A stretch of 41,979 nucleotides of DNA from a virus. Every line of letters starts with the position of its first letter. The first letter of the stretch is position 1. The stretch spans positions 1-41,979 of the IMG/VR virus record IMGVR_UViG_3300036791_001036, one strand, 5' to 3'. The position numbers and the translations under genes are program-made. Shown piece after piece: positions 1 through 41,979 of this stretch. Under the pieces are notes generated by a model. It was given only the letters and a program-made list of their open reading frames with translations. It was not told where the DNA came from and searched no databases.

Positions 1-11
1 GGTTTTCCGTC

Positions 12-287
12 ATGACAAACGCGACGATCGGAACCCACGACGACCCGACGGCGAGGCACCAGCGGCTCCTCGTGCGCGTGCTCCAGGACGTGCTGCGGCG
101 CGAGTCGTTCGAGACGCTGCCTGACCTTGTCGAGGCGCTCAAGTGCGCCTGCGCCCGCTACCGGATCGCGTACGACGGGGCGGCCTGTTGGCGCGCGATC
201 ACGCGGCTCGAACACGGGCGGCAGCGTCTGCTGCTCAGCCGGGCCGACGCGCGCGCGATTTTGCAGGAACTGGGGATCGGCCAGTGA
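12..287 (+). CDS. Small conserved phage protein, first variant
   Basis: 91-residue protein of unknown function. Its central and C-terminal part (from about residue 45, LVEALKCACARYRIAYDG) is identical in protein to the partial gene at 41748-41979, while the first 44 residues are a diverged version of the same protein. There is too little sequence upstream to show a ribosome binding site. The stop codon overlaps a possible GTG at 284. The two copies are either two strain variants joined by the assembler or true paralogues. Coding is supported by the conserved protein reading despite many silent or conservative base changes between the copies. Confidence 0.75.
   Translation: MTNATIGTHDDPTARHQRLLVRVLQDVLRRESFETLPDLVEALKCACARYRIAYDGAACWRAITRLEHGRQRLLLSRADARAILQELGIGQ
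144..270. repeat. 127-bp exact terminal repeat, left copy
   Basis: Identical to 41853-41979. The base just before the repeat differs (G at 143, A at 41852) and sequence further upstream differs more. The length of exactly 127 matches a commonly used maximum assembly k-mer, so this is read as an assembly overlap on a circular molecule and not as a biological terminal repeat. Confidence 0.9.
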
Positions 288-406
288 ACCGAACGGACGC
301 CGTGGCGACGACCGGTGGCAAGGCGACGGTGGAAACGGGTCCGCCGACCGCCACCCCGACGCACGACGTTGTGCTCGGCACAACGACCAGGAACAAAGGG
401 AAGACC

Positions 407-616
407 ATGCCGACCGACCCCGATCCGACCGTCGACGACTACCGGGCGATCGCGCGCGACCTCCTCGCCGAGTGTGCGGCGCTGCCGGACGTGCTCGCCG
501 AAATCGCCGTCGCGCAGGTGCTCGTCAAAATGTTCGCGGCCGGGCAGCACAGCGGGATCGACGGCTATCACCAGCGCTTGCAGGCGGCGCTGCAGCAGCG
601 GCAAGAGGGGGCCTGA
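407..616 (+). CDS. Hypothetical protein
   Basis: 69-residue acidic, mostly helical protein that I do not recognise. ATG 407 is chosen because a purine-rich AAAGGGAAG lies a few bases upstream. A GTG at 284 in the same frame, overlapping the previous stop, would add 41 low-complexity residues and is a less likely start. The stop TGA shares its last base with the next ATG, so it is translated in series with the following gene. Confidence 0.6.
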   Translation: MPTDPDPTVDDYRAIARDLLAECAALPDVLAEIAVAQVLVKMFAAGQHSGIDGYHQRLQAALQQRQEGA

Positions 617-1044
617 TGGCGTACGCGTCTGGAACCGTGGTACCCGTGGCGAAAACCCGCGCCGAGATCGAGCGCTTGCTCGACAAGGCTAAAGCCAAGC
701 AATACGGCACGGCCGTCGACTACGACCTCGCGACCGCGCGCGTGCAGTTTCGACTGCACGATCGCGTGATCCGGTTTTCGATCATGTTGCCCGATCGCGC
801 GAAACTCAAAGGCGATCGCTATGAGCGCCACGAGCGGCAACGGTGGCGCGCGTTGTTACTCGTCCTGAAGGCGAAGCTCGAATCGGTCGAGAGCAATATC
901 GAAACGTTCGAGCAAGCGTTCCTCGCGAACATCGTCATGCCCGACGACCAAACCGTCGCCGCGCACGTCGTCCCGCAAATCGCCGAGGCGTACGCGTCGG
1001 GCAAGATGCCACGCGCACTCGTGGCCGAGAACCCGCGCCCATGA
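616..1044 (+). CDS. Conserved phage protein of unknown function
   Basis: 142 residues. It begins with a helix containing TRAEIERLLDKAKAKQYG, followed by a probable beta-hairpin (VQFRLHDRVIRFSIMLP) and a long helix rich in K, L and E. The architecture resembles small proteins often seen beside phage recombination or replication genes, but no function can be assigned. The start overlaps the upstream stop by one base, and the end overlaps the next ATG by four, so it belongs to the same operon. GAGGGGG lies close upstream as ribosome binding site. Confidence 0.75.
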   Translation: MAYASGTVVPVAKTRAEIERLLDKAKAKQYGTAVDYDLATARVQFRLHDRVIRFSIMLPDRAKLKGDRYERHERQRWRALLLVLKAKLESVESNIETFEQAFLANIVMPDDQTVAAHVVPQIAEAYASGKMPRALVAENPRP

Positions 1045-1295
1045 TTCGGATCTACGCTGACTCGCGCCGCATGGGCGTCTGCCGCAGCTGCGGCGCGGCG
1101 GTCGAGTGGGCGACGGTGGTGAACACCGGCAGCAGCCTGCCGTTCAACCCGCCGATTGTGGCAACGAGCGCGCAGCCGAATCTGCTGGACGGCGGCGACC
1201 GCATCGAGGCGACGGCGACGGCGTCGCACTTTCTAACCTGCCCGCAGGCGGACGCGTGGCGCAAACGCCACGGGGCGAGGAAGGCGGGCGCCTGA
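1041..1295 (+). CDS. Small zinc-ribbon-like protein
   Basis: 84 residues with CRSC near residue 14 and HFLTC near residue 67, a spacing suitable for one zinc site. Such small proteins occur widely in phage early operons, with role unknown. The ATG overlaps the previous stop (ATGA) and the stop shares a base with the following ATG, which supports translational coupling. Confidence 0.65.
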   Translation: MIRIYADSRRMGVCRSCGAAVEWATVVNTGSSLPFNPPIVATSAQPNLLDGGDRIEATATASHFLTCPQADAWRKRHGARKAGA

Positions 1296-1420
1296 TGTCC
1301 ACGGTCTACTTGTGGCTCTTGTGTTATGCGCCGCGCTGGCTGCTGCGCGCCGTCCCGCGTCGCTGGCGCCAGCACCACCTCGCGCAACTGATCACACGGC
1401 TTCGATTCGGTGGGAAATGA
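1295..1420 (+). CDS. Very small basic/hydrophobic protein
   Basis: 41 residues, beginning with a hydrophobic stretch (STVYLWLLCYAPRWLL) and ending basic. It could be a tiny membrane-associated peptide. Support is positional only: the ATG overlaps the upstream stop, and the stop overlaps the next ATG (ATGA), filling the only gap in the operon. Confidence 0.45.
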   Translation: MSTVYLWLLCYAPRWLLRAVPRRWRQHHLAQLITRLRFGGK

Positions 1421-1620
1421 AGAAACAAGAATCGGCGTTTCAGTGCAGCAACTGCGGGCGGGCGGTGCTGGTGCGCGCCACGGACTCGCCGTACGAGTTC
1501 GAGGCGGATTGTCAGTGCGGCCGGTCGTACGCGCTGTCATGGACGCACGAGGGACCGCCGCCGCAGTTCGAGCAGTGGGAAGACATCAGCGAACAACGGC
1601 GTCGAACGGAGGAAGCGTGA
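1417..1620 (+). CDS. Small zinc-ribbon protein
   Basis: 67 residues with CSNC (residues 10-13) and CQC (33-35), a compact zinc ribbon. The C-terminal third is acidic and Q/E rich. Unknown function. The start forms an ATGA overlap with the upstream stop. A GGAGGA motif near the 3' end is the ribosome binding site of the HNH gene that starts at the next base after the stop. Confidence 0.65.
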   Translation: MKKQESAFQCSNCGRAVLVRATDSPYEFEADCQCGRSYALSWTHEGPPPQFEQWEDISEQRRRTEEA

Positions 1621-2616
1621 ATGGAGAAACAACGACGACTCCCGCTGGATCGCCATTCTGGTCACGCGGTCAAAGCCACGGCCGAACAGATCATCACCGC
1701 CTATCGTGAGACGGGCTCCGTCTGGGCGGCAGCGAAACGCCTGGGCATGTGCGGGCAGAGCGTGTGGGAGCGCCTCCGCGCGCTGGATTATCCGATCGCC
1801 GGGCAAAACTGGACGGAGGACGAAGAGCAGGAAGTCACGCGGCTCGCGGGGGAATGCACCATTGGCGAAATCGCGACGCGTCTCGGTCGTCCGTACGCCG
1901 GGGTGGCCAGCAAAATCTCGGCACTGGGCGTGGGGACGCGGTATGGCAATCGCCAACAGCGGAAGAAAGCGCCGAATGGGTACGCGGCGCCTCGCGTCCA
2001 GAAATTGATTGCCCAGCTCGAACACTCCGGCCGGTCGATTCGAGCCTTTTGTCGAGAGCAGAGCCTGGATCTTGAGCTGTTCATTTCAGCCATCCAGCGC
2101 GTCGATCCGACCTACTGGGCCAACTACACGCGGCGCACGTCTGATCTCACGCCGAAAATCTGCCCCAATTGCCGAGAGACGTTCTACCCCCTCACCAAAA
2201 AAGCGGTCGCGTGTTCGCGCCGCTGCTCGGATCTGCTGCGGACAGACCGCGCGTATTACGGGGGCAAGCGTCAGCAGACGATCGGGCTGAAGGAAGGCGT
2301 CTGCCAACTCTGCATGGAGGTGAAAGCCCACCTCTCCTCGCATCATCTCCTCGGGAAAGCCAACGACCCGGACAATGAACACCTGATCGCGCTCTGTAAT
2401 GGCTGCCACCAACTCGTGACGATGTTGGGTGGTCGCCTCTTCGTCGAGGACGTGCAGGGATGGGAGAACCTCATCAATCTCGTGCTGTCGCGTCGGCTCG
2501 CGGCGAAAAACCGCGACGGGCAGACGCAGTACGTCGGGGTGCATACCTGCGTCGATCTTGAGTGGCTGACCGTGCAGGATCTGGAATCGTCCGGTGATAT
2601 CGAGCGGGCTTCATGA
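1621..2616 (+). CDS. HNH endonuclease with N-terminal HTH and SANT-like domains
   Basis: 331 residues. Residues 20-55 form a helix-turn-helix (AAAKRLGMCGQSVWERLRAL). Residues 62-105 resemble a SANT/GcrA-like module starting with WTEDEEQEV. CPNC at 181-184 and C198/C202 suggest a zinc site. The HNH core is C228-C231, H241/H242, N252 and CNGCH ending at H263. Enzymes of this sort are usually free-standing homing endonucleases of phages, so selfish spread is more likely than a role in packaging. GGAGGA lies 7 bases before the ATG. Codon use looks somewhat less GC-rich than the neighbours, which fits recent transfer. DNA-binding and nuclease activity are inferred from motifs. Confidence 0.8.
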   Translation: MEKQRRLPLDRHSGHAVKATAEQIITAYRETGSVWAAAKRLGMCGQSVWERLRALDYPIAGQNWTEDEEQEVTRLAGECTIGEIATRLGRPYAGVASKISALGVGTRYGNRQQRKKAPNGYAAPRVQKLIAQLEHSGRSIRAFCREQSLDLELFISAIQRVDPTYWANYTRRTSDLTPKICPNCRETFYPLTKKAVACSRRCSDLLRTDRAYYGGKRQQTIGLKEGVCQLCMEVKAHLSSHHLLGKANDPDNEHLIALCNGCHQLVTMLGGRLFVEDVQGWENLINLVLSRRLAAKNRDGQTQYVGVHTCVDLEWLTVQDLESSGDIERAS

Positions 2617-2642
2617 TTGCGACCAACGAAAGCGAGGACCTG

Positions 2643-3173
2643 ATGTTTGCACGCGATACGTCCATGACGCTCACCGATGTGTTTTTCACCACGGAAACCG
2701 AGGACGACGAAACCCGGCGCGTCGTGGGCTGCGCCTTCAAGCTGTCGCCGCTGACGGCCGCGCACGCCGAGGCGCTCGGCGTCAGGACGGTGCTCTTCGA
2801 GACGTCGAGCGGCGCGCTGCGGCCGGTGCTCGACGCCGCCGTGCTGCAGATCGCCGTCGAGGATCAACGCCTGTCGCTCGCGAAGGTGCCCGGCGTCCAC
2901 GCGCCGCTCGTCATTCCGAACGTGCGCATCGAGCGGCTGCTGCGCGTGAAAGTGAAACACGATCGCGAACCGGTGGCGTGCGACGCGGTGCTGAAGGTCA
3001 CGTTCAGCTATCCCGACGCGGACGCACTGCTGACGCTGGCGTCGGCCGTCGGCGACACGCTGTTCGTCACGTTTGAACCCGAGCAGGGCGATCTCCTCAC
3101 GGCCGAAGACGACGCCGAACCGATCCGGCGCACCGGCAAGAAGGGCGACACGTATGGATCTACAGCTCACTGA
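2643..3173 (+). CDS. Hypothetical protein
   Basis: 176 residues, rich in predicted beta strands, with the core VLFETSSGALRPVLDAAV and an acidic tail. No family recognised. ATG 2643 is chosen since GCGAGGA sits at the right distance. An in-frame ATG at 2613 that overlaps the HNH stop would add ten residues. The 3' end overlaps the next gene by 20 bases in another frame. Confidence 0.65.
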   Translation: MFARDTSMTLTDVFFTTETEDDETRRVVGCAFKLSPLTAAHAEALGVRTVLFETSSGALRPVLDAAVLQIAVEDQRLSLAKVPGVHAPLVIPNVRIERLLRVKVKHDREPVACDAVLKVTFSYPDADALLTLASAVGDTLFVTFEPEQGDLLTAEDDAEPIRRTGKKGDTYGSTAH

Positions 3174-3363
3174 CGCGCAGCGCCAGCAACTGCAGGAGCG
3201 CAACGCCGCGCACGGGACGGACGTGTACCTGCTCATCGGCGAGAAGGAAGCGTACGCGCTCGCGGCCGGGTTCCTGCCGACCACGGTGCAGGCGCAGGCG
3301 CGCACGGCGCTGGCGTGGAATTTCAAACGGGCCCGGCGTCGCCCGCGCAGGGCGCGCGCATGA
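3154..3363 (+). CDS. Hypothetical small protein
   Basis: 69 residues with an N-terminal helix rich in Q and a very basic C-terminal tail (FKRARRRPRRARA), which may bind nucleic acid. Overlaps the genes on both sides (20 bases and 4 bases), so it is part of the same polycistronic unit. Function unknown. Confidence 0.55.
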   Translation: MDLQLTDAQRQQLQERNAAHGTDVYLLIGEKEAYALAAGFLPTTVQAQARTALAWNFKRARRRPRRARA

Positions 3364-3590
3364 CCCCCGGCCAATCCGTCGAACTCCTCCGACTCCGACG
3401 ACTCGCGTATCGGATCGCGGCGTCGATTTTGGCTGGATCATCGAGTGGCACCATGACACTGCACGACGGGCGTACGGGCGCGTGGGGCGTGTACGGACTG
3501 CGGACCCATATTGAGCGCTTCCTGCTCCGTGACTGGAAGCGGCGCGAGGCCCGCGCGCGGAAATCGACGCGCCTGCAGGAGCAGCCCTGA
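3360..3590 (+). CDS. Hypothetical small protein
   Basis: 76 residues, basic C-terminus (RDWKRREARARKSTRLQ). The first part is a helix, then a short beta-hairpin around HDGRTGAWGVYG. The start forms an ATGA overlap and the end shares one base with the HNH start, which supports the choice. Unknown function. Confidence 0.55.
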   Translation: MTPGQSVELLRLRRLAYRIAASILAGSSSGTMTLHDGRTGAWGVYGLRTHIERFLLRDWKRREARARKSTRLQEQP

Positions 3591-3952
3591 TGCCGACCGC
3601 GCCGCTGCGCCCCTGTCCGCATCCGCGCTGCGCCGTGCTGACGCGTGGCGGACTGTGCCGGGCCCATCAACGCGCACGGGCCCGGGCTGGTTTATACGAC
3701 ACCCGGTGGTCGGCCTACTCGCAGCAGTTCCTCGCGGAACATCCGCACTGCGGCGACCGCGCCGACGGCCTGCCGCCGACCGCCGACAGCGCCTGCCGGG
3801 CCGAACACCGGCAGGCCCCGGCCACGCAAACCGATCACATTACGCCGCACGGTGGCGATCTGCGCCGCTTCTGGGACCGGCGCAACCATCAAGCGCTCTG
3901 CGCGGCGTGCCACGCGCGCAAGACGCGACGCGAGAACGAGGCGCTCCGGTGA
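3590..3952 (+). CDS. HNH endonuclease, packaging-associated type
   Basis: 120 residues. C9, C14, C23 and H26 form an N-terminal zinc finger (CPHPRC...CRAH). The HNH motif is TDHITPHGG (D82, H83), N99 and CAACHARKT (C104, C107, H108). Small HNH proteins of this build commonly lie next to terminase genes and in several cos phages stimulate terminase cleavage. Here a methylase gene and then the small terminase follow, so a packaging role is plausible. That role is inference; the nuclease fold is directly supported by motif. Confidence 0.85.
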   Translation: MPTAPLRPCPHPRCAVLTRGGLCRAHQRARARAGLYDTRWSAYSQQFLAEHPHCGDRADGLPPTADSACRAEHRQAPATQTDHITPHGGDLRRFWDRRNHQALCAACHARKTRRENEALR

Positions 3953-4026
3953 CCGGCCCCCTGCCCGCTCGCCGCCGGGGTAAGCCGGTCAAAATCGCTA
4001 CGGTCGGGCCCGGCCAAAAGCGTCCA

Positions 4027-4074
4027 TGCCTCCCTTCGCGATTTCGCGAGTTTTGCACTGGCGTATGGGAGGCA
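4027..4074 (+). promoter_or_regulatory. Inverted repeat that can mask the methylase ribosome binding site
   Basis: TGCCTCCC at 4027-4034 is the exact reverse complement of GGGAGGCA at 4067-4074. The right arm contains the GGAGG ribosome binding site of the methylase starting at 4080. A smaller CGCG/CGCG hairpin lies inside the loop. Base pairing would hide the ribosome binding site. The region 3953-4079 holds no gene that I can support. Confidence 0.5.
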
Positions 4075-4079
4075 GGCGT

Positions 4080-5387
4080 ATGACCGATCCCGACGCGCGG
4101 CAGGACGTCGGCACGCTCGTGCCCGACCCGACGAACCGCCGCACGCACCCCGCGCGCAACCTCGAGATGGTCGAGGCGTCCCTGCGGCGCGTGGGGGCGG
4201 CGCGGTCGATTGTCATCGACGAAGACGACGTGATCCTCGCGGGCAACGGCGTCACGGACGCGGCGAAGGCGGCCGGGATCACGCACGTGCGTGTGATCGA
4301 GGCCACGGGCGACGAACTGATCGCCGTGCGGCGGCGGGGCCTGACGCCCGACCAAAAGCGCGAACTCGCGATGTACGACAACCGGTCGGCCGAGCTAGCG
4401 GAGTGGAACTTTGACCAGTTGCGCGCGGATGCCGACGCCGGGCTCGACCTGAAAGCGTTCTGGTCAGCGGAGGAACTCGCCGCACTCCTGGCGACCGGCC
4501 TGCGCGAGGGCCAGACGAGTCCTGACGAGGTGCCACCGGTCCGCGAGACGTCGATCCAGTCGGGCGACGTGTTCGATCTCGGGCCGCACCGGCTGATCTG
4601 CGGCGACAGCAGTGACGCCGCGCAGGTCAGTCGCCTGCTGCGGACCGACGCCGCTGACGCCCTGTTCACGTCGCCGCCGTACAACGTCGGGGTGAACTAC
4701 GCGACGCACGACGACGCGACGCAGACCCTCGACGTGTACTTCGCGCACTTGAGTCGGCTCGCGCACGTGTGGGCGACGACGCTGCGCAAGGGCCGCGCGT
4801 TCATCTGGAATGTCGGCGTGAGTCCGAAGACCGCGCCGCACCGGCACGTCGCCATGTTGGAGGGCGTCGGGCTGACGTTCGTGCGCCAGTTCATCTGGCA
4901 AAAGACCGGCGTGCCGGTGCCGACGTTCTACGCGACGCGCGCGGATCCAAGCGTGCGCCGCCTGACCTCGAACTACACGCACGAGATGGTCTACGTCCTG
5001 ACCACGGGCGCGGATCTCGAGATCGGCGCACCGCAGGCGTTGCGCAACGAGGTCCTGGAGCACGACGTCTTCAGCGTGCATCAGAGTCAGGCGACGGTCG
5101 ACATCCCGGCAGGTGCGCAGCGGACGGGCGTGCAGTCGAACCTCGACCGGCGATCGCACCCGGCCGCGTTTCCGGTCGCGCTCGTGATCGCGTTCCTGCA
5201 GCACTACACCGCGCCCGGCGAGATCGTGGTCGAACCATTCGCGGGGTCGGGCTCGACGCTGATCGCGTGCGAGCAACTCGGCGCGCGGTGCTTCGCGATG
5301 GAACTCGCCGCCGAGTACGTGCAGGTCGCGATCGACCGCTGGGAAGCGTTCACCGGGCAGAAGGCACAGAAGCTGGCGGGCCTATGA
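4080..5387 (+). CDS. ParB-like domain fused to DNA methyltransferase (SPPY type)
   Basis: 435 residues from ATG 4080, preferred over an earlier ATG at 4026 because GGGAGG lies just upstream. Residues about 10-100 form a ParB/sulfiredoxin-type N domain (DPTNRRTHPARNLEMVEA, then AGNGVTDAAKAAG). The methylase domain has the catalytic SPPYN at 198-202 before the S-adenosylmethionine-binding FAGSGST at 387-393, the order of beta-class amino-methyltransferases. SPPY is typical of N4-cytosine and some N6-adenine enzymes, so the methylated base cannot be told. Fusions like this are frequent in phages and are thought to protect phage DNA from host restriction. The stop overlaps the small terminase ATG, tying expression to packaging genes. 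A second, differently arranged fusion lies at 36298-37656. Confidence 0.9.
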   Translation: MTDPDARQDVGTLVPDPTNRRTHPARNLEMVEASLRRVGAARSIVIDEDDVILAGNGVTDAAKAAGITHVRVIEATGDELIAVRRRGLTPDQKRELAMYDNRSAELAEWNFDQLRADADAGLDLKAFWSAEELAALLATGLREGQTSPDEVPPVRETSIQSGDVFDLGPHRLICGDSSDAAQVSRLLRTDAADALFTSPPYNVGVNYATHDDATQTLDVYFAHLSRLAHVWATTLRKGRAFIWNVGVSPKTAPHRHVAMLEGVGLTFVRQFIWQKTGVPVPTFYATRADPSVRRLTSNYTHEMVYVLTTGADLEIGAPQALRNEVLEHDVFSVHQSQATVDIPAGAQRTGVQSNLDRRSHPAAFPVALVIAFLQHYTAPGEIVVEPFAGSGSTLIACEQLGARCFAMELAAEYVQVAIDRWEAFTGQKAQKLAGL

Positions 5388-5881
5388 GACGCGGGACGAA
5401 ACCGAAATCGACGGCGCAGCGCAAGCTCGAAGGGAACCCGGGCCGCCGCCCGTTCAATCCGCACGAGCCCGAGCTGCCGCCACCGCCGGACGACACGCCG
5501 CCCCTGGAACTCGTCGACGATCGCGTGGCGACGGCCGAATGGGCGCGCCTGCTGCCGCTGCTGCGCCGGGCGCACGCGATCACGGAGGGCGATCGCGGAT
5601 CGTTGCTGGCGCTCTGTCAGCAGTGGAGTCGGTACCTGACGGCGCACAACCACGTCGCGAGTTCGGGCATGGTCGTGCGCTCGCCGAGCGGGTACCCGAT
5701 GCCGAACCCGTACATCGGCATCGCGAACAAAGCGCTCGGGAACTGCATGAAGCTCTGGGCCGAGCTGGGGCTGACGCCGAGCGCGCGCAGTCGCGTGACG
5801 ACGACGCCCGGCGTGGGCGGCGGCTTCGATGACGCGTTCAGTGAATTCGACGATCCGCTGCCGCCGACGAAGCCGCACTGA
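5384..5881 (+). CDS. terS: Terminase small subunit, P27 family
   Basis: 165 residues. The N-terminus GTKPKSTAQRKLEGNPGRRP followed by a proline-rich linker is the hallmark of P27-type small terminases. A helical core (LLPLLRRAHAITEGDRGSL, then QQWSRYL) and a C-terminal LTPSARSRV complete the family pattern. It recognises phage DNA and loads the large subunit for packaging. Unusually, the large subunit begins about 3.2 kb downstream, after the excision/integration module. The ATG overlaps the methylase stop (ATGA). Confidence 0.93.
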   Translation: MRRGTKPKSTAQRKLEGNPGRRPFNPHEPELPPPPDDTPPLELVDDRVATAEWARLLPLLRRAHAITEGDRGSLLALCQQWSRYLTAHNHVASSGMVVRSPSGYPMPNPYIGIANKALGNCMKLWAELGLTPSARSRVTTTPGVGGGFDDAFSEFDDPLPPTKPH

Positions 5882-5891
5882 CGGAGACCGT

Positions 5892-6143
5892 ATGCAGATC
5901 GACACGCCGACGCCGACGCCGACGCCCTGGCTCACGCCGCGCGAAGCGGCCGACCGCGCGAAGGTCGGCCTGAAGCAGGTGTACTACGCGATCAAAACGG
6001 GGAAGCTGAAAGCGGCGCGCGTCGGCGCGACGAGGCGCATTCACGAGGCGTGGCTCGATGCGTGGCTGGCGGCGGCGGCGGGCGTGGTGAACCCCGACGC
6101 GCCGGGCGATCCGGTCGCGCTGCCCTTTCGGCAACCCCGGTGA
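5892..6143 (+). CDS. Excisionase-like helix-turn-helix protein
   Basis: 83 residues with LTPREAADRAKVGLKQVYYA and then KLKAARVGATRRIHEAWL. This is the winged helix-turn-helix found in excisionases and MerR-like DNA-binding proteins: a helix-turn-helix, a short wing carrying the RVG, and a final helix. Together with the integrase at 7281 a role in prophage excision is likely, though many proteins of this fold are simple regulators. GGAG stands just before the ATG. Confidence 0.75.
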   Translation: MQIDTPTPTPTPWLTPREAADRAKVGLKQVYYAIKTGKLKAARVGATRRIHEAWLDAWLAAAAGVVNPDAPGDPVALPFRQPR

Positions 6144-6161
6144 GCGCCTTGGAGCCATGAT

Positions 6162-6371
6162 ATGACCGCCGACGAAATCCCCGTCTGCTCGCTCTGCTTG
6201 TGCCCGCTCGCCGTCGGCATGGTCGTCGTCCTGTTTCACCCGGATCACTGGCGCGCCTTTCTCGCGGCGACCCATCGACGCGCCTCGCCGATCGACGAGA
6301 ATCCCGTCGCCGTGTGTCGGCCCTGTTGGGCCGTCATCAAATCGACCGTCCCCACGATCAGGCCACAATGA
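6162..6371 (+). CDS. Small zinc-ribbon protein
   Basis: 69 residues with CSLC and C at residues 9-14 and CRPC at 53-56, forming a probable zinc ribbon around a hydrophobic middle. Unknown function. Followed by 123 bases without a gene that contain a promoter-like site. Confidence 0.6.
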   Translation: MTADEIPVCSLCLCPLAVGMVVVLFHPDHWRAFLAATHRRASPIDENPVAVCRPCWAVIKSTVPTIRPQ

Positions 6372-6423
6372 CGCCCGTCGACTCAGCCTGCAACCTACGT
6401 GTTTAGTAGACGTTACGGCTATT

Positions 6424-6455
6424 CACTTGTATACCTAAGTGTGCTATCCTATGGA
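6424..6455 (+). promoter_or_regulatory. Putative promoter with a small inverted repeat
   Basis: TTGTAT at 6427-6432, 17 bases, then TATGGA at 6450-6455 resemble a weak sigma70-type promoter. CACTT (6424-6428) and AAGTG (6437-6441) form an inverted repeat over the -35 region that could be an operator. The stretch 6400-6460 is clearly more AT-rich than its surroundings. It would drive the 6495-8717 operon that ends with the integrase. Confidence 0.5.
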
Positions 6456-6494
6456 TACGGTTGGCAATGACGCCGACCGACAAAAGGAGAGCAG

Positions 6495-6722
6495 ATGAGA
6501 ACGAGCGACACGACGACGATCGAGGCGGGCGACACGATTCGCACGAAGAGCGGCAAGCTGTACCGCGTCAGTTCCACGCACAACCAGAGCAACGCCGGGC
6601 CGACGGTATGGATCGCCAGCGCGCGAATGTTAAAAGACGGCAAGCCGTGGCAGGGGTCGAAAAACTTTCGGTTCACCGAGGTCGAGAAGGTCGACGCGGC
6701 GGCGAAGGGCGGTGCGCGATGA
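6495..6722 (+). CDS. Hypothetical protein
   Basis: 75 residues, mostly beta strands, with the core AGDTIRTKSGKLYRVSS that looks like a small SH3- or KOW-like barrel. Preceded by a very good AAAAGGAGA ribosome binding site, and the first gene after the promoter at 6424-6455. It overlaps the next start (ATGA). Function unknown. Confidence 0.7.
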   Translation: MRTSDTTTIEAGDTIRTKSGKLYRVSSTHNQSNAGPTVWIASARMLKDGKPWQGSKNFRFTEVEKVDAAAKGGAR

Positions 6723-7039
6723 GCCGCGCGCCGATGACCTACTGGCAACGCAACGGTCCCGGCCTGATCATCCTCGCCGCCTTCGGCGTCGCCCTCGTCG
6801 CGACCGCCGTCTGGTCGGTGTGGCCCCGCTCGCTGACGCCCGCGCAGGAACTGCACAACCGGCTCGACAAACTCGGCCCGGCCTACGACACGACGCCCCG
6901 GCCCATCGATCCGGGCTGGCGGCAGCAAGTGAATACCCAAGTCGCGCAGATGAAGCGCGAGCGCGCGCAGTGCATCCTGCGCGGCGGCGACGCGGACGCC
7001 TGCACCGAACTCGTGCTGCAAGCGCACGGTGGCCGATGA
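6719..7039 (+). CDS. Small single-pass membrane protein
   Basis: 106 residues. A hydrophobic segment (LIILAAFGVALVATAVW) at about residues 16-33 is followed by a soluble, charged C-terminal region with two cysteines. Likely anchored in the host inner membrane. Role unknown. It could act in superinfection immunity, as do many prophage membrane proteins close to integrases, but nothing proves it. Overlaps both neighbours by four bases. Confidence 0.65.
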   Translation: MSRAPMTYWQRNGPGLIILAAFGVALVATAVWSVWPRSLTPAQELHNRLDKLGPAYDTTPRPIDPGWRQQVNTQVAQMKRERAQCILRGGDADACTELVLQAHGGR

Positions 7040-7284
7040 GCGCGCCGACCCGCCTCACGCCGGAGCAGCGCGCGACGCGCGGCATCCGGGGCTGGACGCG
7101 CGCGTACTCGTCGACGGGCGAGGGCCGGAACTACCTGCTCAAGAACATCCCGGCGCGCCTCTACATCCGCGCGCGCGCGAAGGCGCGCGGCGAGGGCATC
7201 TCGATGCGCGAGCTGTTCATGCGACTGCTCACCGACTACGCGACGACCCCGGCCACCCACCACGAGGAGAGGAACGAATCATGA
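7036..7284 (+). CDS. Ribbon-helix-helix-like DNA-binding protein
   Basis: 82 residues. The C-terminal half has a beta strand NYLLKNIPARLYIRARAKA followed by helices around ISMRELFMRLLTDYA, which fits a ribbon-helix-helix repressor that binds DNA as a dimer. Four-base overlap with the integrase gene suggests it helps control integration or excision. It is a regulator candidate only. Confidence 0.65.
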   Translation: MSAPTRLTPEQRATRGIRGWTRAYSSTGEGRNYLLKNIPARLYIRARAKARGEGISMRELFMRLLTDYATTPATHHEERNES

Positions 7285-8717
7285 GCGACGCGACGGTGAA
7301 CAAACGCTGCGACTGCGGCGAGGCGAAGTGGACCAAGTGCGGCGACCCGTGGTACATGGGCGCGTTCTGGTGGCAGGGGCACCGCTACCGCGACTGCGTC
7401 ACCGACTGGGCGCGCGCGGTGCTGCACGAGACGATCACGACGAAGACGCGCGCCGAGGAAGTCGCCGAGGAGATGCGGTCGCGGATTCGCGCGGGCACGT
7501 TCGTCAGCGCCCGGGCCGCGCGCAAGGCGACGCCGCCGCCAGACGCGGCGATGACGCTCACGGCGCTGATCGCGTTGTTTGAGCGCGAGGTGCTCGACGT
7601 CAAGACGGGCGACGCCGACGACACGAGCGACGAGACGGTCGAGGCAAACAAGGCGCGCCTGAAGGCACTCGCCGCGTTCGAGGGGTGCGGCGCGCGCCCA
7701 GCGGCGGCGCTCGATTACGCCATGCTCAAGCGGTTCCGCACCAGCGCCGCGATGCGGGCGCAGGGGCGCAGCTCTTGGGGGAAGCACTGGGGCGTCTACC
7801 GGCGCCTGACCCGCTTCGGCGCGCACGCGGGCGTGCTGCCGCGCGATCCGCTCGCGACCGAGGCGCTCAGCGAAGCCGAGTACGACGTCGTGCGGCGGCG
7901 CAAGCCCGAGCCGCGCGGGCGGCGGCTGCGCGACGGCGAAGAGGCGGGGCTGCTCCAGGCGGCGCGCGTCGGCAAGTTCGCGTTCGACGTGCAGCGGCTG
8001 CTCGACGTCATCGTCGCGGCGCTCGAATGCGCCGGGCGGAAAGGCGAGCTGTTCGCGCTCAAGGTCGGCGACTGCTACTTCCCGCCCGGCGGCGACCCGT
8101 TTCTGATCTTCACGGCGACCGAGAAGGGCGCCCGCAAGCGGCGCGGCAAGTCGCGCGTCGTCCCCATCTCGGAGCGGCTGCTGCCGGTCCTGCTCCGGCG
8201 CCTGACGAGCACGATCACGGGCGAGCCGCTGCCGCCGACGGCGTACGTCTTCGGCAACGAGGTCGGCGAGCGGATCACCCGGCTGAAGTCGTGGGAGGTC
8301 GCGATCGCGCGCATGGAGCTGGGGCACGAACCGGCGCTGCGCCGGGGCAACCTCGACACCAAGGCGCGGGCGGCGTACCACGGGTCTGACCTACACTTCC
8401 ACGACCTGCGCCGGGAGTGCGCGAGCCGCTGGCACGAGCGGGGGGTCTACACGCTGGCCGAGATTCAGGCGACCCTCGGGCATACGAACCTCGCGCAGAC
8501 GAGCGAGTATTTGGGCATCCAGCCGGGGTCGCCGTTCGCGTCGCTGCGGCGGTATCAGGCCGAGCAGCGCCGCCTCGCGGCCGAGCCGCTGCCGCTGGCG
8601 GTCGGCTCGAACGGCCACACGTCGGCCACAAGCCCCGACGCGGGGGCGGACACGGGCGCCGGGCCGCGCCTCGTGAAAGGCAACAAAGCGCGTGGGGACA
8701 GCACCTTACCGGACTGA
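7281..8717 (+). CDS. int: Tyrosine integrase
   Basis: 478 residues. The N-terminal part has CDCG and C20, a likely small arm-DNA-binding domain, followed by a SAM-like core-binding domain (about 90-190). The catalytic domain carries R253 (ECAGRKGE), K290, the box HDLR (H374, R377), H401 in LGHTNL and the nucleophile Y410 in SEYLGI. All catalytic residues are present, so the protein should be active. The last 60 residues are a low-complexity tail. It integrates the phage at a host attachment site; the probable attP lies just downstream. The gene sits between the two terminase genes, which is unusual. Confidence 0.95.
   Translation: MSDATVNKRCDCGEAKWTKCGDPWYMGAFWWQGHRYRDCVTDWARAVLHETITTKTRAEEVAEEMRSRIRAGTFVSARAARKATPPPDAAMTLTALIALFEREVLDVKTGDADDTSDETVEANKARLKALAAFEGCGARPAAALDYAMLKRFRTSAAMRAQGRSSWGKHWGVYRRLTRFGAHAGVLPRDPLATEALSEAEYDVVRRRKPEPRGRRLRDGEEAGLLQAARVGKFAFDVQRLLDVIVAALECAGRKGELFALKVGDCYFPPGGDPFLIFTATEKGARKRRGKSRVVPISERLLPVLLRRLTSTITGEPLPPTAYVFGNEVGERITRLKSWEVAIARMELGHEPALRRGNLDTKARAAYHGSDLHFHDLRRECASRWHERGVYTLAEIQATLGHTNLAQTSEYLGIQPGSPFASLRRYQAEQRRLAAEPLPLAVGSNGHTSATSPDAGADTGAGPRLVKGNKARGDSTLPD
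8612..8630 (+). promoter_or_regulatory. Candidate integrase arm site, left pair
   Basis: CGGCCACA occurs at 8612-8619 and again at 8623-8630, start-to-start spacing 11 bases. The same octamer pair with the same 11-base spacing recurs at 8873-8891. Paired direct repeats flanking a non-coding stretch beside an integrase are typical of arm-type binding sites. This pair lies within the integrase C-terminal coding part. Confidence 0.45.
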
Positions 8718-8763
8718 GCCGTCACGCCACCCTCGACAAGTACGCTTCCCACGAGGGCAACAC

Positions 8764-8794
8764 CTGCGGGTCGTCGGATCGCGGCGACCCGCAG
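8764..8794 (+). terminator. Strong hairpin downstream of integrase
   Basis: CTGCGGGTCG at 8764-8773 pairs fully with CGACCCGCAG at 8785-8794 around an 11-base loop. No T tract follows, so this may be a weak or factor-assisted terminator of the integrase message, or a structural part of attP. Confidence 0.5.
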
Positions 8795-8872
8795 CCTCCT
8801 GTCGAATTGCTAGCCTTTCAGCGCCTCTAGTCCCCAGCCGCCGCCAACCGCAGCCGCCCGTCTCTACCCGCT

Positions 8873-8892
8873 CGGCCACAAATCGGCCACAA
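8873..8892 (+). promoter_or_regulatory. Candidate integrase arm site, right pair
   Basis: CGGCCACAA at 8873-8881 and CGGCCACAA at 8884-8892, again with an 11-base period, about one DNA turn. They match the pair at 8612-8630 in sequence, orientation and spacing. Confidence 0.5.
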
Positions 8893-9050
8893 CCGCCTTC
8901 GCAGCCCCCGCGCTGCCTTGCGCCTTGGAGCGCCCTACGGGCCTCTAGGAGCGTTGAATCCGGCACCCCGCCACTACACCCCTCGCGCGGCGAGTTCCAC
9001 GCCCCAGAGGCGGCCCAGCGCGCCCGTCAAGCGGTAGAACGGGCCTTGTC

Positions 9051-11738
9051 GTGAACGCGCTGGACCGCTACGCGACCGCCATCACGGCCGGGCGCCTGCC
9101 CGCCGGGAAGTACCACGTCGCCGCCTGCGCCCGCCACCTGCGCGACCGGGCCCGGGAAGGGCGGCGCGGGTTCCCGTACCGCTTCGAGCTGGCGCGCGCC
9201 GAGCGCTTTTTCCGCTTTGCGGCGGCGCTCCGGCACTACAAGGGGCAATGGGCCGGGCAATTGATCCAGCTGCAGCCCTACCAGCAGTTCCGGCTCGGCT
9301 CGATCTTCGCGTGGACCTCGACGCGCACCGGGCTGCGCCGCTTCCGCACGGCCTACAACGAGCTGCCCCGCAAGAACGGGAAGGCGCTCGCGATTGACAC
9401 GCCGGTCCCGACGCCTCGGGGGTGGACGGCGCACGGCGATCTGCGCGTCGGCGATACCGTCTTCGGGCCGGACGGACGTCCGATTCGCGTCGAATGGGTC
9501 GGTCCCGTCCAGACCGGGCCGTGCTATCGGCTGACGCTCAGCACGGGCGAGACGTTCATCGCCCATGCGGCGCATGAATGGGTCACGTCGCGAACGTGGT
9601 ACACCGGGCGGCGCAAGGGATCGCGCGCGCCCTTACCACCGGTCGAAACCCAGCAGATTGCGACGACGCTGCGGCAGAGCGGCGCGCGTGGGGATTACGT
9701 GCATCGCATTGCCGTCGCGGACGGGCTGCAGCTGCCGACCGCGCCCGTGACGATTCCGCCCTATATCCTCGGCGCGTGGCTCGGCGATGGCACGAGCCGA
9801 TCGGGATCGATCACGGTGGCCGACGTCGAGATCGTGACGCGCATGCGCGCGGAAGGCCGGTCCGTGCACGCCGTCTCACGCCACGGCGCGGCGACGCTCT
9901 ACCGGATCGGGGGCCACCAGGGCGCCCAGTGGAGTTTCACGTCGCAATTGCGGCGGCTCGGCGTCCTGGGGCGCAAGCACATTCCACCGCAGTACCTGCG
10001 CGCGTCCTATGCGCAGCGCCTCGAATTGTTGCGGGGGATTGTCGACACCGATGGCTATCTCGGCCCGAAGGGCGTTTATGAAGTCGTCACCGTATCCGCG
10101 CGACTGGCCGACGACTACCGCGAATTGATTCAATCGCTGGGGCTGAAATGTACGCGGACGGAGGATCGGGCGCGTCTCCACGGGAAGGATTGCGGGCCGC
10201 GCTACCGCCTGAACTTTTCCGCGCATCACGATCAGGTCGCGACCGTGCCACGAAAACAGACCACGTGGCAGCCCACGACCCGTCGGCGCAGTCGCGCCCG
10301 CACCATTATCGCCTGCGATCCGTGCGAACCGGTGCCGGTCAATTGCATCCAGGTCGAGGGCGGCGTGTATCTCGCCGGGCGCGCGATGGTGCCCACGCAC
10401 AACTCGCTCGAAGCCGCCGTCGTGGCGCTCTACGTGTCGTTCTTCGACAACGAACCTGGAGCCGAAGGGTACGTGATCGCCACCAAGCGCGAGCAGGCGC
10501 GCATCGTGTTCAACGACTGCAAGCGGCTCGTGCAGTCGAGCGGGCTGCGCTCGCGGATCGCCGTGCTGACGGCGAACCTGCACCGCGACGACACGGCGAG
10601 CAAGCTCGAACCGCTCGGGGCCGACCGCGACTCGACCGACGGGCTGAACCCGCAGATCGTCACGATCGACGAAGCGCACGCCATGAAGCACCGGGGCCTG
10701 ATCGACGTCATGGAGACGGCGACCGGCGCCCGGCGGCAGCCGCTCATCCACTGGATCACGACGGCGGGCTCGGACCCGTTCAGCCCGTGCGGCGACCAGC
10801 ACGACTACGCGTGCAAGGTGCTCGACGGCATCGTCACCGACGAGACGCTGTTCGCGTTCATCGCGCACGCCGACGTCGACGACGACCCGTGGGCCGAGGC
10901 GACGTGGCGCAAGGCGAATCCGAATTACGGCGTGAGCGTCCTGCCCGCCGACCTGCACGCGCTCGCGCACAAGGCGCGCAACATGCCGCCCGCCGCGAAC
11001 GCGTTCAAACAGAAGCGCTTAAACCTCTGGATTCAGGCGCTGACGCCGTGGCTGTCGCTCGACGGCTGGCGGCGCGGGCAGACGGCGTGGACACTCGACG
11101 ACCAGCGCGGCGCGCCGTGTTACATCGGCATCGACATGTCGAGCAAGATCGACCTCACGGCGGTCGCGCTCGTCTTTCCGCCGACGGCGGATCGCGCATC
11201 CTGGCGCATCGTGCCGTGGTGTCTGACGCCGGAGGACACGCTGGACGACCGCGCGCACCGCGACCGCGCCCCATACCGGCAGTGGCTCGCGCTCACCAAG
11301 ATCGGCGCGACCCTGCGCACGAACCCGGGCAACCGCATCGACCAGGACCTCGTGCGGGATCTGGTGCGCGAGGCGGCGGCGCGCTTCGACGTGCAGGCGG
11401 TCGGGCTCGACCCCTGGAACGCCGGGAACCTCGTGCAGCATCTCGTGGACGACGGGTACCTCGTGACCGAGGTGCCGCAGAACCTGTCGCAGATGAGCGC
11501 GCCCGCGAAGGACTTCGAGGCGGACGTGCTCGACGGGCTCGTCGATGCCTGCGGCGATCCGCTGATGCAGTGGTGTGTCAGCAACGTCGTCGTCCAGCGC
11601 GACAACAAAGACAACATCTACCCGACGAAGCGCCGCAGCCGGGGCCGGATCGACCCCGTGATCGCCGCGCTGATCGCGCGCAAGCTCGCGACGATGGGCA
11701 CGATCGTCGCCGACGATCCCCAACTGGTGGTCGCTTGA
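9051..11738 (+). CDS. terL: Terminase large subunit, interrupted by an intein
   Basis: 895 residues as translated, GTG start. After removal of the intein (residues 112-451) the mature protein would have 555 residues, normal for the family. Motifs in the exteins: a Walker A P-loop rejoined as PRKNGKS across the splice point, Walker B with catalytic glutamate in VTIDEAH, and nuclease aspartates in YIGIDMSSKIDL and VGLDPWNAGN. It is the ATP-driven packaging motor and DNA cutter acting at the portal. Because the intein splits the P-loop between K and S, the ATPase can only work after splicing. The small subunit lies 3.2 kb upstream, on the other side of the integrase. No clear ribosome binding site is visible before the GTG. 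Confidence 0.95.
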   Translation: MNALDRYATAITAGRLPAGKYHVAACARHLRDRAREGRRGFPYRFELARAERFFRFAAALRHYKGQWAGQLIQLQPYQQFRLGSIFAWTSTRTGLRRFRTAYNELPRKNGKALAIDTPVPTPRGWTAHGDLRVGDTVFGPDGRPIRVEWVGPVQTGPCYRLTLSTGETFIAHAAHEWVTSRTWYTGRRKGSRAPLPPVETQQIATTLRQSGARGDYVHRIAVADGLQLPTAPVTIPPYILGAWLGDGTSRSGSITVADVEIVTRMRAEGRSVHAVSRHGAATLYRIGGHQGAQWSFTSQLRRLGVLGRKHIPPQYLRASYAQRLELLRGIVDTDGYLGPKGVYEVVTVSARLADDYRELIQSLGLKCTRTEDRARLHGKDCGPRYRLNFSAHHDQVATVPRKQTTWQPTTRRRSRARTIIACDPCEPVPVNCIQVEGGVYLAGRAMVPTHNSLEAAVVALYVSFFDNEPGAEGYVIATKREQARIVFNDCKRLVQSSGLRSRIAVLTANLHRDDTASKLEPLGADRDSTDGLNPQIVTIDEAHAMKHRGLIDVMETATGARRQPLIHWITTAGSDPFSPCGDQHDYACKVLDGIVTDETLFAFIAHADVDDDPWAEATWRKANPNYGVSVLPADLHALAHKARNMPPAANAFKQKRLNLWIQALTPWLSLDGWRRGQTAWTLDDQRGAPCYIGIDMSSKIDLTAVALVFPPTADRASWRIVPWCLTPEDTLDDRAHRDRAPYRQWLALTKIGATLRTNPGNRIDQDLVRDLVREAAARFDVQAVGLDPWNAGNLVQHLVDDGYLVTEVPQNLSQMSAPAKDFEADVLDGLVDACGDPLMQWCVSNVVVQRDNKDNIYPTKRRSRGRIDPVIAALIARKLATMGTIVADDPQLVVA
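9384..10403 (+). mobile_element. Intein with LAGLIDADG homing endonuclease, class 3 features
   Basis: 340 residues inserted after the P-loop lysine; the next extein residue is serine. It starts with Ala-Leu-Ala instead of Cys, ends with PTHN, and has W in block B (AHAAHEWVTS), C at the block F position normally held by Asp (VNCIQVEG) and T just before the final His-Asn. A1 plus this W-C-T set is the published signature of class 3 inteins, which start splicing through the block F cysteine. The middle contains two LAGLIDADG motifs, LGAWLGDG and LLRGIVDTDG, with their acidic residues intact, so the homing endonuclease may be active. Boundaries rest on the splice-junction pattern and the restored P-loop. 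Confidence 0.9.
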
Positions 11739-11769
11739 CGCGTGTGCGACGATTAGCACGCAACCCTGC

Positions 11770-11961
11770 ATGAGCGAGCGCCCGCCGCGCCGGATGGGAC
11801 GACCGCCGCTTGACCCGCGCCACCCGTCGATCCAGGTCACGCTTCGCATGCCCGCGCCCGACTACGATGCGCTTTGTCGTCGCGCCGCCCGCGACCGCGT
11901 CAACGTCACCGAGCTGATGCGGCAACGCCTGCACGCGCGCGACGCCGACGACGACCCGTAG
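11770..11961 (+). CDS. Small ribbon-helix-helix-like protein
   Basis: 63 residues. IQVTLRMPAPDYDALCRRAA followed by VNVTELMRQRL matches the strand-helix-helix layout of CopG/Arc-type DNA-binding proteins. The N-terminus is basic (RPPRRMGRPPLDPR), with GRPP resembling an AT-hook. May regulate the late genes that follow. No strong ribosome binding site seen. Confidence 0.6.
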   Translation: MSERPPRRMGRPPLDPRHPSIQVTLRMPAPDYDALCRRAARDRVNVTELMRQRLHARDADDDP

Positions 11962-12214
11962 CGCCACAGAACGCGGGGCCAGCGACCGAGAAACCAGTCG
12001 GTCAAGGACTGGGGCGGCCGGGTTCAATCCCCGGATACGGCGCGGCGGGCTTGACAGCCGCCGGTCACGCCGGAATCAATAAGGCACGCACCTCGGTCGC
12101 TGGCTCGGCGTCCTGACGGCGCTTTCGTACCCCGAAACTAGACGACCCGCCAATCGCCCCGCACGCTGATCCCTCGTGTGGGGGCGCCCGCCCTGTTTAC
12201 TCCGCTCCGTCCTC
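11962..12214. other. Intergenic region before the head genes
   Basis: 253 bases with no convincing gene. It contains the tRNA-like element at 11995-12034 and, at 12051-12056, a perfect TTGACA -35 hexamer without a good -10 at 17 bases (the nearest is CAATAA, 20 bases on). It may hold the start of the structural transcript, but I cannot define a promoter with confidence. Confidence 0.4.
11995..12034 (+). other. tRNA-like 3' half (anticodon-type arm plus perfect T arm)
   Basis: A 5-base stem CAGTC/GACTG with a 7-base loop (anticodon position TCA), six bases, then a perfect T arm CCGGG-TTCAATC-CCCGG. No D arm and no matching 5' acceptor strand for ATACGGC can be found, so this is not a complete tRNA. 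It may be a decayed tRNA or a captured host tRNA end. U33 is also missing from the loop. Confidence 0.35.
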
Positions 12215-12391
12215 GTGAACTTGGTGCATGACCATGACGCGGCGCTGCGCGGCGTGCTCTGGCAATCACGCGGCCCGTGGCTCGTGCTGCGCGACGTCAC
12301 CGCCATCCATGGCAGCGCCAAGCCGACGGCCATCGACGGAGAGGTCGTGATTCACCGCGACAACGTCGCCTTCCTGCAGGTCTTCCCGTGA
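12215..12391 (+). CDS. Small conserved protein upstream of portal
   Basis: 58 residues from GTG 12215. The pattern DAALRGVLWQSRGPWLVLRD, then a PTAIDGEVVIHRDNVAFLQV end, is a recognisable small family found immediately before portal genes of many siphoviruses. Its role is unknown. The stop overlaps the portal GTG (GTGA), so the two are translationally coupled. No good ribosome binding site is visible, hence the start is uncertain (GTG 12224 is an alternative). Confidence 0.7.
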   Translation: MNLVHDHDAALRGVLWQSRGPWLVLRDVTAIHGSAKPTAIDGEVVIHRDNVAFLQVFP

Positions 12392-13938
12392 TCGTCCAGG
12401 CGTACGGATCGCTCACGCGCTTTGGGCCCTCGATTCCCGACCCGGTGCTGTCGGCGCGGACTGGCCCGTGGGGGCTGTGGGGCTTCGCGAGCCCATACAC
12501 CTACGCCGAAATGTATCGCTCGCAGCCGAACGTGCGGACCTGCGTGGACTTCATCGCGCGCAACATCGCCCAGCTCAATCTGCACGCCTTCCGCCGCGTC
12601 AGCGATACCGACCGTGAACGCCTCGCCGACCACGACGTCATTCGCTGGCTGAACGCGCCGAACCCCAGCACGAGCGCGTACGGGCTGCTGGAGGCGCTGA
12701 TGAAGGACGTCGGGATCTTCTTCAACGCGTACTGGCTGAAGGTCCGCGACGACAACGGGCAGCTCGTCGGCCTGTTGCGGCTGCGCCCGACCGAGGTCCA
12801 GGTCTACGGGTACGTGCTCGTGACCGACTTCGTGTGGACGACGCCCGACGGCCGCCGCTGGGTGCTCGACCCGAAAGACGTCGTGTACTTCGGCGGGTAC
12901 GATCCCTTCACGCCGGTCGGCCTGTCGCCGCTCGAAACCCTGCGCCAAACGCTCGCCGAAGAAGCCGCCGCCACCGACTACCGGGAATCGTTCTGGCAGA
13001 ACGCCGCCCGGCTCGAAGGCGTCATCCAGCGCCCGGCGACCGCGCCGAAGTGGTCGCCCGATCAGAAGCAGTCCTTCCGCGAGCAGTGGCAGCAGCGGTT
13101 CACCGGCTCGGGCAACGCCGGGCAAACGGCCGTCCTCGAAGACGGGATGACGTTTCAGGAGACGAGCTATTCCGCGAAGGATTCCGAGTACGTCGCCTCG
13201 CGCAAGCTGACGCGCGAAGAGTGCGCGCGCGCGTACCACATCCCGCTGCCGATGGTCGGGATCCTCGACTACGCGACCTTCAGCAACATCAAAGAACAGC
13301 ACAAGCAGCTCTATCAGGATTCGCTCGGCCCGTGGCTGACGTACCTGCAGGACGAGCTGATGCGGCAGCTCCTGCCCGAAAGCGTCGACGTCGAGAACGT
13401 CTACCTCGAATTCAACATCAGCGAAAAGCTGAAAGGCAGTTTCGAGGAGCAAGCGAGCGCGCTGCAGGCGCTGGTCGGCCGCCCGATCATGACGGCGAAC
13501 GAAGGCCGGGCGCGGCTGAACCTGCCGTCGATCAAGGACGACCCGACCGCCGATCAGCTCAGCGCGCCGCTGAACACGACGAGCGGGTACGGCGGGAGCG
13601 TCAAGCCGCCTGAGGGCGCCGTCCCCGCCGCCACGACGCCGACGCATGTGCGCGCGGCGACCGCCGACGTCGTGCGGCGCGCCTGGACTCGCCAGAAGAA
13701 AGTCATCGCGTTGTCAGCGGATGCCGCCGAAGCCCGCAGCCGCATCGATCGCGATCGGTGGGATCGCGAACTCGCCGAGGACCTGCGCTCGACCTTCCTC
13801 GCGGCCGGGTACTCGCCGCGCGAAGCCAACTACGAGGCGATCAAAACCGCCGCCGCGCACAACGACGAGACGCTCGCGCACCTGACCGGCAACCGCGATC
13901 CGTTCACGATCGAACGCGAGGCGAGCCTGTATGAGTAA
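12388..13938 (+). CDS. Portal protein, HK97-type
   Basis: 516 residues, GTG start overlapping the preceding stop. Features of the family: an N-terminal region with PNVRTCVDFIARNIAQLNLH, the stem region LLRLRPTEVQVY, DPKDVVYFGGYDP, GMTFQETSYSAKDSEYVASR, the FSNIKEQHKQLYQDSL segment and a long C-terminal extension from about residue 400 with low complexity and a final helical part. Twelve copies form the ring through which DNA enters and leaves the head. The position between terminase and protease is canonical. Eight bases overlap the next gene. Confidence 0.95.
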   Translation: MIVQAYGSLTRFGPSIPDPVLSARTGPWGLWGFASPYTYAEMYRSQPNVRTCVDFIARNIAQLNLHAFRRVSDTDRERLADHDVIRWLNAPNPSTSAYGLLEALMKDVGIFFNAYWLKVRDDNGQLVGLLRLRPTEVQVYGYVLVTDFVWTTPDGRRWVLDPKDVVYFGGYDPFTPVGLSPLETLRQTLAEEAAATDYRESFWQNAARLEGVIQRPATAPKWSPDQKQSFREQWQQRFTGSGNAGQTAVLEDGMTFQETSYSAKDSEYVASRKLTREECARAYHIPLPMVGILDYATFSNIKEQHKQLYQDSLGPWLTYLQDELMRQLLPESVDVENVYLEFNISEKLKGSFEEQASALQALVGRPIMTANEGRARLNLPSIKDDPTADQLSAPLNTTSGYGGSVKPPEGAVPAATTPTHVRAATADVVRRAWTRQKKVIALSADAAEARSRIDRDRWDRELAEDLRSTFLAAGYSPREANYEAIKTAAAHNDETLAHLTGNRDPFTIEREASLYE

Positions 13939-14890
13939 CCCGCACACCTACGACCACCTCGTGAGCTTCGCGCTGACCAGCCCGTGGGCGGTCGAGCGCG
14001 ACATGCTCGCCGTCATTGCGTCGATTCTCGGGCGGCGGATCGCGGGCGACGATGCCGGGGTCGACGTCCTGGCGCTCGCGCCCGTGAAGCGGGAGCCGCC
14101 CTCGAAAGCGGGCGGCGTCGCCGTGATCCCGATGCACGGCGTCATCGCCCCCCGCATGAATCTGTTTTCGCAGATGAGCGGCGGGACGACGTTCGAGCAG
14201 GCGACGGCCGACCTGCGCGACGCCGTCAACGCGAAAGACGTGGGCACGATCGTCCTCGACTGGGATTCGCCCGGCGGCAACGTCCAGGGCGCGACCGAGT
14301 TCGCGCACGAGATGCTCAAAGCCCGCGCCGTCAAGCCGGTCATCTCGCAGGTCCATCACAAAATGGCGTCGGCCGCGTACTGGACCGGCGCGTGTGCGAC
14401 CGAAGTCGTCTCGACGCCCTCCGGTGTCGTCGGCGCGCTCGGCGTGTTCTCGATTCACAACGACCTGTCGGGCGCCCTGGAGAAGCTCGGCGTCAAGCGG
14501 TCCTACCTCGCGGTCGGCAAATACAAAGTCGACGGGAACGAAACCGAGCCGCTGAGCGAGGAGACGCGCGCCCGCTGGCTCGGCGACCTCGAACGCCCGT
14601 ACGCGACCTTCGTCAAGGACGTTGGCATCGGGCGCGGCGTGAACCCCTCAGTCGTGCGCGCGGGCTTCGGCGAAGGCCGGGCCGTGCAAGCCGACGAGGC
14701 GCTGACGCTCGGCATGATCGACCGCATCGGCACGCTCGACGACACGATCGCCCGCGCGATGACCCCGACTGCCTCCTTCCCCTCGGTCGCGGCGTCGCAG
14801 ACACCTCCTGAGGTGGACGGCGCGGGGACCGATCGCGAGTGGCGCAGCGACATCGAGCGGCAATTGCTCGGGCTCGCGCTCGGGCGCTGA
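13931..14890 (+). CDS. Head maturation protease, S49 (SppA-like) family
   Basis: 319 residues. The region around residues 62-170 has the S49 pattern: VIPMHGVIAP, an oxyanion loop DSPGGNV (112-118), the probable nucleophile S147 in KMASAAYW, and TPSGVVGALGV. GKYKVDGNETEP near 196-207 supplies the likely catalytic lysine. It should cleave the scaffold part of the major capsid protein during head maturation. Located directly between portal and major capsid genes, as in HK97/lambda-like phages. Confidence 0.92.
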   Translation: MSNPHTYDHLVSFALTSPWAVERDMLAVIASILGRRIAGDDAGVDVLALAPVKREPPSKAGGVAVIPMHGVIAPRMNLFSQMSGGTTFEQATADLRDAVNAKDVGTIVLDWDSPGGNVQGATEFAHEMLKARAVKPVISQVHHKMASAAYWTGACATEVVSTPSGVVGALGVFSIHNDLSGALEKLGVKRSYLAVGKYKVDGNETEPLSEETRARWLGDLERPYATFVKDVGIGRGVNPSVVRAGFGEGRAVQADEALTLGMIDRIGTLDDTIARAMTPTASFPSVAASQTPPEVDGAGTDREWRSDIERQLLGLALGR

Positions 14891-14900
14891 AGGACCTGTC

Positions 14901-16166
14901 ATGAATACCGCCGCTCTCGAACGCGACCTCAAGACGAAAAGCGACGCCGCGCTCGCGCTCTACAAGAAGCACGCGGAAACCGCCGAAACCGAAAGCCGGG
15001 CCACGACGAAGGAGGAGCGCGACGCCGTCGACGGGCTCGTCGCGGAGGCCAACGTCCTGCGCGAGAAGCTCGCAGCGGCGACCGGCGACAGCGAGCAGCT
15101 CAAAGCGATCAAGAAGCTGACGGAGGGCATGGGCCTGAAGCCCGCGACCGACGGCGCGCTGCCGCTCGCCTCGCGCCGGATGTCGATGGGCCAGCAGTTC
15201 GTGCGCGCCGCCGAGTATGACTTCTTCCGCAAGGGCAATCACCGCGTGCAATCGGCCTGGCGCTCGCCGAGCGTCGAGCTGTTCTCGCACACCAGCGGCC
15301 TCGACATGCACGCGACGACGATCACCGAAGACCCGGCCTCCGGCGGGGCGCTGATCCTGCCGCAGTACCTGCCCGGCATTTTGCCGTTGCTCTTCAAACC
15401 GCTGCGCATCGCGGATCTGTTCGCGCCGGGCACGACGACGTCGAACGCCATTGCGTACATGCGGGAGAAGACGTTCACCAACGCCGCCGCGCCGACGCTC
15501 GAAGGCGCGACGAAACCGGAAAGCGCGCTCATCTTCGACGCCGTGACGGATCCCGTGCGGAAGATCGCGCATTTCCTGCCGGTGACGGAAGAACTGCTCG
15601 AAGACGAACCCGCCATCGCGTCGTACATCGACGCGCGCCTGCGGCTCGGGGTCGAGCTGATCGAAGACGATCAACTGCTGCACGGCACGGGCGTCGCGCC
15701 GCAGCTGACCGGCTTGGCGAATGTGGTGGGGCTGGCCCCGGCGCTCGGGCCCCCCGTGGCCCCCGCGCAAGCGGCCGACATCATCCTGCAGCAAATCATG
15801 GCGATTGCGGCGACGTCGTTCCTGATGCCGGACGCCATCGCGATGAACCCGAGCGACTGGACGAGCATCGCGCTCCTGAAAACGACACAAGGCGCGTATC
15901 TGGGTGGCGGGCCGTTCAATCCGTCGCCGACGCCCGTGCTCTGGGGCTTGCCTGTCTCGCTCACGCCGACCGTCACAGCGGGCGCCGCCTGGGTCGGGGC
16001 GTTCAAACAGGGCGGGCAGATTTTCCGGCGCGGCGGGATGCGGGTCGAAGCGTCGAACTCTCACGTCGACTTCTTCATCAAGAACCTCGTCGCGATTCGC
16101 GCCGAGGAGCGGCTCGTGCTCGCGGTCTATCGGCCGCAGGCATTCGGGCAAGCGAAGTTCGTCTAA
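14901..16166 (+). CDS. Major capsid protein, HK97 fold
   Basis: 421 residues. An N-terminal charged coiled-coil region (about 1-90, containing ERDLKTKSDAALALYKKH) is the scaffold-like delta domain removed on maturation. After it come LDMHATTITEDPASGGALIL, the E-loop and P-domain regions and the typical A-domain segment AIAMNPSDWTSIALLKTT. The C-terminus AVYRPQAFGQAKF is typical of the family. It builds the icosahedral shell. AAGGA precedes the ATG, and a very stable hairpin follows the stop (16175-16205). Confidence 0.95.
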   Translation: MNTAALERDLKTKSDAALALYKKHAETAETESRATTKEERDAVDGLVAEANVLREKLAAATGDSEQLKAIKKLTEGMGLKPATDGALPLASRRMSMGQQFVRAAEYDFFRKGNHRVQSAWRSPSVELFSHTSGLDMHATTITEDPASGGALILPQYLPGILPLLFKPLRIADLFAPGTTTSNAIAYMREKTFTNAAAPTLEGATKPESALIFDAVTDPVRKIAHFLPVTEELLEDEPAIASYIDARLRLGVELIEDDQLLHGTGVAPQLTGLANVVGLAPALGPPVAPAQAADIILQQIMAIAATSFLMPDAIAMNPSDWTSIALLKTTQGAYLGGGPFNPSPTPVLWGLPVSLTPTVTAGAAWVGAFKQGGQIFRRGGMRVEASNSHVDFFIKNLVAIRAEERLVLAVYRPQAFGQAKFV

Positions 16167-16174
16167 CCCCTGAC

Positions 16175-16205
16175 CGGCTCGGGCGGGCGCGTCTCGCCCG
16201 AGCCG
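16175..16205 (+). terminator. Strong hairpin just after the major capsid gene
   Basis: CGGCTCGGGCG (16175-16185) pairs perfectly over 11 bases with CGCCCGAGCCG (16195-16205) around a 9-base loop. It starts 9 bases after the capsid stop. Without a T tract it could act as a partial terminator or protect the capsid message from 3' decay, which would give high capsid expression. Confidence 0.65.
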
Positions 16206-16221
16206 ATCGCGAAAGGTTTCT

Positions 16222-16491
16222 GTGGGCAGTTCTCCGTGGCGCCGCGATCCAGGGCCGTGCCCCGTCGATGACACGCCGCATACCGCCTGCACGCCCGCGA
16301 GCATCGGCCCGGCGCAGATCGTGAGTCGCGCGGCCGAGTCGCAGACCGTGACCGTGCCCGTCGTGCGGCCCGGCTGGCTGGGCGCGACGCGGCCGACCGG
16401 CCCGACGGCCCCGGCGCAGACCGTCGTCGCGGAGTTCTCGACGACGACGTATACGAGCCGGGCGATCGGCCGCGCGAGGCGGCGGCGCTGA
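16222..16491 (+). CDS. Small conserved protein following the capsid gene
   Basis: 89 residues from GTG 16222 with AAAGG upstream. It contains DPGPCPVDDTPHTACTPA, a motif that I associate with a small protein family found right after capsid genes in siphoviruses, rich in P and T with a basic end. It could be a head decoration or connector-associated protein; function is not known. Stop overlaps the next ATG. Confidence 0.65.
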   Translation: MGSSPWRRDPGPCPVDDTPHTACTPASIGPAQIVSRAAESQTVTVPVVRPGWLGATRPTGPTAPAQTVVAEFSTTTYTSRAIGRARRRR

Positions 16492-17135
16492 TGGATTGGT
16501 GGATTGCGAGCACCTTGCCGACGCGCTGGGCGCCGCCCGGCGGCTCGTGGGCCGTGCGCGTGCTGACGCCCGGGACCGACGACGACGTGCTGACGGTCGC
16601 GCAGCTCAACGAGCGGGCGCGCATTCTGCCCGGCGACGCGGAAGCCGACACCCTGCTCGCGAGCTACATCACCGCTGCCCGGCAGCAGGTCGAGCGCGAC
16701 ACCGGGCTGGCGATTCCCTCGCAGCAGATCGTCGTGGCGTTCGACACGCTCCCCACCGTGAACACCGTCCTCGTGCTGCCGTACCCGCCGCTGCAGAGCG
16801 TCGACGCGGTGACGTGGGTCGATACGGCGGGCGTCGCGCACGACCTCGCCGCCACCGTGCTGCAACTCGACCTCGGGCGGATGCCTGCCCGGGCGCTCTG
16901 GCTCGGCGACCCGAGCATCGGCTCGCCCTCGCTCCTGAACCCGCTGAATCTCACGCTGACGGTCGGGTACCCCTCGGGCAGCGTGCCGGAGTGGGCGCGG
17001 TTCGGCGTCGGCGTCCTCGCCGCGCATTACCTCACGACGGCCCGCGACCGCGTCGTCGTGGGCAGCGCCGTCGCGCCGATGCCGGGCGGGTACGAGGAAG
17101 CGATCGCGGCGTATCGCCTGGAGGTGCTGGCGTGA
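16491..17135 (+). CDS. Head-tail connector, gp6-like adaptor
   Basis: 214 residues. Helices around LNERARILPGDAEADTLLAS and ITAARQQVERDTGLAI are typical of the gp6/gp15-like adaptor that docks beneath the portal, followed by a beta-rich middle and a C-terminal helix that ends in a run of small residues. It closes the head and prepares tail joining. The context (capsid before, head closure protein next) agrees. Confidence 0.85.
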   Translation: MDWWIASTLPTRWAPPGGSWAVRVLTPGTDDDVLTVAQLNERARILPGDAEADTLLASYITAARQQVERDTGLAIPSQQIVVAFDTLPTVNTVLVLPYPPLQSVDAVTWVDTAGVAHDLAATVLQLDLGRMPARALWLGDPSIGSPSLLNPLNLTLTVGYPSGSVPEWARFGVGVLAAHYLTTARDRVVVGSAVAPMPGGYEEAIAAYRLEVLA

Positions 17136-17554
17136 TTTTCCCGCCCCCGACGGTCGGCGCGCGGATGCATCGCGTCCAGGTGTCGAATCCCGGCCCGATG
17201 GTGCCCGATGGCGACGGCGGGTATACCCAAACGCCCATCGTGTCGCCCGATCCGTGGTGGGTCGGCATCGAACCCGCGACGGCGCGGATGCGCGGCACCG
17301 AGCAGATCGTCGCGGGGACCGTCTTCGCGCAAGCGACGCACGTGCTGCGCGGGCGCTACCGGACCGACATCACGACGAACTCCCAGATCCTCTTCGGGAC
17401 GCGCACGTTTGATGTCGCGGGCGTGCAGAACGTCGAAGAGGTCAACACGCATCTGCTGCTGTTTTGCATCGAGCCGCCGATCGCGACGACCGCGCGCGTG
17501 ACGGCGCCGCCGCCGCCCGCGCCGCTCAGCCCCGGACACACGGTGGCACCATGA
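17132..17554 (+). CDS. Head closure / head-tail joining protein
   Basis: 140 residues, GTG start overlapping the upstream stop (GTGA). Beta-barrel pattern typical of the head-tail joining family: MHRVQVSNPGPMVPDGDGGY, WWVGIEPATARMRG, THVLRGRYRTDITTNSQI and RTFDVAGVQNVEE. It forms the stopper ring below the adaptor. A proline-rich tail ends the protein. Confidence 0.85.
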   Translation: MIFPPPTVGARMHRVQVSNPGPMVPDGDGGYTQTPIVSPDPWWVGIEPATARMRGTEQIVAGTVFAQATHVLRGRYRTDITTNSQILFGTRTFDVAGVQNVEEVNTHLLLFCIEPPIATTARVTAPPPPAPLSPGHTVAP

Positions 17555-17994
17555 TCACCCTGCAGATCGACAACCTCGCCGCGCTCCGCACGGCGCTCCA
17601 GCAGCTCCCGGCGGATCTGACCGTCGAAGCCGGGCACGTGATCGAGGGCATCGCGAACGCCGCCGCCGCCGACGTCAAAGCGGCGTACCCGTATCGCTCG
17701 GGGCATCTGGTCGCCGGGGTCGAGGTGAATCGGCTGGAGGCGGGCCGGTTCGGCGCGGGATCCGAAGTACGCAACCGCGCGAAGCTCGCCTGGATTTACG
17801 AGCACGGCACGCAGGCGCGGCACTACTACACGAAACAAACGGGCGCGTTCCACTCGACCGGGATCATGCTGCCCGCGCCGCCGGGGCGCGCCTTCATTCC
17901 GATCATGGTGCGGCAGCGCGCCCTGATGTATACGCAGCTGGCCGACCTCGTGCGGCGCGCCGGGCTGCTGGTGAATGCCGGTGCCACTACTTGA
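17551..17994 (+). CDS. Neck / tail completion protein, HK97 gp10-like
   Basis: 147 residues. The N-terminal helix (NLAALRTALQQLPADLTVEA), the AYPYRSGHLVAGVEV segment and ARHYYTKQTGAFHSTG-PAPPGRAF, followed by a terminal helix, match the HK97 gp10-like family, which joins head and tail. It overlaps both the preceding gene (ATGA) and the following one (20 bases). Confidence 0.8.
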   Translation: MITLQIDNLAALRTALQQLPADLTVEAGHVIEGIANAAAADVKAAYPYRSGHLVAGVEVNRLEAGRFGAGSEVRNRAKLAWIYEHGTQARHYYTKQTGAFHSTGIMLPAPPGRAFIPIMVRQRALMYTQLADLVRRAGLLVNAGATT

Positions 17995-18406
17995 TTCCTC
18001 GGAGATCGACAACGCGCTCACCGCGCTGCTGCTCGCCGACAGCACGCTGATGGGGATGATGCCCGACGGCGTGTATTACGACGAGGCGAACGCGAACGCG
18101 AACGCGCAGCGGTTCGTCCTCATCTCGGTGTTTTCCGAGCACGACGTCGCGCCCGGGCGCACGTTCGAGGATCACCTGTATTTCATTCGCGCCGTCGCGC
18201 TCTCGACGACCGGCGGCGACGTGAAGGGCGCGGCTCACCGGATCGACGAACTGCTCGAAGACACGCACGCGCTCGTAGTGCCCGGGTACACGCTCGCCAA
18301 GCTGCACCGCGAGGAGCGGTTCCGGCACACCGAAGTCGACAGCGTGAACCCGGATATTCGCTGGTTGCACCGGGGCGGGTACTACCGCTTGCAGATGACG
18401 AGCTGA
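17975..18406 (+). CDS. Tail terminator-like protein
   Basis: 143 residues. ALTALLLADSTLMGMMPDGV, FVLISVFSEHDVAPG and YFIRAVALSTTGGDVKGAAH resemble DUF3168-type tail terminators that cap the tail tube at the head end. The place in the cluster, just ahead of the tail tube gene, fits. ATG 17975 overlaps the upstream gene; no stronger start is seen. Confidence 0.75.
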   Translation: MPVPLLDSSEIDNALTALLLADSTLMGMMPDGVYYDEANANANAQRFVLISVFSEHDVAPGRTFEDHLYFIRAVALSTTGGDVKGAAHRIDELLEDTHALVVPGYTLAKLHREERFRHTEVDSVNPDIRWLHRGGYYRLQMTS

Positions 18407-18471
18407 CCGACAGGACGACCGGGGGACCGAACCCAAGGGCGGCGACGGGGACCGAGTCAAGGGGGCTGAAC

Positions 18472-19551
18472 GTGTTCGCATCGACGCGACCGCTGCGCGT
18501 CCTGCTCGTGCATCCGGGTGCGAGCTGGTCGACCCACGACGTGTTCGAGGGGCTGTACTACGGCCTGCAGCAGCACGGCGTCGACGTTGTCCCCTATCGC
18601 CTCGACACCCGGATCGACCTCACCAACAAAATCCTCCACGCCTTCTGGCGGCGCAAGGCGAAGACCGACCCGACGATCCCGAAACCCAACAACGCCGACG
18701 TGCAGTACCACGCGGGGGCCGATGCGCTCACGATGGCGCTGCGGGCGCAGGTCGACGTCGTCCTGGTCGTGAGCGCGATGTACCTGCACCCCGACGTGAT
18801 CGTGCTGATGAAGCGGGCGGGCCTGCGCGTGACGGTGCTGTTCACCGAGTCGCCCTACGACCACGACAAAGAACTCCGGGTCGCCTCGCTCGTCGACGGC
18901 GTGTGGACGCACGAGCGCGCGTCGGTCGAGGACCTGCGGCGCGTCAACGCCCGCGTCGGGTACCTGCCGCACGCGTGGCATCCGCTCACGCATGCCGTCG
19001 TCGCGCCGGAGGCGATCGACCCGGCCGTGCCCGCGCACGACGTGGTGTTTGTCGGCTCGGGCTTCCCGGAGCGCGTGGCGCTGCTCAACGCCATCGACTG
19101 GACGGGCATCAACCTCGGCCTGTACGGGATTTGGAAACGCCGCGATCTGGCGGCGCCCGTGCGGGCCGCGCTGCACAACGAGATCACCGGCAACGCGCGC
19201 ACGGCCGACCTCTATCGGCGCGCCCGGATCGGCCTGAACCTGTACCGCACCCTGCCGCCGGGGCGGCGGGCCGACTCGCTCAGTCCGCGCGCGTATGAGT
19301 TGGCCGCGTGCGGCGTCTTTCATCTGAGCGAAGCGCGCGCCGAAATCGGCGAGGTGTTCGGCGACCTCGTGCCGACGTTCACGACGGCTGCGGAGGCGAG
19401 CCCGTTGATCCGGACGTGGCTCGCCGCTGACGACGATCGCACGCGCATCGCGCGGGCACTTCCGGCGTGTGTCGCCGAGGCATCCTGGGTCACGCGGGCC
19501 GCGACGGTCCTGCGCGATCTCGAATCGCTGCTCAAGACAGTCGCCGCCTGA
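18472..19551 (+). CDS. Glycosyltransferase, CgeB/GT-B type, in the virion gene cluster
   Basis: 359 residues, GTG start with AAGGGGG upstream. The N-terminal Rossmann-like domain (RVLLVHPGASWSTHDVFEGL) contains VDVVLVVSAMYLHPDVI and LFTESPYDHDKELR. The C-terminal domain has VVFVGSGFPERVALL, RARIGLNLYRTLPPG and the closing pattern SPRAYELAACGVFHLSEA, which matches the glycosyl transferase group 1 family of CgeB-like proteins. It should transfer a sugar from a nucleotide sugar. It sits between the tail terminator and the tail tube gene, so virion proteins are the likely acceptors. That part is inference from position. Confidence 0.85.
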   Translation: MFASTRPLRVLLVHPGASWSTHDVFEGLYYGLQQHGVDVVPYRLDTRIDLTNKILHAFWRRKAKTDPTIPKPNNADVQYHAGADALTMALRAQVDVVLVVSAMYLHPDVIVLMKRAGLRVTVLFTESPYDHDKELRVASLVDGVWTHERASVEDLRRVNARVGYLPHAWHPLTHAVVAPEAIDPAVPAHDVVFVGSGFPERVALLNAIDWTGINLGLYGIWKRRDLAAPVRAALHNEITGNARTADLYRRARIGLNLYRTLPPGRRADSLSPRAYELAACGVFHLSEARAEIGEVFGDLVPTFTTAAEASPLIRTWLAADDDRTRIARALPACVAEASWVTRAATVLRDLESLLKTVAA

Positions 19552-19570
19552 GAGGCGGCAGGAGTCCGTT

Positions 19571-19969
19571 ATGTCTGCATACGCGGGTCGACGCGGCATG
19601 GTCTACATCGGTGACACGGGCGGGGCGGTCGCGTCGCTCGTGCTCAAGGTCAGTAAGTGGAACGTCAATCGCACGAACGCCCCGATCGAAATTACGTCGT
19701 TCCTCGATGCCAACAAAACGTACGTGCAGGGTCTCCCTGATCTGAAATTTACGTTCGATGCGTTCTGGGATGACACCGAGTCGAAGCCGTTCCACGCGGC
19801 GGCGGCGAGCAGCCCCGTCAACGTCTACCTCTACCCGTCGGCCGACTCGATCAGCCATTTCTGGTCGGGGCCCGCGTGGCTCGACCTGTCGATGGACGTG
19901 CCCGTCGCGGGTGCCATCGTGCTGGCGTGTTCGGGCGTCGCGGCGGGATCGTGGTCGAACACGTTCTAA
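19571..19969 (+). CDS. Major tail (tube) protein-like
   Basis: 132 residues, beta-rich, with AGRRGMVYIGDTGGAVASLV, KWNVNRTNAPIEITSF and VQGLPDLKFTFDAFWDDTES, as found in compact tail tube proteins. It is shorter than many tube proteins. Next to the terminator and upstream of the tail chaperones, the position is as expected. A GGCAGGAG ribosome binding site lies upstream, consistent with strong expression. Confidence 0.8.
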   Translation: MSAYAGRRGMVYIGDTGGAVASLVLKVSKWNVNRTNAPIEITSFLDANKTYVQGLPDLKFTFDAFWDDTESKPFHAAAASSPVNVYLYPSADSISHFWSGPAWLDLSMDVPVAGAIVLACSGVAAGSWSNTF

Positions 19970-19972
19970 CCG

Positions 19973-20242
19973 GTGGCGATCAGCGTCGCGGGGCCGTCGG
20001 CCGAGCTGATCTGGGTCTATCGGCGGGCCGCGACCCTCGGGCGCTGGTCGCTGCGGATGAACCCCTCGACCGGCGGCGCATTGTCGGCGCACATCGACAC
20101 GATCGACGACACGTACGGGCTTTCGCAGCGGCCCCTCGTGTTTCGGGTCACGCGGCCGAGCGGGGTCGTGTGGCGCTGGCCCGTGACCGAGCTGCAGATC
20201 GCGGGTGAGACGCTGACGGCGTCACTCGGCCCGCAGGAGTGA
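19973..20242 (+). CDS. Hypothetical tail-cluster protein
   Basis: 89 residues from GTG 19973, beta-rich, with LIWVYRRAATLGRWSLRMNP and VFRVTRPSGVVWRWPVTELQ. No family recognised. It follows the tail protein by three bases and overlaps the next gene's GTG, so it may be a small tail accessory protein. Confidence 0.6.
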   Translation: MAISVAGPSAELIWVYRRAATLGRWSLRMNPSTGGALSAHIDTIDDTYGLSQRPLVFRVTRPSGVVWRWPVTELQIAGETLTASLGPQE

Positions 20243-20247
20243 TCGGG

Positions 20248-20646
20248 ATGCATGAATTTGTCGAACCGGCGATCGTGAAGCTGCCGCTCAGCGGCGGGCG
20301 CTATCTCATCGTGAAGCAACGGCTCAACGCGGGCGAGTCGCGCCGCTGGTTTGCGCGCATGCTGCGCGACCTGTCGCCCGGCGAAAAGCTGCGGCTGGAT
20401 CCCGCGAAGATCGGCCTGACGAAGCTCTGCGAGTACCTCGTCGACTGGTCGTTCACCGACCCGACGGGCAAGCCGGTGCCCATCAGTGAGGCGGCGCTCG
20501 ACAACCTCGAAAGCGATCTGTATGCGGAAATCGTCGCCGCCGTCGACGCGCACGAAGCGGCCGAAGCCGTGAAGCGCGAGGCGGAAAAAAACGCCCAGGA
20601 TGGCGGGACCAACTCCGTTCCGATTTCGCCATCTGCCGCCACATGA
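20248..20646 (+). CDS. Tail assembly chaperone, short form (G-like)
   Basis: 132 residues from ATG 20248, chosen because AGGAG lies 8 bases upstream; a GTG at 20239 in frame is possible. Contains SGGRYLIVKQRLNAGESRRW and LCEYLVDWSFTDPTGKPVPI, the pattern of tail chaperones that bind the tape measure. Near the end it carries the slippery heptamer A-AAA-AAC at 20586-20592. Ribosomes shifting by -1 there would make the longer form. Confidence 0.85.
   Translation: MHEFVEPAIVKLPLSGGRYLIVKQRLNAGESRRWFARMLRDLSPGEKLRLDPAKIGLTKLCEYLVDWSFTDPTGKPVPISEAALDNLESDLYAEIVAAVDAHEAAEAVKREAEKNAQDGGTNSVPISPSAAT
20586..20592 (+). promoter_or_regulatory. Programmed -1 frameshift site
   Basis: A AAA AAC in the reading frame of the chaperone (codons GAA AAA AAC). 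This is a classical X-XXY-YYZ slippery heptamer. After a -1 shift the frame is open for 48 codons to 20738. It lies at the expected spot of lambda-like G/GT pairs. Confidence 0.85.
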
Positions 20647-20738
20647 ACGGGTGGACGCTCGGCGACCTCTACGCGCTGCCGCCGGATGAGTACAGCGAAC
20701 TGATCGACTGGATCGTCGAGACGACGCGGACCCCGTGA
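20592..20738 (+). CDS. Tail assembly chaperone, T extension after -1 shift
   Basis: Read in the -1 frame from C20592. It adds 48 residues beginning RPGWRDQLRSDFAICRH and continuing NGWTLGDLYALPPDEYSELI, then DWIVETTRTP. The MNGWT...LP..EY...DWI pattern matches the second chaperone family. The full GT protein would be about 163 residues (115+48). A separate start at ATG 20643 would give only 31 residues, so the fusion is favoured. Confidence 0.85.
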   Translation, partial: RPGWRDQLRSDFAICRHMNGWTLGDLYALPPDEYSELIDWIVETTRTP

Positions 20739-20741
20739 CCT

Positions 20742-23700
20742 ATGGATATCACTGCTAAATTTGTCGGCGATTTCAGCGCGTTCTACGACGCGGTGCAGCA
20801 AGCCGAGACGCAGCTGCGCGGCTTCGAGACCGGCGCGCAGAACGTCGAGAAGCAGCTCAATCGCATGGGCGACAGCTTCTCGGGCCGCACGATCCTGCAA
20901 GAGGCGACGCTCGCCACCAAAGCCGTCGAAGACATCGGCGGCGTGACGATGCTGACCGCCAACGAGCAGGAGCGCCTCAACGGCATGCTCACCGAGGCGA
21001 TCGCCAAATACGCCGCGCTCGGGCAGACCGCCCCGCCCGAGATGCAGGCGCTCGCGGACGCGACAGCCCACGCGACCGGCGGCCTGGAGGAGTTCGGGAA
21101 GGGCTTCAACCTGCAGGACGCGATCGAGCACCCCCTGAGCGCGGCGACGGAGGCGCTGAAAACCTTCGCGGCGACGCTCGGGCCGGTCGGCGTCGCGGCA
21201 GCGGGCGCCGTGACGGGGATCGCCGCCGTCGGCGTCGCGGTGTACGAGCTGACGGACAAAGCCGCCGCAGCGGGCGGCGCGCTCCAGGACCTGAGCCTCA
21301 AAACGGGGATCAGCGTCCCGCAGCTGTCGCGCCTCTCGAACGCCGCGCAGGTCGCGGGCACCGACATGGAGTCGCTCGGGAATGCCATTTACAAGATGGA
21401 CATTCAGGCGGCGGCGAACCCCGAGAAATTCGCGAACGCGCTGAAGGAAATCGGCATCAACGCGCAGGACTTTTTCGCGCTCAGCCCCGACGAGAAAATG
21501 CTGGCGCTCTCCGACGCGCTCAACGCGACGTCGGACGCCGCGACGCGCAACGCCGCCGGGCAAGCCATCATGGGGCGCGGGTTCCGCGATATCGAAGCGC
21601 CGTTGATGAAGCTCCGCGAAGGGCTGGAGAAAACATCCGAGCTGAGCGTGTGGTCGCCAGAGCAAGCGAAGGACGCCGACGAGTTCGAGCAGCAGATGAC
21701 GGCGCTCGGGCTGCAGGTCAAAGACGTCGCGCTCGTCATCGGCAAAGAGCTGATCCCGGTCGCGCTCACGCTCCTCGGGCTGTTCAAGGAGCTGGCGGCG
21801 ATCGACATTCCGATCCTGAAGGTGCTCGCGAAGCCGCTGACCCTCCCCATCCAGGCGGCGCAGGACCTCAACGCCGCGTGGATGCTCGTCACGGGCCAAT
21901 TCGGACAAGACCTCCCCGCTGCCGTGAAAACAGGCCAGGATGCGTTCGACAAGCTCGCCAAGCCGATCGACATCGCGACGCACTCCGCCGACGAGCTGAA
22001 GAAGGCCTGGACCGCCGAGACGAAAGAAAACGACGCCGCCGCCGCCGTCCTGAAAAAAAACGCGGAAGAGTGGAAACGGGTGCTCGACGAGGTGAACTCG
22101 GCGGGTAATGGCTGGAAGGGCACGCTCGATACGATCGACGGCGCGATCGTCGACTGGGCGAAGCACCTGCTCGATTCGGGCGTCGCGGCGCAGACCGTCG
22201 AGAAGTACTACGGGCTGACCAACACGCAGATCAAGGCGCTCCAGGACAGCCTGAAAGACGACAAGGCGTTCGACGCCCTCCTGCTCAAGGTCAAGGCGGT
22301 CGAGGACGGCTTCAACGGCCTCGACAAGCAGATTCAGGAGGTCGGGAAGAGCACGAGTGACGTCGACTTCGCGCGCACCTGGAGCAAAGAGTTCGACGCG
22401 TCGCTCAAGAAGATCAAGGAAACCGAGGACGGCTTTTACGGCCTGAGCGGCTCGATCGAGTCGCTCGGCATCAAGGTCAAGCCCGCGATGAGCGACCTCG
22501 CCGGAGTCATCGATACCGGCTTCAGCACGACGCTCAAGAACGAACTGCTTAAGCTGCCCGACCAGATCGCGAGCGGCGGCTTCGCCCACGCCTTTGACGC
22601 GCTCGGCAAGGCGATGGGGCACGACTTCAGCGCCGCCCTCATCACCGAGGCGAACAAAAACTTCCACGATTCAGGATTCACGACCACCGGCCTCGCGAAT
22701 CTCAATGCCGCGATGGTGAAGAGCGCGGCGGGAGCGGGCGCGACGGCGGGCGCGCTCGCCGCGCTCGGCGGGGGCAGCGTCAGCAGTCAATTGATGCAGG
22801 TCGCGGGCGCGGCCACCGCCGTCGGCGTGGCGGTCGCGTCGACGGCGACCGGCACGATCGCAGCGGGCCTTGCGATGGGCGCGTGGACCTTCGGCGTCGG
22901 GGCGGCCGTCGTGGGCGCCGTCGCCCTCGCGAAGCATTTCCTCACCGTGTCGCAAGCGGAAAAGGATGCCCGCGCGGAGTTCGACAACTACAACAAAGCC
23001 ATCGGCGGCAGCAACGTCGATGACTTCATCGCGAAGGCGTCCGCCGCGTTCGGGTACCTCGGCACGAACAGCGAGACGGCCCGCAAAGAGATTCAGGCCG
23101 TCCTCGACGCGACGCACGTGAGCGCGCAAGCCGTCGCGCAGGCGCTGATCCCCGTCAACGCCGCGATCGAGGAAGCGGCGACCAAGGCGAAGAGCTTCGC
23201 CGACGCGATGACGGCGATGCAATCGACCGGCGCGGCGAACTTCAACGCGATGGCCGTTGCCCTGGAGGGCGACGCGTCGTCGCTCGACGCGCTCGGGGCG
23301 CAGGCGATGACGACATACGCGACGCTCGTCGCGGGCGGCGAGTCGTCCGCGAAGGCGCTCGCCGATATCGGGCCGGGGCTCGACGCGCTCGAAAAGTCGT
23401 ACCAGGACCTCGGGATCAACATCACCGACGCCGGGCTGTCCGCGCTGATCATGCAGTCGACGATCGCCAAGGGCAATCCGGCGCTCATCGCGGGCGTCGA
23501 CGCGCTCGCCGCGTCGCTCAAAACGATGGGCGATCTCGGCCTCGTCAATGCCGACTCCTTCGCGAAAATGCAGACCGAAGGCGTCGCGATGTACACCCGG
23601 CTGCAAGACGCCGCGAACGCGGCAGGCGGCTCGACGGCCGACGCGCTGCTGCCGATGCAGGACTACCTGCACCAAGCCGCCGACGAAGCGACGAAACTCG

Positions 23701-24200
23701 GGATCCCGCTCGACGCGAACACGCAGCTGATGATCGACCAATCCAAAGAACTCGGCATCTGGAAGGACGCGAGCAAGAGCGCGACGGACCAGATGATCGA
23801 CAGCATGGGCAAGCTCGTCGACAAAGTCGGCACGCTGATCGACATGCTCACGCACATGCCGCAGCCCGATGCGCCGTGGGCGAACTGGGGCGCGCCGCCG
23901 ACGGTGCCGAGCGCGCCTGCGTCGCCGCCGCCCGGCTACGCGACGGGCGGCATCGTGCAGGCGTTCGCGAGTGGCGGCAACGTCCTGCCGTTCGCGCCTC
24001 GGGGCACCGACACCGTGCCCGCGATGCTCACCCCCGGCGAGCGCGTCCTCACGCAGCAGCAGCAGACCGATCTCGCGAACACGCCGATCGTGCTGGAGCA
24101 CACCACCATCGTCACGCTCGACGGCGAGGTGCTGTATCGCAGCGTCGACCGCCGACAAAAGAACGATCTCCTCTCCCGGCGAAAGCTGAGCGCCGCCTGA
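20742..24200 (+). CDS. Tail tape measure protein
   Basis: 1152 residues. Long helical coiled-coil N-terminal part (ETQLRGFETGAQNVEKQLNR), hydrophobic segments around LGPVGVAAAGAVTGIAAVGV and a longer one near TIAAGLAMGAWTFGVGAAVV, and the closing part GYATGGIVQAF-ASGGNVLPF-RGTDTVPAMLTPGERVL, typical of tape measure C-termini. It sets tail length and enters the membrane during DNA ejection. By the usual 0.15 nm per residue, the tail would be roughly 170 nm. It starts three bases after the chaperone stop. Confidence 0.96.
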   Translation: MDITAKFVGDFSAFYDAVQQAETQLRGFETGAQNVEKQLNRMGDSFSGRTILQEATLATKAVEDIGGVTMLTANEQERLNGMLTEAIAKYAALGQTAPPEMQALADATAHATGGLEEFGKGFNLQDAIEHPLSAATEALKTFAATLGPVGVAAAGAVTGIAAVGVAVYELTDKAAAAGGALQDLSLKTGISVPQLSRLSNAAQVAGTDMESLGNAIYKMDIQAAANPEKFANALKEIGINAQDFFALSPDEKMLALSDALNATSDAATRNAAGQAIMGRGFRDIEAPLMKLREGLEKTSELSVWSPEQAKDADEFEQQMTALGLQVKDVALVIGKELIPVALTLLGLFKELAAIDIPILKVLAKPLTLPIQAAQDLNAAWMLVTGQFGQDLPAAVKTGQDAFDKLAKPIDIATHSADELKKAWTAETKENDAAAAVLKKNAEEWKRVLDEVNSAGNGWKGTLDTIDGAIVDWAKHLLDSGVAAQTVEKYYGLTNTQIKALQDSLKDDKAFDALLLKVKAVEDGFNGLDKQIQEVGKSTSDVDFARTWSKEFDASLKKIKETEDGFYGLSGSIESLGIKVKPAMSDLAGVIDTGFSTTLKNELLKLPDQIASGGFAHAFDALGKAMGHDFSAALITEANKNFHDSGFTTTGLANLNAAMVKSAAGAGATAGALAALGGGSVSSQLMQVAGAATAVGVAVASTATGTIAAGLAMGAWTFGVGAAVVGAVALAKHFLTVSQAEKDARAEFDNYNKAIGGSNVDDFIAKASAAFGYLGTNSETARKEIQAVLDATHVSAQAVAQALIPVNAAIEEAATKAKSFADAMTAMQSTGAANFNAMAVALEGDASSLDALGAQAMTTYATLVAGGESSAKALADIGPGLDALEKSYQDLGINITDAGLSALIMQSTIAKGNPALIAGVDALAASLKTMGDLGLVNADSFAKMQTEGVAMYTRLQDAANAAGGSTADALLPMQDYLHQAADEATKLGIPLDANTQLMIDQSKELGIWKDASKSATDQMIDSMGKLVDKVGTLIDMLTHMPQPDAPWANWGAPPTVPSAPASPPPGYATGGIVQAFASGGNVLPFAPRGTDTVPAMLTPGERVLTQQQQTDLANTPIVLEHTTIVTLDGEVLYRSVDRRQKNDLLSRRKLSAA

Positions 24201-24201
24201 C

Positions 24202-27200
24202 ATGGCGCTCCCGGTTGACATCGGCCACGGGCTGCAAGCGCGCGCGGGCATCGGCCGCGCAGGGGCGTACCGTGCCGGGTACTTCACCGTCAACGTCATC
24301 ATCGTCATCGCCAGCGTCGACCGCACGGGGCTGGTCGAGATGGCGTCGCTGTCGATCACGTTGAACCTGAACGCCACGCCCGATACCGCGTCGTTCCTCA
24401 TTCGCCCGGGCGCGGGCGTCCTGCCGCAAGCGGGGCAACGCGTGATGATCGCGCTCGGCTCGGCGGACAACATCCTCTTCGGCGGGCAGATCAAAAGCCT
24501 CACCCGCGAGTACCTGAACCTCGCGACGGGGATTCAGCAGCACCTGCGCGTCGACTGCATCGGCGGCACGATGTGGACGGACCGCCGCATCGCGCTCGTG
24601 TCGTACGGCTCGGCCTCCGCGACGTTCATCGCGACCGACATCATCGCCAACTTTATGCCGGGCTTTACGTCCCATAGCGTGGCCCCGAACCTGCCGACGA
24701 TTGACCAATTCCCGATCACGAATGAACAGCCGTCGAGCGCGCTGCAACGCCTGACAAATCTCATCGACGGCGGCTACTTCGACGACGGCCGGTACGACAT
24801 CCACCTGTTCGGCGTCGCGGGCGATCAGGGGCCGACGGCGGGTACCCCGCCGCAGCCGCTGATCCTCCACGGCGGATCGCCCCGGACGTCGAGCCCGCCG
24901 TCGCTGAAAGCGTTCGCGCTCACGAGCGACCTGAGTCAGGTCCGCACGCGCGTCATCGTGGACGGCAAGAGCACCACGACGCCCATCGGCACGCCTGCGG
25001 CGGGACAGCAGCTCGTCATCAACGCCGCCGTGCCCGTGGATTATCTCGTCGTCGGCGGCGGCGGCGCGGGCGGACAAGATCCCAATGCGGCGGCCGGTGG
25101 CGGCGCGGGTGGCGTGGTCACGGGGTCCTACACCACGCAAGCGGCCTCGTGGGCCATCGTCGTCGGCGCGGGCGGCGCGAACACGGGCAACGACGGCCAG
25201 CCCTCGAACTGGGGCGGGTTCATCGGGCACGGCGGCGGGGGCGGCGCGGGCCGCGACAACGTCGCGAACGGCTCGACCATCAACGGACGCCCCGGCGGCT
25301 CGGGCGGCGGCGGCACGTACTACAACGGCACGGCGGGCGCGGGGACGTCGGGGGAAGGCAACAACGGCGGCGCAGGCGAGCCCGCAGGCGCAGCGGTCAC
25401 GGGCGATCTGTTCATCGTCGGCGGCGGCGGCGCAGGCGGCACGAGCATCGCGGGCGGCGGCGGCGGCGGCGGCGGCGGTTTCGGGATCTGGAACCCGGCA
25501 CTCGCGATTGGCAGTTATCCGATTGTGATCGGGGCCGGGGGCACCGCACCGGGCAACGACGGCGCCGGGTCGAGTGCGCTGGGGTTCTCGCGACTCGGGG
25601 GGGGCGGCGGCGGCAACGCGAACACCGCCGGACGGCCAGGCGGCTGCGGCGGCGGCGGCAACGGGCAGGGCCAACCGGGCGGCGCCGGATCACAGGGCTT
25701 CGGTGGCGGGACCGGCGACTTCACCGTCAGCGGCAACACGGGCGGCGGCGGCGGCGGCTGCGGTGCAGCGGGCGGACCCTCCGGCGGGTCGGGACAGGGT
25801 GGGGTCGGCGGCGCGGGCGTGCTCTGGGGCGCGTCCGGCACGCAACTGTATTACGGCGGCGGCGGCGGCGGGCGCGGCTCGGCGAGTCTCGGCACGGGCG
25901 GCATCGGCGGCGGCGGCGCGGGTGGCGTCGCGGGGACGGACGGGTACGGCGGCGGCGGCGGATCGAATGCGAATGGCGGCGCGGGCGTCGTCATCATCGG
26001 CTATCCCGACAACACCCTCATCGCGACGGGCGGCACGATCACGCACGTCGGTGGAAAAACCATCCATACGTTCACGGCGAGCGGGACGTTCACGATCTCG
26101 GTCACGAGCGGCTCGGGGGGAGGCGGCGGCGGACAAGGTGGCCCCGGCGCAGACGGCACCGCACCGGGGAAAGGCGGCAAGGGCGGCGACGGGTTCACGT
26201 CGGCGATCAGCGGCGGCAACTTGGTGTATGGCGGCGGCGGCGGCGGCTCGGGCACGCAGATCAACGGCACGGGTGGCGCGGGTGGCGGCGGCGCGGCGGG
26301 TGGACCCGGTCTCACAAACACGGGCGGGGGCGGCGGCGCAGGCGCGCACGGGGGCTCGGGGATCGTCATTCTCAGTTACCCCGACGGCAAGCTGAGTGCG
26401 ACCGGTGGGACGATCACGCACGTCGGCGGGCGGACCATCCACACCTTCACCGCCAACGACACGTTCACCGTCTCCACGGTGACGGTGCCGGTGCCGCCGT
26501 CTCCCATCACGGATCTCCCGCTCGCCGACGCGAGCCAGATCGATCCGAATCCGGGGACCGTCCGCATCGGCGTGACCGTGTTCTCGTACCTCCGCACGTC
26601 CGGGCCCGTCATCACGGCGGGCACGAACCCGCAAGGGAGCACGCTGACGACAGCGGCGGCGCCGCTCGATACCGTGCTGAACGTCGCGAATGCCAGCTCG
26701 GTGTTCACGGCCACGCCCGGCTGGGTGCAGGTGGGTGGGCAGTACCTGCGGTTTACCGGCGTGACGGCCACGCAATTGACCGGCATCCCGTCTCCCGGCT
26801 ACGGCGGGATCACGTCGCCGATTTCGTCGGGCACCAACGTCGCGTGGGTCGGCGCGCTCGTCATCGGGAGCACGCCCGTGCTGATTTCACCAGCGGTCCC
26901 GGTCGGGGCGGCCGTCACGCAGCGCGTCGTCCTGGAGGATACGGCGGCGGAGGCCGCGCTCGCCGCGATTGAAGGCGGCGACGGCATCCACGAGCACTAC
27001 CTCCAAGACGGCCGCCTGAGTCTCGCGGGGGCGCGCGCCCGCGCGACGGCCGAACTCACCGACTTCAAAGCGGCGCTGGCGTCGGCCGCCTGGACGACCT
27101 ACGACATGAACGCGCTGCGCGGGCGGACGCAAGCGATCACGCTCGACGAGGGCAGTTTTTCCCTCGTGATTGTGCGCTGCACGATCACGTTCCCGATCAA

Positions 27201-27285
27201 GAACAGCCCGCCGCGCCGCGTGTGCGAGGCGAGCACGATTCGCACGGCGGCGCTGCTGGATGCCGTCGTCACCAGTACCGAGTAG
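24202..27285 (+). CDS. Tail hub-like protein with glycine-rich modules
   Basis: 1027 residues. The first 275 residues look like a tail hub/distal protein (ITLNLNATPDTASFLIRP, GGQIKSLTREYLNL, SDLSQVRTRVIVDGKSTTT). Then about residues 284-760 are glycine-rich runs, made of two modules, each ending in a near identical segment P-D-x-x-L-x-ATGGTITHVGG-[KR]-TIHTFTA. The remaining C-terminal part (SPITDLPLADASQ onward) resumes the hub-type sequence with QRVVLEDTAAEAALAAIEGG. The layout is an ancestral hub protein with an inserted polyglycine domain, of the sort that in some phages forms a polyglycine-II adhesin. The function of the insert as receptor binding is inferred. Confidence 0.85.
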   Translation: MALPVDIGHGLQARAGIGRAGAYRAGYFTVNVIIVIASVDRTGLVEMASLSITLNLNATPDTASFLIRPGAGVLPQAGQRVMIALGSADNILFGGQIKSLTREYLNLATGIQQHLRVDCIGGTMWTDRRIALVSYGSASATFIATDIIANFMPGFTSHSVAPNLPTIDQFPITNEQPSSALQRLTNLIDGGYFDDGRYDIHLFGVAGDQGPTAGTPPQPLILHGGSPRTSSPPSLKAFALTSDLSQVRTRVIVDGKSTTTPIGTPAAGQQLVINAAVPVDYLVVGGGGAGGQDPNAAAGGGAGGVVTGSYTTQAASWAIVVGAGGANTGNDGQPSNWGGFIGHGGGGGAGRDNVANGSTINGRPGGSGGGGTYYNGTAGAGTSGEGNNGGAGEPAGAAVTGDLFIVGGGGAGGTSIAGGGGGGGGGFGIWNPALAIGSYPIVIGAGGTAPGNDGAGSSALGFSRLGGGGGGNANTAGRPGGCGGGGNGQGQPGGAGSQGFGGGTGDFTVSGNTGGGGGGCGAAGGPSGGSGQGGVGGAGVLWGASGTQLYYGGGGGGRGSASLGTGGIGGGGAGGVAGTDGYGGGGGSNANGGAGVVIIGYPDNTLIATGGTITHVGGKTIHTFTASGTFTISVTSGSGGGGGGQGGPGADGTAPGKGGKGGDGFTSAISGGNLVYGGGGGGSGTQINGTGGAGGGGAAGGPGLTNTGGGGGAGAHGGSGIVILSYPDGKLSATGGTITHVGGRTIHTFTANDTFTVSTVTVPVPPSPITDLPLADASQIDPNPGTVRIGVTVFSYLRTSGPVITAGTNPQGSTLTTAAAPLDTVLNVANASSVFTATPGWVQVGGQYLRFTGVTATQLTGIPSPGYGGITSPISSGTNVAWVGALVIGSTPVLISPAVPVGAAVTQRVVLEDTAAEAALAAIEGGDGIHEHYLQDGRLSLAGARARATAELTDFKAALASAAWTTYDMNALRGRTQAITLDEGSFSLVIVRCTITFPIKNSPPRRVCEASTIRTAALLDAVVTSTE
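26011..26490 (+). repeat. Two near-identical protein modules in the hub gene
   Basis: The segment starting near 26023 (ATGGTITHVGGKTIHTFTAS) is repeated near 26398 (ATGGTITHVGGRTIHTFTAN), each preceded by glycine-rich sequence ending in GIV/GVV and Y-P-D. The intervening stretch is again glycine-rich. This shows an internal tandem duplication. Confidence 0.75.
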
Positions 27286-27294
27286 GAGGCGTGC

Positions 27295-28158
27295 ATGTCG
27301 ACGACCCTCGTGCGGAAAGTGGACATCGACGACAGCGGCGACAACCTGTCGGGCACGATTCACAACAACGCGTGGCTGCAGGATCTGCAGCAACGCATCG
27401 ACAACGCCCTAATCGGCAATACGATGCTGACGGTGACCCCGAGCGGGGTGGTGAACGATTGGGACCCCGGCATCGTGGGCGATACGACGATTGTGATTGG
27501 ATCGAACACGGCCAACCTCACGGTCACCGGGTTCGCGCCCGCCGGAGGCGCAAAGCCGGGGCAGCGCCTCCTCGTCATCAACTCTGGCGCCTACACGGTG
27601 GGCTTCAAGTACAACTCCACCGGGTCCGCCGCCGGGAATCGACTGCTCACCTACAACAACAGCGACATGCTCCTGTCCACAGGCGGCGGGATCGCGAATG
27701 GCTTCGCGCAGTTCACCTATGCCGCGTATGGGGCCCGGTGGGTGATGACCGGCTTTTCCCAAGGCGACCCCATCGCGTTCACGCCGTTCTGGACGTTTGG
27801 CGCCAGTGCGGCCGGATTTACCTATAGCACCCAAGTCGGCCTCTACACCCTCGCCAACGGGGTTCTTTGGTACTCCGGCCGTCTGAGTGCCAGCACCAAA
27901 GGGACGACGTCCGGGGTTGCCAGCCTGAACGGGTTCCCGATGTACTCGTCCGCCAGCGCGGGGTCGATGGCCGTGCTGCACGTCGGGTATGCGGCCGGGT
28001 TCAACGGGCTCGGCGGCAACTTCACCGGCTATATGACGCCAGGAGGCATTGCGCTCCAACTGACGACGGCGGTCTCGACCGGGGTGGCCAATATCGGCGA
28101 TGGGAATTTTAACGCTGCGACCGACGTGATTTTCAGCGGCAGTTACCGCGCGTACTAA
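27295..28158 (+). CDS. Tail fibre / receptor-binding candidate
   Basis: 287 residues with an N-terminal part (VRKVDIDDSGDNLSGTIHNN, then LQQRIDNALIG) like fibre anchors, and a serine/threonine/glycine-rich beta body (QRLLVINSGAYTVGFKYNST, GSMAVLHVGYAAGFNGLG) as seen in trimeric fibres. It probably contacts the host surface. AGGAGG precedes the ATG. Composition is slightly less GC-rich than the neighbours, as is usual for receptor-binding genes. Confidence 0.75.
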   Translation: MSTTLVRKVDIDDSGDNLSGTIHNNAWLQDLQQRIDNALIGNTMLTVTPSGVVNDWDPGIVGDTTIVIGSNTANLTVTGFAPAGGAKPGQRLLVINSGAYTVGFKYNSTGSAAGNRLLTYNNSDMLLSTGGGIANGFAQFTYAAYGARWVMTGFSQGDPIAFTPFWTFGASAAGFTYSTQVGLYTLANGVLWYSGRLSASTKGTTSGVASLNGFPMYSSASAGSMAVLHVGYAAGFNGLGGNFTGYMTPGGIALQLTTAVSTGVANIGDGNFNAATDVIFSGSYRAY

Positions 28159-28174
28159 ACAACTGGAGGGATGT

Positions 28175-28468
28175 ATGAGTGTGGGCGCACCCGTCACCAA
28201 AACCGATCTCGACGCCCGGGCAGGCAACATCGCGCTGCGGTTCCAACAGAGCTTTGAGGATGTGCTCACGATGCAAGGCTATCTCGCCGCGACTGTCGAC
28301 ACGGATCTCGAAGCCCTCGGGTACACGGCGTCGGAGGTCGCGACGCTGAAAACTGCGTTCGCCGACCTGACGGAGTTGGGGACGATCTGGACCGGCGCCG
28401 CCGCGCTCCAGACCGCGAAAGACTTTCGCGTCTTCGTGCGCCAACTGTGGGGCATGGGCGCGTTCTGA
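28175..28468 (+). CDS. Hypothetical protein after the fibre gene
   Basis: 97 residues, helical, beginning with VTKTDLDARAGNIALRFQQS. Small proteins of this form often follow fibre genes in siphoviruses and may be fibre-associated. GGAGGGA ribosome binding site. Function unknown. Confidence 0.7.
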   Translation: MSVGAPVTKTDLDARAGNIALRFQQSFEDVLTMQGYLAATVDTDLEALGYTASEVATLKTAFADLTELGTIWTGAAALQTAKDFRVFVRQLWGMGAF

Positions 28469-28503
28469 CCCGGGAACAACCGCACGCAAAAGGATGGTGG
28501 GTG

Positions 28504-29907
28504 ATGGGTGAACTCTTCGACTGGCTGCGGCATCAGCACGCGAAACACGATCCCGACCGCCCGCCGCCGGAGGGCGCGCCGCCGATTGAATTCAACGTGG
28601 CGGCGGTCGACCAGGACGGCGCGCTGATCACGCGCGCGCTCGTGATTCGCATCGACGCCGGACTGAGCGGCACCGTGCGGAAGACGAACCCGGCGAACTT
28701 CTACCACGGGCCCGCCCTCGACACGCCGTGGGTGGGCGACATCTCGATTGTCGCGGACGGCTACGCGCCGTGGACGACGGGGGCGGACCCGCAGGTGACG
28801 CTCAGCGACACGACCGTCAACATCACCGCGCAGTTGTCGCCGTCTTTTAAGTCGGCCCCTGACGTTCCCGTGATCGTGCGGGGGCCTTTGCTGCCGTGGC
28901 CGCAGCCCCAGAACTACTACATCGATCTGCCGCGCGAACCGCCCGCCGAGGACCGCAATTTTCTGCGCGGCGACTTCTGGGGCGTGGAGATGGACGACGC
29001 GCCGTGGGTGCCGGGCGTCGGCCAGAAGTACCAGCGGATCTTCAGTTGGTTCCTCGACCGCTATTTGCTCGATTTTCAGCAGAGGTATCTGACGAAGTAC
29101 GCGGGGTACCTCTACACGCATTTCCTGCTGTCGGCAGCCGACAGCCTGGGGCCGACCGAGAACCCCGGCAAGACGCCGGGCGCCGGGCACTCGTTGAACC
29201 AATTCATCGACACCTGCGGCTTGGTGAAGCGCTATATCAAGTACTGCCATGTGCGGCTCGGCTCGAAAGATTTTCAGCCGCACAACATGAGCCCGCAGCA
29301 GTGGGCCGACTACGCCGATCCGATCATGGACGCGTTGATCGCCGCGAAGGTCGTGGACGAATTTAGTCTGGCGTGGGAAATGAACTTGTGGAATACGCCG
29401 GGCCCGCCGCTGATCGAGGCGCTCCGGCACTGCGGACAGAAGGCGCACGCGGCGGGGCTCACGAGCTGGCAGCACTTCAGCCCCCACTATACGTCCTGGT
29501 TCGCGGACGGCGATCCGCGTGGCCGCTTCGGGTGGTACGACGACTTGGCCAACGACGTCGAGGGGATCAACTACCAGACGATGGGACCGCAGTGGTCGCC
29601 GCAGATGCTTCAGGCCAGAATCACCGACACGCTCTGGCAATTCGGCGAGCGCGGCAACGACTACCTGTTCCGCTGCGAGGAGGACTTGGCGTTTTGGATG
29701 TGGAACTCGGACACCGTCCAGTGTCAAGTGGACGACGCCGTGGACGCGAATGGCCAGCCCGTGCTGACCACCGTCAGCGTCACGCCGGAAGACGCGAACC
29801 TGCGCGGGTACGTCGCGTGCTGCAGCCGCGACGATGTGAAGCATACCGACGCCATCGTGCACGGCTTCGGCAACGGCGCGAGGAGACCGGACGGGTCGAG
29901 GCTCTGA
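28504..29907 (+). CDS. Possible TIM-barrel, glycosidase-like virion or lysis protein
   Basis: 467 residues. The first 120 residues look like an Ig/carboxypeptidase-regulatory beta domain (FNVAAVDQDGALITRALVIR, then VADGYAPWTTGADP). The rest alternates strands and helices in a barrel-like way, with FWGVEMDDAPWVPG, FSLAWEMNLWNT (a candidate acid/base glutamate), TSWQHFSPHYTSWF and VEGINYQTMGPQW. This resembles glycoside hydrolase-type barrels, but I cannot place it in a numbered family. It may be a tail-tip depolymerase, or the lysin, since no other endolysin is visible and a lipoprotein and a holin-like gene follow. ATG 28504 is chosen for AAAGGATGG upstream. Confidence 0.55.
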   Translation: MGELFDWLRHQHAKHDPDRPPPEGAPPIEFNVAAVDQDGALITRALVIRIDAGLSGTVRKTNPANFYHGPALDTPWVGDISIVADGYAPWTTGADPQVTLSDTTVNITAQLSPSFKSAPDVPVIVRGPLLPWPQPQNYYIDLPREPPAEDRNFLRGDFWGVEMDDAPWVPGVGQKYQRIFSWFLDRYLLDFQQRYLTKYAGYLYTHFLLSAADSLGPTENPGKTPGAGHSLNQFIDTCGLVKRYIKYCHVRLGSKDFQPHNMSPQQWADYADPIMDALIAAKVVDEFSLAWEMNLWNTPGPPLIEALRHCGQKAHAAGLTSWQHFSPHYTSWFADGDPRGRFGWYDDLANDVEGINYQTMGPQWSPQMLQARITDTLWQFGERGNDYLFRCEEDLAFWMWNSDTVQCQVDDAVDANGQPVLTTVSVTPEDANLRGYVACCSRDDVKHTDAIVHGFGNGARRPDGSRL

Positions 29908-30128
29908 TGCGCGGGCTGCTCGTGGTCGTGGCGCTGATCGCGAGCGGCTGCGCGACTGTCGCTGCGCCGTCGGCGCCGCGCTTCGTCACGGTGTTCGAGC
30001 AGCGCACCTCGGTCTGTCAAATCGAGGTCGTCCGCGACCTGCGCTCGTCGGCGTGTTTCGTCGGGTTTCGCTGCGGGCGGCGCGCGCTCCAAATGATCGC
30101 CGTCGCCCCGGAGGTCTGTATCCCGTGA
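29907..30128 (+). CDS. Small lipoprotein
   Basis: 73 residues. The N-terminus RGLLVVVALIASGC is a lipoprotein signal with lipobox I-A-S-G-C, so Cys15 would be lipidated. The mature part has four further cysteines (C37, C49, C55 and C71) and a beta-rich pattern. In this position it might be a spanin component or an immunity protein. Spanin outer subunits are usually proline-rich, which this is not. Start shares a base with the upstream stop, and the end overlaps the next GTG. Confidence 0.65.
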   Translation: MRGLLVVVALIASGCATVAAPSAPRFVTVFEQRTSVCQIEVVRDLRSSACFVGFRCGRRALQMIAVAPEVCIP

Positions 30129-30397
30129 CGCGGCCGGACGCGCTGACCGTCGTCACCCTCCTGTTGGGGATCGTCGTCGGGTACATGCTCTACCTGCTGC
30201 TGCCGTGGTTTGTCGGTCAGGGGTTCGTCGGTCTGGACGTAAGGGGGAATGCGATGTTGATTCTGCGAACCGGTCAGGTGCTCGCGATCGCGGCGTTCGT
30301 GTTGGTGCTCGCGGCGGCGGCGGGCCGGGCGCCGCTCTGGATTGCGGTGCTGCTCCTCGCGCTGCTCGCGTGTCTGAAAACCTTGCCGCTCCCATGA
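30125..30397 (+). CDS. Holin-like membrane protein
   Basis: 90 residues from GTG 30125 (overlapping the upstream TGA). Three hydrophobic segments: TVVTLLLGIVVGYMLYLLLP, then VLAIAAFVLVLAAAAG, then LWIAVLLLALLACL. Size and topology fit a class I holin. The neighbours (possible glycosidase, lipoprotein) are consistent with a lysis cassette, but no sequence-specific holin signature is visible. Confidence 0.55.
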   Translation: MTRPDALTVVTLLLGIVVGYMLYLLLPWFVGQGFVGLDVRGNAMLILRTGQVLAIAAFVLVLAAAAGRAPLWIAVLLLALLACLKTLPLP

Positions 30398-30942
30398 TCT
30401 CGTTCATTGTCCCGACGACCGGCCGCGCGACGCTGCAGCGCACGCTCGACAGCATCGAATGCTGGCCCGGCGATGAAGTGCTCATCGTCGGGCAGCCGCG
30501 CGACGTCGACGTACGCGGCAAGGCGGCGCAGCTCGTGCCGATGCCGCCCGGGGGCGACTGGGGCAACGCCGAACGCAACGTCGCGATGGCGCTCGCGCAG
30601 ACGCCGTACCTCGCCTTCATCGACGACGACGACTGGTACGCGCCCGGCGCGCGGGCCGCGATGGCGGACGCGATTCGCACGACGCCGGGGCGGCTCGTGA
30701 TTTTCAGTATGCAATTCCCCGACGGCCTCATCTTGTGGGCCGAGCCCGCGCTGCGCTGCGGGAACGTCGGCACGCCGATGCTGCTCGTGCCGAACGATCC
30801 GGCGCGGCTCGGGCGCTGGCCGACGGGGAGGTACGAAGGCGACTGGGGGTTCCTGGACAGCTGCCGCTACCCGCGCGAGGACATCGTCTGGCGCGAGGAG
30901 ATCGTCGCGCAGGTCGGGCGCAATATCGGGCAGGCGAGCTAG
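30394..30942 (+). CDS. Family 2-type glycosyltransferase
   Basis: 182 residues. Starts with SFIVPTTGRATLQRTLDSIE, the nucleotide-sugar-binding start of GT-A family 2 enzymes, with the metal-binding aspartates in LAFIDDDDWYAPGA. A later VGTPMLLVPND and a final WREEIVAQVG complete a compact enzyme. It could modify virion proteins or host surface sugars to block superinfection. The second glycosyltransferase of the genome. Its ATG overlaps the holin-like gene, and its stop shares CTAG with the convergent gene at 30939. Confidence 0.85.
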   Translation: MISFIVPTTGRATLQRTLDSIECWPGDEVLIVGQPRDVDVRGKAAQLVPMPPGGDWGNAERNVAMALAQTPYLAFIDDDDWYAPGARAAMADAIRTTPGRLVIFSMQFPDGLILWAEPALRCGNVGTPMLLVPNDPARLGRWPTGRYEGDWGFLDSCRYPREDIVWREEIVAQVGRNIGQAS

Positions 30943-31157
30943 TCGGGGACGGCCGCGTTGGCCGGGCCGCGCCGCCTGGACTCGGGGACGGGTTCGATGG
31001 CGACCTGCCGTGCGCTCGCGAGCAGCCGCTCGGCGTCGCGCAGGAGTGCCAGCGCGCGGTCGTTCAGGCGGCGGCCCCGCACAATCAGCGCAACCTGCGC
31101 GAACGCCAGCGCCGTATTGATCCCGATCACCATCCACCAAGCGTCGTTCGGCGTCAT
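30939..31157 (-). CDS. Small membrane protein
   Basis: 72 residues with one transmembrane segment (WWMVIGINTALAFAQVALIV) near the N-terminus and a basic/charged C-terminus with helical heptad character. Last gene of the minus-strand operon; its TAG is read from the same CTAG that ends the convergent glycosyltransferase gene. Possible superinfection exclusion factor; unproven. Confidence 0.6.
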   Translation of the reverse strand: MTPNDAWWMVIGINTALAFAQVALIVRGRRLNDRALALLRDAERLLASARQVAIEPVPESRRRGPANAAVPD

Positions 31158-31378
31158 GGGGCCACCGTGCGATTGATATACCCGCGCACGAACCCGTCGA
31201 TATACGCGGCGACGACTTCGTGGCGGGCCGCGATCAGAATCGTCTCGGGATCCTCCGACCAGCACACCGTGAACTTGTGCGTTTCGGCGTCGTACCCGAC
31301 AGCGATCGGCGCCGCTGCCGCCCGCTCGCGCAAGCGGATCACGTTCTGCTGCCGGTGATGGTCCGCTTGTCGGCTCAT
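31154..31378 (-). CDS. Hypothetical protein
   Basis: 74 residues: a basic helical start (RQQNVIRLRERAAAAPIAVG) and YDAETHKFTVCWSEDPETIL. Overlaps both neighbours by four bases (ATGA), which supports start and end. Unknown function. Confidence 0.6.
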   Translation of the reverse strand: MSRQADHHRQQNVIRLRERAAAAPIAVGYDAETHKFTVCWSEDPETILIAARHEVVAAYIDGFVRGYINRTVAP

Positions 31379-31674
31379 AGCTCGACCTCGTCGGCGTCGT
31401 CTTCGCCTGCCTCGACGGCCGTGCACAGGACCACGTCGCCGACGATCACGTCCCCGGCGAGCAGCATCGGCCGCAGCAGATACGACGCTGCCGCGTTGAC
31501 CGGCAGCTGCAGGCGCTTCCCGTCCTCGTTGAGAAAGACGATCCGCCCGTCGGGCGCGCGCAGCGATTCGAGATACCCGCCGACGAACCCCTGCAACTCC
31601 TGCAGCGTGAAGGCGACGCCGTTGTGCGGGGCGATCTGGCGGATGAAGCCGGACGTCGGGATCAGTGTCGCCAT
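31375..31674 (-). CDS. DUF3846-like protein
   Basis: 99 residues. FTLQELQGFVGGYLESLRAP, FLNEDGKRLQLPVNAAA and LLAGDVIVGDVVLC match the conserved pattern of DUF3846, a domain frequent in phage and plasmid accessory genes with unknown function. The start is the internal ATG at 31674, directly after the stop of the upstream gene; an upstream ATG at 31713 would overlap it. Confidence 0.65.
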   Translation of the reverse strand: MATLIPTSGFIRQIAPHNGVAFTLQELQGFVGGYLESLRAPDGRIVFLNEDGKRLQLPVNAAASYLLRPMLLAGDVIVGDVVLCTAVEAGEDDADEVEL

Positions 31675-31675
31675 C

Positions 31676-32140
31676 TCACGCCGCGCCCGCGCCCTTGCGC
31701 GTGTCAATGACAAACGCCTTCGCGGTGCGCGTGTACGCCCCGTTGCGCGCCCGCTTCACAAACCCGTGGCGCGCGAGCGCATTGATGCCCCGGCGGGCGT
31801 CCACGGCGAAGCCGCGCTGCGCCAACTGCGCGAGCGTGCTCGGCCCGTGCTGCTCGATGTCGGCGAGCAGCTGCGCTGACGCGGCGCGCCGCGCGAGCTT
31901 CTTCCCGACGTACCCGCTCTTCTTCGTATACGGGCCGCGCTTCTTGCCCTTCGTCACGACGACCTCGGGCCAGGAGGACGCGCCGTTGCGCAGCTCCGGC
32001 CGGAGCAAGTGCGGCGGCGCGTCGCCGAGGAACTCACCCGGGGCCATGCGATACAGCACGCGCAGCTCGTCTTCGATCTGCTGCCCACGCGCGCGGACGC
32101 CGAGCCGGACAACATCGCCGTGCAGGTCGCTCTTCTTCAT
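31676..32140 (-). CDS. Probable winged-helix protein
   Basis: 154 residues. The C-terminal half LLADIEQHGPSTLAQLAQRG-AVDARRGINALARHGFV reads as a winged helix with recognition helix and wing (KRARNGAYTRT). A basic linker GKKRGPYTKKSGYVGKK precedes it. It probably binds DNA. AAGGA lies 7 bases before the ATG. Target unknown. Confidence 0.65.
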   Translation of the reverse strand: MKKSDLHGDVVRLGVRARGQQIEDELRVLYRMAPGEFLGDAPPHLLRPELRNGASSWPEVVVTKGKKRGPYTKKSGYVGKKLARRAASAQLLADIEQHGPSTLAQLAQRGFAVDARRGINALARHGFVKRARNGAYTRTAKAFVIDTRKGAGAA

Positions 32141-32162
32141 GCGTCGTCCTTCGTGTCGCGGG

Positions 32163-32603
32163 TTACACCGAAGCGTCCGCCGCTTGCGATGGCGGGCCCG
32201 CGCGACGCGGGCGCCGCTTCTTCTGATCCTTCTGCGCCCGCCGGGCGCGCGCCTTCAGCGTCAGGTACGTGCGCTGATCCCCGTGCAGCTCGACGACGTT
32301 GTACCCCTGCGTGCGCAGCAACACGCAACAGAGGAAGTAACACGTCTCGCCCAAGCCCTTGTAGTTGCCGACCTCGTGGAGGTGCCGCGCCAGCGCGGCG
32401 ATCGACGTGATCCGCAGCTCGGCGCAGACGCGCGTCAGCGCCCGCGCCGAGACCGGATGCACGATGCCGAGCTTCCCCAGATCCTGGCGGTTCCACCGCA
32501 GCGATCCGATGACGAGCAACGGCTGCCGCTCGTGCTTGATGAACGTCTGCCCGATAATCCCGGCAAACTCGCCGGGGTCGACCGACGACGTCAGGCGCGC
32601 CAT
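32163..32603 (-). CDS. Hypothetical protein with possible HTH
   Basis: 146 residues. Segments LRITSIAALARHLHEVGNY and LLRTQGYNVVELHGDQRTYL, and a strongly basic C-terminal tail (KARARRAQKDQKKRRPRRAG). A nucleic acid-binding role is plausible. Perfect GGAGG six bases before the ATG, located inside the end of the upstream gene. Confidence 0.65.
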   Translation of the reverse strand: MARLTSSVDPGEFAGIIGQTFIKHERQPLLVIGSLRWNRQDLGKLGIVHPVSARALTRVCAELRITSIAALARHLHEVGNYKGLGETCYFLCCVLLRTQGYNVVELHGDQRTYLTLKARARRAQKDQKKRRPRRAGPPSQAADASV

Positions 32604-32770
32604 CGCGCACCTCCGATCCGGTCGATCAGGCGCGACGCGGTCGGCGAATCACGCGGCGCATGGTTGAGGTTGGCACGATCTGTGCCGGGGGGGGGGGGGG
32701 GTACTACTTTGCTCGCGTCGATCGGGTGCGGCGTCGCACAGGCATCGGTGAGGGTCACGAGGCGCGGCAT
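32591..32770 (-). CDS. Small protein containing a C15 tract
   Basis: 59 residues. The reading frame passes through 15 consecutive C bases (coding strand), giving a run of prolines (KVVPPPPPGTD). It overlaps both neighbours, and its stop lies 10 bases beyond the next ATG. Frame and coding status depend on the true tract length; with one base more or less the C-terminal half would change. No family recognised. Confidence 0.45.
   Translation of the reverse strand: MPRLVTLTDACATPHPIDASKVVPPPPPGTDRANLNHAPRDSPTASRLIDRIGGARWRA
32687..32701 (+). repeat. Homopolymer tract, 15 G
   Basis: Fifteen consecutive G on the plus strand, inside the minus-strand gene 32591-32770. Such tracts are prone to slippage in replication, and also to sequencing error. 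Confidence 0.9.
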
Positions 32771-33021
32771 CGTTGCACGCGGCGCAGATAGTACTCGACG
32801 TGCTCGCGATCGGCGGGGTCGGCCTCCGCGAGCAGGCGGCTGAGCGGCGTCGGCTGCAGACGCGTGACGATGGCGTCGATCCGATCGGCCACGTCGCGTT
32901 GGCGTTGGGCGAGCTGGGCTTCCATCTCGGCGAGGGATTGGGCGCGTCGGCGGTCGGCGATGTGCTGCGCGTATTGCTCGCGGGTCATGTGCACGCCGTG
33001 CTCGAATGCGTAGATCGTCAT
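32755..33021 (-). CDS. Coiled-coil small protein
   Basis: 88 residues. After YAFEHGVHMTREQYAQHIAD comes a long helix with heptads (QSLAEMEAQLAQRQRDVADR) and a C-terminal EADPADREHVEYYLRRV. No family recognised. Between this gene and the one at 33091 lie 69 bases with only GC-rich simple sequence. Confidence 0.65.
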   Translation of the reverse strand: MTIYAFEHGVHMTREQYAQHIADRRRAQSLAEMEAQLAQRQRDVADRIDAIVTRLQPTPLSRLLAEADPADREHVEYYLRRVQRCRAS

Positions 33022-33090
33022 AAGGCCCCGGGGTCGTGAGGAGGGGCGCGCGGGGGGTGGCGGCGGCGGCGGCGGGAGCGCCCGGGTTAG

Positions 33091-33318
33091 TCACTTCTTT
33101 TTTCCATTGCCGTCGCGCGGCGGGCGAGCCCAGCGGCTGTCGCTCCCGCGCGTAAACTCGTCGGCGACCGCGAACGCGTGCGCCACGAGCGCGGGCGCGT
33201 CCGGTAGCCGGGTGTCGGGCAGCTGCGCGATGTGCACGCAGCTGATCACCGAGAACGCGATCAGATCGCGGACGGTCAGAATGTCGAACGCCGTGGGTCG
33301 GTTGTCGCGATCTCGCAT
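33091..33318 (-). CDS. Hypothetical protein
   Basis: 75 residues: FDILTVRDLIAFSVISCVHI is a hydrophobic helix, followed by PDAPALVAHAFAVADEFTR and a basic, charged end. Excellent AGGAGGG before the ATG at 33318, which decides the start over a longer reading frame. First gene after the repressor. Could be a small regulator or immunity protein. Confidence 0.65.
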   Translation of the reverse strand: MRDRDNRPTAFDILTVRDLIAFSVISCVHIAQLPDTRLPDAPALVAHAFAVADEFTRGSDSRWARPPRDGNGKKK

Positions 33319-33352
33319 ACGGTACCCTCCTTTTGCGGTTGGGAAACTCCGG

Positions 33353-33820
33353 TTACCTGCTGGCGTGGCGCATCCGGCCTCGGCCGCTGGGGGTGGCGAG
33401 CCGCGCCCGCGCCTCGTCGAAGCGCTTGGCGAAGTGGACGAGCGTCCGGCGGTCGGTCGCATCGAGGCGCCGGATCAAGATCGCGAACTCGACCTCGGCG
33501 GCGGTCATGCCGTTCCTGACAAACGTCTTCGTTTCGAGTTCCGCAGGCGCGCCGTAGAGCGACTCCAGCAACATCGCTTCGTTGGCGAGCCCGGCGGCGC
33601 GCAGCATCCGCGACGGCGAGCAATGCCCCGCGTGCGCCATGCGCAGGCACGCGTGCAGCCCCGGGCCGTGCGCCGTGGATCCGGTCATCCAGTGCGACAA
33701 CTGCGAGCGCGAGACGGCGGCGCGCTCGGCGAAGTCGCGGCGCGTGCCCCGGTACTGCCGGACGATCACGTTGAGCAACTGCGATAAGGGAGATGTGAGG
33801 TCGCCCATCTGGCCGGGCAT
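33353..33820 (-). CDS. Repressor-like HTH (XRE-type) regulator
   Basis: 155 residues. The N-terminal domain SQLLNVIVRQYRGTRRDFAE-RAAVSRSQLSHWMTGSTA has the XRE helix-turn-helix with recognition helix around SRSQLSHW. The C-terminal part (RNGMTAAEVEFAILIRRLDA) is helical and could oligomerise; no LexA-like cleavage site is seen. It heads the minus-strand operon, facing the Cro-like gene across two inverted repeats, as a lysogeny repressor would. ATG 33820 or 33808 are both possible. Confidence 0.8.
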   Translation of the reverse strand: MPGQMGDLTSPLSQLLNVIVRQYRGTRRDFAERAAVSRSQLSHWMTGSTAHGPGLHACLRMAHAGHCSPSRMLRAAGLANEAMLLESLYGAPAELETKTFVRNGMTAAEVEFAILIRRLDATDRRTLVHFAKRFDEARARLATPSGRGRMRHASR

Positions 33821-33834
33821 TCTACACCAACTGT

Positions 33835-33849
33835 TGCGCAAATTGCGCA
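33835..33849. promoter_or_regulatory. Palindromic operator candidate 1
   Basis: TGCGCAA-A-TTGCGCA, a perfect 7+1+7 palindrome just upstream of the repressor start. It lies within outer arms CTACAC (33822-33827) and GTGTAG (33852-33857). Placed to control repressor transcription. Confidence 0.6.
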
Positions 33850-33871
33850 GCGTGTAGTTCGGACGATTTGG

Positions 33872-33900
33872 AACGGTTCAGCCTGCGAATCTGAACAGTT
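33872..33900. promoter_or_regulatory. Palindromic operator candidate 2
   Basis: GTTCAG (33876-33881) and CTGAAC (33891-33896) with further outer AAC/GTT. It ends 8 bases before the -35 of the rightward promoter, so a bound repressor could block it. Confidence 0.55.
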
Positions 33901-33908
33901 TGCGTCGT

Positions 33909-33937
33909 TTGACAGGTGACTGGCCGACGCGTATGGT
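33909..33937 (+). promoter_or_regulatory. Rightward early promoter
   Basis: Perfect -35 TTGACA at 33909-33914, 17-base spacer, -10 TATGGT at 33932-33937. It faces the Cro-like gene and the whole early operon. This is the best sigma70-like promoter in the window. Confidence 0.75.
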
Positions 33938-34015
33938 TTCGTCTTTCGGTGGCCCGTTTTCGCAACGCGTGCCTTTGTTGCGAACCACGCACCGCCCCTC
34001 GTGGAGGACCTGCCC

Positions 34016-34342
34016 GTGCTGCTGCTCTTACCGGAATTGGCGGCGCTGCAAACGTACCGACTCGACAAGGGGCTGACGTGGCAGCAGCTCTCCGACGCGA
34101 TGCCGGGGCGCATGCGCGTCCCCGCGCGCACCCTGATGCATCTCTGCACCGCGCCGATGGGCAAGACCAACGGGAAGCCACGGCAGCGGCGGCAGCTGCG
34201 CGACCTCACGCTCCACAAGCTGCGCCTGTTCATCAAGCACGCGCGGATCCCGGTGCCGCGCACCGCCGGGCACGCCCGCGTCGAGCCCGGCCTCGTGACG
34301 GCGGCGATCTGGGAACCCGGTGACGCGAAGCAGGCGGTATGA
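34016..34342 (+). CDS. Cro-like HTH protein
   Basis: 108 residues from GTG 34016, chosen because GGAGG lies 8 bases upstream; a GTG at 34001 is too close to the promoter leader to have such a site. LAALQTYRLDKGLTWQQLSD and then RMRVPARTLMHLCTA are consistent with a helix-turn-helix. A basic region (GKTNGKPRQRRQLRDLTLHK) follows. As first gene of the early transcript opposite to the repressor, a Cro or early regulator role is likely. The stop overlaps the next ATG. Confidence 0.65.
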   Translation: MLLLLPELAALQTYRLDKGLTWQQLSDAMPGRMRVPARTLMHLCTAPMGKTNGKPRQRRQLRDLTLHKLRLFIKHARIPVPRTAGHARVEPGLVTAAIWEPGDAKQAV

Positions 34343-34569
34343 GCCCCGCGCTGCGCGTCCTGGCGATCTGGCTGCTGGCGACCGTGCTGCTCGTCCTGAT
34401 CGTGAGCGTCCCGCTCGTGCGCGCGTGGTGCGCCCGCCGCCATCTCCACGACTGGACGCTGCGGCTCACGCCGACGCGCATTTATCTGCTGTGCACCAGC
34501 TGTCACGCCGAGACGCCCGGCTGGGATCTGCACGTGCCCCTGCCTGACGGGCGCCGGAGGACCGTATGA
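34339..34569 (+). CDS. Small membrane protein with zinc-binding motif
   Basis: 76 residues. A hydrophobic segment VLAIWLLATVLLVLIVSVPL is followed by a soluble part RIYLLCTSCHAETPGWDL with CxxC. It would be tethered to the inner membrane with the zinc site inside the cell. Overlaps both neighbours by four bases. Function unknown. Confidence 0.6.
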   Translation: MSPALRVLAIWLLATVLLVLIVSVPLVRAWCARRHLHDWTLRLTPTRIYLLCTSCHAETPGWDLHVPLPDGRRRTV

Positions 34570-35324
34570 CCGAGAAGCCGCCGACCGCCGACGTGCCGCC
34601 CGCCGATGCGCCGACGACGCTGCCCGCCGTGAAAGAGCGCACGCCGATTCCGACCGGCGCCCCGCTGCCGGATCTCGGCATGGTGATGCGCTTCGCGAAC
34701 GGCATCGCGAACAGCGAACTCGTGCCGAAGGCGTACCGGGGCAAACCGGCCGACATCATGGTCGCGGTCCAGCGCGGCGCCGAGCTGGGCTTGTTGCCCA
34801 TGCAGGCGCTCGAAAGCATCGCCGTCATCGGCGGCCGGACGGTCGTCTTCGGCGACGCGCTGCCCGGCATCGTCATGGCCTCGCCGCACTTTCAGGATTT
34901 CACCGAGCACTACGAGGTCAACGGCGAGCGCCGCGACGGCCTCGTGCCCGACGACTTCAAACACGACGCGACCGCTGCGGTCTGCATCGCGTGGCGGAAG
35001 GGCAAGCCGACGCCGGTCGTCTCGCGGTTCACGATCGCCGACGCGCGCAAGGCGGGCTTGCTCAACAAAGACGGCCCGTGGCAGACGCACCCGGCGCGCA
35101 TGCTGAAGCTGAAGGCGCGCAACTTCGGCCTGCGCGACGCCTTCCCGGACGTGCTGCGCGGCCTGCTCACCGACGTCGAGGCGCACGACCTGCCGCCGGT
35201 CGAGCCCGCCGCGCCCGCGCGCAGTATTCGGCGCATCTCGGAGGCGCGCGAGACCCTGCACGACTTCGGCATCGACCGCGAACCCGCGACCCGGTCCACC
35301 CCCGACCCCGATCCCGTTCTGTAG
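34566..35324 (+). CDS. recT: RecT-type single-strand annealing protein
   Basis: 252 residues. The core YRGKPADIMVAVQRGAELGL, LESIAVIGGRTVVFGDALPG and WQTHPARMLKLKARNFGLRD matches RecT/Redbeta-like annealases. It binds single-stranded DNA exposed by an exonuclease and pairs it with a complementary strand, used for phage recombination and circularisation. The nuclease two genes on (35584) is its natural partner. The disordered proline-rich N-terminus of about 35 residues and the tail are variable parts. Confidence 0.92.
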   Translation: MTEKPPTADVPPADAPTTLPAVKERTPIPTGAPLPDLGMVMRFANGIANSELVPKAYRGKPADIMVAVQRGAELGLLPMQALESIAVIGGRTVVFGDALPGIVMASPHFQDFTEHYEVNGERRDGLVPDDFKHDATAAVCIAWRKGKPTPVVSRFTIADARKAGLLNKDGPWQTHPARMLKLKARNFGLRDAFPDVLRGLLTDVEAHDLPPVEPAAPARSIRRISEARETLHDFGIDREPATRSTPDPDPVL

Positions 35325-35338
35325 AGAGGCGGCGGCAC

Positions 35339-35587
35339 ATGGCGTACGACCTGCACAATCCCGTCGACCGCGTGATCGCGGCCGACGAAGCCGCTGACCA
35401 TGCGCAGGCGCGCCGACGCGGGCAGCGCGTGCGCGAGATCGCCAACCTCCTGATCGCCGCGCTCGACGGCCACGCGCAGCTGCGGGATCCCGAGGTCGCG
35501 CGCCGGGTCCTCTACGGCGCGCTCGTCGATGCGCTGTACGGGAACGCCGCCGTCGACATCGACCCGCGCCCCGGGGATCGCCGATGA
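35339..35587 (+). CDS. Hypothetical helical protein
   Basis: 82 residues, helical (RRRGQRVREIANLLIAALDG), sitting between RecT and the nuclease, with GAGAGG before its ATG and a four-base overlap with the following gene. May help the recombination pair, but unrecognised. Confidence 0.6.
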   Translation: MAYDLHNPVDRVIAADEAADHAQARRRGQRVREIANLLIAALDGHAQLRDPEVARRVLYGALVDALYGNAAVDIDPRPGDRR

Positions 35588-36276
35588 CGCTCCTGCTCGA
35601 CCGCGCGACGCATACGTACACCGACGGCACGCCGCAGCCGCTGCGGTCGGCCACGCAGATCATCAATCACGTCGGGCTGACGCCGTTCGCGTCGGTCCCG
35701 CTGAGCATCCTCGACCCGGCGCGCGAGCGCGGCTCGGCGGTGCATCAGGCGGTCCACTACTACAACGAGCGCGACCTCGATCTCGCCGCCTTCTACGCGG
35801 CGAATCCCGATCTCGCGGGCTACGTGGCGTCGTGGGTCACGCTCGACGCGACGGGGCGGCTGCAGCCCGTCCTCTGCGAACACCGGATCGCCAACGACGT
35901 GCCGCGCTACGCGGGCACGCTCGACTTTCTGGGGATGTTCGACGGCGCGGCGGCCCTGCTTGATTACGCGACCGGCGACCCCGACGACGCCTGCAAGCAT
36001 CTCCAGACGGCGGCGTACGTCCTGGCGGCGCGTGCGTGGGCCGAGCAGCCGGGCGAGGACGTGCTGCGCGCGTTCCTGGGGGCGCATCCCTATGTCGCGC
36101 GCTACTCGGTGCGCCTGCACGCCGACGGCGCGCTGCCGACGCTGACCCGCTACGACGATCCGCGCGATTACACGAGGTGGTTGGCGATCGCGACGGCCAT
36201 CAACATCATCGACGCCGAGCGCCCGGCCGCGCAGGCGTGGCTCGCCGACTGGCTGCAGGCCGAGGCGACGCTATGA
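35584..36276 (+). CDS. RecB-like PD-(D/E)XK exonuclease
   Basis: 230 residues. Family features: ATQIINHVGL and RGSAVHQAVH at the start, then D114 in YAGTLDFLG, D127 in LLDYATGD, and Q141/Y145 in HLQTAAY. These are the residues of Cas4/RecB-like phage exonucleases that feed RecT. The usual lysine of the D-x-K motif (position 129) is alanine here, so activity may depend on another lysine or be lost. Overlaps the upstream gene by four bases. Confidence 0.85.
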   Translation: MTLLLDRATHTYTDGTPQPLRSATQIINHVGLTPFASVPLSILDPARERGSAVHQAVHYYNERDLDLAAFYAANPDLAGYVASWVTLDATGRLQPVLCEHRIANDVPRYAGTLDFLGMFDGAAALLDYATGDPDDACKHLQTAAYVLAARAWAEQPGEDVLRAFLGAHPYVARYSVRLHADGALPTLTRYDDPRDYTRWLAIATAINIIDAERPAAQAWLADWLQAEATL

Positions 36277-36297
36277 CTCGATTTCCGGAGGCCACAA

Positions 36298-37656
36298 ATG
36301 CCAGCCGTCGCCGTTGACGCCATCGTGTTTCGTGAGGACCTCTATCCGCGCGTCGAAACGAGCGCGGTAATGGTTCAAAAGTACGCAGACGATCTCGCCG
36401 TACTACCGCCGATCGAAGTCAATCAACATCACGAGCTGATCGACGGTTGGCACCGCTGGACCGCCCACAAAAAGGCGAAGGCAGCCGAGATCCCGATCAC
36501 GATCACGACCACCAAGGATGACGAGCACCTGCTCGAACTGGCGATCGAGCGCAATGCGCGTTTCGGCTTTCAGTTGTCGACGAATGACAAAAAAACGGTC
36601 GCGCGGCGGCTGTATCGGTCGGCTACGCCCGAATCACGCGGCGCGAAAAAGCAGCGGCTCGCGGAAATTCTGTCGGTCTCGTACGACACGATTGCCAATT
36701 GGCTGTCGCGCGTGGACAAGGACACTCAAGAAGAGCGCGACGCGGCGGTACAGAACCTCTATTTGCAGTGCTACACACAGGAGGAGATCGCCGAGGCGGT
36801 TGGGATGCCGCAGCCGACGGTCAATGCACTATTATCGGAAATCCGCACGTTCGGAATCCCGATAATACCAGGCATTTTCGCCGAGGATCTCAAGGACAAG
36901 CACGGCGCCGCACTGAAGGCGGCTGAGGCCGAACGGCTCGCAAGGATTACCGCCGAGAACCGCGCGGCAGCCGAGCACGCCGCCGATTTTGAGCCGCCGA
37001 TTTACAACATTTGGAAGCAACAGCAGAAGACGAACGGGAGCGGGCACTTCGGCAACAGCGAGGTGCACTGGGTCGACAATCTCCTCTACTTCTACACGCA
37101 GCCCTTCGACATCGTCGTTGACCCGTTCGCGGGCGGCGGCTCCACGCTCGACATCTGCAAGCGGCGGTTTCGGCGGTGCTGGCTGTCAGACCGGCTACCG
37201 ATCGAAGAACGGCAACGCGAGATCCGAACGCTCGATCTGAAAGACGGCCTGCCAGACCTTCGGAAGCGGTGGGCCGACGTGCGCCTTGTCTATCTCGACC
37301 CGCCGTACTGGAAGCAGGCCGAAGGCCAGTACAGCACAGACCCCGAGGACCTCGCGAACATGTCGCTCGACGAGTTCACGGCGACGCTCGCGGCGACGAT
37401 CAACGCGTTCGGAAAAAAACTGACCGCCGGTTACGTTGCGCTCATTCTCCAACCGACGCAGTGGAAGGCGCCGGACCGGCAGTTCACCGATCACGTCGCC
37501 GACATGCTGCGGGTGGTCAAATTTCCGGTCGACATGCGCTATTCGGTGCCGTACGAAAGTCAGCAGTGCACGGCGCAGATGGTCGACTGGGCACAGGCCG
37601 AACGGCGATGCCTCGTCCTCACGCGTGAAATCGTCGTCTGGCGGGTGAGGCCATGA
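36298..37656 (+). CDS. ParB-like/HTH/DNA methyltransferase fusion (DPPY type)
   Basis: 452 residues. Residues 1-95 resemble a ParB N domain ([20 protein letters not shown]). Two helix-turn-helix segments follow, near 119-140 ([18 protein letters not shown]) and 160-182 ([20 protein letters not shown]). The methylase domain has FAGGGST at 277-283 before the catalytic DPPYW at 334-338, in the opposite order to the fusion at 4080. DPPY indicates N6-adenine or N4-cytosine methylation. GGAGG lies before the ATG. Base composition is less GC-rich than the neighbours, a sign of transfer. The stop overlaps the candidate nuclease gene. Confidence 0.9.
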
Positions 37657-38225
37657 CAAAGCCACGAATCTACGGAGAAGACTCGCCTTTCGGCGCGTGG
37701 TGTCGCGCGGAGAAGGACCTCGATTCCATTGACTTCAGCCTCTACGTGAGCGACCGCGACTTCACCACCCATCGCTATCGCGACAACGTCGACGGCCTTG
37801 GGCGACGGCGCGTGCAGTTGATGCAAGCACTGGAAATCAAGACGCGCGACGGGATGCCTGATTGCTGGCAGCAACAGAGCAAATTCTTCGAGCATCAACT
37901 CCTGAACCAAAAGAAGCGCCTGCGGTGCAGCCTCGAAGGCGACCTCAAGATCGTGTGGCACTTCGGGTACCACATTCTGTCCCTGCACGGCGACAGCCCG
38001 GCCGATGACCCGATGGTGACGTGGGTCTCGTTCGGGCCAACGGGCAGCCTCTCCGCGCGCACGATTTCAAGGGCTGATCTCGTGAGAGTCCTGCGGTTCG
38101 ACTTACGGCCGGATACGCTCGAACCGTTGAAACTGCGGCGCCATCACAAAGTCGCGCGGATTGTCGAAGTGGTAACCGCGCCGTTGGGTTTCGTGTACGA
38201 GCGCGTCGTGACTCGCCGGAGCTGA
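37653..38225 (+). CDS. Candidate PD-(D/E)XK nuclease paired with the methylase
   Basis: 190 residues, starting inside the methylase stop (ATGA). [18 protein letters not shown] supplies D34/D36, and [17 protein letters not shown] supplies E61-I-K63 followed by conserved-looking glutamines, the arrangement of PD-(D/E)XK nucleases. The second half ([18 protein letters not shown]) is beta-rich. A nuclease directly coupled to a methylase would act as a restriction-modification-like pair or as a phage DNA-processing enzyme. No homologue can be named from memory with certainty, so activity is inference. Confidence 0.5.
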
Positions 38226-38237
38226 CGAGGTACACAC

Positions 38238-38960
38238 ATGGGGACTGCGACGAAGCTGCTCGATCTCGACGCCGCGAAATCCATCGGCGGTGACCTGGAG
38301 ACGTCGTCGCAGTCGCTCGCGCAGCGCTTCGGATCGTTGGCGATCACCGACCCGGCGACGCTGGCGCAGGCCGTCGAGGATCGGTCGGCGATCGCGGCGG
38401 CGGTGCGGAACGTCGAGACGTTTTTCGGCCCGTTCAAACAGATGGCGCATCGCCTGCACGCCGCCTTGTGCGAGCGCGAGCGCGAGATCCTGGCCCCGCT
38501 GCGGGCGCTCGACCGGCAGCGCGTCGACGCGATCCGCGACTACTCCGTCGAGCAGGACCGACAACTGCGGCAGCGCGAGCAAGACGACGCCGAGCGCCTG
38601 CGCGCCGAAGCGCAGACCCGCGCCATTCGCGAAGCCGCTGCGCTCGAAGCCGCCGGGCAACCCACGATCGCCGAAGCCGTCCTCGCCGAATCGATCGCGG
38701 CCCCGGCGCCGGTTGTGACGCATGCGGCGCCGACCGTCGAGGGGCTGAAGTTTCGCAAGCGGTACCTCTGGCGGTACTCCGGCGGGCCCGCTGATATCGA
38801 GACGACGCCCGCCGCGATCGTCGCGCGGACGCTGGCAATCATTCCCCGCGAATTCCTGGTCGTCGACGAGCAGAAGATTTCGGCGTACGCGCGGGCGATG
38901 CGCGGCAACGGCACGATTCCCGGCATCGAGTTCTACGACACCAAGGATCCTGTGCGGTAA
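38238..38960 (+). CDS. Coiled-coil protein of the recombination region
   Basis: 240 residues. Central long helix of charged heptads (LCEREREILAPLRALDRQRV to about residue 140), then a C-terminal globular part with RKRYLWRYSGGPADIETTPA and IPREFLVVDEQKISAYARAM. That C-terminal module (PREFL-x-x-DE-x-KI with PGIEFY) recurs in phage proteins next to RecT genes, but its role is unknown; a recombination or nuclease-inhibiting role has been considered for such proteins. GAGG before the ATG. Confidence 0.7.
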   Translation: MGTATKLLDLDAAKSIGGDLETSSQSLAQRFGSLAITDPATLAQAVEDRSAIAAAVRNVETFFGPFKQMAHRLHAALCEREREILAPLRALDRQRVDAIRDYSVEQDRQLRQREQDDAERLRAEAQTRAIREAAALEAAGQPTIAEAVLAESIAAPAPVVTHAAPTVEGLKFRKRYLWRYSGGPADIETTPAAIVARTLAIIPREFLVVDEQKISAYARAMRGNGTIPGIEFYDTKDPVR

Positions 38961-38972
38961 CCCGGAGGACAC

Positions 38973-40274
38973 ATGGACACCAGCCTGATCGTGCACCATA
39001 TCGACGCGGCGATTCGCCACGACCGCAAGGCGCGCCGCTTACTCATCCCCGTGGCGCCGCCCTCGGAGACGATCCCCGTCCACGCGGGCGACGCGCTCCA
39101 ACCGATCATCGACGCCGCGCTCGACTACGCCGTCCTCGATATCGAACCGGCGACCTATCCCGGCTCGATCGTCCTCCACAAACCGATCACGCTCCAATCG
39201 CGCGCCGCGCGCCGCTCCGGCCGCGCGACGGCGACGAGTGCGGGCGTCGAAATCCTGGGATCCGGCAACGAGGCGATCACCGTCACCGGCCCCTATGTGA
39301 CCCTGCACGGCATCGGCGGGCGCAACGACAATCCGTCGGGCCAGATCATCGGCGTCGTCGGCGCCGCCTTTGCGATGGATTACTGCACGCTCCTCGGGCA
39401 CGCCGATCAGGGCCAGCACCGAGGGCTGATGCTGCAGGGCGACGGGGCCGTCATCGAAGCGAGTTTCATTGACGACTGTTTTTCGATCGGCCGCGACGCG
39501 CAAGCCATCTCCGGCTGGGACGGCACCCACCACGTCCTCATCGACGACTGCCACCTCGGCGGCGGCGCGCAGTCGATCATGTTCGGCGGCGGCGATTCGA
39601 CGTCGGCCGACCGGATGCCGACCGACATCACCGTCACGCGCTGCCTGCTCACGAAAAACCCACGCTGGTTCGACCTCCACGCGCAGATCAAGTGCGCGCT
39701 CGAACTCAAATGCGTCAACGGGTTCGTGATGACCGACTGCACGCTGGAGTACGCCGGGATCAGCGAGGGGCAAAGCGCGTACGTGATTGTGTTGTCGGTG
39801 CGGAACCAGGACGGCGGCGCGCCGTGGTCGACCGTGCGCAGCGTCACGATTCAGCGCTGTCTCGGCCGCTACGGCGGCGGCGCGATCAACATCGCGGGAT
39901 CCGACAACGAGCACCCGTCGGGCACGATGGACGACGTGCTGTTTGAAGACGTGTGCTTCACCGACATCGATCCGGCCGTCTGGAAGGGCGCGGGCAAAGG
40001 CGTCCAATTCCAAATGGGCCCGGAGCACGTCACGCTGCGCAACATCACCCTCGACATGAAAAACATGGGATCGAACCTGTACCTGATTCCGCCGCCGCTC
40101 ACCGGGCTCGTGCTGCAGAACCTGAAGATGACGCCCTCGGAGTACGGCGGCGAGGAGGGCATGAAGATCGACGCGGGCGGCAGCGGGCAGCAGGCGTGGA
40201 AAGACCTGATGCCCGACGCGATCATCGACATCACCCCCGACGACACGGGCGCGTCAGGCTACCCGACCGCGTGA
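38973..40274 (+). CDS. Right-handed beta-helix (pectate lyase-like) protein
   Basis: 433 residues. After IPVHAGDALQPIIDAALDYA it shows repeated short strands and turns (EAITVTGPYVTLHGIGGR, AFAMDYCTLLGHADQG, AVIEASFIDDCFSIGR, HHVLIDDCHLGGGA, TDITVTRCLLTKNP), as in parallel beta-helices of pectate lyase and tailspike type. Such proteins bind or cut polysaccharides. No signal peptide is seen. It is located among recombination and replication genes, far from the tail genes. GGAGGA is present before the ATG. Enzymatic residues cannot be assigned. Confidence 0.75.
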   Translation: MDTSLIVHHIDAAIRHDRKARRLLIPVAPPSETIPVHAGDALQPIIDAALDYAVLDIEPATYPGSIVLHKPITLQSRAARRSGRATATSAGVEILGSGNEAITVTGPYVTLHGIGGRNDNPSGQIIGVVGAAFAMDYCTLLGHADQGQHRGLMLQGDGAVIEASFIDDCFSIGRDAQAISGWDGTHHVLIDDCHLGGGAQSIMFGGGDSTSADRMPTDITVTRCLLTKNPRWFDLHAQIKCALELKCVNGFVMTDCTLEYAGISEGQSAYVIVLSVRNQDGGAPWSTVRSVTIQRCLGRYGGGAINIAGSDNEHPSGTMDDVLFEDVCFTDIDPAVWKGAGKGVQFQMGPEHVTLRNITLDMKNMGSNLYLIPPPLTGLVLQNLKMTPSEYGGEEGMKIDAGGSGQQAWKDLMPDAIIDITPDDTGASGYPTA

Positions 40275-40291
40275 CACCAACGGAGGACGAC

Positions 40292-40510
40292 ATGGGCGGA
40301 CGACTGGCGGGCACGATCAAAAACCTCGTCGATCAGCGCGGCTTCGGCTTCATCAAAGTCGACGAGACGGGCGTCGAATACTTTTTTCATCACAGCGGGC
40401 TCGGCAAGGGCGTCCGGTTCGACGACCTGCGTCAAGGCACGCGCGTGACGTTCGCTGTCTCGGCCTCGCCGAAAGGACCGCGCGCGGCCGACGTCGAACT
40501 CGAACGCTGA
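40292..40510 (+). CDS. Cold-shock domain protein
   Basis: 72 residues. GTIKNLVDQRGFGFIKVDET holds the RNP1-like motif (RGFGFI) and VEYFFHHSGL the RNP2 motif. This is the complete OB-fold cold-shock domain, which binds single-stranded nucleic acid and melts RNA structure. May act as RNA chaperone or antiterminator for the phage. Strong GGAGGA before the ATG. Confidence 0.92.
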   Translation: MGGRLAGTIKNLVDQRGFGFIKVDETGVEYFFHHSGLGKGVRFDDLRQGTRVTFAVSASPKGPRAADVELER

Positions 40511-40524
40511 TCCCAGGGGGCGGC

Positions 40525-40899
40525 ATGTGGTCACGGCTCGACGACGCACTGATCGACCATCGCAAAGTGTTCGAGGCAGGCGAGCGGCTCGGCAAGAACG
40601 GGCCCGCCATCGTGCTCGGCGTCTACGTTGTCGGCTTGATGTGGACCAATCGCCATCTCTCCGACGGGTTCCTGCCGCGCGCCACCGTGCGCGGGTTCAT
40701 GCACGTCGAGAAGCCACTCGACGTCGCGCGGGCGCTCGTCGAGGCGCGCCTCTGGGAGGCGGTGGACGGCGGCTATCGTGTCCACGACTTTCATGACTTC
40801 AACCTGCACGCCGCCGACGTCCAGGACAAACGGAAACGTGACCGCGAACGCAAACGCGAGGGGGGCCGACATCGTGGAAATGGCCGCGCCGACTCCTGA
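40525..40899 (+). CDS. Replication-type protein, N-terminal domain; possibly frameshifted
   Basis: 124 residues. SRLDDALIDHRKVFEAGERL, NGPAIVLGVYVVGLMWTNRH and RALVEARLWEAVDGGYRVHD match the winged-helix N-domain typical of phage replisome organiser or DnaD-like proteins. The basic end (KRKRDRERKREGG) is followed quickly by a stop. In the +1 frame, after a run of six G (40860-40865), a reading rich in R, E and P continues to 41053 in a style similar to tails of this family. The gene may be naturally short or shifted. GGGGG precedes the ATG. Confidence 0.75.
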   Translation: MWSRLDDALIDHRKVFEAGERLGKNGPAIVLGVYVVGLMWTNRHLSDGFLPRATVRGFMHVEKPLDVARALVEARLWEAVDGGYRVHDFHDFNLHAADVQDKRKRDRERKREGGRHRGNGRADS

Positions 40900-41037
40900 G
40901 GGAGTCCGCGACGAATCCAGGCGGAATCCGGCGCGACGTCCGCGTTACGTCCGCGCGGAATCGCGAAGTCCCGTACCCGTACCCGGTACGTACGGCCTGA
41001 GCTGGTACTTACGATCTGGGATCTTTGTTTGGCTGGC
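40900..41037. other. Gap with possible shifted coding remnant
   Basis: 138 bases. The +1 frame reads VRDESRRNPARRPRYV and then PVPVPGTYGL, reminiscent of the variable tail of the upstream protein. The last 50 bases are less GC-rich. No promoter or terminator can be called. Confidence 0.3.
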
Positions 41038-41751
41038 ATGGTTGTACTTGTGAGATCTAGTGCCGCGCCGCCGCGCGACTATCTCGCGTACCTGCAAAGC
41101 GGGACGTGGAGAACGAAGCGGAACCGCGCGCTGACGCTGGCCGCGTATCGCTGCGAACGCTGCGGCACCGGACGGCAACTGGAGGTCCATCACCGGACGT
41201 ATGACCGGCTCGGGCGCGAGTGGGATCAGGATCTCGAAGTGTTGTGTCGCGACTGCCATCGCGGGGAGACCATCGTGCAGACGGCGCGATCCCAACACGG
41301 CGTCTATTTGCAGATCGCGGCGGAAGTGTGGCGGAGAAAACCCGGGCAGTCGTACGTCGACGCAATCGAGGCTATCAAAATCCGCTGTGCGCAGCGGCGG
41401 ATTCCCTACTCGTCGGACCCGATCGCGAAAGCGCTCGACCTCGTGGCCGGGGCGGTGCCCGTGCCCGGTCGATCGCATGGGCCCGGGTCATCGGCCGGGC
41501 CGCCGCCGCCGCGACTGGCTGACGGCGCGGCTGATGCGCTGATCGCGAAGCTCCTCGGGGTCGTCGTGATCCGCACCATGCGGCACGCGGCCGACCGGCG
41601 CGATCACGAAGCCCGCGTGCGGCGGCAGGCTGACGAGTTTCGCACCCACTGGCAGGCGCGGGCGGCGCACCTGCCGCCGCCCGACGAAGACATAGCGCGA
41701 CGTGATCGCGAACTGGCCGAGATCACCGCGTACATCAGGGGGGATCTATGA
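41038..41751 (+). CDS. HNH endonuclease
   Basis: 237 residues from ATG 41038 (GTG 41050 is an alternative). The HNH core is YRCERCGTGRQLEVHHRTYD with C39, C42, H51/H52, then DLEVLCRDCHRGE with C70, C73, H74. The remainder is a helical, variable region of unknown role. Such standalone HNH proteins in early regions are often homing enzymes or host DNA nickases. Its stop overlaps the following ATG. Confidence 0.85.
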   Translation: MVVLVRSSAAPPRDYLAYLQSGTWRTKRNRALTLAAYRCERCGTGRQLEVHHRTYDRLGREWDQDLEVLCRDCHRGETIVQTARSQHGVYLQIAAEVWRRKPGQSYVDAIEAIKIRCAQRRIPYSSDPIAKALDLVAGAVPVPGRSHGPGSSAGPPPPRLADGAADALIAKLLGVVVIRTMRHAADRRDHEARVRRQADEFRTHWQARAAHLPPPDEDIARRDRELAEITAYIRGDL

Positions 41752-41979
41752 CGGCCGACGTCCGACACGAACGGCTGCTAGTGCGCGTGCTCGACGGGGT
41801 GCTGCAGCAGGAGACCTTCGACACGCTGCCCGACCTTGTCGAGGCGCTCAAATGCGCCTGCGCCCGCTACCGGATCGCGTACGACGGGGCGGCCTGTTGG
41901 CGCGCGATCACGCGGCTCGAACACGGGCGGCAGCGTCTGCTGCTCAGCCGGGCCGACGCGCGCGCGATTTTGCAGGAAC
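41748..41979 (+). CDS. Small conserved phage protein, second variant (partial)
   Basis: First 77 codons of the same protein family as 12-287; the end is cut by the window. Only the first part differs (VRHERLLVRVLDGVLQQETF versus ARHQRLLVRVLQDVLRRESF), the rest is identical. ATG overlaps the HNH stop (ATGA). If the molecule is circular, the gene continues at base 271 and ends at 287, 82 residues in all. Confidence 0.75.
   Translation, partial: MTADVRHERLLVRVLDGVLQQETFDTLPDLVEALKCACARYRIAYDGAACWRAITRLEHGRQRLLLSRADARAILQE
41853..41979. repeat. 127-bp exact terminal repeat, right copy
   Basis: Identical to 144-270. See the left copy. Confidence 0.9.

Follow-up and report, generated by a model that had tools for sequence, protein, structure and literature searches.

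A class 3 intein with a LAGLIDADG domain interrupts the Walker A motif of a phage large terminase

The large terminase (TerL) of the virus analysed here almost certainly carries a mobile class 3 intein in its Walker A loop, which splices out after translation and spreads by homing. The DNA, a 41,979-base virus record of IMG/VR, is referred to as the window, and the features of the terminase gene and its intein given below are all on the plus strand. The assignment is based on the residue signature, the exact insertion point, homology, the predicted fold, lateral distribution and purifying selection; the reaction steps and the endonuclease activity we infer. After translation, Cys321 of block F, with His64 and Thr338, would attack the bond between Lys(-1) and Ala1 to give a branched thioester. 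The N-extein would then be transferred to Ser+1, Asn340 would cyclise and the exteins would be ligated as RKNGKS, restoring the P-loop of the ATPase. For class 3 inteins as a group this mechanism is firmly established. The LAGLIDADG domain is expected to cut intein-free terminase genes at the same conserved site, so that, we propose, the element could copy itself into other phages.

The host gene, at positions 9051-11738, is that of an HK97-type large terminase of a phage. It starts with GTG and encodes 895 amino acids in a frame that is open throughout. The outer parts of the product match Pfam TerL_ATPase (E 2e-28) and TerL_nuclease (E 6e-39) as well as phrog_9 (E 4e-140), and the genes for the portal, the head-maturation protease and the major head protein lie downstream; a search of NCBIfam gave no match for the intein or the terminase. 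The insert, residues 112-451 of the reading frame, is 340 residues long (9384-10403), in frame and without stops. It separates the N-extein, the first 111 residues of TerL (9051-9383), from the C-extein (10404-11738), which holds the rest of the ATPase domain and the nuclease domain. The former, ending in PRKNGK, was assigned from phrog_4914 and empty-site relatives, and the latter from TerL_ATPase, TerL_nuclease and alignment to a solved TerL. The junctions read NELPRKNGK / ALAIDTPVPTP...AMVPTHN / SLEAAVVALY and, by comparison with empty-site TerLs, Ser+1 (10404-10406) is both the serine of the P-loop and the nucleophile of the C-extein.

Viral contigs searched with the window C-extein gave 32 TerL relatives, 29 of them with a readable junction. 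All 29, a few of which are near copies of each other, are uninterrupted at this point and read RK(N/Q/S/T)GK[S/T] or close to that. Among them are TerLs 83-88% identical to the window C-extein, the 88% applying to the first 106 residues only. The joined exteins also align over most of their length with the solved HK97-type TerL 6z6d (E 2e-38), RKNGKS being matched by RKNGKT. The empty sites and this alignment therefore place the insert between the invariant Lys and Ser of the Walker A motif, so that the split of the P-loop between K and S described in a first-pass annotation, which had also suggested surveying terminases with empty sites, is exact. It can soundly be inferred that DNA packaging depends on splicing of the intein.

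The class 3 definition used here is that of PMC5222942 and PMC5050341, in which no nucleophile is required at residue 1 and the marker residues are Trp at B:12, Cys at F:4 and Thr at G:5. The window intein has the full WCT signature, with Ala1, His64, Trp66, Cys321, Thr338, His339-Asn340 and Ser+1. Block A (9384-9422) opens with Ala, leaving the intein without an N-terminal nucleophile. Block B (GETFIAHAAHEWV, 9546-9584) contains His61 (B:7, 9564-9566), His64 (B:10, 9573-9575) and Trp66 (B:12, 9579-9581), the catalytic Cys321 of block F (F:4) is at 10344-10346, and block G ends with Thr338-His339-Asn340 (10395-10403). These assignments come from alignment with class 3 inteins: the three best matches by sequence in the PDB are the class 3 DnaB inteins 6rix, 6riy and 6bs8 (phmmer E 7e-21 to 2e-19; the 7e-21 for MchDnaB1 is far beyond chance), and blocks A, B, F and G and every signature residue are in register with all three. 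The initial Ala, the Trp two residues past the block B His (His64-Glu-Trp66), the block F cysteine and the Thr before the terminal His-Asn had all been picked out from the letters of the window alone, and each falls where the solved inteins have it. We extended the comparison to 124 full-length inteins, made up of the window copy and related ones in phages, in viral contigs and in bacterial genomes. His B:10, Trp B:12, Cys F:4, Thr G:5 and the terminal Asn are present in 124/124. Residue 1 is non-nucleophilic in nearly all, being Ala in 111 and Cys in only one (Acidovorax phage ACF1). The class 3 type is thus backed by the solved class 3 inteins, by the 124 homologues and by a confident structure model.

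This AlphaFold2 model of the intein, built from a 40-row alignment, has a mean pLDDT of 93. Its splicing domain superposes on 6bs8 with an rmsd of 1.3 Å over 122 residues, at 45% identity, and the comparison with class 3 structures (Z 21, rmsd 1.3-1.8 Å) identifies a HINT fold; the whole model matches PI-SceI with Z 27 over about 329 residues. The structural matches thus describe a HINT domain in which block B is separated from block F by a LAGLIDADG domain. The latter domain has a PI-SceI-like fold, a match to Pfam LAGLIDADG_3 spanning intein residues 211-266, and two motifs, YILGAWLGDG (region 9756-9794, with Asp135 at 9786-9788) and LLRGIVDTDG (region 10014-10055, with Asp223 at 10050-10052). 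Both acidic residues are intact, as first reported, and each is kept in 123/124 inteins.

The closest intein, that of the viral contig L001, is 77% identical, while the TerLs carrying these two inteins are only 57-61% identical. In the intein tree the window pairs with L001 (support 100/100). This conflicts with the TerL tree, where the window lies inside a clade of intein-free TerLs (support 99/89 and 100/98); one sequence marked there as empty, L056, in fact carries a frameshifted intein. Because TerLs 83-88% identical to that of the window are empty, while an intein 77% identical sits in a TerL 57% identical, the intein must have moved laterally. The GC3 of the intein is 0.81 against 0.94-0.96 for the exteins. 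Judged from these sequences, the intein was acquired laterally at a conserved site, which is what homing would lead one to expect.

Ala at residue 1 and a nucleophilic +1 residue would also suit a class 2-like intein, in which Ser+1 itself would attack the N-junction and Cys321 would be there incidentally. This is extremely improbable, given that W, C and T are all there and are invariant in the 124 inteins, that the nearest solved splicing domains are class 3, and that Cys F:4 is essential to class 3 inteins (PMC5222942); in those tested, mutation of this residue or of Trp B:12 abolishes splicing (PMC5222942). Nor does the class 3 intein look like a decaying element that has lost splicing and left a dead terminase, which we consider very unlikely. 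Related copies can decay, as the match in L056 (902-1949) illustrates: this is a related intein at a terminase P-loop whose reading frame shifts in the stretch separating blocks A and B, which may be genuine decay or an error of sequencing. In the window, however, the frame is open and all catalytic residues are kept, and dN/dS against L001 comes to 0.07 in the splicing parts and 0.27 in the endonuclease region, estimated from this one pair of sequences and with the N-extein, where only 10 codons aligned, left out. These low values, within the limits of a single pair, argue that the splicing and endonuclease parts are both functional.

A functional class 3 intein at this position might in addition act as a conditional switch, with a disulfide between Cys47 and Cys321 making packaging responsive to oxidation. 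The analogy is with M. smegmatis DnaB intein 1, in which a cysteine forms a disulfide redox trap with the catalytic cysteine (PMC6195587). Cys47 aligns with that disulfide-forming residue, and a cysteine occupies the position in 105/124 inteins. The M. smegmatis intein, however, needs its cysteine for splicing itself, so the conservation of Cys47 does not require regulation, and we regard such a switch as rather doubtful. A further candidate, the pair C311/C314 beside the catalytic cysteine as a zinc or redox site, was rejected, both residues being present only in the window, L001 and L049.

At B:7 the window differs from the solved class 3 inteins in having His (HxxH) and not Asp; the usual, though non-defining, DxxH is therefore absent. 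Across the 124 inteins this position is Asp in 78 and A, S, G, C or H otherwise, and because of this variation DxxH cannot define class 3. A role in positioning the scissile bond at the N terminus has been proposed for the Asp (PMC6195587). His at B:7 is common to the window, L001, L002, L049-L055, L057, L058 and L077, and is found in related soil-virus inteins at the RKNGK terminase site, but the viral scan used IAHAAHE among its patterns, so that the shared residue is partly a sampling effect. The B:7 His inteins of terminase P-loops in uncultivated viruses might be a small sub-variant in which the first step is altered and the active site is HxxH, though this seems unlikely. We give the residue little weight because B:7 varies in class 3 and the scan pattern itself contained His.

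In mycobacteriophages inteins are found most often in terminases; splicing has been demonstrated for five terminase inteins and DNA cleavage for two (PMC5050341). One described site, TerL1-a, lies between the Lys and Thr of the P-loop, and the inteins of TerL1-c, -d and -e are class 3 (PMC5050341). As class 3 terminase inteins and the K/T site in the P-loop are both known, the window intein is of an already described type. The intein of phage Toto, TerL1-a by its insertion site, likewise splits the P-loop of a large terminase after the Lys and before the Ser/Thr. It shares Ala1, W, C, THN and LAGLIDADG (class 3 residues that we read from its sequence and not from the text of PMC5050341), with 37% identity over the full intein. 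It differs in a terminase C-extein that is ~26% identical, in Thr at +1 where the window has Ser, and in Ser rather than His at B:7. MchDnaB1 (6rix) and MsmDnaB1 (6bs8) resemble the window intein in the splicing domain, the WCT triplet and Cys47/48, but are mini-inteins without an endonuclease, reside in a replicative helicase and have Asp at B:7. PI-SceI, the Sce VMA intein, has the same arrangement of splicing and LAGLIDADG domains (Z 27) but is a class 1 intein in another host protein, with about 20% identity. Genome contigs scanned with a single sequence yielded no intein relative, and an alignment-based scan of them yielded 210. In the bacterial-genome matches this intein type is mostly found at DnaB-like P-loops of Actinobacteria (DnaB being called from the junction sequence and not from annotation), which qualifies the earlier description of class 3 as known largely from phages.

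General knowledge of inteins is unchanged by this example. Its value is as a well-resolved case in which a class 3 intein has recently moved laterally among uncultivated phages and filled sites can be compared with matching empty ones; it may be of use in studies of homing and as a source of an Ala1 intein for protein engineering.

Several of the related inteins depart from the common pattern. That of Acidovorax phage ACF1 (L003, 463-1512) has the full WCT signature, yet Cys at residue 1 and Asn replacing the first LAGLIDADG Asp; from its sequence it could be an intermediate between splicing classes or have a dead endonuclease. The class 3 P-loop intein of Gordonia phage YungMoney ends in Thr-Arg-Asn, not Thr-His-Asn; in L074, L075 and L080 the penultimate residue is Phe or Cys. 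Elsewhere in the window, a tyrosine-type phage integrase gene (7029-8717) lies directly upstream of the terminase, and the virus is therefore probably temperate. Of two further genes, at 4026-5387 and 36298-37656, one encodes an N6/N4 DNA methylase and the other matches methyltransferases weakly.
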